64,000 nucleotides of DNA, taken from NCBI GenBank assembly GCA_028282905.1, contig JANQGW010000184.1, forward strand, positions 1 through 64,000. The letters run 5' to 3'. Source of the stretch: Sedimentisphaerales bacterium (GTDB taxonomy: Bacteria > Planctomycetota > Phycisphaerae > Sedimentisphaerales > Anaerohalosphaeraceae). Positions 1 through 64,000 of the stretch are shown piece by piece. Under the pieces are notes generated by a model. That model saw only the letters and a list, made by a program, of their open reading frames with translations. It was not told where the DNA came from and did not search any database. The first letter of the stretch is position 1, and every line of letters begins with the position of its first letter. The position numbers and the translations under genes are program-made.

Positions 1-2522
1 ATTCGCCGCACGGAGCCTATGCGCACCTGTACATTAACGGCCTGTACTGGGGCATGTACTATATCCATGAGCGTCCGGACCATGCTTGGGCCGCCGAAGT
101 CTTTGGCGGCAATAAAGAAGAATACGACGTAGTCAAACACAGCCAATATATCGTGGTCAACGACGCCTTTGGCGGGATTGGGGCTACCAACAGCTATAAT
201 GGGATGCTCGCGGCGGCAGATGCTGTTCAGAGTGAGCCGACGAATTTGGCGACATGGCAGACACTTTCCCAGCAACTCAATGTTGAAAATTTGATCACCT
301 ATCTGCTGGCCCACTGGTTTGCCGGCAATCAGGACTGGCCGCATAAGAACTGGTACGCCACCTGTCGTCTCAACGGTCAGTGGTACTATCACAACTGGGA
401 TGCAGAAAAAACATTCAAAGGCACCGACAACATCGGCCAAAGCCCCAGTGATATCCACGGTAAACTCAAAAATAACCCTGATTACCAAATGAAGTGGGCC
501 GACCTGATTTACAAGCATTTCTATAACGGTGGCCCTCTAAGCTACCCCCGCTGCCAGAGTATTTATCAGTCCCGCATGACCGAAATTGACCGGGCTATTC
601 GCGGCGAATCGGCCCGCTGGGGCGATAATCGCTCTTCAACACCCCGCACCCGAACTGACTGGCTGAATGTTTCACCGTTGACACAAGGGTATTTTACCAC
701 GCGAACCAATACGGTGCTCGACGGACTCAAGCCCGCCCCGATCGGCGTCGGCTTATATCCGTCCATTGACCCGCCGGGATTGAAAATCAACGGAATAAGC
801 ATGTATGGCGGCCATGTTTCAATGGGCGATTTACTGACATTGACCAATCCTACTGGCTTTGGGAGTATCTGGTACACACTGGACGGTACAGATCCGCGTG
901 ATCCGGGTGGGACCGTTAATCCCGCTGCTCTGGAATTTACCGGTACCCCCAGCCCGCTGACACACAGCCTGCGCGTCAAGGCACGCATCCAGGCCGGGAC
1001 GGTCTGGAGTGCGCTGTCCGAAGCCGTCTTTGCCGCCGGTCTGGTCGCTGAGAATCTGCGTATCTCGGAAATCATGTATCATCCGCCCGATGCGCCCATC
1101 AGCGATCCGAATGCCGAATTTATCGAGTTGGTCAACATCGGCACCGAATCAATCAATCTGGCCCTGGCACAGTTCACAAACGGCGTACAGTTGGAACTGC
1201 CGTATCTTCAGTTGGCACCGGGGCAGAGAGTGGTCGTCGTTCGCGACCCGGCTGCCTTTGCAGCCCAATACGACACCACCGGTATTACGATTGTCCCGGC
1301 AACTTACACCGGCAGTCTGGACAATAGCGGTGAACGTATCGTCTTGACCGATGCACTGGGCCAGACGATTCATGACTTTAAATATGAGGACAACTGGTAC
1401 GAACTGACCGACGGCATGGGATTTTCACTGACTGTGGTTGATCCCGCGGCAACCGATCCGAATCTTTGGGATACGAAAGCCGGCTGGCGATCGAGTTTAT
1501 ATGCCGGCGGTACGCCCGGGGCGGCCGCGGAGACCGTTCTTTCCGCCGACAGCATTGTGATTAACGAACTGCTGGCACACTCCCACGCTGCCGCTCCTGA
1601 CTGGGTTGAGTTATACAACACCACCGCACAGGACATCAATATCGGCGGCTGGTTTTTAAGTGACAATGACTCGGACGATCCGAATATCATGAAATACCGG
1701 ATTCTCGACGGCACGGTCATTGAAGCAGGGGACTACTATGTCTTCGTCGAAGATCGAACCTTCGGCAACCCGACTGCTCCCGGCTGCAATGTCCCGTTTG
1801 GCCTCAGTGAAGCCGGCGAAACCGTCTATCTCTATTCCGGCCAAAGCGGCCAAGTGACCGGTTACTACCAAGCGCAGCAGAAATTCGACGCCTCGGAGAC
1901 CGGTGTGACCTTCGGACGCTATGAAAAAGCTGAGTTGTCCGGCGGCTATGATTTTGTGAGGCAAAACACACAAACCCAAGGCACAGCCAACAGCGGCCCG
2001 GCCATCCCGGACATCGTCATTACCGAGATTCACTACAACCCGACAAACGGCACCGATTATGAATTTGTCGAACTGTACAACCGCTCCGACTCACCGGTCA
2101 CACTGATGTCTGAGGTAACCACAGAAACATCACCGGGCACTTTTGTCACGGAAATCCTCCCATGGCGGCTGGAAGGAACCGGCTTTGAGTTCCCAACGAA
2201 CACAACAATCCCGGCCAACACCTATATTATCGTTGCTAAGAACCCGACGATGTACAGTTCCGCCCCATGCACGGTCTATGGTCCTTACGACGGCAAACTT
2301 GACAACGGTGGTGAAGAACTCGAACTGCAAATCCCCGGCGACCAGGAATACGGAAAGAATCGTTACTGGATTCCCATCGAAAAAATTGACTACGATGACA
2401 AAGCCCCATGGCCCACCACGCCGGACGGCCAAGGCGACAGCCTCCAAAGACAAAACAAAAACACCTACGGCCGAGACTATTCAAACTGGAGTGCTGAAAA
2501 TCCAACGCCCGGAACATCATAG
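1..2522 (+). CDS. CotH kinase-like / lamin-tail-domain (LTD) secreted protein, 5' end outside window
   Basis: Frame is open from the window edge (SPHGAYAHLYINGLYWGMYYIHERPD, CotH-like). Contains chitobiase-C-terminal-like 'WYTLDGTDPRDPGG' and repeated LTD motifs 'LRISEIMYHPPD..EFIELVNIG', 'IVINELLAHS..DWVELYN', 'IVITEIHYNP..YEFVELYN'. Confidence 0.85.
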   Translation, partial: SPHGAYAHLYINGLYWGMYYIHERPDHAWAAEVFGGNKEEYDVVKHSQYIVVNDAFGGIGATNSYNGMLAAADAVQSEPTNLATWQTLSQQLNVENLITYLLAHWFAGNQDWPHKNWYATCRLNGQWYYHNWDAEKTFKGTDNIGQSPSDIHGKLKNNPDYQMKWADLIYKHFYNGGPLSYPRCQSIYQSRMTEIDRAIRGESARWGDNRSSTPRTRTDWLNVSPLTQGYFTTRTNTVLDGLKPAPIGVGLYPSIDPPGLKINGISMYGGHVSMGDLLTLTNPTGFGSIWYTLDGTDPRDPGGTVNPAALEFTGTPSPLTHSLRVKARIQAGTVWSALSEAVFAAGLVAENLRISEIMYHPPDAPISDPNAEFIELVNIGTESINLALAQFTNGVQLELPYLQLAPGQRVVVVRDPAAFAAQYDTTGITIVPATYTGSLDNSGERIVLTDALGQTIHDFKYEDNWYELTDGMGFSLTVVDPAATDPNLWDTKAGWRSSLYAGGTPGAAAETVLSADSIVINELLAHSHAAAPDWVELYNTTAQDINIGGWFLSDNDSDDPNIMKYRILDGTVIEAGDYYVFVEDRTFGNPTAPGCNVPFGLSEAGETVYLYSGQSGQVTGYYQAQQKFDASETGVTFGRYEKAELSGGYDFVRQNTQTQGTANSGPAIPDIVITEIHYNPTNGTDYEFVELYNRSDSPVTLMSEVTTETSPGTFVTEILPWRLEGTGFEFPTNTTIPANTYIIVAKNPTMYSSAPCTVYGPYDGKLDNGGEELELQIPGDQEYGKNRYWIPIEKIDYDDKAPWPTTPDGQGDSLQRQNKNTYGRDYSNWSAENPTPGTS

Positions 2523-2741
2523 AGTATATTGAATTGAGCATAAATACAGATATCTAATCCACGAAAAGAGAGTCTGTCAAAATTTACGTTTCTGAATTCA
2601 GCCTTTTCTGAGGCCAGGAGGGTGGGGCTAAGGCAATTTCTTCGGAGAGAATTTTCTTGAGCATCTTCTCATATAGGGTAGAATGGGGCCTTAAATGGGA
2701 TTTGAAAGGATGCAGGATAATTTTCGTCGAAAGGATTCTCT

Positions 2742-3905
2742 ATGGAATCGCAGGCAACCGAAGAATTGGAACCTAAGGCGGAGGCAGGAGATACAGAGCA
2801 AGTCGTTCCAAAGTCCATCAGGCTGCAATCGCTGGATGCGCTGCGGGGGTTTGATATGCTCTGGATTATCGGGGGAGATCAACTGGTCCGACACGCCGCC
2901 AAATGTTTTAATAAGCCCTGGCTCAATAGTGTTGCCGGGCAGATGCACCATGTCAGTTGGGAAGGATTTCGATTTTATGACCTGATTTTCCCGATGTTTC
3001 TGTTCATTGTCGGGGTGGCGATTCCGTTTTCGCTGGCTTCTCAGCAAAGGCGGGAGATTTCCAGAAAACGCATTTATTTTCGTGTCAGCCGCCGGATGGT
3101 GATGCTGGTCTTACTGGGTGTGATCTATAATGGCGGTTTGGCCTTCGCGGGAGTTGAGAAGACGCGATTTGCCAGTGTATTAGGATTGATCGGGATCGGC
3201 TACTTTTTTGCCTGTCTGATTGTGATGCACTTTAAAACCCGGGGGCAGTTGATTTTCTGCGTGGCGATTCTGCTGGCATATTGGGCGGCTCTGTCGTGGT
3301 TTCCTGTGCCGGAATTTGGCGCCGGCCAACTGACCGCCGAAGGCTCATTCGCGTCATGGGTTGACCAGAAACTCATGCCCGGGCGGCTCCACGGGGGCAC
3401 ATTTGATCCGGAGGGCATTCTGCAATCGCTTTCCGGTGTCAGTCTGGCACTCCTCGGTGCGATGGCCGGCCAGTGGCTTTCCCGCCAGGATCGCAGCAAG
3501 TGGTTTAAGGCATTGGGCCTGTTTGTCGCCGGTGTGGTTTTGGTGGTGGTTGGCCTGATCTGGGGACAATTCTACCCGGTGGTTAAGAAACTCTGGACCG
3601 GATCGTTTATTCTGTTGGCAGCCGGCTGGAGTTCGCTGTTGCTGTCCGTGTTTTATCTGGTGATTGATTGTATCGGTCTGAAAAAATGGGCCATTGTGTT
3701 TACGGTTATCGGGATGAATCCCATTACGATCTATCTGGCCGCAAGAGTGATTCATTTTGGCCACACGAGTAATTTTCTGTTTGGTGGATTGATTAATTTA
3801 GCCGCAGAACCTTACCGCCCCATGCTGTACAGTGTGGGAGTTCTTCTGCTGGAATGGCTGCTGTTGTTTTTCCTGTACCGCAAAAAAGTATTTCTCAAAA
3901 TATAA
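2742..3905 (+). CDS. DUF5009 / heparan-alpha-glucosaminide N-acetyltransferase-like multi-TM protein
   Basis: 387 aa; N-terminal 'RLQSLDALRGFDMLWIIGGD' signature and many TM helices. Confidence 0.8.
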   Translation: MESQATEELEPKAEAGDTEQVVPKSIRLQSLDALRGFDMLWIIGGDQLVRHAAKCFNKPWLNSVAGQMHHVSWEGFRFYDLIFPMFLFIVGVAIPFSLASQQRREISRKRIYFRVSRRMVMLVLLGVIYNGGLAFAGVEKTRFASVLGLIGIGYFFACLIVMHFKTRGQLIFCVAILLAYWAALSWFPVPEFGAGQLTAEGSFASWVDQKLMPGRLHGGTFDPEGILQSLSGVSLALLGAMAGQWLSRQDRSKWFKALGLFVAGVVLVVVGLIWGQFYPVVKKLWTGSFILLAAGWSSLLLSVFYLVIDCIGLKKWAIVFTVIGMNPITIYLAARVIHFGHTSNFLFGGLINLAAEPYRPMLYSVGVLLLEWLLLFFLYRKKVFLKI

Positions 3906-4025
3906 TTTACTCTGTATCTGGTTGTTTGCTATACAAGGTAGTATAATATACATCGGTAGAATCGGAAATCACCGAGTTCTATTGATTTGAAACCGAGAAT
4001 TTTGAGACCTATAGCAGGGATAACT

Positions 4026-7000
4026 ATGAGACGAATATGTTTTCTTGCGATATTACTGGCAGGGAATCTGCTGGCAGGAGTGTCTGTCCGGCAGACCAAA
4101 GAGTCAATGATAACTTATCCTTTCGGCCCGGCCGACCCCGTTCCAGTCATCACGCGGACAAGTTTCTGGAACAGGGCTGAGAAAATCTATCCATATAGCT
4201 ATTTTGACAGTTTCAGTACGGAGCCGATCTCAAAAGAATGGACGGTGATACGTCTGGAAAATCCCTATGTCGAAGTGTCGATCATGCCGGAAATTGGCGG
4301 AAAAGTCTGGGGAGCGAAGGAGAAATCGACCGGCAAAGAGTTTATCTATACCAATGACTCGGTTAAGTTCCGTGAAATTGCACTTCGCGGCCCGTGGACA
4401 TCGGGCGGTATCGAATTTAATTTTGGGCTTGTCGGTCACACATGCAATACCTCAACGCCGGTGGACTATGTGATTAACAGAAACGATGACGGTAGTGTGA
4501 GTTGTTTTGTCGGCGGTACCGATCTGTGTTCACGCAGCCGGTGGACCGTGGAAATAAAAGTCCCCAAGGATAAAGCGTATTTTGAGACGAGGACGTTCTA
4601 TTATAACCCCACCGAGCTGCATCAATCCTGTTACGCATGGTCAAATAGTGCGGTGAAAGTCAGTGATGATTTCGAGGTGGTCTATCCCGGCAAGAAACGG
4701 ATTGGCCATGATTATTCCGAACCGCTGGTTGACTGGCCGGTTGATGAAAACGGGATTGATATATCGCGCTATAAAAATAACTATTTTGGTACACACAAGA
4801 GCTATTTCATCTTCGGTGAGATGGAGGAGTTTTTAGGATGTTATTGGCACAACGATGATTTTGGCAGCGGTCACTGGTCTCTGTATGATGATATGCCCGG
4901 TCGAAAACTCTGGCTCTGGGCGCTCTCCCGTGAGGGAGCGATGTGGGAAGACTTATTGACCGAATCGCACGGCCAATACGGCGAAATCCAGACTGGGCGA
5001 TATTTTAACCAGAACGATCACGGATTTCTTGAACCGTCCGGCGGAGGTCGGTGGCGCGAGGTGTGGTTTCCTTATAAGAAAATCGGGCCGATGGCTCAGG
5101 CTTCCGAATATGCGGTTCTGAATGTTGAAAAAAAGGACGATGTTCTGAAAATCTCGATATGTGCGATCGAGCGAATTGATGAGGAACTTGTTGTTGTTTC
5201 GGATGACAGGAAACGGCTGACGAAAAAAATAAAATTAATACCGATGGAGACTTTTGAGACGGAAGTTGCCATTGAGGAGGATGGGAGGCCGTTTAAGATC
5301 ACTATTGGTGATAAGCTGCGATATACGTCGGATCAAACTGCTAATGACCTGGAACGACCGATTGATTTTCATGAAATTGATACGGATACCACAGAAGGAT
5401 TATTTTTGGAAGGGCTGCGTCAGGAGAAGTGGCGGGGATATGATCTTGCTATGGAAAGCTATCTGGCATGTCTGAAACAGCAGCCGAAACATGTCCGTGC
5501 GATGTGCCGCGTAGCCGAACTCTATGTCCGCAAAGGGATGCTTGCGGAGGCGCTGGGGTATGCTCAACAGGCTTTGAAAGAAGATCTGTATGATGCCGAG
5601 GCGAACTATATTTACGGCGTGATTGCTGTGCGGCTGGGCAAATACGCGGACGCAAAAGACACGCTCGGATGGGCGGCTCGTTCCATGCGGTATCGGTCGG
5701 CTGCGTACGGCCGGATTGCTGAGGTCTATATTCGCGAAAAGAACTGGGCCAAATCGCTGCTGTACTCAAACAGGTCGTTGGAATACAACGTGTACAATGT
5801 CGTTGCGCATCAGGCCAGTGCTATTGCGTTTCGCAAGAGTGGTGATAAAAGAAATGCGGAAAAGTCAATTCAAAAATTGCTTGAGATCGATCCGCTTAAT
5901 CACATTGCCCGGTATGAAGCTTATTTAAAGTCGCGTAATAAAAAACTTTACAAGCGATTGATCGATACTGTTAATAACGAATACGCCGCGGAAACCTTTG
6001 TCGAAATGGGAGTTTACTATGCGGGGCTGGGGCTGGGTCAGGAGGCTGGCGAACTCTTTGAGCTTGCCGGCGAGCATCCGATAGCGGATTGCTGGCAGGG
6101 ATATCTTGTCAGAAACAGCGATCCTGAGAAGGCAAGGCGGCTGGTGGCACAAGCGGCTAAACTTCCGTCTGAATTTGTGTTTCCATTTCGAGAAGAGACA
6201 ATTCCGGTGCTTCAGTGGGCCGTTGAGACCTGTCCCAAAGAATGGAAAACAGCTTACTATCTGGGGCTGCTGTACTATTCGAAGGGAATGTTTGAACAGG
6301 CCCGAGAATTACTCAACGGCATTGACCAGAATGAAATGGCAACATTCTATATTGTTCGCGCCAATCTGAACGGAAAGTTTGATAAGACCCTGTCAGAGAC
6401 GGATTATCAGCGTGCGACCGAGATCGACGCCGGCAACTGGCGAACCTGGCATCATCTGATAAAATACTATTTAGATTCAAAGCGGCCTGTTGAGGCTTTA
6501 ACCACATCCGAGAAAGCATTAAAACAGCTTCCCGAACGGGCGGTTCTTGAACTGGATCTAATCCGGTCTTTGTGTGCCAACCGAAAATGGGCTTCGGCAC
6601 TTCAACTGCTTGAGAAAACCTCAATTCTTCCTTTTGAAGGGGCAAGCGAAATTCATCGGCTTTATGTGCAGTGCCATGTATTATTGGCGGTGGAGGCAAT
6701 GAACAAAGAAGCCTTTGGTGAAGCGATCCAGCATCTGGAGGCATCCCGGCAATATCCGGAAAGACTGGGCACCGGCAAGCCTTTTGACCCGGACTATCGA
6801 AAACAGGACTATCTTGAAGCTATCTGTCAGGAACAACTTGGAAATGCAGAAAAGGCGGAACTGTTAAGAAAACAGGTCATTAAATATACATCAGAAAATA
6901 CTGACGACACGAGTGAAAATGCCTTTTTTGGCAAAAGAGCACTTCAACATTATGGTGACAAAGATATGGCAGAAATAATCAACCCTGAAAACATGCCGGA

Positions 7001-9998
7001 TGATTCGATAATCGATGTGGTGATTGAATCCGAAAAAGCGTACAATGAAATGTCTTACAACGGCACAGGCCGATGGAATCAGGAAGAGCTTGGAAATCAT
7101 CGGGTTCTCATTCGTGTCGAATCGTCGGCGAGGGCTGTTCGAGTGCATATTCCTTGGCGCCGGCGTGATAAAGATGTTGCTGACAAAGCGGTTTTTCTTA
7201 CTGACAGCACAGGGCAGCATATACAGAATATCATCCCATACGCGTTTAACAGGGAATATGGAGATTTTGTTTTTGAGCCGATGGCCGGGGCCGGAGATTA
7301 CTACCTGTACTATATGCCCTATGAGAAAACCGGAACCTATTATCCTCAAGTTCATTATCTCGAAGCTGATTTTAATCCGGTTGCAGGGTGGCTGAATGAT
7401 TGTAGTTTAACAAGAGACAACATTTCTGTTGAAGTTTGGAACAGCCTGCCACTGGCTAAGGCGGTTCAACTGCAGTCGGTGGACGCATTCAACAGCTTTT
7501 ATCCGATGGAAATTATTGCGACCGCAGAGGAGACGGAGATAGTCATCAAGCGGTCGGCGGCGGAAAATTGCCTGCTGTTTCCCGAACACCGTGAATTTCC
7601 TATTCGTCTGGCCGACGATCTTCCGTTGCGATGGGTCAGCAAGAAGTATTCTGACACCTTAGCGGGCACTGCAGCCAGAGGCGAGTTCTTTACGATGCAG
7701 ATTGGCGTCTATGCTTTTAAACATGCTATCGATAATATCGAGGCCGAATGGGCAGACCTTCAACATGCGAATGGAAGCAGCCTGATACTGGCAGATGCTG
7801 TTAACTGTTTTAATACCAGGGGAGTGAACTGGGACGGGACCATTCTCGAAAAGAACTGCTCGGTAGAAAAGGGCAAGGTGCGTGCGATGTGGTTTGGTAT
7901 CGACATTCCCACTGATACGAAGCCGGGAAAATATTCCGGTGTGATTCTCTTGCGTTCCGGGCAGACAGATCTTGGCAGTGTCAAACTGGAACTACTCGTT
8001 CGGGATGAGGTGCTTGCCGATCATGGTGATGCCGAGCCGTCCAGACTCAGCCGGCTCAGATGGCTGGATTCCCGGATTGCCGAAGACGATGAATTAGTCA
8101 AGCCTTTTACTCCAATGAAAGTCTCCGGTCGGACGATAAGCTGTCTGGGAAGGGCGGTGACATTAAACAAATCCGGTTTTCCGGTGCGGATCGTCAGCTT
8201 TTTTTCGCCGGAGGTGACACAGATTACCTCGATTCCCAAAGAGATTCTCAGCGTCCCGATTACCCTGAAGGCAGAGGGGCGGAAAGGTGTCATTGAATGG
8301 AAGACGGATGATTTCAAATTTACAAGCAAAAAAGATGGGGTGGTTCAGTGGCAATCTCAAAACAGCAGCAAATCTCTGACATATAAATGCCGGGGCAAAA
8401 TGGAGTTTGACGGATATTGCGGATTTGAGGTTGAAGTGACCGCCGCGGAAGATATTTCACTCAGCGATATCCGACTGGAAATCCCGCTCAATAAGAAGAT
8501 TGCCAAATACATGATGGGCATGGGCGTCAAGGGTGGTTTGCGCCCCGAAAACTTTTATTGGAAATGGGAACCGGCCAATAATCATGACAGCGCATGGCTG
8601 GGTGATACCTGCGGGGGGCTGCAATTTAGCCTGAGAGACGATAAGTACGAGAGGCCTCTGAATACCAACTTTTACCTGTCGAAACCACTTGTGATGCCTG
8701 CTTCCTGGAGCAATGACGGCAATGGCGGCTGTCGAATCAGGGCCGCCAATGATGATACGTTGGAGATAACGGCATTCAGCGGTCCAAGGAAAGTGCTTAA
8801 AGGGGAGACGCTCTATTACAACTTCCATCTGCTAATCACGCCTTTTAAGACACTTGACACAAAGACTCAGTGGAACACACGTTTTTATCATGCACATAAG
8901 CCGGTTGAAGAAGTGGCCGCATTTGGCGCCAATACGCTCAATATCCACCATGCCACGGAAATTAACCCCTTCATCAACTATCCTTTCCTGCGACCGGATG
9001 AGATGAAGGCATACATTGATCAGGCACACGACAGGGATATGAAAGTCAAGATCTATTATACCGTGCGTGAACTTGCAAACAGGGCACCGGAGTTATTTGC
9101 CTTGCGAAGTCTGGACGACGAAGTACTTTCATTCGGCCCCGGGGGCGGGTATTCGTGGCTGCAGGAGCATCTTGGCGATAATTACATTCCGGCGTGGTTT
9201 GTGGATCGTTATAAGGATGCCGCGGTCATTAACAGCGGTGTCTCACGGTGGCACAACTATTATCTCGAAGGGCTGAATTGGCTGGTTAACAATGTCGGGA
9301 TTGACGGGATTTATATCGATGATGTGGCGTTTGATCGGACGGTGATGAAACGGGTTCGAAAAATACTGGATCGCGGCAATGACGGCGCATTGATTGATCT
9401 GCATTCGGCCAATCAGTTTAATCCCAAAGACGGATTCGTCAACAGTGCCAATCTGTATCTGGAGCACTTTCCCTATCTGGATCGGCTGTGGTTTGGCGAG
9501 TATTTTGAATATGACTTGGGGCCGGACTATTGGCTTGTCGAAGTGTCGGGGATTCCTTTTGGGATTATGGGCGAAATGCTGCAGGATAACGGGAATCCAT
9601 GGCGAGGTATGGTCTATGGCATGACGGCCCGGATGCCGAGAACAGATATGCCCGCCAGGTTATGGAAGGTGTGGGACAGTTTCGGAATACAGGATTCCGA
9701 AATGATTGGCTATTACAGTGAAAACTGTCCGGTCAAAACCACCTCTCCGAAAGTTATCGCAACGGTTTATAAGAAAGGCGGCCAAAGCCTGATTGCGATT
9801 GCCAGTTGGGGCGGCAAGCCGGTTCAATGTAAACTTGAAATTGATTGGGCCGCTCTGGGATTGAATAAGGAGAATGCTGTTCTTAAAGCCCCTGCCATTG
9901 AAGGATTTCAGGAACAGGCGCAATTTTCTCCATCTGAGGCGTTGACGGTTCAACCGGGCAAGGGGTGGCTTTTGATATTGGCGGAGAAATCTTCCTGA
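4026..9998 (+). CDS. Very large secreted DUF5107-TPR-DUF6067 (glycoside-hydrolase-like) fusion protein
   Basis: ORF 3987..9998; ATG at 4026 gives a signal peptide (MRRICFLAILLAGNLLAG). N-terminal DUF5107-like 'MPEIGGKVWGAKEKSTGKEFIYTNDSVKFREIALRGPWTSGGIEFNFG', central TPR-like region, C-terminal DUF6067-like 'DRDMKVKIYYTVRELANRAPELFAL...GIDGIYIDDVAFDR'. Confidence 0.8.
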   Translation: MRRICFLAILLAGNLLAGVSVRQTKESMITYPFGPADPVPVITRTSFWNRAEKIYPYSYFDSFSTEPISKEWTVIRLENPYVEVSIMPEIGGKVWGAKEKSTGKEFIYTNDSVKFREIALRGPWTSGGIEFNFGLVGHTCNTSTPVDYVINRNDDGSVSCFVGGTDLCSRSRWTVEIKVPKDKAYFETRTFYYNPTELHQSCYAWSNSAVKVSDDFEVVYPGKKRIGHDYSEPLVDWPVDENGIDISRYKNNYFGTHKSYFIFGEMEEFLGCYWHNDDFGSGHWSLYDDMPGRKLWLWALSREGAMWEDLLTESHGQYGEIQTGRYFNQNDHGFLEPSGGGRWREVWFPYKKIGPMAQASEYAVLNVEKKDDVLKISICAIERIDEELVVVSDDRKRLTKKIKLIPMETFETEVAIEEDGRPFKITIGDKLRYTSDQTANDLERPIDFHEIDTDTTEGLFLEGLRQEKWRGYDLAMESYLACLKQQPKHVRAMCRVAELYVRKGMLAEALGYAQQALKEDLYDAEANYIYGVIAVRLGKYADAKDTLGWAARSMRYRSAAYGRIAEVYIREKNWAKSLLYSNRSLEYNVYNVVAHQASAIAFRKSGDKRNAEKSIQKLLEIDPLNHIARYEAYLKSRNKKLYKRLIDTVNNEYAAETFVEMGVYYAGLGLGQEAGELFELAGEHPIADCWQGYLVRNSDPEKARRLVAQAAKLPSEFVFPFREETIPVLQWAVETCPKEWKTAYYLGLLYYSKGMFEQARELLNGIDQNEMATFYIVRANLNGKFDKTLSETDYQRATEIDAGNWRTWHHLIKYYLDSKRPVEALTTSEKALKQLPERAVLELDLIRSLCANRKWASALQLLEKTSILPFEGASEIHRLYVQCHVLLAVEAMNKEAFGEAIQHLEASRQYPERLGTGKPFDPDYRKQDYLEAICQEQLGNAEKAELLRKQVIKYTSENTDDTSENAFFGKRALQHYGDKDMAEIINPENMPDDSIIDVVIESEKAYNEMSYNGTGRWNQEELGNHRVLIRVESSARAVRVHIPWRRRDKDVADKAVFLTDSTGQHIQNIIPYAFNREYGDFVFEPMAGAGDYYLYYMPYEKTGTYYPQVHYLEADFNPVAGWLNDCSLTRDNISVEVWNSLPLAKAVQLQSVDAFNSFYPMEIIATAEETEIVIKRSAAENCLLFPEHREFPIRLADDLPLRWVSKKYSDTLAGTAARGEFFTMQIGVYAFKHAIDNIEAEWADLQHANGSSLILADAVNCFNTRGVNWDGTILEKNCSVEKGKVRAMWFGIDIPTDTKPGKYSGVILLRSGQTDLGSVKLELLVRDEVLADHGDAEPSRLSRLRWLDSRIAEDDELVKPFTPMKVSGRTISCLGRAVTLNKSGFPVRIVSFFSPEVTQITSIPKEILSVPITLKAEGRKGVIEWKTDDFKFTSKKDGVVQWQSQNSSKSLTYKCRGKMEFDGYCGFEVEVTAAEDISLSDIRLEIPLNKKIAKYMMGMGVKGGLRPENFYWKWEPANNHDSAWLGDTCGGLQFSLRDDKYERPLNTNFYLSKPLVMPASWSNDGNGGCRIRAANDDTLEITAFSGPRKVLKGETLYYNFHLLITPFKTLDTKTQWNTRFYHAHKPVEEVAAFGANTLNIHHATEINPFINYPFLRPDEMKAYIDQAHDRDMKVKIYYTVRELANRAPELFALRSLDDEVLSFGPGGGYSWLQEHLGDNYIPAWFVDRYKDAAVINSGVSRWHNYYLEGLNWLVNNVGIDGIYIDDVAFDRTVMKRVRKILDRGNDGALIDLHSANQFNPKDGFVNSANLYLEHFPYLDRLWFGEYFEYDLGPDYWLVEVSGIPFGIMGEMLQDNGNPWRGMVYGMTARMPRTDMPARLWKVWDSFGIQDSEMIGYYSENCPVKTTSPKVIATVYKKGGQSLIAIASWGGKPVQCKLEIDWAALGLNKENAVLKAPAIEGFQEQAQFSPSEALTVQPGKGWLLILAEKSS

Positions 9999-10066
9999 TG
10001 TTTCATTGCTCTTGAAGAAAATGAAGGCCCTTTTCTGTTTTGGCAAGACTGGGGTGTGTGATGACG

Positions 10067-10996
10067 TTATTTCAAGGTTTGCTGCTTGCGGTATTCGTTG
10101 GGCGTCTGTCCTATGCGTTTTTTGAAGATGCGGTGAAAGAAATAGACATCATTAAAACCGATTCGATAGGCGATTTCATTGCAGCGAAGCGTTGTTGTCT
10201 TTAGCAGTGTTTTAGCGGCTTCGATACGAATAGACTGTTGATAGGCCAGTGGCGGGGCACCAAACTGTTTTTTAAACTCTCGAAAAAAGTACCCCTTTGA
10301 GACGGCGGCAATTTTTGCCAGCTCGTCCATCGTAATTTGATCAAAATAGTGTTCTTCGATATAGCTTTTGGCGCGTTCAAAGCGGGATTGAGAAAATGGT
10401 GTCTGATCACTCGAAACAGCGATTTCCACAAGAAAATTAAAAATTGTTGCCAAGTCATAGTGGGCCAGATATTGCGAATAAATTTGTGTACTGTTCAGGT
10501 GGGTGATCGATTTTGCTAAAAGGCTTTGCAGATTATACATTTGGTCCATTGACAGGGTAACATGCGATTCGAGAGAAATATCATATCCCGTATGAAGAGA
10601 TAAGAGTTGGTCAAAGGGGAGTCTCAATGATTGACGCATCGATTCATAGGCGAAAGTGATCTCAGAATATACTGATTGTTTCCATCGCGAGACGAAATCG
10701 TGGTATTGCCCCGGGCCAATCAGAACGCAAGTTCCCGGCTGGGCAGGATGAAAACGCCCTTCAATGGAGTATTCGCCGTAACCGCTGGTGTAAAGCACGA
10801 TGTGGTAGAAGTCGTGTTTGTGGCTCACGAAGGTCTTTTTCTGGCCGACAGGATGCGTCTGATCCACGGTGGCATGAAGAAAACTGGGGGTATATTGGCT
10901 TTTATTATAGAAAATTGACGCAGCCTGCGGGGGTATTTGGGGCTTAATTGTTTGGACATATCGCTTCATGGTCACTTTTGTGCAATAAAAAGCCAT
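10067..10996 (-). CDS. AraC family transcriptional regulator with cupin-like N-terminus
   Basis: C-terminal double HTH 'YIEEHYFDQITMDELAKIAAVSKGYFFREFKKQFGAPPLAYQQSIRIEAAKTLL...IAYRIGFNDVYFFHRIFKKRIGQTPNEYR'. An alternative start is at 10969. Confidence 0.92.
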   Translation of the reverse strand: MAFYCTKVTMKRYVQTIKPQIPPQAASIFYNKSQYTPSFLHATVDQTHPVGQKKTFVSHKHDFYHIVLYTSGYGEYSIEGRFHPAQPGTCVLIGPGQYHDFVSRWKQSVYSEITFAYESMRQSLRLPFDQLLSLHTGYDISLESHVTLSMDQMYNLQSLLAKSITHLNSTQIYSQYLAHYDLATIFNFLVEIAVSSDQTPFSQSRFERAKSYIEEHYFDQITMDELAKIAAVSKGYFFREFKKQFGAPPLAYQQSIRIEAAKTLLKTTTLRCNEIAYRIGFNDVYFFHRIFKKRIGQTPNEYRKQQTLK

Positions 10997-11079
10997 TATT
11001 GTTAATTTTATATGCTTCTTATTGTACTATAATGCAGCTTTAATGGCAAGCGGAAAGCCTGCCCTACGTTTTCGTTAAG

Positions 11080-12129
11080 GTGTTTTGCGGTATGAATCAA
11101 ACTCAATGGGATACACTTTTAAGTGTCGTGAACGGGCAGGTTCTGCCCGAAATACCAACAGGTTTTATCATTGACTGCCCGTGGCTGCCGGGTTGGTATG
11201 GTGTCAGTACGCTTGACTATTTCACCGATGACGATTGCTGGTTTCAGGCGAACAAAAAGGCGATCGAAACCTTCCCGGAGACAATTTTTCTGCCCGGTTT
11301 CTGGGCCGAATACGGCATGTGTACCGAACCGAGCGCATTTGGGGCCAAATGCCAGTGGTTCAAAGATACCATGCCCCATGCGGATAAGATATTCCGGGAT
11401 ATATCGGAAATAGATTTATTATCCAAGCCCAATGTACGCACCGACGGCTTGCTGCCGTTTGTCATTCAGCGCCTCAAACGTATGCGGCCTCACATCGAAT
11501 CCATGGGCCATCAGATCAGATTTGCCGTGGCAAGGGGGCCGCTCAACATCGCCTCATTCCTGCTGGGAACCACCGAATTTATGATGGGGATGATGACTGA
11601 CCCGGATCGATGCCACAAACTTGTCGATTTGATTACTGATTTTTTGATTGATTGGATTGGCTTCCAAATTGAATGTTTTCCGACGATTGAAGGGATTTTC
11701 CTGCTGGACGATATTATTGGATTTGTCGGTGATCAGCAGTGCAGCGAATACGTCGTTCCCAGCTTAAAGAGAATCTACGGAGCTTTTGATGCCAAAATCA
11801 ATATGCTTCACAATGATGCAAATGGGCTGGTTTGTGCCCGGTATCTTTCTCAGATGGGCGTCAATTTATTTAATCCCAGTTTTGAGCACAGCATACAAGA
11901 GCTAAAAGAACTGACCAACAACAAGGTGGCCATCTTGGGCAATATTCCGCCTCGTGATGTACTGGCTCAGGGAACGGAACAGGAAGTCCAGGCTGCTGTA
12001 AAGAACTCGGTCGCAGGGCTTGAGGACAGGTCAAGAATCATCCTGTCTTGCGGCGGTGGAATGCCCCAGGATGTTTCCAACAGCAATATTGACGCATTTA
12101 TTGCCGCTGCAGATATGGATTCCAAGTAA
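11080..12129 (+). CDS. Uroporphyrinogen decarboxylase (URO-D) family protein
   Basis: 349 aa with URO-D/MtaA-like organisation ('IEGIFLLDDIIGFVGDQQCSEYVVPSLKRI', 'LGNIPPRDVLAQGT', 'ILSCGGGMPQDVSNSNIDAFI'). GTG start at 11080, alternative ATG at 11092. Confidence 0.75.
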   Translation: MFCGMNQTQWDTLLSVVNGQVLPEIPTGFIIDCPWLPGWYGVSTLDYFTDDDCWFQANKKAIETFPETIFLPGFWAEYGMCTEPSAFGAKCQWFKDTMPHADKIFRDISEIDLLSKPNVRTDGLLPFVIQRLKRMRPHIESMGHQIRFAVARGPLNIASFLLGTTEFMMGMMTDPDRCHKLVDLITDFLIDWIGFQIECFPTIEGIFLLDDIIGFVGDQQCSEYVVPSLKRIYGAFDAKINMLHNDANGLVCARYLSQMGVNLFNPSFEHSIQELKELTNNKVAILGNIPPRDVLAQGTEQEVQAAVKNSVAGLEDRSRIILSCGGGMPQDVSNSNIDAFIAAADMDSK

Positions 12130-12208
12130 AAGAGAATGATTTTGGTATGTTCAAATGAATCAAGGTGTCATAAGTCATCTGTTTTCGTTTTACAGGAAAG
12201 GTAGAATT

Positions 12209-13066
12209 ATGAGAAAGCGAGGATTTACGCTTATTGAACTGCTGGTGGTCATCGCGATTATTGCACTGCTGATGGCAATTATCATGCCGAGCCTGCATTT
12301 AGTTAAGATGAAGGCCGCATCGATTCTCTGCATGACTAATGTCAAAAATCTTGCTTTGGGCTGGTATTCCTATCAGGAAGAAAATGACGGTAAAATGATG
12401 GCGGGACGATTCGATGGCGTTACCGTCAATGGTAAGACGGTTCCCGGCTGGATCAATACTCCCCATACCGATGAGGACAATCAGTCAGCAACCCGGTTAA
12501 GCCCTACGAGCAGAAATGTTGTGACGGATGAAGATGAGATCAGGGGGATTATGGCAGGCGCGTTATATCCATATTTGGAATCGCCCGGCGTTTTCAATTG
12601 CCCTGCAGATAAAGTCAAATCGCTTTATGACACCGTCGATCCAGAAAAATTTGTAACCTATGCAATTCCTGTGTGCCTGGCCGGTGATACCTCCTATCGA
12701 ATTACGAAATTTTCACGGATTACCTCGCCTTCAATGCGCTACAATTTTGTGGAGACAGCGGAAGAAAGAAACTTTACCATGGCGGCTCACTGGGTATTCG
12801 GCGTTCCGGAGTTAACCGGCAGAGACGATTATGTCTGGTGGGGACCGATGGCTGTCAACCATGGCGATGCCAGCATTCTGGGCTTTTGTGACGGCCATGC
12901 GGAAGTGCGAAAATGGCAGAATCCCTGGACAAAAGAGCGAGTTGTCAAACTTTCTCAGCAGGGGACAGATACCTATGCCATCGATACTGCCAGTGGACAT
13001 ACAAGCGATAATTCTGAAGACCTTGCTTACATGGCAAAGGGCTGGCCGTATCAACGAAGAAAATAG
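12209..13066 (+). CDS. Type II secretion/prepilin-like protein (N-terminal methylation motif, H-X9-DG type)
   Basis: ORF 12155..13066; start at 12209 gives [29 protein letters not shown]. 'VNHGDASILGFCDGHAEVRKW' near the C-terminus. Confidence 0.88.
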   Translation: MRKRGFTLIELLVVIAIIALLMAIIMPSLHLVKMKAASILCMTNVKNLALGWYSYQEENDGKMMAGRFDGVTVNGKTVPGWINTPHTDEDNQSATRLSPTSRNVVTDEDEIRGIMAGALYPYLESPGVFNCPADKVKSLYDTVDPEKFVTYAIPVCLAGDTSYRITKFSRITSPSMRYNFVETAEERNFTMAAHWVFGVPELTGRDDYVWWGPMAVNHGDASILGFCDGHAEVRKWQNPWTKERVVKLSQQGTDTYAIDTASGHTSDNSEDLAYMAKGWPYQRRK

Positions 13067-13219
13067 TCAAAAAATGTGTTTGCGGGAAGAGATTTTGTTA
13101 TCATAATAGTTTAGGCCGCTCACAGTTCTGTAATGTTTCATTGCGGCAAAAACAATACAGACCTATTGGGCAAATTTGATTTCCATATTATATATAAATG
13201 TCAGTGAATAAGGACAAGT

Positions 13220-14515
13220 ATGAAAAGGCGTGATTTCTGTAAAGCTGCAATGGTAGTGCCGTTTATCATTCCGAGCAGTGTATCGGGTACAAATGCGCCA
13301 AGCAACCGGATTAATATCGCATCCATCGGAACCGGACGAATGGGTTTCGGTGACATGCGAAGTTGTTTGTATCAGGGCCTTGATAAAAATGTGAGAATCG
13401 TTGCGGTTTGTGATGTTGACAGCAAACGGGCGATGGCTGCGAAAAAAACGGTTGATGATATATATGCCAAAGAACTCGGACAGGGCAAAGTTGACGGCGT
13501 GCAGGTTTACAGTGATTACCGGAAATTGCTTGAGCGAAAGGATATTGACGGTGTGACGATTTCGACGCCTGACCATTGGCACGCCCTGATTGCCATCGCG
13601 GCAGCAAACTCGGGCAAGGATATTTATCTTCAAAAGCCGCTGACTTACTCGATTGCTGAAGGTCAAAGACTCGTTGAGGCCGTACGGCGGAACAAAGTTA
13701 TTCTGCAGACGGGTTCACAGCAGCGGTCCAGCGTTTATTTTCGCAAGTCTTGTGAATTAGTGCGTAACGGACGCATTGGAAAACTGCAGCGAATTGAGGT
13801 TGTGATGCCGACTGATCACGGTCGGGCAGACGCCCCTCAGATGAACGTTCCAGAGAATCTTAATTATGACATGTGGCTTGGCCCTGCATCTCCAACATCC
13901 TATACGGAGCAGCGAGTGCATCCTCAAAATGGGTTTGGCAGGCCGGGGTGGCTTCAGATCGAGCAGTATTGCCGCGGCATGATTACGGGGTGGGGTTCTC
14001 ATATGTATGATATCGCCCAATGGGCATTGGGTGTTGATGCCCATTCCGGCCCGGTGAAGGTAAAGGCCGACGCGGAATTTCCGGACCGCGGCTTATTCAA
14101 TGTTCATGTTGGGTTTACCGCTGAGGCGGAATATGCCAACGGTGTGAAGATGATTTCGCACAGCGGAAAGGCGGGGGTGAAATTCATTGGCACCGACGGC
14201 TGGATATGGGTGGAACGGGGATCATTTAATGCGCATGATCGAAATATTTTCCGTGAGAAGATGGGGCCCGGTGATGCCAAGCTCATGGTGAGTGAAAATC
14301 ACATGTCCAACTTTCTTGAAAGCATGCGGTCGCGGAAAGACCCCATTGCTCCGGTCGAGGTTGGCCATCGCTCAAACAGCGTTTGCGTTATACACCATAT
14401 TGCCATGAAGCTAAAACGGCAGTTGCAATGGAATCCCAAAGAGGAGCGTTTTCTGAACGATGATGAGGCGAGTGCGATGCTGGATTATAAACATCGCGAG
14501 CCTTGGACTGTCTAA
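13220..14515 (+). CDS. Gfo/Idh/MocA family oxidoreductase with Tat-like signal
   Basis: MKRRDFCKAAMVV; Rossmann motif 'IASIGTGRMGFGDM'; 'DGVTISTPDHWHALIAIAAANSGKDIYLQKPLTYSIAEG'. Confidence 0.93.
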   Translation: MKRRDFCKAAMVVPFIIPSSVSGTNAPSNRINIASIGTGRMGFGDMRSCLYQGLDKNVRIVAVCDVDSKRAMAAKKTVDDIYAKELGQGKVDGVQVYSDYRKLLERKDIDGVTISTPDHWHALIAIAAANSGKDIYLQKPLTYSIAEGQRLVEAVRRNKVILQTGSQQRSSVYFRKSCELVRNGRIGKLQRIEVVMPTDHGRADAPQMNVPENLNYDMWLGPASPTSYTEQRVHPQNGFGRPGWLQIEQYCRGMITGWGSHMYDIAQWALGVDAHSGPVKVKADAEFPDRGLFNVHVGFTAEAEYANGVKMISHSGKAGVKFIGTDGWIWVERGSFNAHDRNIFREKMGPGDAKLMVSENHMSNFLESMRSRKDPIAPVEVGHRSNSVCVIHHIAMKLKRQLQWNPKEERFLNDDEASAMLDYKHREPWTV

Positions 14516-14536
14516 TTTAATAATAAAATACAGGCT

Positions 14537-15571
14537 TTGGGGAAAGATAAATTCATGATGAGCAAGGACGGTATGAGACAAATTCAGTTATCGAAGGTCA
14601 TTTCGATGATTGCCTTGGCTTCAGTTTCCATTTATGTGTTTGCTGAGGCAGAGGCTTCAGATTCTATAGTTGCCCTGAAAAACAATAAAACAATCACACT
14701 TTCCTGTGGCGACGACACTATCCTGAGTTATTATCATGCAGTGCATGATGTCCCGGAAGGCGTGAATCCGGCATATCGGCGCAGCGGATTTATTCATCCT
14801 CTTTATTCTCCGTCCGAGCATATTCTGACACGCATTCAGCCGCCGGACCATTATCATCATTACGGTATCTGGGCTCCATGGACGAAAACACATATTGACG
14901 GCAAAGAAGTGGACTTCTGGAATCTGGCCAAAAAACAGGGGACTGTTCGTTTTGCGGAGTTGCTTTCTACTCATTCAGGTTCCGATGCCGGTGGGTTTAA
15001 GGTTCGCCAGGAGCATGTGCAGTTTTTACCCGAGGGTAAACAGCGGATTGCCATGAATGAGGTCTGGAGTGTGAAGGCTTCCGTTTGTACGGTTGAACAA
15101 AAACGTGTTTGGGTCATAGATATTGCCAGTGAATTAACGAATATTCTGGACACACCGGTCATACTGGACCAGTATCGATACGGTGGGGGTGTGGGATTCC
15201 GTGCTACGGAACAGTGGACCAAAGAAAACTGTACTGTGCTGACTTCGGAGGGCAAGACACGCAAAGACGCTGACGGCACACGTGCCCGATGGTGTGATGT
15301 TAATGGCGAAACAGGCAATAAAAATCACAGCAGCGGCGTTCTGTTTATGAGTCACCCGGATAATCGAGAGCATCCGGAACCGATGCGGGTTTGGCCGGAA
15401 AACTCGGTCGGCGGCAGAGGGGAGATGTTTTTTGAGTTTTGCCCCATCCGGCTTAAAGGCTGGACACTTGAGCCGGGCAAGAAATATGTGCTGCGATATC
15501 GATTGATTGTCTATGACGGAAAGCTCAAACCTGAAACCATGGAGGCTTTGTGGCAGGAGTATGTAAAATAA
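14537..15571 (+). CDS. PmoA / DUF6807 family protein
   Basis: '[51 protein letters not shown]' is characteristic of the family annotated PmoA/DUF6807. Confidence 0.82.
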
Positions 15572-17061
15572 AGAGTTTTTTTCTCAAAAACGGTTGCCTT
15601 TTGGGGGCTTACGCCGGGTTGTTGCTGGCGGTCAGTTGCCTGTTAGCAGGAGGGTGTGTTTGTGAAGCTGCCGGGTTACAGGAAGAGAGCCGAAAGGGTG
15701 GCGTTGCGAAAAATGTATTGCTGATTTGCGTTGACGATTTGCGGCCCGAGTTGAAATCATTTGGTAAGTCATATATAAAGTCTCCAAATATTGATCGGCT
15801 GGCCGAAGCGGGACGCGCATTTCACCATCATTATGTTAATGCCCCCAGCTGCGGGCCGTCACGTTATACTCTGCTGACCGGCCGCTACGGGCCAGCGGGA
15901 AATAACGCATTATTTCAGCGAGCCAAAGAAGCAGTCAAACAGCCGGACAGTGTGCCGCCGAGTATGCCGCAATGGTTCCGTCAGCACGGCTATACCACCG
16001 TCTCGGTTGGCAAGGTGTCCCATCATCCCGGCGGCCGCGGCGGCAAAGACTGGAATGACGATTCAATCATTGAAATTCCCAATGCCTGGGATCGACACCT
16101 GATGCCGGTCGGCGAGTGGCAGCACCCGCGAGGAGCGATGCACGGGCTGGCCAACGGCGAAATACGGATTAAACCGAGTGATATGGACGTTTTCCAGTCA
16201 ACTGCCGGGCCGGATAGTATTTACCCGGATGGACTTATTACCGAAGAGGCATTGAAGCAGCTTGATGAATTAACCGGTACCAACCGAAAACCATTTTTCC
16301 TTGCTGTTGGCATTATCCGTCCCCATCTTCCCTTTGGTGCCCCTGAAAAATATCTGGAACTCTACCGTGATGAGAAGTTGCCGCCTATCCCGCACGCCGA
16401 AAAGCCGACTGGTCGGACGACCTGGCACGGTTCCGGCGAATTCATGAATTATAACCGTTGGGGCAAAGATCCTCGAAAAGATCAGGCATTTGCAACAGAA
16501 GTTCGCCAACATTATGCGGCCTGTGTCAGCTATGCCGATGCGCAGATTGGAAGCATTCTCGATAAACTGAAAGAAACGGGTGCTGACAAAAATACCATCG
16601 TTGTTGTTTGGGGCGACCACGGCTGGCATTTGGGAGAGCATGGCATTTGGGGCAAACACGCTTTGTTTGAAGAATCGCTGCATTCACCGCTGATTATCTA
16701 TCATCCCGGAATCGACAGACCCGGCACAAAAACGGATGCGGTTGTGGAGACCATGGATGTATTCCCAACACTTTGCGAGCTCACAGATATTCCTGTTCCC
16801 GATTTTATACACGGCAGGTCTTTACAGCCTCTGCTGAAAAATCCCAAGGCGAAAGGGCATCCGGCTATCGCTTATACGGGAAGGGCAAATACGATTTGCA
16901 ACAACCGATACCGGCTTGTTGTTCATCGGGATGGCTCGAAGGAACTCTATGACCATACCACTAAAGAAAAAGAAACGGTTAATGTCGCCGATCATCATCC
17001 GGAGATCGTTAATGAACTGACGAAGCTGTTGAATCAAAGACTGGCGCTGAAGAAAAACTGA
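15550..17061 (+). CDS. Sulfatase (iduronate-2-sulfatase-like), probable lipoprotein
   Basis: '[60 protein letters not shown]' contains the C-x-P-S-R formylglycine motif; '[22 protein letters not shown]'. The start overlaps the upstream CDS end by 22 bp. Confidence 0.92.
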
Positions 17062-17096
17062 ATGAAAAGTTAAGTGTATTAAATAAAGGAAATACT

Positions 17097-17906
17097 ATGT
17101 CACTGGTGAACAAAATGAATAATGGGCATAAGAAAAATCGAAAACTCCTGTTTGCTTGTCTGGCGTTGCTGTTTTGCAGCAGCTTAAGCATGGCCGGCAA
17201 GCATGTCCTAATCTACACGAAAAACGGCAAGGGATTTGTCCATAAGAATATTGCTGCCAGTGTGAAGTGCCTGGAGAAAATATGTAAAGATAACGGCTGG
17301 ACATGTGAGTCCACGGACGACGCGTCGGTCTTTACAAAAGCGAAGATCAGCAAGTTTGATGTATTGGTTTTCTCGAACACCAACAATGAAACATTTGATA
17401 CCGAAGCACAAAAGCAGGTATTTAAAGAATATATTCAAAATGGCGGTGGATTCGTTGGGATTCACTCTGCCTGCGGATCAGAGCGAAATTGGCCCTGGTT
17501 CTGGGCCAATCTGGGCGGCAAGTTTATCCGGCATGCTCCGGGCTGTCAGGATTTTGATATTAAAGTCATCGACAAGAAACACCCTTCCACGAGTTTTCTG
17601 GGCGATGTCTGGAAATGGAAAAGTGATGAATTTTATTATCTAAACCACCTGAATCCGGGTATCCATGTCTTAATCGCGGGCGATCTGCGAACCATCAAAG
17701 ATCAGGGAAAGGACAAGTATCCCGGCGAAGTTTATGGCGATTATTTCCCATTGGCGTGGTGTCAAGAGTTTGACGGCGGCCGGCAATGGTACACCGCGCT
17801 TGGCCACATGGATGAGCATTATCAGGATGAGAATTTTATTCAGCATCTGACGGGTGGTATCCGCTGGGCCATGACAAAAAAAGAATCCAAAACAGAATCG
17901 AAATAA
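17097..17906 (+). CDS. ThuA domain-containing protein
   Basis: 'KHVLIYTKNGKGFVHKNIAASVKCLEKI', 'GGGFVGIHSACGSERNWPWFWANLGGKFIRHAPG', 'FPLAWCQEFDGGRQWYTALGHMDEHYQDENFIQHLTGGIRWAM'. Confidence 0.9.
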   Translation: MSLVNKMNNGHKKNRKLLFACLALLFCSSLSMAGKHVLIYTKNGKGFVHKNIAASVKCLEKICKDNGWTCESTDDASVFTKAKISKFDVLVFSNTNNETFDTEAQKQVFKEYIQNGGGFVGIHSACGSERNWPWFWANLGGKFIRHAPGCQDFDIKVIDKKHPSTSFLGDVWKWKSDEFYYLNHLNPGIHVLIAGDLRTIKDQGKDKYPGEVYGDYFPLAWCQEFDGGRQWYTALGHMDEHYQDENFIQHLTGGIRWAMTKKESKTESK

Positions 17907-17929
17907 TCTTTTATCATAGGAGTCAAACG

Positions 17930-19315
17930 ATGAAGCGAAGAGATTTTCTTAAAAGCAGTGCAGCAGTGACGGCCGGGGCCTTCGGGATTCCGACAATAGT
18001 GTCCTCATCGGCCTTTGCCAAGTACCGCCCCAATGATAAAATTAATGTTGCCCAGATCGGCTTCGGTCGAATTGCGATGACGCATGACCTTCCGGAAACA
18101 ATCAAACACGATATGTGCCGTGTGGTGGCGGTGGCGGATGTGGACATGAATCGTGCAAAGCATGGTAAAAAATGGATCGACGGTTACTATGCCAAAAAAA
18201 CCGGTAAAGACAACTATATGGATACGAAGGTCTATCAGGATTACCGTGAAATGCTGCAGGATCCGAGTATCGATGCGGTGATTATCTCGACGCCGGACCA
18301 CTGGCACGCACAGCCGGCCATCGAAGCAGCTTTAAAGGGCATGGATGTCTATCTGCAGAAGCCGGCCGCTCTGACCATTGCTGAGGGCCGGATGATGAGC
18401 GATATCATGAGCCGGACGGGCACGATTTTCCAGATCGGCAGCCAGCAGCGGTCCGTTCGCCCGTGGCCCCATTTTAAAAAGGCCTGTGAATTAGTCCGAA
18501 ACGGAGCCGTCGGAAAAATCACGAATATCCAGATTGCGCTCGGTACCGATCCCGGCGGGAAGGATGAGCCGGAAATGCCGGTTCCTGCCAATCTGGATTA
18601 CGATTTGTGGCTTGGTTCCACACCGAACGTGTATTACACGGAAAAACGTGTTCACCCGCAAAAAGGGTACGGACGACCCGGTTGGCTTCGGTGTGAGCAG
18701 TTTGGCGCCGGCATGATTACCGGCTGGGGTGCTCATCACCTGGACACGGCCCATTGGGGCATGGGAACTGAATTTACCGGTCCGATTGAAGTGGAAGGAA
18801 CCGCTAAGTTCCCCACATCCGGCCTGTGGAATGTCCATGGGAATTATGACCTCCACTATAAATACGCTAACGGTGTGAAGATGCACGTTAGCAGTCAGTA
18901 TCCCAATGGCGTGAAGTTCATCGGTGAAGAAGGGTGGATCTTTGTGTCTCGCGGCAATGTCAAGGTGACTTCCAGTGATCCGAATGTCGGCGATTCTTCG
19001 ATGAAGGCATTGGATGCCAGCGATCCCAAGCTCTTGAAATATGATATCGGCCCGAATGGAATTAAACTCTATGAAAGCCCTGAACAGCACTTAGATTGGC
19101 TGGAGTGTATTCGCAGCCGCCGCCAACCGGTGGCTCCGGCTGAAGTGGCGCATCGCTCCTGCAGTGCGTGTCTGCTGGGGCACATTGCAATGAAACTGCC
19201 GCGTAAACTACGCTGGAATCCGAATACCGAGCAGTTTGTCAATGATGAGCAGGCCAATGCGATGCTTTCACGTCCGCAGCGGTCCGGTTACGGTACGACG
19301 AATATCAAGATGTAA
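17930..19315 (+). CDS. Gfo/Idh/MocA family oxidoreductase with Tat signal
   Basis: MKRRDFLKSSAAVTAGAFGIP; 'INVAQIGFGRIAMTHDLP'; 'DAVIISTPDHWHAQPAIEAALKGMDVYLQKPAALTIAEG'. Confidence 0.94.
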   Translation: MKRRDFLKSSAAVTAGAFGIPTIVSSSAFAKYRPNDKINVAQIGFGRIAMTHDLPETIKHDMCRVVAVADVDMNRAKHGKKWIDGYYAKKTGKDNYMDTKVYQDYREMLQDPSIDAVIISTPDHWHAQPAIEAALKGMDVYLQKPAALTIAEGRMMSDIMSRTGTIFQIGSQQRSVRPWPHFKKACELVRNGAVGKITNIQIALGTDPGGKDEPEMPVPANLDYDLWLGSTPNVYYTEKRVHPQKGYGRPGWLRCEQFGAGMITGWGAHHLDTAHWGMGTEFTGPIEVEGTAKFPTSGLWNVHGNYDLHYKYANGVKMHVSSQYPNGVKFIGEEGWIFVSRGNVKVTSSDPNVGDSSMKALDASDPKLLKYDIGPNGIKLYESPEQHLDWLECIRSRRQPVAPAEVAHRSCSACLLGHIAMKLPRKLRWNPNTEQFVNDEQANAMLSRPQRSGYGTTNIKM

Positions 19316-19340
19316 TTCGCATCTGTTAAGAGAAATAGTG

Positions 19341-19378
19341 TGGCTCAAGCTGACGAGGGGACAGCTTGGGTCACTTTT
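19341..19378 (+). terminator. Putative Rho-independent terminator
   Basis: TGGCTCAAGCTG - ACGAGGGGA - CAGCTTGGGTCA (12-bp stem with two G-U wobbles) followed by CTTTT. Confidence 0.6.
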
Positions 19379-19428
19379 ACGAATGGTTGTCAGATAAAAA
19401 TCAGGATTATTGGAAGGTCTGATGTGTT

Positions 19429-20814
19429 ATGAAAAAGTTGACAGTGCTTTTATTAGCGGGATTGTGTGTTATGGTCTTGGCAGGATGCCAGTCGAAAAGC
19501 TCAAGCTTTACGGGGGCTGACGGCGAAGTTAAGCTGGTAACGTTGGATCCGGGGCACTTCCATGCGGCTTTGGTACAAAAAACGATGTATGACCAGATTC
19601 ATCCGACCGTTCACGTCTATGCGCCCGATGGGCCGGATGTGGTTGACCATCTGAATCGAATCAAGGGTTTCAATACGCGACAGGATAACCCAACGGCCTG
19701 GACCGAAGAAACTTATGCGGGTGCTGATTTTCTTCAGAAAATGATTTCTGACAAAGGCGGTAACGTCGTTGTCACTTCCGGGAATAACTCCAAGAAAACC
19801 GATTATATTTTTAGCTGTATTGACAACGGATTTAACGTACTGGCTGACAAGCCGATGGTTATTTCGCCGGACAAATTCGAGTTGCTGGTTGATTCTTTTG
19901 AATTGGCTGAAAAAAAGGGCCAGCTGCTCTATGATATTATGACCGAACGGCATGAGATCACGACCATGCTGCAGAAGGAGCTTTCGCAGATACCATCGGT
20001 TTTCGGTCAACTCGAAAAAGGTACCCTCGAAAATCCTGCGGTGACCAAGGAAAGCGTTCATCACTTTTTTAAATATGTATCCGGCAATCCGATCAAACGT
20101 CCGGCGTGGTTCTTTGATCCGGCCCAGCGGGGTGAGGCTTTGGTGGATGTCTCAACGCACTTGGTTGATTTGATTCAGTGGGAGTGTTTCCCCGAGCAGA
20201 TCATTGACTATAAGACTGATATTAGGATGCTGAACGCCAAACGCTGGACGACTCAAATGACTCCAGTACAATTTAAGAAGGTGACCCATCTGGGAAGTTA
20301 TCCAGATTATCTCAAGAAATATATCAATGGTGACAATTTAGCCGTCTATTCCAACGGTGAAATGAATTATACGATTAACGGTGTGCACGCCAAGGTGTCA
20401 ATTATCTGGAACTTCCAGGCGCCGGAAGGTACCGGTGATACGCATTACTCAATTATGCGGGGAACCCGGAGCAATCTCATCATCCGACAGGGAAAAGCGG
20501 AAAATTACAAACCGACACTCTATGTTGAATCGCCTCCGGGCGTCAAAATCGACAGTCAGCTTCATCAAGCCATTGGTAAGACGCTGCAAAAAAAATACCC
20601 CGGGATTTCGGTGGAAAAGCTGTCACCGGGAAAATGGAAGGTGGGCATCCCGAAAAAATACCATGTCGGACATGAAGCCCATTTTGCTCAGGTTACGGAA
20701 AAATATCTTCGTTACCTGAAAGACGGAAAATTGCCGGATTGGGAAGTGCCGAATATGATTGCGAAATACTATACAACAACGCAAGCACTGAAAAAAGCAC
20801 ATCAACAACAGTGA
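19429..20814 (+). CDS. Gfo/Idh/MocA-like oxidoreductase with lipoprotein signal peptide
   Basis: MKKLTVLLLAGLCVMVLAGCQSKSSS (lipobox LAGC); 'VKLVTLDPGHFHAALVQKTMYDQIHPTVHVYAPDGPDVVDHLNRIKGFN', 'CIDNGFNVLADKPMVISPDKF'. Confidence 0.82.
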   Translation: MKKLTVLLLAGLCVMVLAGCQSKSSSFTGADGEVKLVTLDPGHFHAALVQKTMYDQIHPTVHVYAPDGPDVVDHLNRIKGFNTRQDNPTAWTEETYAGADFLQKMISDKGGNVVVTSGNNSKKTDYIFSCIDNGFNVLADKPMVISPDKFELLVDSFELAEKKGQLLYDIMTERHEITTMLQKELSQIPSVFGQLEKGTLENPAVTKESVHHFFKYVSGNPIKRPAWFFDPAQRGEALVDVSTHLVDLIQWECFPEQIIDYKTDIRMLNAKRWTTQMTPVQFKKVTHLGSYPDYLKKYINGDNLAVYSNGEMNYTINGVHAKVSIIWNFQAPEGTGDTHYSIMRGTRSNLIIRQGKAENYKPTLYVESPPGVKIDSQLHQAIGKTLQKKYPGISVEKLSPGKWKVGIPKKYHVGHEAHFAQVTEKYLRYLKDGKLPDWEVPNMIAKYYTTTQALKKAHQQQ

Positions 20815-20859
20815 TTTGTCTATTGGTGCTACGATAAACCAAGAACAGGAGTTGGTCTC

Positions 20860-21249
20860 ATGGGAAAGACGGCAGAAAACGGAATTCCCGAAGAAAAGCT
20901 GGTGTTGTACGAAAAGCTGGTAGCCACCCAGCCGCAGGTGGAAAGAAAAGGTGCTGCCATGCCTTACACATCGGTCAATGGGAATATGTTCAGCTTTCTG
21001 ACAAAAGAGGGCTGTTTAGCACTGCGGCTCCCGGAAGAGGAACGCGAGGAGTTTCTTAAAAAGTACAAAACCAAACTTTGTGAACAGCATGGCAGGGTTA
21101 TGAAGGAATACGTTGAAGTTCCGGACTCGCTGCTGAAAAAAACGGCTCAATTAAAGCCCTTTTTTGCCAGAAGTTTCGAGTATGTCAGTTCGCTGAAAGC
21201 GAAGCCGACTAAGAAGAAAACCGCAAAAAAGAAAGCATCTAAGAAATGA
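20860..21249 (+). CDS. Small protein with TfoX-N-terminal-like fold and Lys-rich C-terminal tail
   Basis: 129 aa; 'ERKGAAMPYTSVNGNMFSFLTKEGCLALRLPEEEREEFLKKY' resembles TfoX-N/DUF1801-like proteins; ends KPTKKKTAKKKASKK. Confidence 0.6.
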   Translation: MGKTAENGIPEEKLVLYEKLVATQPQVERKGAAMPYTSVNGNMFSFLTKEGCLALRLPEEEREEFLKKYKTKLCEQHGRVMKEYVEVPDSLLKKTAQLKPFFARSFEYVSSLKAKPTKKKTAKKKASKK

Positions 21250-21288
21250 TCCCGGCAAGAAGCGAACCGTATCTGCGATGTTTGCCGA

Positions 21289-21999
21289 TCATCGGGATTT
21301 TGAGCGGCCGCGTCGGTTGCAGAGCAATGATGCGCCGACAAAGAGCAGCGAGATCGTTGACGGTTCCGGCACCGCGGTAATGTTATCAATGCCAAGCGTT
21401 GCCGAGATATGTGGAGGATGATTGCCGGGGACGGTTGGCACCGCGGAATCATGTCGAATCAGTAACCGCTCAACATTGGCGAGAGTATCTGCCAGTACAC
21501 CCGTGCCGTCAGGAACCTTGAGGCTGCCGGGGACATAGACCAGGTCGGCGGCATCCAATCCGAAACTGATATGCTGCCAGTTGCCTGTCGGCAGTACCGG
21601 AACCAGGTTTGCGGAGGCCCAGGTTCCGCCGGGGCCGAACAGCAGGATGCGAAGTGAAATATCATCCGGTCCGGCTATCCGGTTAACATCCAGTTCAATT
21701 GACGTCACACCTGCGGCAATATAATCCCCGGCCCACTGCGCAGTATTATACGTTCCCAGATGGAAACCACTGACGCCTATTTGAAGAAAACCGTCACCCA
21801 GGCCACCTGGGCCGCCGTTAGCGACATGTGCAGGTGCCGGGGGAACCTGATTGCCGCCTGTCCAATTGGCAATATTCCCATCGGTTTGAAAATCATCAAT
21901 CTGGTCGGGCAAAATCGCCAGCGCAGAACTGCTCAAGCATAACAAAAACAGGCTTAGTATAGGCATGATATGTGTTTTCATCGCATGTCTCCTGTGCAA
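21289..21999 (-). CDS. PEP-CTERM sorting-domain secreted protein
   Basis: N-terminal signal (MKTHIMPILSLFLLCLSSSALA); C-terminal 'AVPEPSTISLLFVGASLLCNRRGRSKSR'. Confidence 0.88.
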   Translation of the reverse strand: MHRRHAMKTHIMPILSLFLLCLSSSALAILPDQIDDFQTDGNIANWTGGNQVPPAPAHVANGGPGGLGDGFLQIGVSGFHLGTYNTAQWAGDYIAAGVTSIELDVNRIAGPDDISLRILLFGPGGTWASANLVPVLPTGNWQHISFGLDAADLVYVPGSLKVPDGTGVLADTLANVERLLIRHDSAVPTVPGNHPPHISATLGIDNITAVPEPSTISLLFVGASLLCNRRGRSKSR

Positions 22000-22161
22000 A
22001 ATTGATTATCTTCAGCTAATTGAAGGATGTCAGCCCATGCTGTCGATTGCTGTAAAACATTATTAGTACGTTGGATATCGCAAACAGTTCAATGTATGAT
22101 TATTTGCTGACAGTTTGATGTGAATTCTGGCCGTAGGAAGTCTTTTATTGGAGGTAGGGTA

Positions 22162-22242
22162 ATGGGCAAAGAATACATAAAGTTTCTTGAGGCTCTGTTG
22201 TCACTATGGTATAAACTTTTGGCAAAGATATCGATAAATTAA
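22162..22242 (+). CDS. Candidate 26-aa small protein (amphipathic)
   Basis: Not in the ORF track. GGAGG 7 nt upstream of ATG (ttGGAGGtagggtaATG); translation MGKEYIKFLEALLSLWYKLLAKISIN*; ends 17 bp before the sulfatase start. Confidence 0.35.
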   Translation: MGKEYIKFLEALLSLWYKLLAKISIN

Positions 22243-22259
22243 TAAGTGGAGGTTTACCC

Positions 22260-23663
22260 ATGCAGACAACACGAAGACAATTTCTGAAACAGGCGGCGGG
22301 TGTAAGTTTGTCATTAGGTGTCGTTGGATGCGGTCATTCTTTGAATGCCGCCGCCAATGCCAAAAAGCCTAATTTTCTATTTATTCTTGTTGATGACCTT
22401 GGCTGGTCGGATTTAGCCTGTTATGGTAATCCCCTCCACGAAACTCCTAATATTGACCGCTTGGCTGCCGAGGGCGTGCGGTTTACGCAGGCGTATACGC
22501 CGTGTGCGGTCTGTTCACCGACTCGCGCCGCCATTCAAACCGGCCAGTATCCCATTCGTATGGGTATTACCGACTGGATTCCAGGCCGGCGGAAAAAGAA
22601 TGCCAAGCTCAAAGAAAAGTTTACCGACAAGCAGATGCCGCTCAAAGAGGTTACAATTGCCGAAGCGATTAAGGATGCAGGCTACAAGACTTCGTTCCTG
22701 GGCAAATGGCATCTGGGCGAAACCGATGAATTCTGGCCCGAACATCAGGGCTATGAGGTTAATCTCGGCGGCCACTCCAAAGGCTCGCCGCCCGGCGGAT
22801 ACTTTGCGCCCTACACCAATCCTCGACTGAAAAGCGGACCGGACGGCGAATACCTGACCGACCGATTGGGTGATGAAGCGGTCAAACTGATTGGTCAATA
22901 TGCCCAAACGCCTGAGAAGCCGTTTATGATGATGATGTCATTTTATACGGTACATACACCCATCCAGCCCAAATCCGAGTTAAAACAGAAGTATCAAAAG
23001 AAGATCAAGGCGTCAACGGATAAGCGGTGGACCAATCCCGGCTATGCGGCGATGGTGCAAAGCCTGGATGAAAATGTGGGCAAAATTCTCAAAAGCCTCA
23101 AAGAGCAGGGGCTTGATAAAGATACGGTCGTTATCTTCACCTCGGACAACGGCGGGGTGGATTACTGGAAGGTTTCAAGCAATGATCCGCTACGGTCGGG
23201 CAAAGGCCATTATTACGAAGGTGGTGTGCGGGTTCCAACAATTATCCACTGGCCGCAGGCGAAGATTAAGCCAACGATTCAGGAGTGCCCGATTATTTCG
23301 ATGGATTTTTATCCGACGATACTTCACATGGCGGGGCTGCCTCTCACACCTGACCGGCACATCGACGGCTTGAGCCTTGTTCAAGTGTTGAAGGGCGGGC
23401 TTCCGTTAAAACGTGATACCTTCTACTGGCACTATCCGCATTATCATGGTTCCGGTGAAACACCGTGCAGTGCCATTCGCAGCGGCGACTTCAAGTTCAT
23501 TCGCCATTACGAAGACGGCAAAAAAGAATTGTACAATCTGAAATCCGATATCGGCGAGAAAACCGACCTGATCGACCAAATGCCGGAAAAGGCACAGCAG
23601 TTGGAAGCAAAGCTGGATGCCTGGCTCAAAGAGATGGATGCCTATATTCCGGTACCGAAGTAG
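22260..23663 (+). CDS. Arylsulfatase-type sulfatase with Tat/lipoprotein-like signal
   Basis: MQTTRRQFLKQAAGVSLSLGVVGCG; 'PNFLFILVDDLGWSDLACYGNPLHETPNIDRLAAEGVRFTQAYTPCAVCSPTRAAIQTGQY' (C-S-P-T-R). Confidence 0.94.
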   Translation: MQTTRRQFLKQAAGVSLSLGVVGCGHSLNAAANAKKPNFLFILVDDLGWSDLACYGNPLHETPNIDRLAAEGVRFTQAYTPCAVCSPTRAAIQTGQYPIRMGITDWIPGRRKKNAKLKEKFTDKQMPLKEVTIAEAIKDAGYKTSFLGKWHLGETDEFWPEHQGYEVNLGGHSKGSPPGGYFAPYTNPRLKSGPDGEYLTDRLGDEAVKLIGQYAQTPEKPFMMMMSFYTVHTPIQPKSELKQKYQKKIKASTDKRWTNPGYAAMVQSLDENVGKILKSLKEQGLDKDTVVIFTSDNGGVDYWKVSSNDPLRSGKGHYYEGGVRVPTIIHWPQAKIKPTIQECPIISMDFYPTILHMAGLPLTPDRHIDGLSLVQVLKGGLPLKRDTFYWHYPHYHGSGETPCSAIRSGDFKFIRHYEDGKKELYNLKSDIGEKTDLIDQMPEKAQQLEAKLDAWLKEMDAYIPVPK

Positions 23664-24013
23664 ATTACAGGCAGTAGGTTGCAGGCAGTGGGCAGTCGTC
23701 AAATGAAACCGCGGATTAAGAGAAACAGCGACCACCGAATGCACGGAATTGCACTGAACATGTTTTGCTCCTGCTGGTTTTTGCTTTTGTAGTGTCAGTC
23801 TGGCTGGACGTTTGGCGATGTATTGATAGAAAGACGACATGAAACCTCTTGACGTGTTTCGGACGTCGTGGTACAGGGGATACGTTGTATTTTCGACGAG
23901 ACGAGGTGGTTGATATGGGAGCCAACAATGAACGCAGGCAATAGCAACAGAATCAGGGCTGGAATCGACACGAAGGCCGAGAGGAATACCAAAAAAAGAA
24001 ATGAAAACCAAAA

Positions 24014-24030
24014 AAGGGGCCTGACCCCTT
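24014..24030. repeat. GGGG-CCTGA-CCCC hairpin, left boundary of a small insertion-like segment
   Basis: AAGGGG-CCTGA-CCCCTT, similar to the hairpin at 24518-24544. Confidence 0.5.
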
Positions 24031-24072
24031 AAGTTTAACTCATGGACCAGTTCAACCAGTGGAGAGAGTTAG

Positions 24073-24480
24073 ATGAGCTTAAAACAAGCATTAGATTGTA
24101 TACGTTCTGAGTTGCCGTCCAGGGTAATCCCAGAATGCAATTCTTTAGAATCTGAACAAGCTGTATACGAGACCAAAGGTTTTGAAATCCGAAAATTACC
24201 AAATTATGACTCATTGTTCTATATAACTGAGGTACGTTTAAAACGCGGCAAGGGTATCAGTATTGATACGAAAAACTGGCTTCAAGCAGAGTATGATTTT
24301 TTAAAGCAAATACAGAAAGAAGAAAAAGACAGCTTTTGGGGTGCTAATTTATTGGATTTGGAGAACGACAGAATGATCACTTTCCTAATCAATACAAAAC
24401 AGAATACTTATGCTAAAAGTTTCTACATACTGCCAGAAATGTATCCAAGGAGTGGAGAACTCTGGGATGGAAAATCATAA
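24073..24480 (+). CDS. Hypothetical protein, 135 aa, no recognised family
   Basis: Start preceded by ggagagagttag; MSLKQALDCIRSELPSRVIPECNSLESEQAVYETKGFEIRKLPNYDSLFYITEVRL...; lower GC than its neighbours. Confidence 0.6.
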   Translation: MSLKQALDCIRSELPSRVIPECNSLESEQAVYETKGFEIRKLPNYDSLFYITEVRLKRGKGISIDTKNWLQAEYDFLKQIQKEEKDSFWGANLLDLENDRMITFLINTKQNTYAKSFYILPEMYPRSGELWDGKS

Positions 24481-24517
24481 AGAGCAAATAGAGATGTCAG
24501 AGCAATTAAAGAAGAGC

Positions 24518-24544
24518 AATTAAAGGGGGCAGACCCCTTTAATT
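24518..24544. repeat. GGGG-GCAGA-CCCC hairpin, right boundary of insertion-like segment
   Basis: AATTAAAGGGG - GCAGA - CCCCTTTAATT, perfect 11-bp arms. Confidence 0.6.
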
Positions 24545-24548
24545 TCCC

Positions 24549-24767
24549 TCCGGTTCGGGCGAGACGCCGTACAGTGCGATTCGCAGCGGCGAGTTCAAAT
24601 TCATCCGGCATTATGAAAGCGGCAAACGGCAGCTTTACAATCTGAAATCCGATATCGGCGAGAAAACCGACCTGATCGACCAAATGCCTGAAAAGGCAGA
24701 GCAGTTAGAAAAGAAACTGGACGCCTGGCTCAAAGATGTGAATGCCTATATCCCGGTGCCGAAATAA
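24549..24767 (+). pseudogene. 3'-terminal fragment of a second sulfatase paralogue
   Basis: Open frame SGSGETPYSAIRSGEFKFIRHYESGKRQLYNLKSDIGEKTDLIDQMPEKAEQLEKKLDAWLKDVNAYIPVPK*, near-identical to the end of the intact sulfatase at 22260-23663 (HGSGETPCSAIRSGDFKFIRHYEDGKKELYNLKSDIGEKTDLIDQMPEKAQQLEAKLDAWLKEMDAYIPVPK*). No upstream sulfatase sequence. Confidence 0.9.
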
Positions 24768-24860
24768 GTCCACGAAAGCTTATTGGTTTTCCGGTTTTTG
24801 CTTTTCGAAAGAAGCTGCAAATAATACGTATTGTGTTTAATTCTCAGGCGTTTTGATGAT

Positions 24861-24927
24861 TGTCATTCCCGCGAAGGCGGGGATCCAGACGTCTCGCACT
24901 GGATACCGGGTCAAGCCCGGTATGACA
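24861..24927. repeat. Dispersed intergenic palindromic repeat, long form
   Basis: TGTCATTCCCGCGAAGGCGGGGATCCAG...CTGGATACCGGGTCAAGCCCGGTATGACA. Outer TGTCAT/ATGACA and ATCCAG/CTGGAT pair; inner CCCGC/GCGGG and TACCGGG/CCCGGTA hairpins. Confidence 0.8.
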
Positions 24928-24968
24928 CATAGGCGCGTAGGTTTTACCCAATGCGTATGAATCCATCT

Positions 24969-25014
24969 ATTACGTTGCCGGCGCTCGGTGTATGATCGAG
25001 GTCGGCAGCGTAAT
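24969..25014. terminator. Long palindrome between sulfatase remnant and nox 3' end, possible bidirectional terminator
   Basis: ATTACGTTGCCGGC-GCTCGGTGTATGATCGAG-GTCGGCAGCGTAAT; arms complementary with wobble, followed by TTTT on the + strand. Confidence 0.5.
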
Positions 25015-25023
25015 TTTGTATAG

Positions 25024-26388
25024 TTATTTCATATAGGTCAGCCCCAGCGCCTGCAAGATGGCGGAGATGACGAAATTAAACGGTTTGTTGAAGTGGGGCA
25101 GGAAGTAGACGTCGGTCATTGCCAATTCCGTCAGTGTCAATCCCTTCTGGATGGCGAGCGAGAGATAGAAAATACATTCGGTGTGCGGGGTCTTGCCGTA
25201 GGAGCCGACCTGGGCGCCTACCAGCCGGAGTGTTTCGCGTTCGAAGACCAGCTTGACGCCGACTTCTTCGACATCTTCCATGAACTCGGGCCGGTCGTTA
25301 TCGACATAGAATGAGCTGAGTACATCCATGCCTTCGGCGCGGGCGGCTTCTTCGCTTAGGCCGGTACTGGCGAGCATGTTGTCGAATACGCAAATCGCGT
25401 TGGTCCCGACGATGCTCGGCAGCTGTACCGAGTCAAGCCCGTTAATCTGGCTGGCGGCTACGACGCCGCCTTTGACGGCGTTGGTCGCTAACGCCACATG
25501 CCGATGCGAACCGGTCGCGGCGTGGTAGGTCGCTACGGTATCACCGATTGCGTAAACATCCGGGATAGAGGTCTGCATCCGGGAGTCAACGACGAGTGCG
25601 CCATTGGCAAGCTTATCCGCTCCCTCCAGCAGGGCGGTATTCGGCTTAAAGCCTACGCATTGAATCACCAGGTCCGCGTCGAAGCTGCCGTGGTCGGTGA
25701 CGACCTGTTTGACCCGGCCGTTTTCGCCGGCGCTGTAGCCGGTGACACGCGTGCCCAAAAGCAGATTGATACCCGTCCGGCGAATATCGGCCTGCAGTCG
25801 ATCAGAAAATTCCGCGTCAAAGTATGCCGGCACCACGCGATCCTGCAGGTCGATCAAGGTCACCTTTTTGCCCTTCAGGTGGTACGCCTCGGCCAGTTCA
25901 ATGCCGATATAGCCGGCGCCAATAATCGCGACGCTGTCGATACCCGGCTCGTTGGCTTTTTCAATCAGCGTTGCGGCGTGCTGGAACAGTTTACAGATAT
26001 AAATGTTTTCCAGGTCGCTGTTTTTGACATTAAAATCAACCGGCCAGGAACCGGCGGCATAGATCAGTTTGTCATAGGGAACCGTCATCTCGTTGCCGTT
26101 GTTGATGTCATGTGCGGTGACCGTTTTGTTGTCCGTATCGATATTGGTCACTTCCGTGTGCATGTGGACCTGGGCGCCGAGGGTTTCCAGTTCATTACAG
26201 TTGGAATAAAACAGGTCATTGACATTTTTGACAATGCCGCTGACCGAAAGGGCGATGCCGCAGCCGAGAAACGAGATATTATCATTACGGTCAAAAGCGA
26301 CCACTTCATGGTCCTTATTCTGTGAAAGCAGGGTGCGGATAGCGGATGTTCCCGCGTGGTTGACTCCGACAACGACGATTTTGGCCAT
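25024..26388 (-). CDS. nox: FAD-dependent NADH oxidase / CoA-disulfide-reductase-like
   Basis: 'KIVVVGVNHAGTSAIRTLL', redox Cys in 'NISFLGCGIALSVSG', 'VAIIGAGYIGIELAEAYHLKGKKVTLID', 'DVYAIGDTVATYHAATG'. Confidence 0.88.
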   Translation of the reverse strand: MAKIVVVGVNHAGTSAIRTLLSQNKDHEVVAFDRNDNISFLGCGIALSVSGIVKNVNDLFYSNCNELETLGAQVHMHTEVTNIDTDNKTVTAHDINNGNEMTVPYDKLIYAAGSWPVDFNVKNSDLENIYICKLFQHAATLIEKANEPGIDSVAIIGAGYIGIELAEAYHLKGKKVTLIDLQDRVVPAYFDAEFSDRLQADIRRTGINLLLGTRVTGYSAGENGRVKQVVTDHGSFDADLVIQCVGFKPNTALLEGADKLANGALVVDSRMQTSIPDVYAIGDTVATYHAATGSHRHVALATNAVKGGVVAASQINGLDSVQLPSIVGTNAICVFDNMLASTGLSEEAARAEGMDVLSSFYVDNDRPEFMEDVEEVGVKLVFERETLRLVGAQVGSYGKTPHTECIFYLSLAIQKGLTLTELAMTDVYFLPHFNKPFNFVISAILQALGLTYMK

Positions 26389-26410
26389 ATTTATATCCTT
26401 TCAAATCAAA

Positions 26411-26818
26411 TTATGATTGCTGTGCTAATTGCTCAAACGTTATATTCGATAAAGATTCATTCAGGTTATTTTGTAAATCTTCAAGACATCGATGTGCTTT
26501 GCATACCGAATCTCTCGGGCAGGAACTGTCCTGATGCAAGCACATGTTTATCAATAGGCATTTGCTGTCGATAATGCTGATCACATCGAACAGGGTAATT
26601 TGGGCTGGAGGATGATTGAGCCGATACCCGCCGCTGTGACCGCGACGGCTGGTGATAATCCCGGCCGCCGCCAGTTTCGTACCGACCAGCCGCAAATGGT
26701 GATAGGGAATCCGCATCTTTTCCGAAATCGCCGTAATCGGGACCAGCTCAGGACGGCCGTATTGACCGCTGAGATACTGAACTAACCGGATCGCGTAATC
26801 TGCTTCTCGTGTAATCAT
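26411..26818 (-). CDS. Rrf2 family transcriptional regulator, possibly Fe-S
   Basis: 'MITREADYAIRLVQYLS...ISEKMRIPYHHLRLVGTKLAAAGIITSRRGHSGGYRL', then a Cys-rich region 'SKCLLINMCLHQDSSCPRDSVCKAHRCLEDL'. Confidence 0.92.
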   Translation of the reverse strand: MITREADYAIRLVQYLSGQYGRPELVPITAISEKMRIPYHHLRLVGTKLAAAGIITSRRGHSGGYRLNHPPAQITLFDVISIIDSKCLLINMCLHQDSSCPRDSVCKAHRCLEDLQNNLNESLSNITFEQLAQQS

Positions 26819-27105
26819 AAATTCTATGCCTTTGACAATTTCAAATGACAGTAATATGCTATCATTTAAAAAGCAACCGTTAATTTCACATTTCCGATAT
26901 TATTTTACTATTAAAACAGCGTCATGACAGCGTGATGGTGACTTAAGTAAGGATTCGAAATGCCTTTATCTGTGTTTTTTAAGTGTTTATAGCTAAAGAA
27001 AGAGGACATCTTGGTGTCTTTAATGCATTTTTACTTGAAATTTCCGGCTGAATTGCTATCGTAGGCGGTCGAAACATCCAAATTATCAGCTTCAAGGAAT
27101 GCAAA

Positions 27106-28347
27106 ATGGCGATTGTAGTACAAAAATTTGGGGGTACATCGGTCGCAGATGCCGAAAAAATTCGTGCCGCGGCGACCCGCGCACTGAAGGCTTATCAGGA
27201 TGGCCATCAGGTGGTGGTCGTTGCTTCCGCACGCGGTAAGCAGACCGATCAATTGGTAGCCGATGCGCTGGAACTGAACCCGAACCCGCCGCAGCGAGAA
27301 ATGGATATGCTGCTCAGCACAGGCGAACAGCAGACGGTGTCATTGATGGCGATGGCTTTGGATACGATGGGCCAGAAGGCGATCAGCTTTACCGGCCAGC
27401 AGATCCAGATGGTGACCGACGATGCTCACGGCAAAGCGCGGATTCAGGAAATCGGCGCCGAACGCATTCGGCACAGCCTGGACGCGGGGCATATCTGTAT
27501 TGTGGCCGGTTTTCAGGGTGTGGATGAAAACGGCAATATTACCACGCTTGGCCGCGGTGGTTCCGATACCAGTGCGGTGGCGTTGGCTGTTGCTCTCGGG
27601 GCGCCGACCTGTGAGATTTATACCGATGTGGACGGTATTTATACGACCGATCCGCGGAAATATCCCAACGCGGTCAAAATGGATCAGATCAGCTATGACG
27701 AAATGCTCGAAATGGCCAGTCTTGGCGCCGGCGTTATGCACAGCCGGGCGATTGAGTTTGGCAAAAAATATGATGTACAGATTCATGTTCGCAGCAGCAT
27801 GAATGACAAGACAGGAACTATTATTACACATGAGGTGCCTAAAATGGAAGGTATTCTGGTTTCAGGTGCAACCGTCCAAAAAGATCTTGCAAAAATTTCA
27901 CTGATTGGCGTGGATAACAAGCCGGGCAACGCTGCCCGGGTATTTGCTCATATGGCAACTGCACAGGTCAGTGTGAATGATATTATTCAGACAGAAGTCA
28001 GCGTTGACAAGGCGAATCTCTCGTTTACCATCGCCCGCTCAGATCTGGCGAATGCGAAAGCCGCGATTGATGAGTTCCGCGAGGACATTCACTGCGAAGA
28101 CGTCTTTACGCGTGAAGATGTCGCACAGGTTTCGGTGGTGGGTGTTGGTATGCGTTCGCACTGCGGTGTGGCCCAGACGATGTTTGCCGCGTTAGCTGAG
28201 CAGAAGGTCAATATCGATTCGATTACTACCAGTGAAATTCGCATTAGCTGTCTGCTGGACGTGCCGGATGCGGAAAAGGCATTGGTTGCTGTCTGCGATG
28301 CGTTTGAGTTGGACAGGCCGGCTGCTGACCGCCAGCCCGCAGAATAA
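27106..28347 (+). CDS. lysC: Aspartate kinase
   Basis: MAIVVQKFGGTSVADAEKIRAAA; 'GRGGSDTSAVALAVALGAPTCEIYTDVDGIYTTDPR'; C-terminal ACT domains. Confidence 0.95.
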   Translation: MAIVVQKFGGTSVADAEKIRAAATRALKAYQDGHQVVVVASARGKQTDQLVADALELNPNPPQREMDMLLSTGEQQTVSLMAMALDTMGQKAISFTGQQIQMVTDDAHGKARIQEIGAERIRHSLDAGHICIVAGFQGVDENGNITTLGRGGSDTSAVALAVALGAPTCEIYTDVDGIYTTDPRKYPNAVKMDQISYDEMLEMASLGAGVMHSRAIEFGKKYDVQIHVRSSMNDKTGTIITHEVPKMEGILVSGATVQKDLAKISLIGVDNKPGNAARVFAHMATAQVSVNDIIQTEVSVDKANLSFTIARSDLANAKAAIDEFREDIHCEDVFTREDVAQVSVVGVGMRSHCGVAQTMFAALAEQKVNIDSITTSEIRISCLLDVPDAEKALVAVCDAFELDRPAADRQPAE

Positions 28348-28368
28348 TGTTTGCATGACTGATATTTC

Positions 28369-28406
28369 AAAGCTATCCTGATACATTCGGGATAGCTTTA
28401 TTTTTT
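28369..28406 (+). terminator. Rho-independent terminator after lysC
   Basis: AAAGCTATCC - TGATACATTCG - GGATAGCTTT followed by ATTTTTT. Confidence 0.88.
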
Positions 28407-28439
28407 GAATCAGCGATTGTTTTTAAAGGAGCCGGGATA

Positions 28440-29090
28440 TTGGGTAAGAAAAAGCCCAAACTCGTTATGCGTCGAACCACGCGAAACGCCCTCATCGCGG
28501 CGGTCTTTTTTGTGCTCATGCCCACGCTTGTCGTACTGGATCATCAGTTCGGCCGATCACTTCGTAAAGCCATTGAGCGAACGACGTATGCCGCCGGTGA
28601 CCGGCAGAAATACCACGGCAAAACTTTTACTGTTCTTGAAGTTATTGACGGCGATACGATAGATATTGATATCCCTGACGGCGACTGGCCGGATACGCGG
28701 GTGCGTCTGCTTGGCGTTGATACCCCGGAAACCAAACACCCGAAAACCGGTGTGATGTATTTCGGTCCGGAAGCGAGCGCCTTTACGGAGAAAGTTGTTT
28801 TAGGCAAGTCCGTTACAATTCTACTGGATACGGTTGGCGATCATCGAGGCCATTACGGCAGACTGCTGGCCTATGTGAAATTGCCGGACGAAACGATTCT
28901 CAATGAAGAACTCATTAAGCAGGGCTATGGTTATGCGTACCTGAGCTTTCCGCACAGTCGGTTTGATGCATATGCAGAATTCATGGAAACAGCACAGCAG
29001 CAAAACAAAGGACTCTGGAAAGAAGTTACACGCGACCAACTTCCTAAATGGCTCCGCTCAAAACGTCCGGACCTGCTGCGATATCCCTAA
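28440..29090 (+). CDS. Thermonuclease/SNase-like protein with N-terminal TM
   Basis: 'FTVLEVIDGDTIDIDIPDGDWPDTRVRLLGVDTPETKHPKTGVMYFGPEASAFTEKVVLGKSVTILLD'. TTG start with upstream AAAGGAG. Confidence 0.88.
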   Translation: MGKKKPKLVMRRTTRNALIAAVFFVLMPTLVVLDHQFGRSLRKAIERTTYAAGDRQKYHGKTFTVLEVIDGDTIDIDIPDGDWPDTRVRLLGVDTPETKHPKTGVMYFGPEASAFTEKVVLGKSVTILLDTVGDHRGHYGRLLAYVKLPDETILNEELIKQGYGYAYLSFPHSRFDAYAEFMETAQQQNKGLWKEVTRDQLPKWLRSKRPDLLRYP

Positions 29091-29102
29091 TTAACAGTTC
29101 AA

Positions 29103-30521
29103 TCAGCTAAACCGTTCTTTCTCGGTTTTATGCAGTTGTTTCCAGACGCCTTTGCGGAAGATCAACCATAGCCCCAGTGCTCGGCCGGTCCAGTCAATAA
29201 CCGTGGCAAGCCAGACGCCGGCGATCCCCCATCCGAATACAAATCCCATGAGGTACGTTGCCGGCAGCCGCAATATCAGGATACACGCCATATTTACAAA
29301 CATCGGGCTTTTAGTGTCACCGGCGCCGCGGAGTGCCCCGTTAAAAATAAAAACCAGGGCGAACATCGGCAATTCCAATCCGGCAATCTGCAGCGCCAAT
29401 CCTGCCAATTTCAACGCTTCAGGCGTCGCTTTTAACGGCCTGATTGCTGCTGGAGCGAACAGGATAAACAAAAGGCCCAAAGCTGCCATGGCGATGGTTG
29501 TAATGATAATTGTACGTTTAATCGCGATTTCAGCGATCCGCTGTCGTCCGGCGCCGACGGCCTGACCAATAATCGTCGTCGTTGCGATGGAAGCCCCAAA
29601 CGCGGGCATAAATGCCAGCGATTCAATGTTCAGGGCAATCTGGTGCGCTGCCAATACGGTTGTTCCCAGCTTCGTCACCATGCCAAAAAAGATCGCATAG
29701 GAAGTTGAGTTACCGACCCGCTCAACAATTGCCGGAAGCGATATGTGCCAGATACGTGAAAGCAGTTTACGGCTGATATGTATAAAATCTTGTGATCGCA
29801 ACGAGATACCGATCCGGTCCGTAAAAAGTATCCACAGTCCGGCAAGGCCGCCGAGGTTACGGGCAATAACGGTTCCCCAAGCCACCCCGTACACTTCCAT
29901 TCTCGGAAATGGGCCGACTCCGAATGCCAGGACATAGCTTATGACGACATTGATCAAGTTCATTGCCCCCGTGATCCACATGGGGGTTTTGGTGTCACCT
30001 TTCGCTCTTAGAATCGTATTGGCCATTAGCAGCGGCATCCCAAGCACCGATGACAGCAGTACCAGACGCAGATAGCGTGCGGCGACTGGTACAACCTTCG
30101 GCTCTGCCTGAAGCAGGCGGATGATCCATGGTGCCAGCGGCAGGCCAACCAGGATCATGATGCCGACGATCAGAAATGTTATAATCAGACAATGGGCTGA
30201 GATTTGACGCGCCAGCGGGAAGTCTTTTTCGCCCAAGGTACGTGAAACAAGCGAGGTTGCCCCGATGGAAATTCCCTGAATTGCCGCATTGCTCCAGATC
30301 ATGATCAGTGAGGCAAGGCCGGTTGCTGCCAAAAAAACTTCATTTTCCAGCCTGGCGACAATAAATGTATCCACAATAAAGACCAGGGTGAACAGCAGAT
30401 TAGCTACAATCGCTGGCCCGGCGAGAGACATGATTGTCCGGTTCAACTGACTGGGGCGCAGATTCAATCGCTTGTCCGGCCCTTGCGGCGAAACCAATGC
30501 TTGTTTGAGATATCGGATCAT
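29103..30521 (-). CDS. MATE family efflux transporter
   Basis: 12-TM-like protein: 'PAIVANLLFTLVFIVDTFIVARL', 'GISIGATSLVSRTLGEKDFPLARQ', 'GALRGAGDTKSPMFVN'. Confidence 0.9.
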   Translation of the reverse strand: MIRYLKQALVSPQGPDKRLNLRPSQLNRTIMSLAGPAIVANLLFTLVFIVDTFIVARLENEVFLAATGLASLIMIWSNAAIQGISIGATSLVSRTLGEKDFPLARQISAHCLIITFLIVGIMILVGLPLAPWIIRLLQAEPKVVPVAARYLRLVLLSSVLGMPLLMANTILRAKGDTKTPMWITGAMNLINVVISYVLAFGVGPFPRMEVYGVAWGTVIARNLGGLAGLWILFTDRIGISLRSQDFIHISRKLLSRIWHISLPAIVERVGNSTSYAIFFGMVTKLGTTVLAAHQIALNIESLAFMPAFGASIATTTIIGQAVGAGRQRIAEIAIKRTIIITTIAMAALGLLFILFAPAAIRPLKATPEALKLAGLALQIAGLELPMFALVFIFNGALRGAGDTKSPMFVNMACILILRLPATYLMGFVFGWGIAGVWLATVIDWTGRALGLWLIFRKGVWKQLHKTEKERFS

Positions 30522-30673
30522 AGAAGGGGCATTCTACACGAATCATGGTAGCTGAAAAACTACCGATTTGACGGATTTTAAAGAAATAACTCTTATTCGC
30601 ACTATTTTTCAGCCTGATTTAATAAAACAGTGAGGATTTTCGGTATTTACTGCCTAAAGCCGGAAGCGGACTG

Positions 30674-30702
30674 TTGACAACTCTTTGGCAAATGTGTAAT
30701 GT
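30674..30702 (+). promoter_or_regulatory. Putative sigma70-type promoter upstream of the FG-GAP gene
   Basis: TTGACA - 17 nt - TAATGT, upstream of an RBS (acaaggagaaaaaATG). Confidence 0.55.
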
Positions 30703-30738
30703 CATTAGGTCTGAGGTATTTTCTTACAAGGAGAAAAA

Positions 30739-32286
30739 ATGAAGAAATGTATTGCCCCTGTTTTGGTGATTGCGGTCATTATTGGGATTATTGTTCTGAA
30801 CCGGCAATTGACAAAGAAACCCTCTGAAACAACTGAACAAATATCTTCACAAACAGCATCCGCTCCCGCTGCCGGCGATTCGAAGGCTCCGGCTGCGGCA
30901 ACAGCAAAACTTATGTTCAAAAAAGGCTTTCCGGTAATGGATGGCGAGAACCCGATGACGGTTGGCCTGACGGCATCGCCGGAGATGGTGGACTGGAACA
31001 ATGACGGCAAACGAGATTTGCTGGTTGGGACCTTTAACGGCGGGGCGGTTCACCTGTTTATCAATCAGGGGACCGACACGGTGCCGGTGTTTAAGGGCGG
31101 TGCCAAAATCACCGCAGGAGGTAACATTCTTTCCGTGGGGGCCGGGTGATGTCAGGGAGCTCGTCCACGTGTCGTGGACTATAACGCGGATGGTAAAAAA
31201 GACCTCATCGTTGGTGATACCGGTGGATTCCTGTATGTCGGGATCAATGAAGGCACCGATGCGGCGCCGGTTTTAGGTAAACTGGAAAAGATTAAGGTCG
31301 CCGGCAAGGAATTTCAATGTGAAGAAGATCGTGCCAAACCGGCGGTTGTCGATTGGAACAATGACGGCAAGTTCGATATTCTGGTGGGGCAGGAATATGG
31401 AACCGTCTGTCTTCTGCTCAATAGCGGCTCGCCCAAGGAGCCGAAATTCGACAAAGCCGAAACGCTTATGATTGGTGCTAAACCCCTTAACGGCGGTATG
31501 CGTGCCGATGTGGCGGTGGCGGATTTAAATGGTGACGGCAAAAAAGACCTGATATGTGCTGACGAATGGGCCAAAATCAACTATTTCGAGAATGTTGGTA
31601 CCGATGCGGCTCCGCGTTTTGAAAAAAGTGTTACGCTAAAGGCGAAGGGACCGCCAATTGAGTACAGAGCCGGCGCTTCATGGCGTGAAGATTTTGACGG
31701 CGATGGACAAATCATGTATATTCGGCACAACAACTACGGCTTTATTCAACTGGACGGCAAAGACAGACAGAAGACAAATCTTCAGGCCGGTGGTCGGGAA
31801 TTCAAGGTGACGGACGGAAAACTGCGGTTTTGCGTTACTGATTGGAATAACGATGGCAAAAAGGACATGCTGTGCGGACAGGAAAACGGCACAATCTACC
31901 TTTTAATCAACACAACCAACCAGGAACCGCCGGTCTTTGAAAAGGAAGTCTTGCTGAAAGACGGTGACAACGTCCTGAATGGCGGTCCTGCCATTGTTCC
32001 GACTGTCAAAGACAGCAACGGCGACGGCAAAAAGGATTTGGTCTGTCTGAATATGAACGACAAAACACGTGTATTCCTGAACCAAGGTACAGATTCGGCG
32101 CCGGTATTCAATGGATACACTGACGAAGTTGTGCCCGAGTCCGAAATCTGCGGAGGCTATCGAAGCCGCCTAACGGTGGTTGATTGGAACAAAGATGGCC
32201 TGCAGGATATCATCTACGGCGTTGAGAGCCACCGGGATCACAAGGCCCGTCTGTATGTTTATCTTCAAATGAAAGCATCTAATTAA
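30739..32286 (+). CDS. FG-GAP/VCBS-repeat protein with N-terminal membrane anchor; one in-frame TGA (31147-31149): candidate selenoprotein or nonsense mutant
   Basis: ORFs 30739..31149 and 31174..32286 are in the same frame, separated only by TGA plus eight sense codons (...GGNILSVGAG-[TGA]-CQGARPRVVDYNADGKKDLIVGD...). DxNxDGxxD repeats continue across the TGA. Confidence 0.75.
31163..31179 (+). promoter_or_regulatory. Candidate bacterial SECIS-like hairpin
   Basis: GTCCACG-TGT-CGTGGAC: perfect 7-bp stem, 3-nt loop with G at position 2; 13 nt from TGA to stem, 20 nt from TGA to loop. Confidence 0.4.
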
Positions 32287-32313
32287 AGTTACATTATATT
32301 AGATACAAAAATT

Positions 32314-32364
32314 AAAAAACTGGTATCTGTTTCAGAGTATACTCACGCAGATGCCAGTTTTTTT
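32314..32364 (+). terminator. Rho-independent terminator after FG-GAP gene
   Basis: AAAAAACTGGTATCTG ... CAGATGCCAGTTTTTTT. Confidence 0.85.
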
Positions 32365-32463
32365 GTTGAGAGACGGCTGATTGCCATCTGCATTCCAATT
32401 TGACTCTATTTTCAAAAAACTTCCTATTGCCAAGTGGCATTGCGAAGCGGTATAATATCAGCC

Positions 32464-32916
32464 ATGAAAATACGAGAGGCACATATTCAGGATGTCAAGC
32501 GGATTCATGAATTGATTAGCTGCTATGCGGAGCTGGACCGGATGCTGTTTCGGTCCATGACGGCGATTTATGAGAATCTGCAAACATTTATCGTGGCCGA
32601 GATTGACGGGGTCATCGTGGGGTGCTGTGCGCTGAAGATTTTGTGGGAGGATCTGGCGGAAATCAAGTCACTGGCGGTTGACCAAAGCAGTTTTGGCCGG
32701 GGTGTCGGCAAGGCGTTAGTCTTGGCTGGTTTGGAGAAGGCACGCCAGTTGGGGCTTCAAAAGGTCTTTATTTTGACCTTGGAGGCCGGTTTCTTTGAAA
32801 AAGTTGGCTTTCAGGAGGTCCAGAAGGACGCATTGCCCATGAAAGTCTGGAGCGATTGTGCGGCCTGCCCGAAACAGGACCATTGCGACGAAATCGCGAT
32901 GGAATGCCTGTTGTAA
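32464..32916 (+). CDS. GNAT N-acetyltransferase (N-acetylglutamate-synthase-like)
   Basis: ORF 32434..32916; ATG at 32464 gives MKIREAHIQDVKRIHELI; 'LAEIKSLAVDQSSFGRGVGKALVLAGLEKARQLGLQKVFILT'; Cys-rich end 'SDCAACPKQDHCDE'. Confidence 0.87.
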   Translation: MKIREAHIQDVKRIHELISCYAELDRMLFRSMTAIYENLQTFIVAEIDGVIVGCCALKILWEDLAEIKSLAVDQSSFGRGVGKALVLAGLEKARQLGLQKVFILTLEAGFFEKVGFQEVQKDALPMKVWSDCAACPKQDHCDEIAMECLL

Positions 32917-32984
32917 CCATATCACCGGTTTTATGCGCCATTAAGGACATTATTTCCCATGCCGGCTGGGAACCGGCGGTACGA

Positions 32985-34220
32985 TCATCCCACCTGGCGG
33001 CGCTGGAACAGAGCGACAGCCAGTGCGAGGATCCCCGCGGTGTAGAGCAGGGTATAGCTGCCCGCCTGCCAGAGATAGCTAACAGGTACCACCCCCGTTT
33101 CGTAAATCGCGTCACTGACCCAGAAAACCTGGAAATTAGGCGTTAGTGTAGATGCAACTTTTGCTAAAAAGATATAAATATCTCTGGAATAAAGTAATAA
33201 GTGCTCAACGGTCATGAAATTAGAAGCTATAAATGCAACCAGTATGTTAAAAGGAGTTGTAAAAAGAGAGATAAAAAATAAAACAATTCCACATTGTATA
33301 ATCTTGCCTAACATATTCCCGAAGAAAAATTTTGGGAGATGTCTATAAATAAAACGAAAATATAAACGGATAGCGAGATATAGGAGGAGAATATTAATGC
33401 CTGCAATGATTACATAGGATACTATGTTGATTTTATTCGATATTTCAAGAATAGCTACTCGACCAAACATCCAGTCACTGATCAATCCTACAAGGAAAAA
33501 GGCGATGCAGCCGGTCAAAGTTAGAATTTCATTGAGTCGGGATGACAGCAGAATAGCCAGAGCTACGATCAGATAGACGGCCATCAGCAACAATGCCGAA
33601 GCGGTAATGTCGAAGGGGTCAAAATGGTTGTCGGCCGGGTTAAATTTCCATTCTTTATCTACGAAAAAGAGGAATAGAACGGCAAATCCGGACAAAATAG
33701 TTGCCATAATGACACCGGTCGCCGGAAAACTCCATCCGTAAACATAGTTAAAAAAAGCAGTTAAGATAAAAGCGAGGAGCACGACCACAATGGCGGCGGA
33801 AATCACCGTCCAGTCAAATTCATGGCTGGATATATCCGCTCCGTGTCGGGTTACCATGAGAAGGGCGAAGGTAATCAGTGTGTGGGCCAGTGTGACTGCG
33901 CCCAGAATGCCGATGAACTTACCCAGAATAAAAACCGGGCGGCTGATGGGCTTGGAAAGGACAGTTGTGATTGTTCCGGATTCAATTTCTTCAGTTATCG
34001 CGCCGGTCGAAGAAAAAACGGCGATGAACAAACCGGCCAGAAACAACGTAGAAAGTCCTAATTCACGAAGCATTTTGACGTCTTCGTCCAGAGTATACAT
34101 GCTAACGGCTGGTGCCAGGAGCATTAAAAGCAGCGCAAAGACGATAATAATTGCGTAAATCGGCTGGCGCAATGTTTCAGTGAAGGTGTTTTTCGCTATA
34201 GAAAACAGTCGTGTCAGCAA
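32985..34220 (-). CDS. ABC-2 type transporter permease
   Basis: 'MLTRLFSIAKNTFTETLRQPIYAIIIVFALLLMLLAP...TEEIESGTITTVLSKPISRPVFILGKFIGI', multi-TM. Confidence 0.82.
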   Translation of the reverse strand: MLTRLFSIAKNTFTETLRQPIYAIIIVFALLLMLLAPAVSMYTLDEDVKMLRELGLSTLFLAGLFIAVFSSTGAITEEIESGTITTVLSKPISRPVFILGKFIGILGAVTLAHTLITFALLMVTRHGADISSHEFDWTVISAAIVVVLLAFILTAFFNYVYGWSFPATGVIMATILSGFAVLFLFFVDKEWKFNPADNHFDPFDITASALLLMAVYLIVALAILLSSRLNEILTLTGCIAFFLVGLISDWMFGRVAILEISNKINIVSYVIIAGINILLLYLAIRLYFRFIYRHLPKFFFGNMLGKIIQCGIVLFFISLFTTPFNILVAFIASNFMTVEHLLLYSRDIYIFLAKVASTLTPNFQVFWVSDAIYETGVVPVSYLWQAGSYTLLYTAGILALAVALFQRRQVG

Positions 34221-34402
34221 GCTTTTTTCCTTAAAAAAGGACTATACGGTTTCTTCTAAACATGATATTATTTTACAGAATATGAGCGTTTTGTAAAGAC
34301 GAAGATTGCTTTTTGCTCAAAGTTTACTATGATATTACACTTTTACACTAAGATAAGTTCGCAATTGTTGTTCAAGAATTATAAAAGCAGGGAATAATTA
34401 AG

Positions 34403-36472
34403 ATGAATGTATCGTCACGCAAGGCCCGGACAATTTCGATAATCGCTTTTATTTTGTGCCTGATCTTCTTTATTTTTACGCTGGCGTTTGGTGTTGCCGT
34501 CAAGGTGCTGGCCATGTACCTGTTGAGCTGGCAGATTTTAGCCGGGGCGATGATCTGGCTGGTTTTGATCTTCCAGTTCCACCAACGGTCGCTGGCCGAG
34601 CAGGAAAAACTGGACATGAGCCAGTTGGCCAAATCAGACCAGCAGGGCACGATCTTTTCCGGCGGGGCCGACCGCATGGCCATGATGGCGGTGGCTCAAA
34701 AGCGGCTGGTGTTCCTGGAAAAATGGATTTTGCCGATTTCCTCGATTGTGATTGCCATTTATCAGGTCTTAATTGGTTTGTGGCTTTTCAGACTCATTAC
34801 AGATTCGACCTGGACAGCTGACTGGAAATCTGAAAATGAGTTGCTGGCAGCATTTTTAATGGCAGGTGTGACATTTGCATGCTTTTTGTTTAGCCGGTTT
34901 TCCACCGGTATGAGCAGCGAAAAGCAGTGGAAGCCTCTTCGGGCCGGGGGCAGCTATCTGCTGGTGACGGCGGCTATCGGTCTGGTGATGTTCATTTCAC
35001 TGGGATTTGCGGCATTTAAATATGAAGGGGGTCTGAAGGTTCTTCAGTATATCATCCCGGGCGTTCTGGTGGTTTTAGGGTTTGAAATCCTCCTCAATTG
35101 CATCCTGGATATCTACCGACCGCGACTGGCGGGCGAATACAGCCGGGCGTCGTTTGACAGCCGGATTCTGGGGATTTTCAACGAGCCAGGTGGCATTATG
35201 CACACCGTTGCTCATACGATTGACTACCAGTTCGGTTTCAAAGTTTCCCAGACTTGGTTTTATCAACTGCTGGGCAAGGCTATTATGCCGCTGGTTCTGC
35301 TGGCGATGCTCATCTTATACCTGATGAGTTCCGTGGTCATTGTTGGACCGGGACAGGCAGCAGTCATTGAGCATTTTGGTTCCCCGATGCGGGATAAAGG
35401 CCCGGGGTTGCATTTTAAATGGCCCTGGCCGGTTGAAATTGCCTATGTGTATCCGACTGAAGAGATTCAGGAGTTAACGATTGGCTATAAAGAAGGGGAA
35501 GAGGATAAGAAAAAGAAGGCGTTCCTCTGGGGTGAAAAGCATTTTGAAGAGGAGTATGATCTGCTGGTCGCCGTGCGAACCGATACCGAGTCCGGCAGTG
35601 ACGGTGCGGTGCCGGTGAGTGTGGTGCTGGCGAATGTACCCATTCAATATCGCATTTCGGATTTGAAAAAATATCTCTATAATCACAAGCAAGCTAAAGA
35701 CATGTTAGAGTCGATTTGCTACCGTGAACTGACGCGTTTTGCTGCCAGTGCCAATATTGATACCGATGTAGATGTGTCTGAGGCATCGCAGGCAAGTCTT
35801 TTGGGAGCCGGGCGCAAAGCGGCTGCAAATGCATTGAAACGACGTATCCAGAAAGCCGCTAATGAGGTTGTCCTGGGACCGGAGGCTGGTGACGTTGGTT
35901 TGGGTGTTGAGATTGTCTTTTTAGGATTGCATGGAGTTCATCCACCGGCAGAAGTTGCCAAGGAATATGAGCAGGTTATTGCTTCGGTTCAAGAAAAACA
36001 GGCAACGATTCTGGAATCGCAGGCCGAGAAGAACCGGATTTTGACGGAACTGGCGGGTTCGATCGAGGCTGTAGATGCACTATATGAACTGGCGGGGAGA
36101 TTAGAAGCTGCCAAACAGGCAGGCGATGGCCAGGTGGAGGAGCAATTACAGAAAGAGTTTCTTGCTTCTCTTGAGGTGGTCAAGGGCAAAGTCTTTAAAA
36201 CACTTCGTGAGGCGGACAGCTATGCGTTTGAACGAGTCAATCTTGCCCGCGGAGACGGACTTCAGTTTGATGGTCAGCTTATGAGCTATCAGGCTGCACC
36301 GGAGCTTTACAAAAAACTCCAACGTCTGAATGCGATGAGCGAAGGACTAAAAAATGTCCGTAAATTTGTGGTTATCACCAATGAAGAAGACTCGCAGATT
36401 TATGAGATTGACCTGCAGGAAAAACTGACCGAGTCGATTTACATGGACCCTGGGTTGAAGGGCGAAGAATAA
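34403..36472 (+). CDS. SPFH/HflK-like protein with an extended multi-TM N-terminal domain
   Basis: 689 aa; several hydrophobic helices in the first ~310 aa, then 'VVIVGPGQAAVIEHFGSPMRDKGPGLHFKWPWPVEIAYVYPTEEIQELTIGYK' and a coiled coil. Confidence 0.82.
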   Translation: MNVSSRKARTISIIAFILCLIFFIFTLAFGVAVKVLAMYLLSWQILAGAMIWLVLIFQFHQRSLAEQEKLDMSQLAKSDQQGTIFSGGADRMAMMAVAQKRLVFLEKWILPISSIVIAIYQVLIGLWLFRLITDSTWTADWKSENELLAAFLMAGVTFACFLFSRFSTGMSSEKQWKPLRAGGSYLLVTAAIGLVMFISLGFAAFKYEGGLKVLQYIIPGVLVVLGFEILLNCILDIYRPRLAGEYSRASFDSRILGIFNEPGGIMHTVAHTIDYQFGFKVSQTWFYQLLGKAIMPLVLLAMLILYLMSSVVIVGPGQAAVIEHFGSPMRDKGPGLHFKWPWPVEIAYVYPTEEIQELTIGYKEGEEDKKKKAFLWGEKHFEEEYDLLVAVRTDTESGSDGAVPVSVVLANVPIQYRISDLKKYLYNHKQAKDMLESICYRELTRFAASANIDTDVDVSEASQASLLGAGRKAAANALKRRIQKAANEVVLGPEAGDVGLGVEIVFLGLHGVHPPAEVAKEYEQVIASVQEKQATILESQAEKNRILTELAGSIEAVDALYELAGRLEAAKQAGDGQVEEQLQKEFLASLEVVKGKVFKTLREADSYAFERVNLARGDGLQFDGQLMSYQAAPELYKKLQRLNAMSEGLKNVRKFVVITNEEDSQIYEIDLQEKLTESIYMDPGLKGEE

Positions 36473-36516
36473 TCAATTAAAAACTGAACGGTTTTAGAGT
36501 TTACAGGAAACGCAAA

Positions 36517-37431
36517 ATGAAGAGTATCTGGACAATTATCTTTATTCTGGTGGTGATCGGCATTCTTGCGATGGCGGCGGTAACGTTTCAAGTCCGTACA
36601 ACCGAAACGGTGATCGTGACCCGTTTTGGTGAACCGGTGCGGCCGATTACCGAACCTGGGTTGTATATGAGATTTCCAAGCCCCATTGATGTGGTCCACC
36701 GATTTGATTCACGCAGTCGATTGTTTACGGCCACGACACAGGAAACCACGACTGCGGGCGGTGAGCCGATTATCGTCAAGAGTTATCTGGTCTGGCGCAT
36801 TGCCGATCCGGGGAAATTTCTGGAATCTGTGAAAGATGTTGACAGTGCAGAAGGTAAGATCAAAAGCCAGCTTCAGGATGCGCAGAACTCGGTGATTGGG
36901 CGTCATTATTTCAGTGAGTTCGTGAATACAGACCCGGAAAAAATTCAATTCGAAGCGATTGAAAAGGAAATCGCCGGCATGATCGAGAATGAAGCCTTGG
37001 ATCAGTATGGGATTGAAATTCGTACGGTGGGTATTGAGCGTCTGCAGATTTCCAAGGAAGTGACTGAGAAGGTCTTTGAGCGGATGAAGGCCGACCGCAA
37101 CCGTAAAACACAGGCGATTCTGGCTGAAGGTAACGCTGAAGCAGAACGGATTAAAAGTGATGCTGAAGCCAAGCAGAAAGAACTTTTAGCCGTTGCTGAA
37201 AGTCAGGCCAAGGCGATTCGTGGTGCCGGTGATGCCGAAGCGGCTCGCTATTACAAGATGCTCGAAGCGGATCCGGAACTGGCAATTTTCCTGCGTAATA
37301 TTGAAGCGTTGAAGGACATCTTAAAGGAACGCAGCACGATTATTCTGGGCGTTGAAACTGAACCGGTCAAGTATCTCAAGAGTATCCCGGACATCCAACC
37401 GAAGGATGCTTCTTCGCAGGCGGAGAAATAA
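36517..37431 (+). CDS. SPFH/HflC-like protein
   Basis: 'FQVRTTETVIVTRFGEPVRPITEPGLYMRFPSPIDVVHRFDSR', 'RNRKTQAILAEGNAEAERIKSDAEAKQKELLAVAESQAKAIRGAGDAEAARYY'. Confidence 0.9.
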   Translation: MKSIWTIIFILVVIGILAMAAVTFQVRTTETVIVTRFGEPVRPITEPGLYMRFPSPIDVVHRFDSRSRLFTATTQETTTAGGEPIIVKSYLVWRIADPGKFLESVKDVDSAEGKIKSQLQDAQNSVIGRHYFSEFVNTDPEKIQFEAIEKEIAGMIENEALDQYGIEIRTVGIERLQISKEVTEKVFERMKADRNRKTQAILAEGNAEAERIKSDAEAKQKELLAVAESQAKAIRGAGDAEAARYYKMLEADPELAIFLRNIEALKDILKERSTIILGVETEPVKYLKSIPDIQPKDASSQAEK

Positions 37432-37434
37432 GAT

Positions 37435-38730
37435 ATGGCAGATCATCACTCTCATAAGAATTGCGGTTGTTCCAACGATCAGCCTCAGGACGAACGTGTT
37501 ATCCAGGAGCAGTTGGATACCGCAGGCAAATCGTTGACCCGGGCGCTGCAGCTGAGCTTTACCATTCTGAAGCTGATTATGGTTGGCGTTGCTATCCTGT
37601 TTTTGCTGAGCGGGATTGTACAGATCCAGCCGGGAGAACAGGCATTGCGTCTTTTCTTCGGTCGCGTACAGGGAATGGATGAGGATCCGCTTTTGAAGCC
37701 GGGGATTCATTTTGCGTTTCCCAAGCCAATCCATGAAATCGTGCGGATTCCGGTGGAAAAGGTGCAAACGCTGCCGATCGAATCTTTCTGGTATTTTGAA
37801 ACCGCAGAGGAAAAACTTAATCCGGAAAAGAAGCGTCCCGCTCGCGGTCCGCTGGATCCGCTCAAAGACGGATATTGTCTGACGGGCAATGAAAGTCTGA
37901 CCGGCGATGAGGGTACAGATTATAATATTGTTCATTCTAAGTGGACGCTGACGTATAAGATTGGCTCACCCAAGAAATTTTTTGAGAATGTCTATATGCG
38001 TGACCGCAAGCCGGGGGAGGATTTTCTGGATGCGGCGTCCGGTACGGTTGAGCCTTTACTGGAAAGTTTAGTCTCGGATGCAATTGTTAGTACGCTGTTG
38101 CACTATGACATTGATAAGGCTATTAAGAGTGAGGACAGTATTGCTCGCAAGGTTAAGGCGATACTTCAGGAAAAACTGGATTTGATTGAAAGCGGTATTG
38201 CCATCGATGCTGTACGAGCTGACCGGATTGTCTGGCCGAGGCAGGTTGATGCGGCTTTTCAGGCTTCGACCAAGGCGAGACAGGAAAGTGAGCAGGCTCG
38301 TGTTGATGCTCGGGCATACAGTGAAAAGCTTCTGACCGATACGGCGGGGCCGAATGCGGAGGCAATTCTAAAAAAACTCAAAAAGCCGGGGCTTTCGCAA
38401 GATCAGCAGGAAGAACTTGTAGCCGGTTTGTCCGGGCAAGTGCAGGCGGCGATTTCCGGAGCACGAGCCTATAAGACAGGCGTGGTCAGTAATGCCAAAG
38501 CCAATGCTGAATACCTCACGAATCTGCTGCCGGAGTACCGGAAGTACCCCAAGTTGGTTCTGCAGGATATTTACCAGAAAGCGGTCACGGAAGTGCTGGC
38601 CAATGTTGATGAGAAGTTTATCATGCAGCGGTCTGAAGACGGTAAGCCCGTGGAATTCAGGTTGTATATGAATCGCGATCCGAATATCAAAAAGCAAAAA
38701 GCTGAAGCGCAAAAAGACAAACGAAATTAA
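37435..38730 (+). CDS. SPFH/HflK-like protein with His/Cys-rich N-terminus
   Basis: MADHHSHKNCGCSNDQP; 'IVQIQPGEQALRLFFGRVQGMDEDPLLKPGIHFAFPKPIHEIVRIPVEKVQTLPI'. Confidence 0.85.
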   Translation: MADHHSHKNCGCSNDQPQDERVIQEQLDTAGKSLTRALQLSFTILKLIMVGVAILFLLSGIVQIQPGEQALRLFFGRVQGMDEDPLLKPGIHFAFPKPIHEIVRIPVEKVQTLPIESFWYFETAEEKLNPEKKRPARGPLDPLKDGYCLTGNESLTGDEGTDYNIVHSKWTLTYKIGSPKKFFENVYMRDRKPGEDFLDAASGTVEPLLESLVSDAIVSTLLHYDIDKAIKSEDSIARKVKAILQEKLDLIESGIAIDAVRADRIVWPRQVDAAFQASTKARQESEQARVDARAYSEKLLTDTAGPNAEAILKKLKKPGLSQDQQEELVAGLSGQVQAAISGARAYKTGVVSNAKANAEYLTNLLPEYRKYPKLVLQDIYQKAVTEVLANVDEKFIMQRSEDGKPVEFRLYMNRDPNIKKQKAEAQKDKRN

Positions 38731-38762
38731 TAAAATAACACGTGACAGATTGAGTATCGACT

Positions 38763-40724
38763 ATGGCACATGATTCTTTAGGTTTTAAAGCACAGGAGCT
38801 TGAATACGAGCACGACAGTACCGAGGGCAAGCAGGTCCGCGTCAGCCTGGCCTTTATCGGGGCGTTGATCGGCGGCGTGCTGATTGTAAGCAGCAAGCTC
38901 GGTACAATCCCCTGGCTGGGCTTCCTGTACGGTTCCAGTCCCGTGACCAGCCAGATGGTGGCAATGGTCGGGGCCGTATTGCTGGGAGCCCCACTGATTA
39001 TGCATTCGGTCAAATGCATTCTACACGGACACATGCACATGGACGAGTTGGTGGCACTGGCCGTCATCGCGGCGTTCTGCAACGGCGACTATGTCGAAGC
39101 AGGAACCGTGGCGTTTATCATGATGATTTCCGAACTGCTGGAAACCCGGACGGCTCTGGGGGCGAGGGCAGCGATTGAATCGCTGATCCATCTGACCCCG
39201 ACAACCGCCCACTTGGTCGGCAAAGGTAACAGTGAAACCGAAGTTAAGGTCAGCAGTCTTAAGCCCGGCGATGTCGTTCGCGTTCGTCCCGGTGACAATA
39301 TTCCCGCTGACGGTGAAATCAAGAGCGGTCTCAGCACGGTCAATGAAGCGACGATTACCGGTGAATCGCTGCCGGTCGATAAAGTCGCGGGAATGCAGGT
39401 CTTTGCCGGCACATCCAACCTGACAGGTGTGATGGATGTCGTTGTGACCAAAGCCGGCGATGATACCACGCTGGGCAAGGTTCAGCAGTTGATTATCGCT
39501 GCTGAGCAGACACAACTTCCGATCATGCGAATGATCGATCGCTATGTGAAATGGTATCTCCCGGTGATCCTGATGATCGCGGGTATCGTGTATTTCTTTA
39601 CCGGGGAAATCATCAAGTCCATCGGTATTCTGGTGATTTCGTGTCCCTGTGCATTGATTATGGCAACGCCGACGGCGATGGTGGCATCGTTATCGGCGGC
39701 GGCCCGTTTGGGAATTTTGATTAAGAACGTTTCACTGCTGGAAATTGCCGGCAAGATTACCGCGATTGTATTCGATAAAACCGGTACCGTGACGACAGGG
39801 CAGCTTTATGTGACCAAGCTGGAACCGGCGACGGATATTGAACCGGCACAGATGCTGATGTTGGCGGCATCTGCTGAGCAGATGAGTAAACACCCGGCTG
39901 CACGGGCTGTGGTTAATCTGGCACGTGAGGCGAATGTCGATTTTCCGCAGGCGGAAAACTTTGAGGAAACTCCCGGTAAGGGTGTGACTGCTACGGTCGA
40001 TGGCCAGTTGGTGCTGGTCGGTCGAGATACCTTCCTGAAAGAAAAGAAGATCGATGTCGGTAATGTGGTTGACCCGGCGATGCACGAGGAACAGGGTTTC
40101 AGTACATTGTACCTGGCGGCTGACGGCGTGTGCATTGGCTGGATCGGCATGCAGGACAAGACCCGTCCCGAAGCCCAGCAGGCTGTTAAGGAATTGTTTG
40201 ATTGTGATATCAAGCGTGTGACCATGCTGACCGGTGACCGCAGTGAAGTGGCCAACCGTGTTTCGGCCGAATTGGGCTGTACCGATTTCAAGGCACACTG
40301 CCTGCCGCAGGATAAACTGGCAGTGGTTGAACGTATTCGCAAGGACGGGCACATGGTGGCTGTGGTCGGCGATGGTATCAATGACGCACCGGCACTGGCG
40401 GCCGGTGACCTTGGTATCGCGATGGGTGCCGCTGGCAGTGACGTGGCGATTAACTCGGCGTCGATTGCCCTGATGAGCAATGACCTGCGTCGGCTGCCGT
40501 TCTTGGTGCAGTTGTCGCGAAAAACACGAACGGTCATCAATCAGAATATGCTGTTTGGTATTCTGTTTATTATTATCGGCATCACCGTGATTACCGTCGC
40601 TGAAATTCCGCTGATTCTGGCGGCGATTCTGCACCTGTTTGGTGCGTTGGCGGTGATCTTTAACAGTGCCCGACTGGTACGGTTCGGCGAACATCTGGAC
40701 CCGCATACCGGACAACAGGATTAG
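38763..40724 (+). CDS. Heavy-metal-translocating P1B-type ATPase
   Basis: 'VISCPCALIMATPTAMVASLSAAARLGILIKNVSLLE', 'IVFDKTGTVTTG', 'TITGESLPVDK', 'VVGDGINDAPALAAGDLGIAMG'. No N-terminal HMA domain. Confidence 0.93.
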   Translation: MAHDSLGFKAQELEYEHDSTEGKQVRVSLAFIGALIGGVLIVSSKLGTIPWLGFLYGSSPVTSQMVAMVGAVLLGAPLIMHSVKCILHGHMHMDELVALAVIAAFCNGDYVEAGTVAFIMMISELLETRTALGARAAIESLIHLTPTTAHLVGKGNSETEVKVSSLKPGDVVRVRPGDNIPADGEIKSGLSTVNEATITGESLPVDKVAGMQVFAGTSNLTGVMDVVVTKAGDDTTLGKVQQLIIAAEQTQLPIMRMIDRYVKWYLPVILMIAGIVYFFTGEIIKSIGILVISCPCALIMATPTAMVASLSAAARLGILIKNVSLLEIAGKITAIVFDKTGTVTTGQLYVTKLEPATDIEPAQMLMLAASAEQMSKHPAARAVVNLAREANVDFPQAENFEETPGKGVTATVDGQLVLVGRDTFLKEKKIDVGNVVDPAMHEEQGFSTLYLAADGVCIGWIGMQDKTRPEAQQAVKELFDCDIKRVTMLTGDRSEVANRVSAELGCTDFKAHCLPQDKLAVVERIRKDGHMVAVVGDGINDAPALAAGDLGIAMGAAGSDVAINSASIALMSNDLRRLPFLVQLSRKTRTVINQNMLFGILFIIIGITVITVAEIPLILAAILHLFGALAVIFNSARLVRFGEHLDPHTGQQD

Positions 40725-40742
40725 TTTTTTCGGAGTCATCAA

Positions 40743-42002
40743 GTGGCGACTGCAGAACACTATGCAATTGAAACGGTTTCTTTGACCAAGATCTTTCCCG
40801 ATTGGTGGGGACGGGCCAAGGTCATCGCGGTGGAAGATCTGGATTTGCGGATTCGGTCCAATGAAATCTATGGTTTTCTTGGTCCCAACGGTTCGGGAAA
40901 AACCACGACAATCAAAATGCTGCTGAACTTGCTGCATCCGACCAAAGGGGCGGCGTTTGTCATGGGCGGCACCGTCAGTGATCCGAAGATCTCGGCGAGA
41001 ATAGGATATTTGCCGGAAGAATCGTATCTGTATAAGTATCTGACCGCGAGGGAAACGCTGGATTTTTACGCCCGGATTTTCGGCTTGCCGGGAAATATCC
41101 GCAAGGCCCGTATCGAAACTCTGCTGGAAATGGTGGGGCTGTCCGGCATGGGTAACCGCCAGATCGGCACATTCTCCAAAGGTATGGCCCGTCGAATCGG
41201 ATTGGCCCAGGCATTGATCAATGACCCGGATTTACTGATTCTCGACGAGCCAACATCGGGCATGGATCCGATGGGAACACGGCAGATGAAGGACTTGTTT
41301 GTCGAATTAGCCAAACGCGGAAAGACGATTTTACTGTGCAGCCACTTGCTCGCCGATGTTGAGGATGTTTGTGACCGTATCGGGATTCTCTACGGCGGTC
41401 GGATGCAGGTCGAAGGGACGGTCAAGGAACTGCTGCAGCAGAAAGACGAAACCCAATTGCGGCTCAGCAAAATCACTGACAAGACGCTGGATAAGATTAA
41501 AGCGGCGGCTGCTGCCGATGGCCACGATGTTGAAGTGACGAATCCCATGGAAAAACTCGAAAGCTTTTTCGTGAATATCGTTGCCAAAGCTCGTCAGGAA
41601 GCGCAGACTACCAGCGGTGCAGAGCAGGGAACCGGGATTTCGGGCTTTCTGGCGGACAAACCTGTGGTACGCGAAGAAACGATTCTGGATAAGCTGGTGG
41701 CCGCCGAGGTTAGCACAACTCCTGAGCCGGCAACTGAAGTCGGCGGAGTGGAAACCACACAGGCCGCACAGCCGGCTGCTCAGCCCGCGGCGGATACTGA
41801 TTTGTTGAAAAAACTTTCGCAGCAACCTGACGAAACCATCGGATTTGATCTGGTGGATACCTCCGCAACACAGGAAGTTTCCAATGAACCAAAGGAAGAA
41901 AAGCCGTCGGTTAAGACGGACGTGCTCAACGATCTTATTGGCAATAAAGATGATGGTCAAACTGAAGTAACGCGTTCTGAGGACGAGAAGGACAATTCAT
42001 AA
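40743..42002 (+). CDS. ABC transporter ATP-binding protein with long acidic/Ala-rich C-terminal tail
   Basis: 'GFLGPNGSGKTTTIKMLLNLLHPTKG', 'FSKGMARRIGLAQALINDPDLLILDEPTSGMDPMG'; ~120-aa low-complexity tail. GTG start. Confidence 0.93.
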   Translation: MATAEHYAIETVSLTKIFPDWWGRAKVIAVEDLDLRIRSNEIYGFLGPNGSGKTTTIKMLLNLLHPTKGAAFVMGGTVSDPKISARIGYLPEESYLYKYLTARETLDFYARIFGLPGNIRKARIETLLEMVGLSGMGNRQIGTFSKGMARRIGLAQALINDPDLLILDEPTSGMDPMGTRQMKDLFVELAKRGKTILLCSHLLADVEDVCDRIGILYGGRMQVEGTVKELLQQKDETQLRLSKITDKTLDKIKAAAAADGHDVEVTNPMEKLESFFVNIVAKARQEAQTTSGAEQGTGISGFLADKPVVREETILDKLVAAEVSTTPEPATEVGGVETTQAAQPAAQPAADTDLLKKLSQQPDETIGFDLVDTSATQEVSNEPKEEKPSVKTDVLNDLIGNKDDGQTEVTRSEDEKDNS

Positions 42003-42011
42003 GCGATACCT

Positions 42012-43496
42012 ATGGATACACTGATTTCCATTTCTGTTGTTTTATTTCCGGTTCTGCTGGCCGGACTGCTGTTGTACCTGCTGATGATCTGGGTGGCGGG
42101 TAAACTGCTGAGCCTGACAACATCCAGTATTGGTGCCGTTGCCAAAATTACATTCGACCAGGCGGTTCGGATGCGTGTGGCGGTGGTGGTATTTGCGCTG
42201 CTGGTGATTTTGCTGCCGCTGATGAGTAAGATTATGGTCGGCGACGGGACATTGCTTGGCAAGATGCAAACATTTACCAGTTATGGTTTGGGCTTGATCA
42301 GTTTTTTACTGTCGATTCTGACGATTGCGATTTCTACATTCACCCTGAGCAATGATCTGAAACGAAAATCCATCTTCTTGGTATTGACCAAGCCGGTTCG
42401 TCGGTTTGAACTGATTCTGGGAAAACTGCTGGGAATTCTTCTGATCAATGCAATGCTGCTGGTACTTTTCGGTTCGGTTCTCTATGCTTGTACTCTGGCG
42501 GTTTATCGTTATGCCGATGTGTCAGACGAGGAAATGGCCCGTGTTCAAAACCAGTTCTTTACCGCACGTATCGGACTCAAACCCACCATTGACATGGAGC
42601 CGCTGTACAAGAAGGCGCAAGAGCGGTATCTGGCAATGGAAGAAAATAACCAATTGCCCGAAGGGATGAGTGCTTCACGTATTATGCGTCAATTGCAGGG
42701 CCAGGAGATTATGAAGGTCAAGGCCGTTGCGCCGGGACGAGATAAGACATGGGATTTTGAAAATGTCCGCATTAAGAGCGCTGAAGATTCTGAGACGGTC
42801 CTGTTTGTTCGCTATAAACTGGATGTGACGATTACCCCGCCCAATGAACAGGTGCTGGGAACATGGGCAGTGGGAGATTTGCGTCAATACAGAGCCGGTG
42901 GTGAGGTTAAAACGCCGGTGTATCCATGGGAAAGTTATGGTCCGATTAAGACAAAACGTGAATTTGAGGTTCCCGCATCCGTGATTGCCGAAGACGGATA
43001 TTTGGGAGTTGGTTTTTTCAACAGTCCGGCGGCCAATCGCACAACCATCATTCCGGAAGATCTGGAAATTCTGTATGAAACCGGAACCTTTACGGGCAAT
43101 TACATTCGGGCCATTCTGCTGATTCTGGTGCATTTAGCCTTTTTGACGATTTTAGGCGTTGCTTTATCGACCTGGCTGTCATTTCCGGTTGCGATTCTGG
43201 TGTGTCTGGTAGCGTTTTTTGCGGGCCTTACAAACACTTTTATCATGGATGCCATTGCAGGGATGAGTTCGGGATTGGGATTGTTTTATGCGTTTGCGGT
43301 CAAGCCGTTGCTGTGGCTGCTGCCGCAGTTTGACGGTCTCCACAATCCAAACGGATACATCGTGGATGGCCGGACGCTGCAATGGACGTTTTTGGCGACG
43401 ACTGCGGGAATCACTGTGTTTGTGAAGGGATTGTTAATTTTACTGGTGGGAATGCTGATTTTTAGCCGGCGTGAAGTGGCCAAGGCTGTTGTATAA
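42012..43496 (+). CDS. ABC-2 type transporter permease
   Basis: 'ITFDQAVRMRVAVVVFALLVILLPLM', 'TLSNDLKRKSIFLVLTKPVRRFELILGKLLGILL', multi-TM with an extracytoplasmic domain. Confidence 0.82.
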   Translation: MDTLISISVVLFPVLLAGLLLYLLMIWVAGKLLSLTTSSIGAVAKITFDQAVRMRVAVVVFALLVILLPLMSKIMVGDGTLLGKMQTFTSYGLGLISFLLSILTIAISTFTLSNDLKRKSIFLVLTKPVRRFELILGKLLGILLINAMLLVLFGSVLYACTLAVYRYADVSDEEMARVQNQFFTARIGLKPTIDMEPLYKKAQERYLAMEENNQLPEGMSASRIMRQLQGQEIMKVKAVAPGRDKTWDFENVRIKSAEDSETVLFVRYKLDVTITPPNEQVLGTWAVGDLRQYRAGGEVKTPVYPWESYGPIKTKREFEVPASVIAEDGYLGVGFFNSPAANRTTIIPEDLEILYETGTFTGNYIRAILLILVHLAFLTILGVALSTWLSFPVAILVCLVAFFAGLTNTFIMDAIAGMSSGLGLFYAFAVKPLLWLLPQFDGLHNPNGYIVDGRTLQWTFLATTAGITVFVKGLLILLVGMLIFSRREVAKAVV

Positions 43497-43505
43497 GAGG
43501 GAACA

Positions 43506-45278
43506 ATGCGACTAAAAGACTTTTTCATCATTGTGGTTTGTATTTTGATCGGCGGAGCGTTTCTGACGTTGGCTGAGATGCGAACAAAGTCTATTCACAC
43601 CGCCCGCGAAGAGATGGGGCTGGTGGCCAATACGTCGCTGGAAAACGCGCCTCCTTCATTAGCCTTTGCGACGGTGGCCATGGGCGCTTTTCGTGGCATT
43701 GTCGTCGATATCCTCTGGATGCGTGCCGACAAACTCAAGGATGAAGGCAAATTCTTTGACGCCAAGCAGTTGGCCGAGTGGATTACGACGCTTCAGCCCC
43801 GATATGACAAGGTTTGGGATTTTCATGCCTGGAACATGGCGTATAATATTTCGGTGGCGATTGACAATACCCAGCCGGAAGAACGATGGCGATGGGTGCG
43901 TAACGGCTATGAACTATTGCGTGACCGGGCGATTCCACTAAACCCCAAGAGCATTCTTTTGTACCGGCAATTAGCGTGGATCTTCCAGCATAAAATTGCC
44001 GGGATTTCAGATGATTGTCACCGTTATTATAAGCGTGACATGGCGTTATCGATTCGCCCGCTGATGGGCGACAACAGTAATGCTTATTTTGATAAACTGG
44101 CTGCATCTCCTGAGACACTAACGGAAATTCTGGCCGATGAGAAAGTAGCGGAGTTTATCAAGGCCTTGCGAGCGGCTGACCCGGTTTTTCAGGCAAGTGA
44201 CAAGATCGTTCCCAGTTACCTGTCGCTTCAACAGACACCGGAACAATTTTCGCAACAGGTGCGAGATGTCCTGGAAGCTTTTCAGGGGACGCCGGCACAG
44301 GAGAATTTCGATATTTTTGCCAAGGCCTATCAGCTTCGCAATGTGTGGAAATTCGACATTGACTACATGATTGAGCTGAATAAAGAATTTGGTCCGGTCG
44401 ATTTTGACGATCCGAACACTCATTTTCCCCTGAATTGGCAGCATCCTGCGACGCATTCGCTGTACTGGGGAGCGCAAGGTTTGGATCTTGCCAGTCGCCA
44501 GGGAGTCTATCGTGTCGATGAGAAAAATACCGATCGTATTGTATTCCACAGTCTGCAACTGCTTTATCGCCGGGGCAAAACCGTTTTGTATGAAGCAGAG
44601 GGGCAGGAGTCGCAAATTTATCTGTTGCCGGACCTGAGGATGTTTCATAGCTGTGACAGGTCGTGGCGGGATGTGATTAAAAAATATGAAGCGATCGAAA
44701 AAGGAAATCCAAAAGCTGTTAAAACCGGGCATAAAAACTTTTTGGAAAACGCTGTGGTGTCTTTCTATCAGGCAGGCCACAAGAGAAAGGCTGCTCAGCT
44801 TTACAAACGGCTCCAGCGGGACCATCTGGTTGCCCCGACGGGACATACACGCACTGAATATACCGTGCCGTTTGTTACTTTTGTGCGTAATCGCATGAAA
44901 GAAGAGCTGCAAGGCGTCAGTCCGCAGGATGCGACAGAATTCATTATCAATATTTTACGTGAAGGATTCTATCTTTATGCTATTCACGAAGATGAAGAAT
45001 CAGCCGCTCGTACCAGTCTGGCTCAGGAAGTCTATGATATGTATCAGAAGGAAATGGGCATTGATGAGCCGGGACGTATGGGATTGCCTCCGATGCCGTT
45101 TTTGCGTTATTGGGCATTTGTCATGTTCTTAAATGATGAAATGTATCCCGATCACATGCGGCGAAGCGCTTTAGCCCGCCTCCAGATTGAACAGCCGGAA
45201 ACATACGAGTTGATCATCGAGCAGGGCGAGATTCTTAAGAAGATGCAGGAGCAGCAAAAGCAGCCGCCTGAAAACTGA
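43506..45278 (+). CDS. Membrane-anchored protein of unknown function, probably helical-repeat
   Basis: N-terminal TM (DFFIIVVCILIGGAFLTLAEM) and helical 590-aa body ('GIVVDILWMRADKLKDEGKFFDAKQLAEWITTLQPRYDKVWDFHAWNMAYN'). Confidence 0.65.
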   Translation: MRLKDFFIIVVCILIGGAFLTLAEMRTKSIHTAREEMGLVANTSLENAPPSLAFATVAMGAFRGIVVDILWMRADKLKDEGKFFDAKQLAEWITTLQPRYDKVWDFHAWNMAYNISVAIDNTQPEERWRWVRNGYELLRDRAIPLNPKSILLYRQLAWIFQHKIAGISDDCHRYYKRDMALSIRPLMGDNSNAYFDKLAASPETLTEILADEKVAEFIKALRAADPVFQASDKIVPSYLSLQQTPEQFSQQVRDVLEAFQGTPAQENFDIFAKAYQLRNVWKFDIDYMIELNKEFGPVDFDDPNTHFPLNWQHPATHSLYWGAQGLDLASRQGVYRVDEKNTDRIVFHSLQLLYRRGKTVLYEAEGQESQIYLLPDLRMFHSCDRSWRDVIKKYEAIEKGNPKAVKTGHKNFLENAVVSFYQAGHKRKAAQLYKRLQRDHLVAPTGHTRTEYTVPFVTFVRNRMKEELQGVSPQDATEFIINILREGFYLYAIHEDEESAARTSLAQEVYDMYQKEMGIDEPGRMGLPPMPFLRYWAFVMFLNDEMYPDHMRRSALARLQIEQPETYELIIEQGEILKKMQEQQKQPPEN

Positions 45279-45348
45279 TCCGCCTTGACGGACACGGAAT
45301 ACCATCTATAATATTCAATCACTGCAAGCGACAGTTCGATGAAGATTG

Positions 45349-46257
45349 CTAATCTTTATCAAGGGATGGAACGATATCGTCCAGACTGCTGTCCGGTTTT
45401 TCAAGGATAAAATCCTCCGGTATAAACGGCCCGAAATCCTCTTTCTGCAGGTCCGCTTCCCAGCGAAATTCATCCGTGACAATTTTAATTCTTTTGGAGG
45501 TGGCGATATCGACACCTTCCAGTTCCATTCTCACCGGCAGTTGCGTTTTGACATTGATCCACAGCCGACCGACAACATTTTTCATCGTATTTTGTAAAAA
45601 ACCAGGATTGTGTACCTGGATACCATGTGATTGAATGCCGCAGATAACTTTGCAGCCCAGGTCGGTATAGTTAGAAGACAGAAACTGCCGGATCAACTCC
45701 CGCGGGTCATTCTCTCGCTGGATTTGCCCAAACGTGTGCTCGGTCAGTTCATCACGCTGATATTGCTTTTCATCAGGTATCACAGTGATTTTAACTTTTT
45801 CGGCAGGGAGTAAAAAGGTTCGCATTTCCGCCTTTCCGTCCACATAGGTGCCGAGCCGGACACCATGGTCCGGTGAAATATACAGAACGGTTTCAGTTTT
45901 GGACTTTCTGTCTGCTTGGCCGTTCAGGATTTGTTTGCGATGTCTGTACGTAAAGGTATGCACATCGTCAATATTATCCGAAACCTGCGCCATTGCCACA
46001 GTGCAAACTTCGACGGGGCTTCCGATATAATGAGAGGTTACAAATATTCCGATGATAATACTTGCAACCGCGGCCAGTTGGGTGAGTCGGTTATTGATAA
46101 TTGCCTGATAGACAGTCACTGATTGTGGGGGGCAACCGTTTGCGGAGAGATTATCCAGGAATTCAAAGGCGCCGGCCAAAATCCTGTCTTGCGTTTGCCT
46201 GTCCGTCTTGATTTTTTGACGGAGAATCAGTTTTTTTATGGTTTCTTTCGATTTCAT
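45349..46257 (-). CDS. Membrane-anchored putative anti-sigma-type protein
   Basis: Starts 4 bp downstream of the sigma factor CDS; one TM (LTQLAAVASIIIGIFVTSHYI) and a large extracytoplasmic domain. Confidence 0.65.
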   Translation of the reverse strand: MKSKETIKKLILRQKIKTDRQTQDRILAGAFEFLDNLSANGCPPQSVTVYQAIINNRLTQLAAVASIIIGIFVTSHYIGSPVEVCTVAMAQVSDNIDDVHTFTYRHRKQILNGQADRKSKTETVLYISPDHGVRLGTYVDGKAEMRTFLLPAEKVKITVIPDEKQYQRDELTEHTFGQIQRENDPRELIRQFLSSNYTDLGCKVICGIQSHGIQVHNPGFLQNTMKNVVGRLWINVKTQLPVRMELEGVDIATSKRIKIVTDEFRWEADLQKEDFGPFIPEDFILEKPDSSLDDIVPSLDKD

Positions 46258-46261
46258 TTTC

Positions 46262-46792
46262 TTAACCCATTAATAAGGTTTTTAGTTTCTTGATACCGTA
46301 ACGATATCGTCCCTGAATTGTATTGACGGACACATTCTGGCAAAGGGCGATTTGGCCATAGCCCATCTGCCCGTGAATATGCATCATAATGACTTGACGC
46401 TGTTCGGCAGGCAATTGGTCCAGAGCATTATCCAGTTTTTGTTGTTCTTCATTTTCGACAGCAATCTGATGCGGCAGGGGCGTGTCGGCCTTGACAGGAC
46501 GGATACCGTCTATATTTACCGTGTGATTGTTTTTGGAACGCAGCATATCAATAGCTCGATTAGCGACGCATCGGGCAAGATATTGCTTGAGCTTGCCGGT
46601 CTGTACAAAGCTGTCAATATTACGTACAAAGGCCAGAAATACATCATGCAGAATATCCTCGGCAAGGTTCTGATCGCGTACAATCCCCGCCGCCATCGCC
46701 AACAGTGAATCCCCATACTTCTGGTAGATTCGGCACAGGGCTTTCTTGTCGCCGTTTTTTACTTGATTGATAAGCTGTCTGTCTTCGAACAT
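46262..46792 (-). CDS. ECF-type sigma-70 family RNA polymerase sigma factor
   Basis: 'KKALCRIYQKYGDSLLAMAAGIVRDQNLAEDILHDVFLAFVRNI', 'LPAEQRQVIMMHIHGQMGYGQIALCQNVSVNTIQGRYRYGIKKLK'. Confidence 0.92.
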   Translation of the reverse strand: MFEDRQLINQVKNGDKKALCRIYQKYGDSLLAMAAGIVRDQNLAEDILHDVFLAFVRNIDSFVQTGKLKQYLARCVANRAIDMLRSKNNHTVNIDGIRPVKADTPLPHQIAVENEEQQKLDNALDQLPAEQRQVIMMHIHGQMGYGQIALCQNVSVNTIQGRYRYGIKKLKTLLMG

Positions 46793-46840
46793 CCAGTTAT
46801 ACTCGAATTATAATATTACGCCTATTCGTTCATAGTAAAT

Positions 46841-47722
46841 CTAATCCCCTGTTTTCATCTTTGGCCAATATCCGCCGGGTGACTTCATGATGGAGATGTT
46901 ATCATATTCCCAGCATTCTCCCTGGTGCGTATCGTTGATGCCGCATTCCAGTTTTCCCTGGTAAACCTCCACATGCCCGTCCAGCAAAAGGAACGGAAGT
47001 TTTAAATTGTCAACAAAGGAAAGATCACTTCTGCGGCTTATTTTAGGCACAGAATGCCTGCCCGCATAGTAGCCAAGTCCGCCCGGACTGGTCGCGCCAT
47101 CCGTGCCAAGAAAAGACGATACGCTAATCCCTGACATCGACCACTGGCCGTCCACTTTCCCGATATCCCCTTCCTCGGTACATCCCCGTTCCCCAAGCAT
47201 AATCAAATTACCGGGGCTGCCGTTAAAGCTGGTCGTTTTTCGCACGGGAAACTGGTTTTCAAACGCATTTCTTGGCGATGTGAATCCCATGACATAGCGG
47301 TTAGCACTGTAGGAGCAGTAGCCTTTGTCGCGGCGGTCGGCCGGACAGTGAAGAATTGAGGCATTTTCGCTTGTGTATTCCAGTTCCTGCGTTTCTCGCA
47401 GCAGTTCATACCATGGGGGGCCGCCAAGGGAAATATCCTGATTCTCCGGATAGCGGAGTTGCGATTCGCTGTTGCGGGCGGATGGAAGAATTGTCTGATG
47501 ATAGTCGTCCGAATACATCATAGCCATGATGCCAAGCTGTCTCAAGTTAGAAACACAGACGGTTCGGCGAGCCATCGACGCGGCCAGTTTCAAAGATGGC
47601 AAAAGAATTGACAGCAGCAGCGCAATAATGGCGATGACGACCAATAGCTCTACGAGTGTAAAACCGGTTCGCGTTTTGTTGTTTTGGGTGACAGATTGCC
47701 CTGGTTCCATCATCATCTCCAC
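46841..47722 (-). CDS. Prepilin-type N-terminal domain protein (H-X9-DG type)
   Basis: '[31 protein letters not shown]...[23 protein letters not shown]', '[16 protein letters not shown]'. Confidence 0.88.
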
Positions 47723-47807
47723 GCCATTTTAGTCTATTATCCACAATTTAGACAGTAATACGACAAAAATCTGCCTCTTCCTCCTCTTAAAACGATTGAG
47801 CAGCGGA

Positions 47808-47936
47808 TTTCCGTATATCAAAAATTGGAAAAATACAAAAATAAAGCGATATTTTTTCGAAGAGGCTAAAAAGTTTTCAAAAAGTGGGTGCCGAACCAAA
47901 TTTTCTCTCAATAAACAATTTTTCCATATACGGAAA
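47808..47936. repeat. Inverted repeat TTTCCGTATAT ... ATATACGGAAA in divergent pilin intergenic region
   Basis: 47808-47818 and 47926-47936 are exact inverted 11-mers, both followed inward by a similar AAAAATTG context with a 1-nt offset. Confidence 0.5.
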
Positions 47937-48000
47937 CCTGCAGGTCAATCGTTAGATAAATGGGAACATCAATGCGGCTTAAAGAGAAAGGAGACTGATT

Positions 48001-48765
48001 ATGGAAGCGAAAACAGTTCGGAGGAAACGGAATGGATTTAGTCTCGTGGAACTGCTGATTGTTGTCGGGGTTGTTGTCTTGCTGGTTGCGGTAACACTTC
48101 CGGGATTAAAGGTTGCCAAGGAACGTGCCAGACGGGTTGTCTGCCTGTCTAATATTCATCAATTCATACTGGGGCTTCAGGTTTATGCGGAATCTAATAA
48201 ATCCCGTTTGCCACAGGCCGGTATGGAGAGTACATTTGAATTCCTTGCGCGAAAATATGACATGTTAGCCGATAACACCGGCAGCGAGAAAGTTATATTT
48301 TGCCCGAGCCTGGGCAGACCCTTCATGGAAAAGAAAACCGGTTTCAGCAAGACATTAACGTGTGGTCATGATGGCAATGACAATCGCGAAAATATGTACA
48401 TTGGTTTTAATTATCTTGGAGGCCATCTCAATGCGCCGTGGCCATTGGCCGGGGCGGCAACAGCGCAATGGTCATCTGCGCGACTGACTACCTGCAAGGC
48501 AACAATGCCGATTATTACGGAGCTGAATATCTGGTCGGTCACTAATGAGAAAACCGTGGCACCGCACGGCAAAAGAGGTCCTTTTCGGTTGGCCGGTGAC
48601 TACATGAACACAGGGCTTGGAGGAATAACTTCCGGGCAAATGGGTGCGGCAGGAGGAAATATCGGATACATCGATGGCTCCGGCCACTGGAAAAGAATTG
48701 ATGAAACCCACATCTACCGTGTAAGCATCAATGACGATGTAACAGAGTGGTTTTCGACGTGGTAG
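48001..48765 (+). CDS. Prepilin-type N-terminal domain protein
   Basis: 'RRKRNGFSLVELLIVVGVVVLLVAVTLPGLKVAKERARRVVCLSNIHQFILGLQVYAE', 'GNIGYIDGSGHWKR'. Confidence 0.87.
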   Translation: MEAKTVRRKRNGFSLVELLIVVGVVVLLVAVTLPGLKVAKERARRVVCLSNIHQFILGLQVYAESNKSRLPQAGMESTFEFLARKYDMLADNTGSEKVIFCPSLGRPFMEKKTGFSKTLTCGHDGNDNRENMYIGFNYLGGHLNAPWPLAGAATAQWSSARLTTCKATMPIITELNIWSVTNEKTVAPHGKRGPFRLAGDYMNTGLGGITSGQMGAAGGNIGYIDGSGHWKRIDETHIYRVSINDDVTEWFSTW

Positions 48766-48947
48766 GACTATTATGCCGGAAACTGGCTGCAATAGTAATA
48801 ATCATCATAATTTAACTGCTGTCTGTGCTTATGCGGACACCATTTATCTATTATTCGCTCGGTAAATGTTGTTTTGCCGAGTCAGTCATTGACTTTTGGC
48901 CCCCCATGCCGTTTAATACCCGTTCTGAATGATTCAACGAAACATGA

Positions 48948-51122
48948 TTGTACACGGAGGTCGGTTTGACGGCAGCAGTACCCATTGAAAATTTTACGGA
49001 TTCGCAGAAAGAGGCGATTTTTCATAAAGACGGCCCGCTTTTGGTTCTGGCAGGCCCGGGCAGTGGAAAAACCCGGGTGATTACCAGCCGGATTGCGGCA
49101 TTGATTGAAGCGGGGGTGCGTCCCTGGAATATCTGTGCGATTACCTTTACCAACAAAGCCGCAGAAGAGATGCGGATTCGTGTCGAACAGTCCACGCCCG
49201 CACAGGGCGTTTATGTCAGCACGTTTCACTCGCTGTGTGTGTGGATTTTGCGGCGGTATGCCGAACAGGCTCAGTTGCAACCGAATTTCAGCATTCTGGA
49301 CGTCAAAGACCAGCAGCGCTGCATGAAGGAGGCAATTGCCGATTGTCAGATTGACGTGACCAATTTTACGCCGGCGCGGATGCTGGACTATATTTCCCGG
49401 CTTAAGAACGATCTGGAAAGTGCTGAGCAGTTTGAGGCCCGTGCCGATGACTTTTTTTCTCGCAGTGCCGCAAAAGCCTATAGTCGCTATCAGCAGATAT
49501 TGACAAAAAACAACGCGCTGGACTTTGACGATCTGCTGCTTCGGACAGCCTTTTTGCTGCGGGATTGTGAAGATGTGCGGCTGCAGCTTAGCGACCGGTT
49601 CCGTTACCTGCTGGTGGATGAGTATCAGGACACCAACCACGCCCAGTACCAGATTGCCAAGGGCATTGCCCTGGCGCATCGCAATATCTGCGTGACCGGT
49701 GATCCGGACCAGTCGATCTACCGTTGGCGCGGGGCGGATATTGAAAACATCCTGGCCTTTGAAAAGGACTGGCCGGAAGCGAAGGTGGTGAAGCTGGAGG
49801 AAAATTTTCGCTCGACGCCGAATATCCTGGAAAAGGCTGACCAATTGATTGCCGCCAATACCAAACGGAAAGCCAAAAGTTTGATTGCCACTCGTCCCAA
49901 GGGCAATGAAGTGATCATTGACATCTGCGAGGATGAGAACAAAGAGGCCCATTGGGTAGCCGAGCGAGCCGAACAGCTGATTGATGAGGGTGTCAATCCC
50001 AATGAGATTGCCGTTTTTTATCGCGTCAATTCCATGAGTCGAACGATCGAAGAAGCGTTTGTCCAGCGGCAGTTGCCGTATCAGGTCGTTCGCGGCGTGG
50101 AATTTTACGCCCGCAAGGAAATTCGCGACCTGTTGGCTTATTTGAAGGTCATGGTCAATCCACAGGACGATATTGCCTTTATCCGGGCGGTTGGTACGCA
50201 CACCCGCGGTATCGGCAAGACCTCGCTCGACCGGCTCTCGCATTTTGCAAAGATACAGGGCTTATCATTGCTGGATGCCGGACTGCGGGCCGAAGAAATC
50301 GAGACGATTAACCGTCCGACTCGCAAGCGACTGGTTGATTTTTCCAAAATGCTGCAGGCACTCAGTGAAGAAACTACCGGTGACGTCGCGCCGCTGATTG
50401 AGCAGGTCTTTGCTGAAACCGGTATGGAACAGGCGTTGAAAGTCGAAGAAGATGCGACTGAAAACATTAGCGAGTTGATCAGTGCGGCCGCCGAATATGA
50501 CCAGCGGGCCGAAGAACCAAACTTGATGGATTATCTCCAGATGATCGCGCTTTACAGTGACAGTGATGCATATGATGCGGAATCTCAGCGTATCTCATTG
50601 ATGACCATGCACGCGGCCAAGGGGCTGGAATTTGACCACGCCTTCATCATTGGTCTGGAAGAGGGGATTTTACCGCATGAACGCAGCCTCAATGAAGCAG
50701 GGGATGATCTTGAAGAAGAACGCCGACTGTTTTTTGTCGGCATCACCCGTGCCCGAAAGACACTGCATGTAACTTATGCCCGCCATCGGGTGGTTCGCGG
50801 CCAGTTTATCCGCTCGACGCCATCCCAGTTTTTGTATGAGATCGGTTTTGAAGGCGAACAGGATTCATTTGATACCGGCTGGGATCGGATCGACCGTTAT
50901 GAATCGTCTGCGCCTAAGCCGAAGAAAAAGCTCAAAATTGACAGCAAACCGGGGCAGTTGTACCAGGTTAACCAATTGGTTGAGCATAAGAAATTCGGCC
51001 TTGGCCGCGTCAAGGAATACCTTGACCTCGGCGAAGACAGCATTGTTGTAGTCAAATTCAATACTGGAAATACCAAGTCGTTAATGGTAAAATACGCGAA
51101 ATTAACGGTTGTTGACGGATAA
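48948..51122 (+). CDS. UvrD/PcrA-like ATP-dependent DNA helicase
   Basis: 'LTDSQKEAIFHKDGPLLVLAGPGSGKTRVI'-type motif I, 'LLVDEYQDTNHAQYQIAKGIA', 'VTGDPDQSIYRWRGADIENIL', 'LMTMHAAKGLEFDHAFIIGLEEGILPHERS'. Confidence 0.95.
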   Translation: MYTEVGLTAAVPIENFTDSQKEAIFHKDGPLLVLAGPGSGKTRVITSRIAALIEAGVRPWNICAITFTNKAAEEMRIRVEQSTPAQGVYVSTFHSLCVWILRRYAEQAQLQPNFSILDVKDQQRCMKEAIADCQIDVTNFTPARMLDYISRLKNDLESAEQFEARADDFFSRSAAKAYSRYQQILTKNNALDFDDLLLRTAFLLRDCEDVRLQLSDRFRYLLVDEYQDTNHAQYQIAKGIALAHRNICVTGDPDQSIYRWRGADIENILAFEKDWPEAKVVKLEENFRSTPNILEKADQLIAANTKRKAKSLIATRPKGNEVIIDICEDENKEAHWVAERAEQLIDEGVNPNEIAVFYRVNSMSRTIEEAFVQRQLPYQVVRGVEFYARKEIRDLLAYLKVMVNPQDDIAFIRAVGTHTRGIGKTSLDRLSHFAKIQGLSLLDAGLRAEEIETINRPTRKRLVDFSKMLQALSEETTGDVAPLIEQVFAETGMEQALKVEEDATENISELISAAAEYDQRAEEPNLMDYLQMIALYSDSDAYDAESQRISLMTMHAAKGLEFDHAFIIGLEEGILPHERSLNEAGDDLEEERRLFFVGITRARKTLHVTYARHRVVRGQFIRSTPSQFLYEIGFEGEQDSFDTGWDRIDRYESSAPKPKKKLKIDSKPGQLYQVNQLVEHKKFGLGRVKEYLDLGEDSIVVVKFNTGNTKSLMVKYAKLTVVDG

Positions 51123-51148
51123 AACTACTCTTGAAATAAACTATATAT

Positions 51149-52573
51149 ATGGGAGACTTAAACGTGTCTGAAACGAAAATTTCTCTGTATTACAAAAATG
51201 TGATGGCCGATGTCATTGGCGAAGAACACGGGATTACCAAGGCTCAGCTTCAGGATCTGGCGGAAAAGACGGTTCCGGCAATTGTTGAGTGCAATAACCA
51301 GCGCAAAGCCGGCAAGATTCCGTATCGCGATCTGCCGTATGTGGAAAGCTATGCCAAGGATGTCAAGGCGGTTGCGGCAGAGATCAAGGACGGCTGTGAG
51401 AATTTCGTAGTGCTGGGCATTGGCGGATCGGCCTTGGGCAATATCGCCTTGCAGGCCGCGTTAAACCCGTACATGTACAATATGGACGAAAACCAGCGTA
51501 AAGGTCCGCGACTGTTTGTCTTTGACAATGTCGATCCGATGCAGTTGGGTAGTTTTCTTCATTGGGTGGGTGATAAACTTGATAAGACGATCTTTAACGT
51601 CATCAGTAAATCCGGCAGGACCGCGGAAACCGCATCACAGTTTCTGGTGATTCGCGAAATGCTGCTGGAAAAACTCGGTGCCGATGGCTTCCAAAAGCAG
51701 GTTGTCGCGACGACAGATGCCAACGCCGGCACAATGCGCAAGATTGCCGATGACGCCAAATTGCGGACACTGGTCGTTCCCGACGGTGTCGGCGGTCGTT
51801 TCAGCGTACTCAGTCCGGTAGGTCTGCTCAGTGCCGCGATGTGCGGCATTGATATCGACGAACTGTTGGCCGGTGCCGCAAAGATGGATGAGCTTTGCAG
51901 CAAAGAAGATTTCTTTGCCAATCCCGCGGCGATTAACGCGGCGATCAACTGGCATTTCTATAATCGCCAAAAACCGATTTCGGTCATGATGCCGTATTCA
52001 TATGCGTTGAAGGATTTATCTGACTGGTATCGTCAGTTGTGGGCTGAAAGCCTTGGCAAAACCAAAGACTTGCAGGGCAATGATGTGTTTGTTGGTCCCA
52101 CGCCGGTCAAGGCACTGGGCACGACCGATCAGCACAGTCAGGTTCAGTTGTACCGTGAAGGGCCGAACGACAAGCTCTTTACATTCCTGCAGGTCAGTGA
52201 GTTCAGCAGTGATGTAACCATGGGCGCCGAACCGCAGGTGGCGCCGGAACTGGATTATCTGGCAGGGCAGAAGATGTCTAAACTGCTTAACGCTGAGAAG
52301 TTGGCAACTGAATACGCCTTGCTCCATGACAAGCGTCCGTGTATGACGGTTCTGTTTGATCGTATTGATGCATCGGCGATCGGTCAGTTTATCTACCTGT
52401 TTGAAGTGACGACCTCGATTGCAGGCCTGCTGTTTGGCATTGATGCTTATGACCAGCCAGCCGTTGAACTCGGCAAAGAAGCGACATTTGCCCTGATGGG
52501 GCGTGAAGGCTTTGAAGAACTGGCCGAAAAAATCAAACCGGTGGCCGATATTGATGGCGACTACCTGATCTAA
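51149..52573 (+). CDS. pgi: Glucose-6-phosphate isomerase
   Basis: 'FVVLGIGGSALGNIALQAAL', 'NVISKSGRTAETASQFLVIREML', 'GVGGRFSVLSPVGLL'. Confidence 0.92.
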   Translation: MGDLNVSETKISLYYKNVMADVIGEEHGITKAQLQDLAEKTVPAIVECNNQRKAGKIPYRDLPYVESYAKDVKAVAAEIKDGCENFVVLGIGGSALGNIALQAALNPYMYNMDENQRKGPRLFVFDNVDPMQLGSFLHWVGDKLDKTIFNVISKSGRTAETASQFLVIREMLLEKLGADGFQKQVVATTDANAGTMRKIADDAKLRTLVVPDGVGGRFSVLSPVGLLSAAMCGIDIDELLAGAAKMDELCSKEDFFANPAAINAAINWHFYNRQKPISVMMPYSYALKDLSDWYRQLWAESLGKTKDLQGNDVFVGPTPVKALGTTDQHSQVQLYREGPNDKLFTFLQVSEFSSDVTMGAEPQVAPELDYLAGQKMSKLLNAEKLATEYALLHDKRPCMTVLFDRIDASAIGQFIYLFEVTTSIAGLLFGIDAYDQPAVELGKEATFALMGREGFEELAEKIKPVADIDGDYLI

Positions 52574-52580
52574 GCATTTT

Positions 52581-52621
52581 TGTCATTCCCGCGCATGCGG
52601 AAATCCAGGCTTTGAGTGACA
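52581..52621. repeat. Dispersed intergenic palindromic repeat, short form
   Basis: TGTCATTCCCGCGCATGCGGAAATCCAG...TGACA, same core as 24861-24927. Confidence 0.7.
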
Positions 52622-52668
52622 GTTTTGGTAAAGTATCAAAGAACCATAGTGAGAAGGGAGACACGACA

Positions 52669-53757
52669 ATGGATTTTGCGGTAATCATGGCAGGCGGAAC
52701 CGGTAAGCGGCTGTGGCCGCTGAGCCGTCAGACGCGACCCAAACAGGTTCTGAAGCTGCTGGACGGTGATACGCTGCTTCGCAAGTGTTTCGACCGTCTT
52801 CGGGGTATCTTTGATCTGCGCAATATCCTTGTTCTGACCAATGCCGGCTATGTTGATTTGGTGCGTGAAAATCTACCGGAACTGCCGAACGAAAATGTGA
52901 TTGCCGAGCCGGCGGTACGAGACACTGCTGGTGCAATTGGTTTGGCCGCGGCGGTGCTGCACAAAGTTGACCCCAATGCCAATATGGCTGTTGTGACGGC
53001 TGATCAGGTGCTGGAACCGAAAGAAACATTTCAGCGGGCTATGCAAAGTGCGTTGGCGTTTGTCAAGGCAAACCATGAAGCCTTGGTGACCTTCGGGATT
53101 CAACCGACCTTTTCCAGCACCCAGCTTGGCTATATTAAACTGGGGCAGAGTGCTCCTTGCGAGACGGCTGGAGATACGATCCATGTAGTCGAGGCATTCA
53201 AGGAAAAGCCAAACGAAGAAACTGCTGAAGAGTACTTAGCCAGTGGACAGTATGCCTGGAACTCCGGTATGTTTGTCTGGCGGTGTGCGACAATTCTTGA
53301 CAATCTTAAAAAGTTCCTGCCTGAATCGACCGAACCGCTGGAGGCTATCGCGACCGAATGGGGAAAACCCGATCAGCAGCAGACATTGCAGGACTGGTTT
53401 CCAAAACTGCCGAAAATCAGCATTGACTTTGCCGTCATGGAAAAAGCTGAATCGGTTTACGGTGTGAATCTGCCGTGCCGATGGCTGGATATGGGTTCGT
53501 TTGCGGCGCTGGTGGATATTCTCGAATCGGACGATGACAACAACATTGTGATTACCGGCCACAGCGAACTGATGGACAGCCAAAATAATATTGTTGCTAC
53601 GGAAGAAAAGAATCACCTGCTGGCGTTGATTGGCGTTGAGAATATGATTGTCGCGCATAGTAAAGACGCTACCTTAGTCTGTCCCATTGACCAGGCCCAC
53701 CGGCTGAAAGAACTGCTTGAACGCGTACAGGCTCATCATCCGGAACATTTTCTCTAA
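52669..53757 (+). CDS. manC: Mannose-1-phosphate guanylyltransferase
   Basis: ATG at 52669 gives 'MDFAVIMAGGTGKRLWPLSRQTRPKQVLKLL', preceded by GAAGGGAG; 'FKEKPNEETAEEYLASGQYAWNSGMFVWR'. Confidence 0.93.
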   Translation: MDFAVIMAGGTGKRLWPLSRQTRPKQVLKLLDGDTLLRKCFDRLRGIFDLRNILVLTNAGYVDLVRENLPELPNENVIAEPAVRDTAGAIGLAAAVLHKVDPNANMAVVTADQVLEPKETFQRAMQSALAFVKANHEALVTFGIQPTFSSTQLGYIKLGQSAPCETAGDTIHVVEAFKEKPNEETAEEYLASGQYAWNSGMFVWRCATILDNLKKFLPESTEPLEAIATEWGKPDQQQTLQDWFPKLPKISIDFAVMEKAESVYGVNLPCRWLDMGSFAALVDILESDDDNNIVITGHSELMDSQNNIVATEEKNHLLALIGVENMIVAHSKDATLVCPIDQAHRLKELLERVQAHHPEHFL

Positions 53758-53759
53758 TC

Positions 53760-54176
53760 ATGCGATATCTGGCAATCGATCACGGTCAAAAGCGAACGGG
53801 ACTGGCAGTTTCTGATGCGTCGGAAACACTGGTCTCGCCCCATTCGGTGATTGAAACTCAAAGCAGCGTTGAACTGTTGCGACGCATTTTACCCGTCATT
53901 GCCGATGAGCAGATTGAGACGATTATCATTGGCCTGCCATACAATATGGACGGCTCGGAAGGCCCGCGGGCCAAACAAGTGCGGCAGTTTGCCGACCAGT
54001 TAGCTGATAAAGTGGAAATCCCCATTCTGTTTTACGATGAGCGGCTCAGCAGCTTTGAGGCAGAAGGCCTGATGACGGAGATGGAACTGACGCGAAAAAA
54101 GAAGAAAAAGCGTCTGGATGCCATCGCCGCGGCAGCTATTTTAAGGGCCTTCTTAGACTCAAAAGCCAGTCAATAA
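53760..54176 (+). CDS. ruvX: Putative Holliday junction resolvase RuvX/YqgF
   Basis: 'MRYLAIDHGQKRTGLAVSD', 'IIIGLPYNMDGSEGPRAKQVRQFADQL', 'YDERLSSFEAEGLM'. Confidence 0.93.
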   Translation: MRYLAIDHGQKRTGLAVSDASETLVSPHSVIETQSSVELLRRILPVIADEQIETIIIGLPYNMDGSEGPRAKQVRQFADQLADKVEIPILFYDERLSSFEAEGLMTEMELTRKKKKKRLDAIAAAAILRAFLDSKASQ

Positions 54177-54204
54177 TATTTACTTATCCGACAACAGAAT
54201 TGCT

Positions 54205-55299
54205 TTACTGACACTCGACAGCCGAAGGGTTTTGGTTGCAGTCGAGCAGCCAGTTATAAGATATTTCTACAAGATCCAGTAAGTCAACCCGGCAATCTCC
54301 GTTGATATCACCAATAGGAGGATTCTCGCATATCAGACGGAAAGTAAAAGTGCCCAGTGGTGGATCGCCTGTAAATGGAAAGCCGGTAATTAAGGAGATA
54401 GACTCGGCCGGATTCGTATCAGCGTTAGGCGATGTAAAATCGACCCCGCTGTCTGTACCGGCATCATAAGGAGGCAGTTCTACAACGACTTCGCCGCGCC
54501 ACTTTCCATCTTTGTATAGCTCCAGTCCGGCAACACCGACAAACCAGTCCGGGCTGGGGGCAATCATGGAAACAAGGCTGACTGTTCCATGTGCAGAGTG
54601 TGCGGAAAAGGTCTTGCTCACCACTCCCGGCGACAGTGAAATCCCGCCGCCGGAAATCTGGCTGTAAGCGGTGCCCGCGAGAATTTCGGTATTGATCTCT
54701 GTATTCAAAGGAGATTTACTTCCTGTTTCAGCCATATTCTCGATCCCCGCTGTGGCCAATTGTCCGGACTGCCACATTACATATCCATCGTCATGCGTAG
54801 CGCCAATCAGTCCCGAAAAATGTGGGTTTGGTGGAAAGTTTGTATGGGTTTGCGCACTCCAGGTTGCGTCAAATGTCACTTCATATTCAACGACCGAACC
54901 AAATGTTCCCGAACCGAAATTGACATCGACGTCCTCACACCAAACCGAAATAGCATTGTATCCATCCAGCGGATTGCTGCCCGGCACATCGATAACCAGC
55001 GTATCATTCGTATAAACCGTACCGGTAAGTAATGGTCCGATTTGGAGACCGGCAACAAAATCTTCCTGTGTATTCGTTTCGCCAAGATAAAAATACACGG
55101 CAGGGCCGCCGCCGTCATAATTGAAGTTATTAATCTGAATAGTGTCCTCATCAAGAATAGTAGCGGTTCCCGAGACATTATGCGATAAAGTGCTGAACTG
55201 GGCTTGGTGTCCAGTTCGGGAATAGGCATAAACGCTTGATACAAGCAAAGTTAAAGCCAATGCGGCAAGACTTGGATAAGAAAAAAGTCGAGTTTTCAT
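54205..55299 (-). CDS. Secreted DM13 - Spondin_N - dockerin-like protein
   Basis: DM13-like 'HNVSGTATILDEDTIQINNFNYDGGGPAVYFYLG'; Spondin_N-like 'YEVTFDATWSAQTHTNFPPNPHFSGLIGATHDDGYVMWQSGQLATAGIENMAETGS...SMIAPSPDWFVGVAGLELYKDGKWRGEVVVELPPYDAGTDSGVDFTSPNADTNP'; C-terminal 'GDINGDCRVDLLDLVEISYNWLLDC'. Confidence 0.85.
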   Translation of the reverse strand: MKTRLFSYPSLAALALTLLVSSVYAYSRTGHQAQFSTLSHNVSGTATILDEDTIQINNFNYDGGGPAVYFYLGETNTQEDFVAGLQIGPLLTGTVYTNDTLVIDVPGSNPLDGYNAISVWCEDVDVNFGSGTFGSVVEYEVTFDATWSAQTHTNFPPNPHFSGLIGATHDDGYVMWQSGQLATAGIENMAETGSKSPLNTEINTEILAGTAYSQISGGGISLSPGVVSKTFSAHSAHGTVSLVSMIAPSPDWFVGVAGLELYKDGKWRGEVVVELPPYDAGTDSGVDFTSPNADTNPAESISLITGFPFTGDPPLGTFTFRLICENPPIGDINGDCRVDLLDLVEISYNWLLDCNQNPSAVECQ

Positions 55300-55569
55300 A
55301 GTTCCTGCTCCTTATTTACTTGTTTTTGAGTTTAATTGGTAACATATCAATATTACTAATACCGGTTGTTTTTGTTCAATATTTCATTTTTACCTGGCTA
55401 AGTTTTCTGTAAGTCTAATTTCTGTAATGGCTTACGGCGGCGATGGGGCGAGGTGATAAAAAAACGAATTCTGCGAAATATTTTTCGTCGCATTTTCACT
55501 TTTTCATCGTATAGTAATTAATGTAAATAAATTGAATGTGATCCGATCGGCAAGGTTAGGAGGTTTGAT

Positions 55570-56325
55570 ATGGATCTGGTGAAAAATGGGAAACTGAACA
55601 TAGTTCGGGCCGAAAACGGCGGGCAGTTGGCTCATCGTGCTTTGGAGGTGTTTATTCAGACAGCACGTGAGGCGATTGACAAACGGGGTGTTTTTTATGT
55701 TGCTATTTCCGGCGGGAATACGCCGGGGATGTTTTACGAACTGCTGTCGGAGGAATCATCCTATTCGCAAATTGATTGGGACCGGGTTCACCTGTTCTGG
55801 GTGGATGAGCGATGCGTTCATCCCAGTGCCGAAGCAAGTAATTTTGGCTTGGCAGTGCACACGTTTTTACTGGATGTTCCGATTCCCGGTGAAAATGTCC
55901 ATCGCGTTACCGGCGAGGAAATTGATTATGCCAAAGCGGCTTCTGAATATGAACAAACGATTCTTAACGTGTTTGGTCTTCAGCGAGGACAGGTACCGAC
56001 ATTTGATCTGATTATGCTGGGGATGGGTTCTGATGGGCACATCGGCTCATTACTGCCAAATACTTACGCACTGTTTGACACGGATGACCTGGTCAGTGCG
56101 GTCTATAAATTTGATGATTTCAGCCGGATTACACTGACGGTTCCGGTACTCAAGCAGGCTGACCATATTATCGTGCTGATCAGCGGTCAGGCCAAGGCTG
56201 AAATTGTCCGTGATGTCTTCCTGTCTGAGCCGGATGAGGTTAAATATCCGGTGCATTCACTCTGGCCAATTTTGGATAAGATTACCTGGATTATGGATCA
56301 ACATGCAGGATCGTTGATCCAGTAG
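55570..56325 (+). CDS. pgl: 6-phosphogluconolactonase
   Basis: 'YVAISGGNTPGMFYELLSEE', 'WDRVHLFWVDERCVHPSAEASNFGLA', 'FDLIMLGMGSDGHIGSLLPNT'. Confidence 0.93.
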   Translation: MDLVKNGKLNIVRAENGGQLAHRALEVFIQTAREAIDKRGVFYVAISGGNTPGMFYELLSEESSYSQIDWDRVHLFWVDERCVHPSAEASNFGLAVHTFLLDVPIPGENVHRVTGEEIDYAKAASEYEQTILNVFGLQRGQVPTFDLIMLGMGSDGHIGSLLPNTYALFDTDDLVSAVYKFDDFSRITLTVPVLKQADHIIVLISGQAKAEIVRDVFLSEPDEVKYPVHSLWPILDKITWIMDQHAGSLIQ

Positions 56326-56405
56326 GGCGGGACAGTTAGAATTCCACTCCCGGTGTGATAATCATCCATCCCGGAACAATCGGTTCAATAAAACACGTCG
56401 TCATG

Positions 56406-59400
56406 TTAATTGTTCATTGATGTCGAGCCGGGGTGAACAAGGGATTTGCGATGGACCAGGCCAAGGTCTTTGCGGACGATTTCCTGGAGAATATCCTGTT
56501 GGAACGAGGTTAGCGAATGATCGGTCCAGGGATGATGCTGAATACCGAGATGACGATTTCGAGACGGAGCTGGCATTTCCGGCTGGGCCGTGTTGACATA
56601 TTGCTGAACGACACGGGCCACCGAGCTTTTTGCTTTTGATGCCGCCGCCGGAGCCGGGGCAACACGCTGCCGGCGCTGTGAGACGCTTCGTCGCTGCTGC
56701 TCCATGATTTGTTCAGCCAGGTTAAACGTCGGCACGATGCCATCCGGTTCTTTGGCAGTTGTTGAAATCTCCGGCTCGACTTCATCCGGTTCGTAAAAAT
56801 CTTTCTGAGAGTCGGCTTCAACCGTTTCTAAGGGCATTTCAAAGCCGGCTTGAATGTGCTCTTTTTCGTCGGTCAGCGTTTGAATCTTTTCCTGTGCCTG
56901 AAGCACTTCCTCTTGTATCAACTCATTAGATTCAGTGAGCCGGTCAATTTCATGTTGAAGTTGTGATTGATTTTCCTGGTGCTGTTCCATCGCCGATAAG
57001 AGCGATTCCTTTTCTTCGCGGGTTTCGCCCAGAGCCGTCTGTAGCTGTTCACATTCGCTGCGGAGATTCTGGCTACAGCATCGCTCGTCAATCAGTTCGG
57101 CCTGTGCGACTTCAAGCTGTGATTCAATCGCGACCAGCCTCTCCAAGTCAGTCTCATTCTTTTGCTGGTCGGTCTTGTAACGCTTCAGTTCTTCCGTAAG
57201 CGTTATATTGTCATTCTGAAGCAGGGAGTTTTTCTCGTTCAAAATATCCAACTCGCCGGCGGTCTGTACCTGATAGGCCTCGTATTCATGCCGCGTTTGC
57301 TCAAAATCTTCTTGAAGCTGACGGCTGCGAGACCGGAAGGTATCCAGTTCCTTCAGCAAACCGGTCATTTCATGTTCCTCCTGATCGCGAAAACGTACAA
57401 ACTGGCTTTCAAGTGACTCGTAGTCGGCTTGCAATCCTGTCTGCTGCTCTGTTTTCTGCTCCAATAGTTCGGAAAGACGTTGGTTATCCTCTTCGGCAGT
57501 TGCCAGTTTTTCTTCCGTTTCCTGCAGTTGTCCTTCAAGGCTGCGTTTCGCAGTGCGTTCATTGGAAAGAACCGTTTCGGTTTCTTTCAGTTCTTCACGA
57601 ATCTGGTGCGTCTGCGAAGCGGCAATTTTCAACTCATCCACCCGGTCTTTCAGGACGATAATCTCATTGGAAAGTGTTTCGGCATTATCAAGCATCGCTT
57701 GTTTTTCATCCGCAAGCTGGTGGTTTCTCTGCTCCAGTTGGCCAATCTGCTCCTGCAGAGCCGAAACCTTCGCTTCCGCGGCTTGATTCTCTGCCATCTG
57801 CTGTCGGAGGGTGTCCAGTTCCTGCTTGTATTGCGATTCAGCCTGAGCTTTCGTGTTGAATTCGTTCTGTAAATGTTCGATTGTTTGCTGCAAATCCTGT
57901 AGTCGGTCCTGATTCTGCTGACGCTGTTCCGTTAGTTCAGCCGAATTCGCCGCAGCTTTTTCAAGTTGTTCTTTCTGCGTCTGAATTGTCGTTTCCAGTA
58001 ACTGTTTCTGTGTACGGAAATCATCCTGTGTCTGCTCCAGTGTACTTTGTAGATTCTGAAATTGCTGATTTTTGTTTTTCTCGGACTGGCCGCGTTCTTC
58101 TAATTCTTTTCGTAGCTGCTCAACCGTCTGGCGGAGTTGTTGATTGTCGCTTTGTCCCTGCTGATGTTGAGCAGTCAGTTCATTGGACGCGGAAACAGTG
58201 GATTCATATTTTTCAGTCAATGTCTGGACCTGGGATTCAAGCGTCTGTTTTTCCGCTTGGAAGCTATCCTGCGTTTGCTGCAGTATGTTTTGCAGATTCT
58301 GCAATTGCTGGTTTTGGCTTAGCTGAGAATGACTTCGCTCGTCTAATTCCTTTCGTAACTGCTCAACCGTCTGCTGAAGCTGTTGTTTTTCGCTTTGTTT
58401 CTGTTGACATTGAGCGGTCAAATCATTTGATTCAGAAGCAGCGGACTCATATTTTTCCGTTAATACCTGGACTTGCGATTCCAGAGCCTGTTTTTCTGTC
58501 TGGTAACTATTCTGAGTCTGTTCCAGTGTGTTTTGCAGGTTCTGTAGTTGCTGATTTTTGCTTTGTTCGGACTGGCCGCGTTCTTCTAATTCCTTTCGCA
58601 ACTGCTCAACCGTCTGGCGGAGCTGTTGATTGTCGCTTTGTCCTTGCTGGTGTTGAGTGGTCAGTTCATTGGATGCGGAAACGGCGGAATCATATTTGTC
58701 CGTCAATGCCTGCAGGTGTGTTTCCAGAGCCTGCTTTTCTGCTTGATAACTATTTTGCGTCTGTTCCAGCGTGCTTTGCAGGTTTTCTAATTGCTCCGAT
58801 TGGTTCTGTTCTGTCTGAGAGCGGCGTTCTAATTCCTCTCGCAATTGCACAATCGTTTGTTCTAATTGCTGCTTCTGACTCTCGCTTTGTCGGGACTGTT
58901 CCGAAAGTGATTCGGATTCAGTTGCGGCTTTCTCAAGTTTCTCTTTCAGTGTCTGAATCGTTGTTTCCAGCAACTGCTTCTGTGTTCGATAATCATCCTC
59001 TGTTTGATCAAGGGTACTTTTTAGATTCTGCAGTTGCAAGGATTGATTTTGGTTGGCCTGTGTTCTGTTATCCAGTTCTTCTTTTAGCTGCTGGATTGTC
59101 TGCTCATTTTGCTGTTGCTGGGTCTGTGTTTGCTGATGTCGGGTCGTCAGTTCATTCGATTCGGCGATGGTCGTTTCCAGCTTAACCACCAGCATTTGAA
59201 TGCGCGACTCCAACGCCTGTTTTTCAGTCTCAAAATCATTCTGCGATTGCTGCAAGGTTTCCTTCTGTGCGTTCATTTGCTGCGCCAGATTTTGCTCGGT
59301 CTGCGTACGTCTGTTGACTTCTTCCTGTAGTTGTCGGATGGTCTGTTCGGACTGCTGCTGTTGGGCTTGGGACTCTTGCTGCTGTTCGGTGAGTGCTGTC

Positions 59401-60599
59401 GAAGCCGCATCCGCTTTTTCAAGTTTTTCTTTCAGTGTTTGGATTGTCGTTTCCAGCAGCTGTTTCTGGGTGCGGAAGTCGTCCTGTGTCTGTTCGAGCG
59501 TGTGCTGCAGATTTTGGACTTGTTTTGTGCGGCTCTGCTCGGACTGTGTACGGTTTGCCAACTCCACCTTCAATTGTTCAGTCGTTTGCTGCAATTGCTG
59601 TTGAACTGCTTGTGCTTCCTGACGTTGAGCGGTCAACGTATCGGATTCGGATACGGCTGCTTCCAGCTTTTCCGTTAACGCCTGAATCTGCGACTGAAGC
59701 GACTCTTTTTCAGTCCCAAAATCATTCTGTGTTTTCTCCAGCGTATTCTGCAGGCTCTGTAGTTGCTGTGATCGTTCCTCGACAGATTTCGTTTGGCTTT
59801 CAAGCTGCTCCGTAAGTTGTTGAACGGTAAGCTGGGATTGCTGCTGGGCCTGTTGCTGTTGTGTGGATAGAGCTTTTGATTCGGAAGCGGCCTTTTCCAG
59901 TTTTTCGGTTAGTGCCTGGATTTGGGATTCCAGTGCTTTTTTCTGAGTTTCAGATTCCTGCTGTGTTTTTCGAAGCGTTTCCTGTAAAAAGCCACATTTT
60001 TTGCTGAGGGAGTCTTTTTCGGCGTTAAAACCATCCAGCTTCTCCAGAAGTTGCTGTTTCTCCGTGCCGATTGCCTCCACATCCTGATTCAACTGCAATT
60101 GCTTTTTAACCGCCTGCTCTTTTTCACTTCGTTCGGCGGCTATTGTTTGTTGGAGTTGGTCTATCGCAACCTTAAGGCTCTCACCTTCCTGCCGGCGGGA
60201 GGCCAGTTCGTTCTGCGCCTGTTGCAGCTTGTAGCGAAGCTGTTGGACATCTGCTATTGGTTCGGCTTGACCGGACATCGCCGCTGCAAGGACGGCACCA
60301 GCCTTTTTATCTCCTTTAGCGGCTGCCTTCGGAGTCTTTTGCTGTTGAACGGTATCCAGTGACGGTATTTGTCCGGGCTGGGCAGGCTTAGATGGCTGAT
60401 CGGAAGGGGGCTTTGAGGTTTTAGAAGCCAACGAGTTGGAATCATTGACAACCGGAGCTGCCGGCTGTTCGGCAATTTTCTTCCGTCGGGGCGCAGACGC
60501 ATCAGGCTTGCGAATCGCTCCGAGGGCTTTTCGCAAATCCGATTTACACTGCAAAATATCAGCGTCTAATGATTGATTATCCAGTTTTTCGTCCGGCAT
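56406..60599 (-). CDS. Giant coiled-coil protein with long-period internal repeats
   Basis: ORF 56406..60635; ATG at 60599 (MPDEKLDNQ) has SD GGGAGGGTGTAATG. Pro-rich N-terminus, ~1000 aa of Gln/Glu-rich coiled coil, separate C-terminal segment. Confidence 0.85.
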   Translation of the reverse strand: MPDEKLDNQSLDADILQCKSDLRKALGAIRKPDASAPRRKKIAEQPAAPVVNDSNSLASKTSKPPSDQPSKPAQPGQIPSLDTVQQQKTPKAAAKGDKKAGAVLAAAMSGQAEPIADVQQLRYKLQQAQNELASRRQEGESLKVAIDQLQQTIAAERSEKEQAVKKQLQLNQDVEAIGTEKQQLLEKLDGFNAEKDSLSKKCGFLQETLRKTQQESETQKKALESQIQALTEKLEKAASESKALSTQQQQAQQQSQLTVQQLTEQLESQTKSVEERSQQLQSLQNTLEKTQNDFGTEKESLQSQIQALTEKLEAAVSESDTLTAQRQEAQAVQQQLQQTTEQLKVELANRTQSEQSRTKQVQNLQHTLEQTQDDFRTQKQLLETTIQTLKEKLEKADAASTALTEQQQESQAQQQQSEQTIRQLQEEVNRRTQTEQNLAQQMNAQKETLQQSQNDFETEKQALESRIQMLVVKLETTIAESNELTTRHQQTQTQQQQNEQTIQQLKEELDNRTQANQNQSLQLQNLKSTLDQTEDDYRTQKQLLETTIQTLKEKLEKAATESESLSEQSRQSESQKQQLEQTIVQLREELERRSQTEQNQSEQLENLQSTLEQTQNSYQAEKQALETHLQALTDKYDSAVSASNELTTQHQQGQSDNQQLRQTVEQLRKELEERGQSEQSKNQQLQNLQNTLEQTQNSYQTEKQALESQVQVLTEKYESAASESNDLTAQCQQKQSEKQQLQQTVEQLRKELDERSHSQLSQNQQLQNLQNILQQTQDSFQAEKQTLESQVQTLTEKYESTVSASNELTAQHQQGQSDNQQLRQTVEQLRKELEERGQSEKNKNQQFQNLQSTLEQTQDDFRTQKQLLETTIQTQKEQLEKAAANSAELTEQRQQNQDRLQDLQQTIEHLQNEFNTKAQAESQYKQELDTLRQQMAENQAAEAKVSALQEQIGQLEQRNHQLADEKQAMLDNAETLSNEIIVLKDRVDELKIAASQTHQIREELKETETVLSNERTAKRSLEGQLQETEEKLATAEEDNQRLSELLEQKTEQQTGLQADYESLESQFVRFRDQEEHEMTGLLKELDTFRSRSRQLQEDFEQTRHEYEAYQVQTAGELDILNEKNSLLQNDNITLTEELKRYKTDQQKNETDLERLVAIESQLEVAQAELIDERCCSQNLRSECEQLQTALGETREEKESLLSAMEQHQENQSQLQHEIDRLTESNELIQEEVLQAQEKIQTLTDEKEHIQAGFEMPLETVEADSQKDFYEPDEVEPEISTTAKEPDGIVPTFNLAEQIMEQQRRSVSQRRQRVAPAPAAASKAKSSVARVVQQYVNTAQPEMPAPSRNRHLGIQHHPWTDHSLTSFQQDILQEIVRKDLGLVHRKSLVHPGSTSMNN
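57812..59990 (-). repeat. Tandem 243-bp (81-aa) coding repeat array, about 9 units (first degenerate, ~78 aa)
   Basis: Units of 'LQxTLEQTQxxFxTxKQxLExxIQxLxEKLExAxxxSxxLTxQxQQxQxxxQQLxQTxxQLxxELxxRxQxEQxxxQQLQN' counted as eight consecutive 81-residue blocks. Confidence 0.85.
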
Positions 60600-60702
60600 T
60601 ACACCCTCCCATAAAAAGTTTACCCTTTTTACCATAAATTGGCCCGAAAATCAAGGTTAGGGCGTTCTTTTTATGTAATCGAGATCCCTATCACAGCATT
60701 TT

Positions 60703-61926
60703 TTAAAGCTGCTGCGGCCCCAGTGACATCAGTGTGTAGCGACTGGGATTCAATTGTTCGATAAGTCGGGAAACATCATCCAGCGTTACCGTCTTAATCT
60801 GATCGACTTCCTGCTGGACGGTCTGGTAATGATGATTATAAGTCCAATTGAATCCGAGGCTTACAAGTCGTCCCATGGGCTGTTCACACTTGAGTGTCAT
60901 GGCGCTGAGAACTTTGTTGCGTGCTGTTTCCAGTTCTGCCTGTGTGACGCCATTGGTCTGAATATCCGTGTGCATGGCGTCAATCGTTTCCAGAACACTG
61001 CTGACCTTATCCGGCCCGCAGCAGATGTAGCTGTAGAACACACCCGCGCCGTCCATGGACTCACACTGCATCACGGCGATATCGGCCAGTGCCGGGTCCA
61101 CCAAGGCCCAGTAATAGCGGGAGCCGGTTTCATCGCCCAGCATCATCCCCAAAAGCGAGGCCGCATAGCGACGCGGATCCTGCATCGAAACCGTCGGACT
61201 GAGCAGGCACAGGTGTTGGCGTACCAGATTGTCATTTTGAACGTGTTTTTTCTTGAACGTGCCTTCAAATTCACTCAGGGGTCGGGGCGAATCCATGGTT
61301 TCCCAGACGCCGCAATGTTTTTCGGCCAGTGTACAGAGGCGGTCGAAGTTGAAATTTCCGCAACAAGCCAAAACCATATTGTTCGGGGCATAGCGACTCG
61401 AAAAATAGTTCCGCATTTGGTCGGCACTCATGTCGGTAATGCTCTCATTGGTGCCGAGAACGCTGTTGCCGCAGCAGTGTGAGCCGAAATGCAGTGCCCG
61501 GCCCTGATCCATCACGTCAAACTGCGGCAAGTCCTTGTACATCGCGATTTCTTCGAGAATGACATTTTTTTCCAGATTAAAATCGTCATCCCGCAGTGTT
61601 GCCCGCATGAGCTGCATCCACAGGGCAGCGACATCTTCCAGGTATTCCGGCAGTACCGCCGCATAATAAACGGTATTTTCTTCACTGGTAAAGGCGTTAA
61701 ACTTGGCCCCCAATCGGTCAAAGGCCTCGTTGACCTCCAACGGTGAAAGTTTTTCCGTGCCTTTGAACATCATATGTTCCAGAAAGTGCGAAACACCGCT
61801 GATTTCAGGGCTTTCGTCTCGTGAACCGGTTTTTACAAAAAAACCAACCGCTGCCGACTGAGCCGCGTCGTTAACCTCACCGATAATTGTCAGGCCGTTA
61901 TCCAGTTGTCTGTGTTTAAATTCCAT
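60703..61926 (-). CDS. M16 family zinc metallopeptidase, catalytic subunit
   Basis: 'SGVSHFLEHMMFKGTEKLSPLEV' contains the inverted zinc motif HxxEH. Confidence 0.93.
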   Translation of the reverse strand: MEFKHRQLDNGLTIIGEVNDAAQSAAVGFFVKTGSRDESPEISGVSHFLEHMMFKGTEKLSPLEVNEAFDRLGAKFNAFTSEENTVYYAAVLPEYLEDVAALWMQLMRATLRDDDFNLEKNVILEEIAMYKDLPQFDVMDQGRALHFGSHCCGNSVLGTNESITDMSADQMRNYFSSRYAPNNMVLACCGNFNFDRLCTLAEKHCGVWETMDSPRPLSEFEGTFKKKHVQNDNLVRQHLCLLSPTVSMQDPRRYAASLLGMMLGDETGSRYYWALVDPALADIAVMQCESMDGAGVFYSYICCGPDKVSSVLETIDAMHTDIQTNGVTQAELETARNKVLSAMTLKCEQPMGRLVSLGFNWTYNHHYQTVQQEVDQIKTVTLDDVSRLIEQLNPSRYTLMSLGPQQL

Positions 61927-61944
61927 TATCTAAAGTCTCTGTCA

Positions 61945-63171
61945 TCAAAGGGTTATATCGGTCGGACCGATGGTGACGACCGTGTAGTTTTCAAATGGAT
62001 TGGCTTGAAGCACGCCTTCAACGTTGGCGATGCTGAGGGATTCGATCTTATCGCGTATCTCATCCAACTCGCGTACCCGGTTCAGCAGGAAGAAATCGCC
62101 AGCGATACCACCGGAACGGGCTGAAGTGGACTCACCCTGCATAATCAGCGACGTTTTGAGGCCGACTTTGGCACGCTGCATTTCGTCGGCAGTAATGCCG
62201 TCCTTGAGGGTGTTAAACTGCTCCAGCGTCACATCCAGAGTCTCCTGGGCCTTTTCAGGTGTTGTGCCTGCATAGCAGGAAATACCGGCGAAATCCTTGA
62301 GCGTCCGGTACCGTGCGCCAACGGCATAGCAAAGGCCGCGTTTTTCGCGTACCTCGGTAAACAGCCGGCTGCTCATACTACCCGACAGCACCGAAACGGC
62401 TGCCATTAACTCATAATAGCAGTCCGCGGAAATCGGCGGAACCGTTGTCATCAGCCCGATGTGCACCTGGGCGCCTTGTGTCGGGTAATGGGTATAAGGT
62501 TTTCCCTGAAAAACCGGCTCGATCACCGGCGGCTGGTATGGATCATCAACGCTGAACAACTGTTCCATCTGCCGGCAAACCGCATCAAAATCATAGTTGC
62601 CGCAAATCGAAAAGATGGTTTGCGACGGATGGAATGTTTGCTTGACAAGCTGTTGCACCGTTTCCGGTGTCAAGGCTGCCAATTCATCGGCTTTGCCCAA
62701 GGCTGACCGGCCGTACGGTTCCGGGTAAAATTGCTCGGCCAGATGGATCATGACCTTTTGACGCGGATCGTCGTCCAGGCCTTCCAATTCGCTGACGGCC
62801 AATTGCCGGGAAAGTTCAAATTGCTCGGCTTCAAGCTGCGGTCGCAGCAGGATATCTGCAAACAGATCCAGGGCCACCGACAGATTGCCTGCTTCCAGCG
62901 ATGCACTGATATTCAGATGGTTGGCCGAGACCGATGTGTGCCGGTGAATCCCCAGTCCGTCCAAAGCTTCAATCAGTTGGCGGCTGTTGCGGTTGCCGGC
63001 GCCGCGGAACAGCCAGTCGCTGATGACTGCCGATGCTCCACAGCAACCCGCCGGCAGCATCGCTGCGCCTGCCGGCAGCAGAAAATGAAACGAAACGGAT
63101 TGAACATGGTCGAGGCGTTCGCCCAGCAGCACCATGCCGTTTTTCAATGTATATTGATCTAATGTGCTCAT
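61945..63171 (-). CDS. M16 family peptidase-like protein, probably non-catalytic
   Basis: M16 fold ('SLTVREKRGLCYAVGARY'-type region 'FTEVREKRGLCYAVGARYRT') but the HxxEH position reads 'SAVISDWLFRGAG'. Confidence 0.9.
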   Translation of the reverse strand: MSTLDQYTLKNGMVLLGERLDHVQSVSFHFLLPAGAAMLPAGCCGASAVISDWLFRGAGNRNSRQLIEALDGLGIHRHTSVSANHLNISASLEAGNLSVALDLFADILLRPQLEAEQFELSRQLAVSELEGLDDDPRQKVMIHLAEQFYPEPYGRSALGKADELAALTPETVQQLVKQTFHPSQTIFSICGNYDFDAVCRQMEQLFSVDDPYQPPVIEPVFQGKPYTHYPTQGAQVHIGLMTTVPPISADCYYELMAAVSVLSGSMSSRLFTEVREKRGLCYAVGARYRTLKDFAGISCYAGTTPEKAQETLDVTLEQFNTLKDGITADEMQRAKVGLKTSLIMQGESTSARSGGIAGDFFLLNRVRELDEIRDKIESLSIANVEGVLQANPFENYTVVTIGPTDITL

Positions 63172-63206
63172 ATTTTTTTGCTTTGAGATTATGAGTATTC
63201 GTTGTG

Positions 63207-64000
63207 TTATGCGACCGCGGCTTCCGAGTCACTGTCGGTGCTTTCAAACTGAACGCTGATTTTCTTGCTCACGCCTTGAGTCTGCATCGTAATACCGTAC
63301 AGAACGTCCGCAATACTCATCGTGCGTTTAGAGTGTGTAATCACGATAAACTGTGATAGCTTCTGGAACTCCTGGACAATCAGGTTAAACCGTTCGTTGT
63401 TGGCCTCATCCAGTGCCGCATCCACTTCGTCCAATACACAGAACGGCGACGGTTTGCTCTTGAAGACCGAGAACAGCAGGGCAATTGCGGTCATGGTTTT
63501 CTCGCCGCCGCTGAGCAGTGTGATGGTTCGTGGTTCTTTGCCCGGAGGCCGTGCGATGATATCGATACCGCTTTCGAGAATATCTTCGGGATTATCCAGC
63601 AGGATATCCGCCTTGCCGCCGCCGAAGAGTTTACGGAAAATCTGCTGGAAGTTTTCGCGGATGTCATTAAACGTCGTGCGGAATTTCTCCAGGCTTTCCT
63701 TGTTGATCTTGGCAATCAACTGTTCAAGCTGAACCTTGCTCTGGTTGAGGTCTTCGACCTGTGAGGCCAGGAAGTCGTAGCGTTCTTCGAGGTCTTTCTG
63801 CTGATCAATCGCATCAACGTTGACATTGCCAAGCCGCTCGATCTTACCGCGAAGCATCTTGATTTCTTCCCGGACCTGATCCCAGTCCACATCTTCCTGC
63901 TCAAAGCTCTCGTAGGCTTCAGCCAGTTCGATTTGCAATTCCTCGCGGACACGCTGGGTCAGGTCTTCTTCCTTCACCTGCAGTTGACTCAGGGAAAGCT
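63207..64000 (-). CDS. smc: Chromosome segregation protein SMC, C-terminal part (continues outside window)
   Basis: 'LLSGGEKTMTAIALLFSVFKSKPSPFCVLDEVDAALDEANNERF...QFIVITHSKRTM'. Frame open to the window edge (LSLSQLQVKEEDLTQR). Confidence 0.93.
   Translation of the reverse strand, partial: LSLSQLQVKEEDLTQRVREELQIELAEAYESFEQEDVDWDQVREEIKMLRGKIERLGNVNVDAIDQQKDLEERYDFLASQVEDLNQSKVQLEQLIAKINKESLEKFRTTFNDIRENFQQIFRKLFGGGKADILLDNPEDILESGIDIIARPPGKEPRTITLLSGGEKTMTAIALLFSVFKSKPSPFCVLDEVDAALDEANNERFNLIVQEFQKLSQFIVITHSKRTMSIADVLYGITMQTQGVSKKISVQFESTDSDSEAAVA

Follow-up and report, generated by a model that had tools for sequence, protein, structure and literature searches.

The question raised by this locus is whether a TGA triplet that interrupts a long reading frame marks the end of a gene, reflects an error, or is decoded as selenocysteine (Sec). 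The window, that is, the whole 64,000-nucleotide stretch of DNA that was analysed, belongs to a MAG-type assembly of 5.71 Mb in 243 contigs with a completeness of 93%. A preliminary description, made from the sequence alone, had proposed here an undescribed selenoprotein of the FG-GAP/VCBS type. We find it very likely that the TGA is indeed a Sec codon and that the gene encodes a selenoprotein; the evidence is comparative, and there is no biochemical demonstration. This reading is based on the presence of the Sec genes on one contig, the occurrence of TGA at 65 homologous sites, the restriction of the codon to TGA or Cys, a covarying hairpin behind it, and the existence of Cys forms in genomes without SelA. 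The features of the locus are as follows.

30674-30702, + strand: promoter-like TTGACA-17-TAATGT (weak, under the consensus threshold of the scan)
30728-30733, + strand: ribosome-binding site AAGGAG (from the sequence)
30739-32286, + strand: selenoprotein gene (very likely) for a 515-residue protein, a predicted FG-GAP/VCBS beta-propeller with a membrane anchor; its TAA stop is 32284-32286 (from the joined frame, Pfam, alignment and model)
30751-30804, + strand: hydrophobic helix of residues 5-22 at the N-terminus, taken as a membrane anchor or uncleaved signal (from the sequence and an AlphaFold2 model)
31147-31149, + strand: TGA codon, very likely for selenocysteine (U137); the next residue is Cys138 (from 65 distinct homologous sites and a strict-motif scan)
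31163-31179, + strand: SECIS-like hairpin with the apical loop GTGTC (31169-31173) between the stem arms 31163-31168 and 31174-31179
32314-32363, + strand: strong intrinsic terminator, a hairpin past the end of the gene (MFE -25 kcal/mol, z -5.6)

The open reading frames 30739-31149 and 31174-32286 lie in one frame, and with TGA read as U this frame runs through 515 amino acids to the TAA, the TGA at codon 137 being its sole internal stop. From the base composition, the chance of finding 378 further open codons after a random stop is ca 2e-9. Compared with the nearest relative, found in genome G106, the region after the TGA shows a protein identity of 71.5% and a dN of 0.19, while the region before it has an identity of 65.4%. 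The downstream part is thus conserved, which is not what a decaying reading frame would look like. A dN/dS ratio is not given for this comparison, since dS is saturated.

Several claims of the preliminary description could be settled at this level. The claim that a single frame of 515 codons is split only by the TGA was correct, also in its coordinates, and the claims of a ribosome-binding site and of a terminator held as well. The promoter is present, yet it scores below the threshold of the scan and constitutes only weak evidence. The TGA triplets at 9998, 17061 and 20814, which had been quoted as normal stops, are there as codons; that they end genes is a statement of that description only.

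A complete Sec system is encoded in the genome. One contig (C49) carries a full-length SelA immediately before SelB (SelB E 6e-96), and also SelD (372 bits) and a tRNA-Sec whose score of 70.9 bits exceeds the cut-off of 47. The search for selA, selB, selD and tRNA-Sec therefore supports the Sec interpretation. SelA was found in 37 of the 39 TGA-form genomes tested, and within the order, SelA and/or tRNA-Sec above the cut-off is present in 15 of 17 Sec-form genomes, compared with 7 of 21 other genomes (Fisher p 0.0009). Of the seven Cys forms, on the other hand, six are in near-complete genomes, all from a single genus, in which a real SelA is missing. It is important to point out that the co-occurrence counts are not corrected for phylogeny, and that in a family-matched comparison SelA is common also in planctomycetes that lack the TGA motif. 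The co-occurrence with SelA in planctomycetes is therefore a necessary condition that has been passed, rather than a strong proof.

There are also exceptions to the pattern. SelA was not detected in the TGA-form genomes G047, G032, G329 and G483 (77-88% complete each), and in G032 and G047 no tRNA-Sec above the cut-off was found either. G032 is a single contig of 5.8 Mb, which means that incompleteness alone may not account for the absence of SelA there. One exception is seen among the Cys forms, namely a Cys-Cys orthologue (G344:C2:83822-83868) whose genome has retained SelA.

A protein search in 161 genomes of the order shows that the best relatives, too, have a TGA in frame. Its position is that of the window gene in G106 (68% identity), G142 (47%), G131 (46%), the genome's own paralogue on contig C15 (41%) and others. 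Further relatives, in Planctomycetota, Lentisphaerota, Sumerlaeota, Caldithrix, SM23_31 and Bacteroidales, come from a search of a public genome collection, by which alone the phyla beyond planctomycetes were sampled. The TGA is found within a G-U-C-x-G-x-x-P motif at 65 distinct homologous sites in independent assemblies, the paralogue in the same genome included, and the Sec-form relatives at these sites include members of Planctomycetota, Lentisphaerota, Sumerlaeota and Caldithrix. When 30 of the Sec proteins are aligned, U137, C138, G140 and P143 are invariant, as are the Asp residues of the Ca2+ loops. In a tree of the core domain, a single branch has all 63 Sec-Cys rows on the same side (support 92/62).

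At the DNA level, the pattern U-C-x-G-x-x-P-x-x-x-D-x-[ND]-x-D gives 50 matches in 44 of 392 planctomycete genomes, while the reversed control gives none. With the first codon relaxed to TNN in the same genomes, TGA is found 49 times, TGT or TGC 7 times, and an unrelated TCA once; TAA, TAG and TGG are not found at the Sec codon in this strict-motif scan. The homologues thus have TGA at this position, or Cys in the lineage without SelA, and other stops are absent. A related argument of the preliminary description, namely that a Cys is present also at the equivalent loop of other repeats, is not supported, as the Cys residues of EFQCEED and EICGGY are seen only in the window protein and its closest relative. 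Among the relatives, the site itself appears as U-C, C-C, G-C-x-G-C, G-U and C-U, and another subfamily has CxxC.

The sequence GTCCAC-GTGTC-GTGGAC starts 13 nt past the TGA and can form a hairpin of six pairs. In the bacterial SECIS model, the apical loop is 16-37 nt from the UGA, with a G in the first two loop positions (PMC13188914). Here the loop GTGTC is 19 nt past the UGA, and the criterion is met; the G is found in 47 of 65 members and is absent in 18. In the gapless alignment of the 65 Sec sites, all six pairs are formed at 55. In 127 other blades taken from these proteins, which served as controls, the full set never forms, although they share the protein motif P-x-x-[VA]-D. Overall, 97.2% of the cells are paired, while structures slid along the alignment reach at most 44%. 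Cells with a double change number 35, against 11.3 in shuffles, and none of 500 shuffles gives as high a value.

Covariation, with changes on both sides, is observed for three of the six pairs. One of them alternates between G-C and A-U and connects the codon before Pro with the Asp wobble base, another (A-U/G-C) connects the Pro wobble base with the second base of a Val/Ala codon, and the third (C-G/U-A) changes along with a Val to Met replacement. The pairing is thus kept even at the cost of a protein change (Val to Ala or Met). The association is significant at the Sec sites (Fisher 1e-11 and 1e-8, uncorrected for phylogeny) and absent in the control blades (p 0.57 and 0.56). The hairpin also follows the TGA. 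Namely, its 4-bp core is present at 46 of 49 TGA sites and in none of 7 Cys orthologues, and the complete six-pair form is found in neither the 17 CxxC homologues nor the 7 Cys orthologues. For the window hairpin alone, the thermodynamic z-score and the folding energy are unremarkable, and no Rfam family matches the hairpin or any other part of the window; the case for it is therefore made by the covariation and the controls.

The comparison shows that the UGA, the hairpin and the Sec genes belong together and that Sec is under selection. In the mechanism that we infer, SelB and Sec-tRNA-Sec would read the UGA as selenocysteine, directed by the hairpin. This arrangement resembles that of the E. 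coli FdhF/FdnG type, in which the SECIS element likewise lies inside the coding sequence with its apical loop about 19 nt past the UGA and SelA, SelB, SelD and tRNA-Sec are employed.

Some individual homologues deserve mention. The paralogue (G000:C15:15831-17390; L114:2832-4499, - strand) is a second Sec gene of the same genome, in which a compensatory hairpin CCG...GCGG (Val to Ala) replaces CCA...GTGG. In bin PL23a_bin.125, five consecutive Sec propeller genes with type IX secretion-like C-terminal domains are found on one contig (L050:803-7512). Four homologues from Nitrospirota, Phycisphaerales and Eisenbacteria (L070:540-1709, L091:4842-6149, L093:4953-6209 and L110:4833-5486) have the TGA one codon off, giving G-U-x-G instead of G-U-C-x-G, and in these the canonical hairpin is not obvious. 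It is possible that Sec has here taken the place of the neighbouring Cys. Finally, L063 (match 5001-5813) has the C-U order, GCUGSKNPQCPQ, and an insertion; the stem TCCAC...GTGGA is seemingly kept, with a longer loop.

The assignment of the protein to the FG-GAP/VCBS family also held, as the joined protein matches Pfam FG-GAP_3 (PF13517) with E 1e-32 and contains DxNxDGxxD Ca2+-loop repeats with invariant Asp columns. In the AlphaFold2 model (mean pLDDT 87), the N-terminal helix is followed by about eight blade-like units, while the model of a compact relative (L061) has five blades (pLDDT 92). Foldseek and profile searches point to integrin alpha, ITFG2, CRTAC1 and fungal lectins, with PDB profile matches to integrin alpha-4 (E 6e-9) and CRTAC1 (E 2e-7), which fits the VCBS/integrin/tachylectin supercluster (PMC8023676). 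The models are confident all-beta repeats; the TM-scores to solved propellers are modest (0.2-0.56). The protein thus has the FG-GAP_3 repeats, DxNxDG Ca2+ loops and propeller-like model in common with VCBS/FG-GAP propellers such as integrin alpha, tachylectin, Psathyrella velutina lectin, CRTAC1 and ITFG2, but differs from those compared in having about eight FG-GAP motifs, or five blades in the compact relatives. The U137-C138 pair sits in the loop that joins blades 1 and 2, after the final strand of the former and ahead of the first strand of the latter. Several relatives have a type IX secretion C-terminal domain, so that the propeller is extracytoplasmic at least in those. For the window protein, we infer from the anchor helix that the N-terminus would hold the product in the membrane, with the Ca2+-loop propeller outside the cytoplasm.

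Could the TGA have an explanation other than Sec? A nonsense mutation in a pseudogene, or a TGY or TGG codon miscalled in sequencing or assembly, is suggested by the fact that this is a lone in-frame stop, known from a MAG-type assembly without read data. However, the same TGA recurs in independent assemblies of other species, TAA, TAG and TGG never occur at the codon, the downstream half is conserved like the upstream one, and the hairpin covaries, which together leave practically no room for this scenario. Another option is that TGA encodes a different amino acid, through a genome-wide code change or a suppressor, or that programmed read-through yields a minor long form. TGA is known to mean Trp in some bacteria, and read-through would likewise keep the downstream region coding. 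Against this stand the complete Sec system of the genome, the fact that the replacement codon in relatives is only Cys and never TGG, the presence of a hairpin at SECIS distance only where TGA is, and the single TGA that breaks the frame. We consider also this option to be ruled out in all but name.

Given a selenoprotein, the role of the U-C pair is far less certain. It is inferred that the vicinal residues would form a selenylsulfide/selenol-thiol couple, and we lean slightly towards a redox site, with thiol or peroxide chemistry, although no activity is known for any member; a soft-metal or ligand site is the less likely variant of this favoured explanation. The exchange between the U-C, C-C, G-C-x-G-C, G-U and C-U forms is easier to reconcile with a redox or metal site than with one that is purely structural, and relatives without SelA retain Cys-Cys. 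The rival is a selenoprotein in which the pair is structural or binds a ligand or metal, for example at a sugar- or metal-binding propeller face, and is not a redox catalyst. In favour of it, the PDB structures related to the propeller are those of lectins, integrins and scaffolds, pairs of vicinal Cys are known to serve as ligand platforms, and the gene of the nearest relative adjoins a sulfatase and a GH101 enzyme. Speaking against it is the use of costly Sec at an invariant position that is swapped with Cys-Cys or CxxC, as is typical of redox sites (PMC13188914). We judge the rival to be the weaker of the two and less likely than not. Methanol dehydrogenase, an enzyme with a propeller fold, is also known to have a vicinal Cys pair close to its cofactor, a parallel that is suggestive but not a test. 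An inference of function from the gene neighbourhood was rejected: the nearest relatives have no conserved neighbours (sulfatase/GH101, glycosyltransferase/sigma factor, tryptophan synthase and GFO/IDH dehydrogenase, respectively), and these differences provide no functional clue.

While the recoding is of the standard kind, what appears to be new among selenoproteins, within the sources checked, is the family together with its fold and motif. The 119 prokaryotic selenoprotein families inventoried in 2026 (PMC13188914), among which those of Haft & Tolstoy 2025 are tabulated as well, include no propeller, FG-GAP or VCBS family. A scan of 30 members against NCBIfam gave no credible selenoprotein model, the only match being NF040734 in two members (E 0.007). 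NF049953 (ribbon_DG_selen, hypothetical protein DG, GUxG) is similar in having Gly before and after Sec, but it is a model of 172 positions and matches neither the window genome nor P0001. The searched full texts contained nothing relevant on an FG-GAP/VCBS or Planctomycetota selenoprotein (Deng et al. 2026 and Haft & Tolstoy 2025 were not covered), and PMC4807772 gives planctomycete selenoproteins, with FG-GAP/VCBS absent from its main text. To our knowledge, Sec is not known in VCBS/FG-GAP beta-propellers, although the search for the U-C motif did not extend to PDB sequences. Within these sources, the claim that the selenoprotein is undescribed is supported. Compared with the FdhF/FdnG-type selenoproteins, the fold is neither thioredoxin-like nor of the molybdopterin type, and the motif is a vicinal G-U-C-x-G instead of the UxxC/CxxU of the bacterial selenoproteins compared.

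The Sec reading would add a large selenoprotein family that is spread over several phyla, can have several members in the same genome and is cut apart by standard gene callers, with a fold class (a secreted or anchored Ca2+ beta-propeller) that is not in the current inventory. It would also imply redox or soft-metal chemistry on a scaffold regarded as adhesive. The homologues provide a natural set of covarying SECIS elements in which RNA pairing limits the protein (the Val/Ala/Met switch), useful for SECIS models and selenoprotein prediction. A bolder reading, which we hold to be slightly less likely than not, is that these proteins form a widespread class of selenoenzymes, beta-propellers outside the cytoplasm whose active site is a vicinal Sec-Cys pair at the propeller mouth and whose sequence is in part set by the SECIS element. 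If true, both the fold and the active-site geometry would be unknown among selenoproteins.

A search of phage records gave no match. As to the surroundings of the gene, three consecutive SPFH/Band 7-like genes (689, 304 and 431 aa) are located at 34403-38730 on the + strand, and the first of them, the only one scanned against Pfam, matches Band_7 with E 5e-15.
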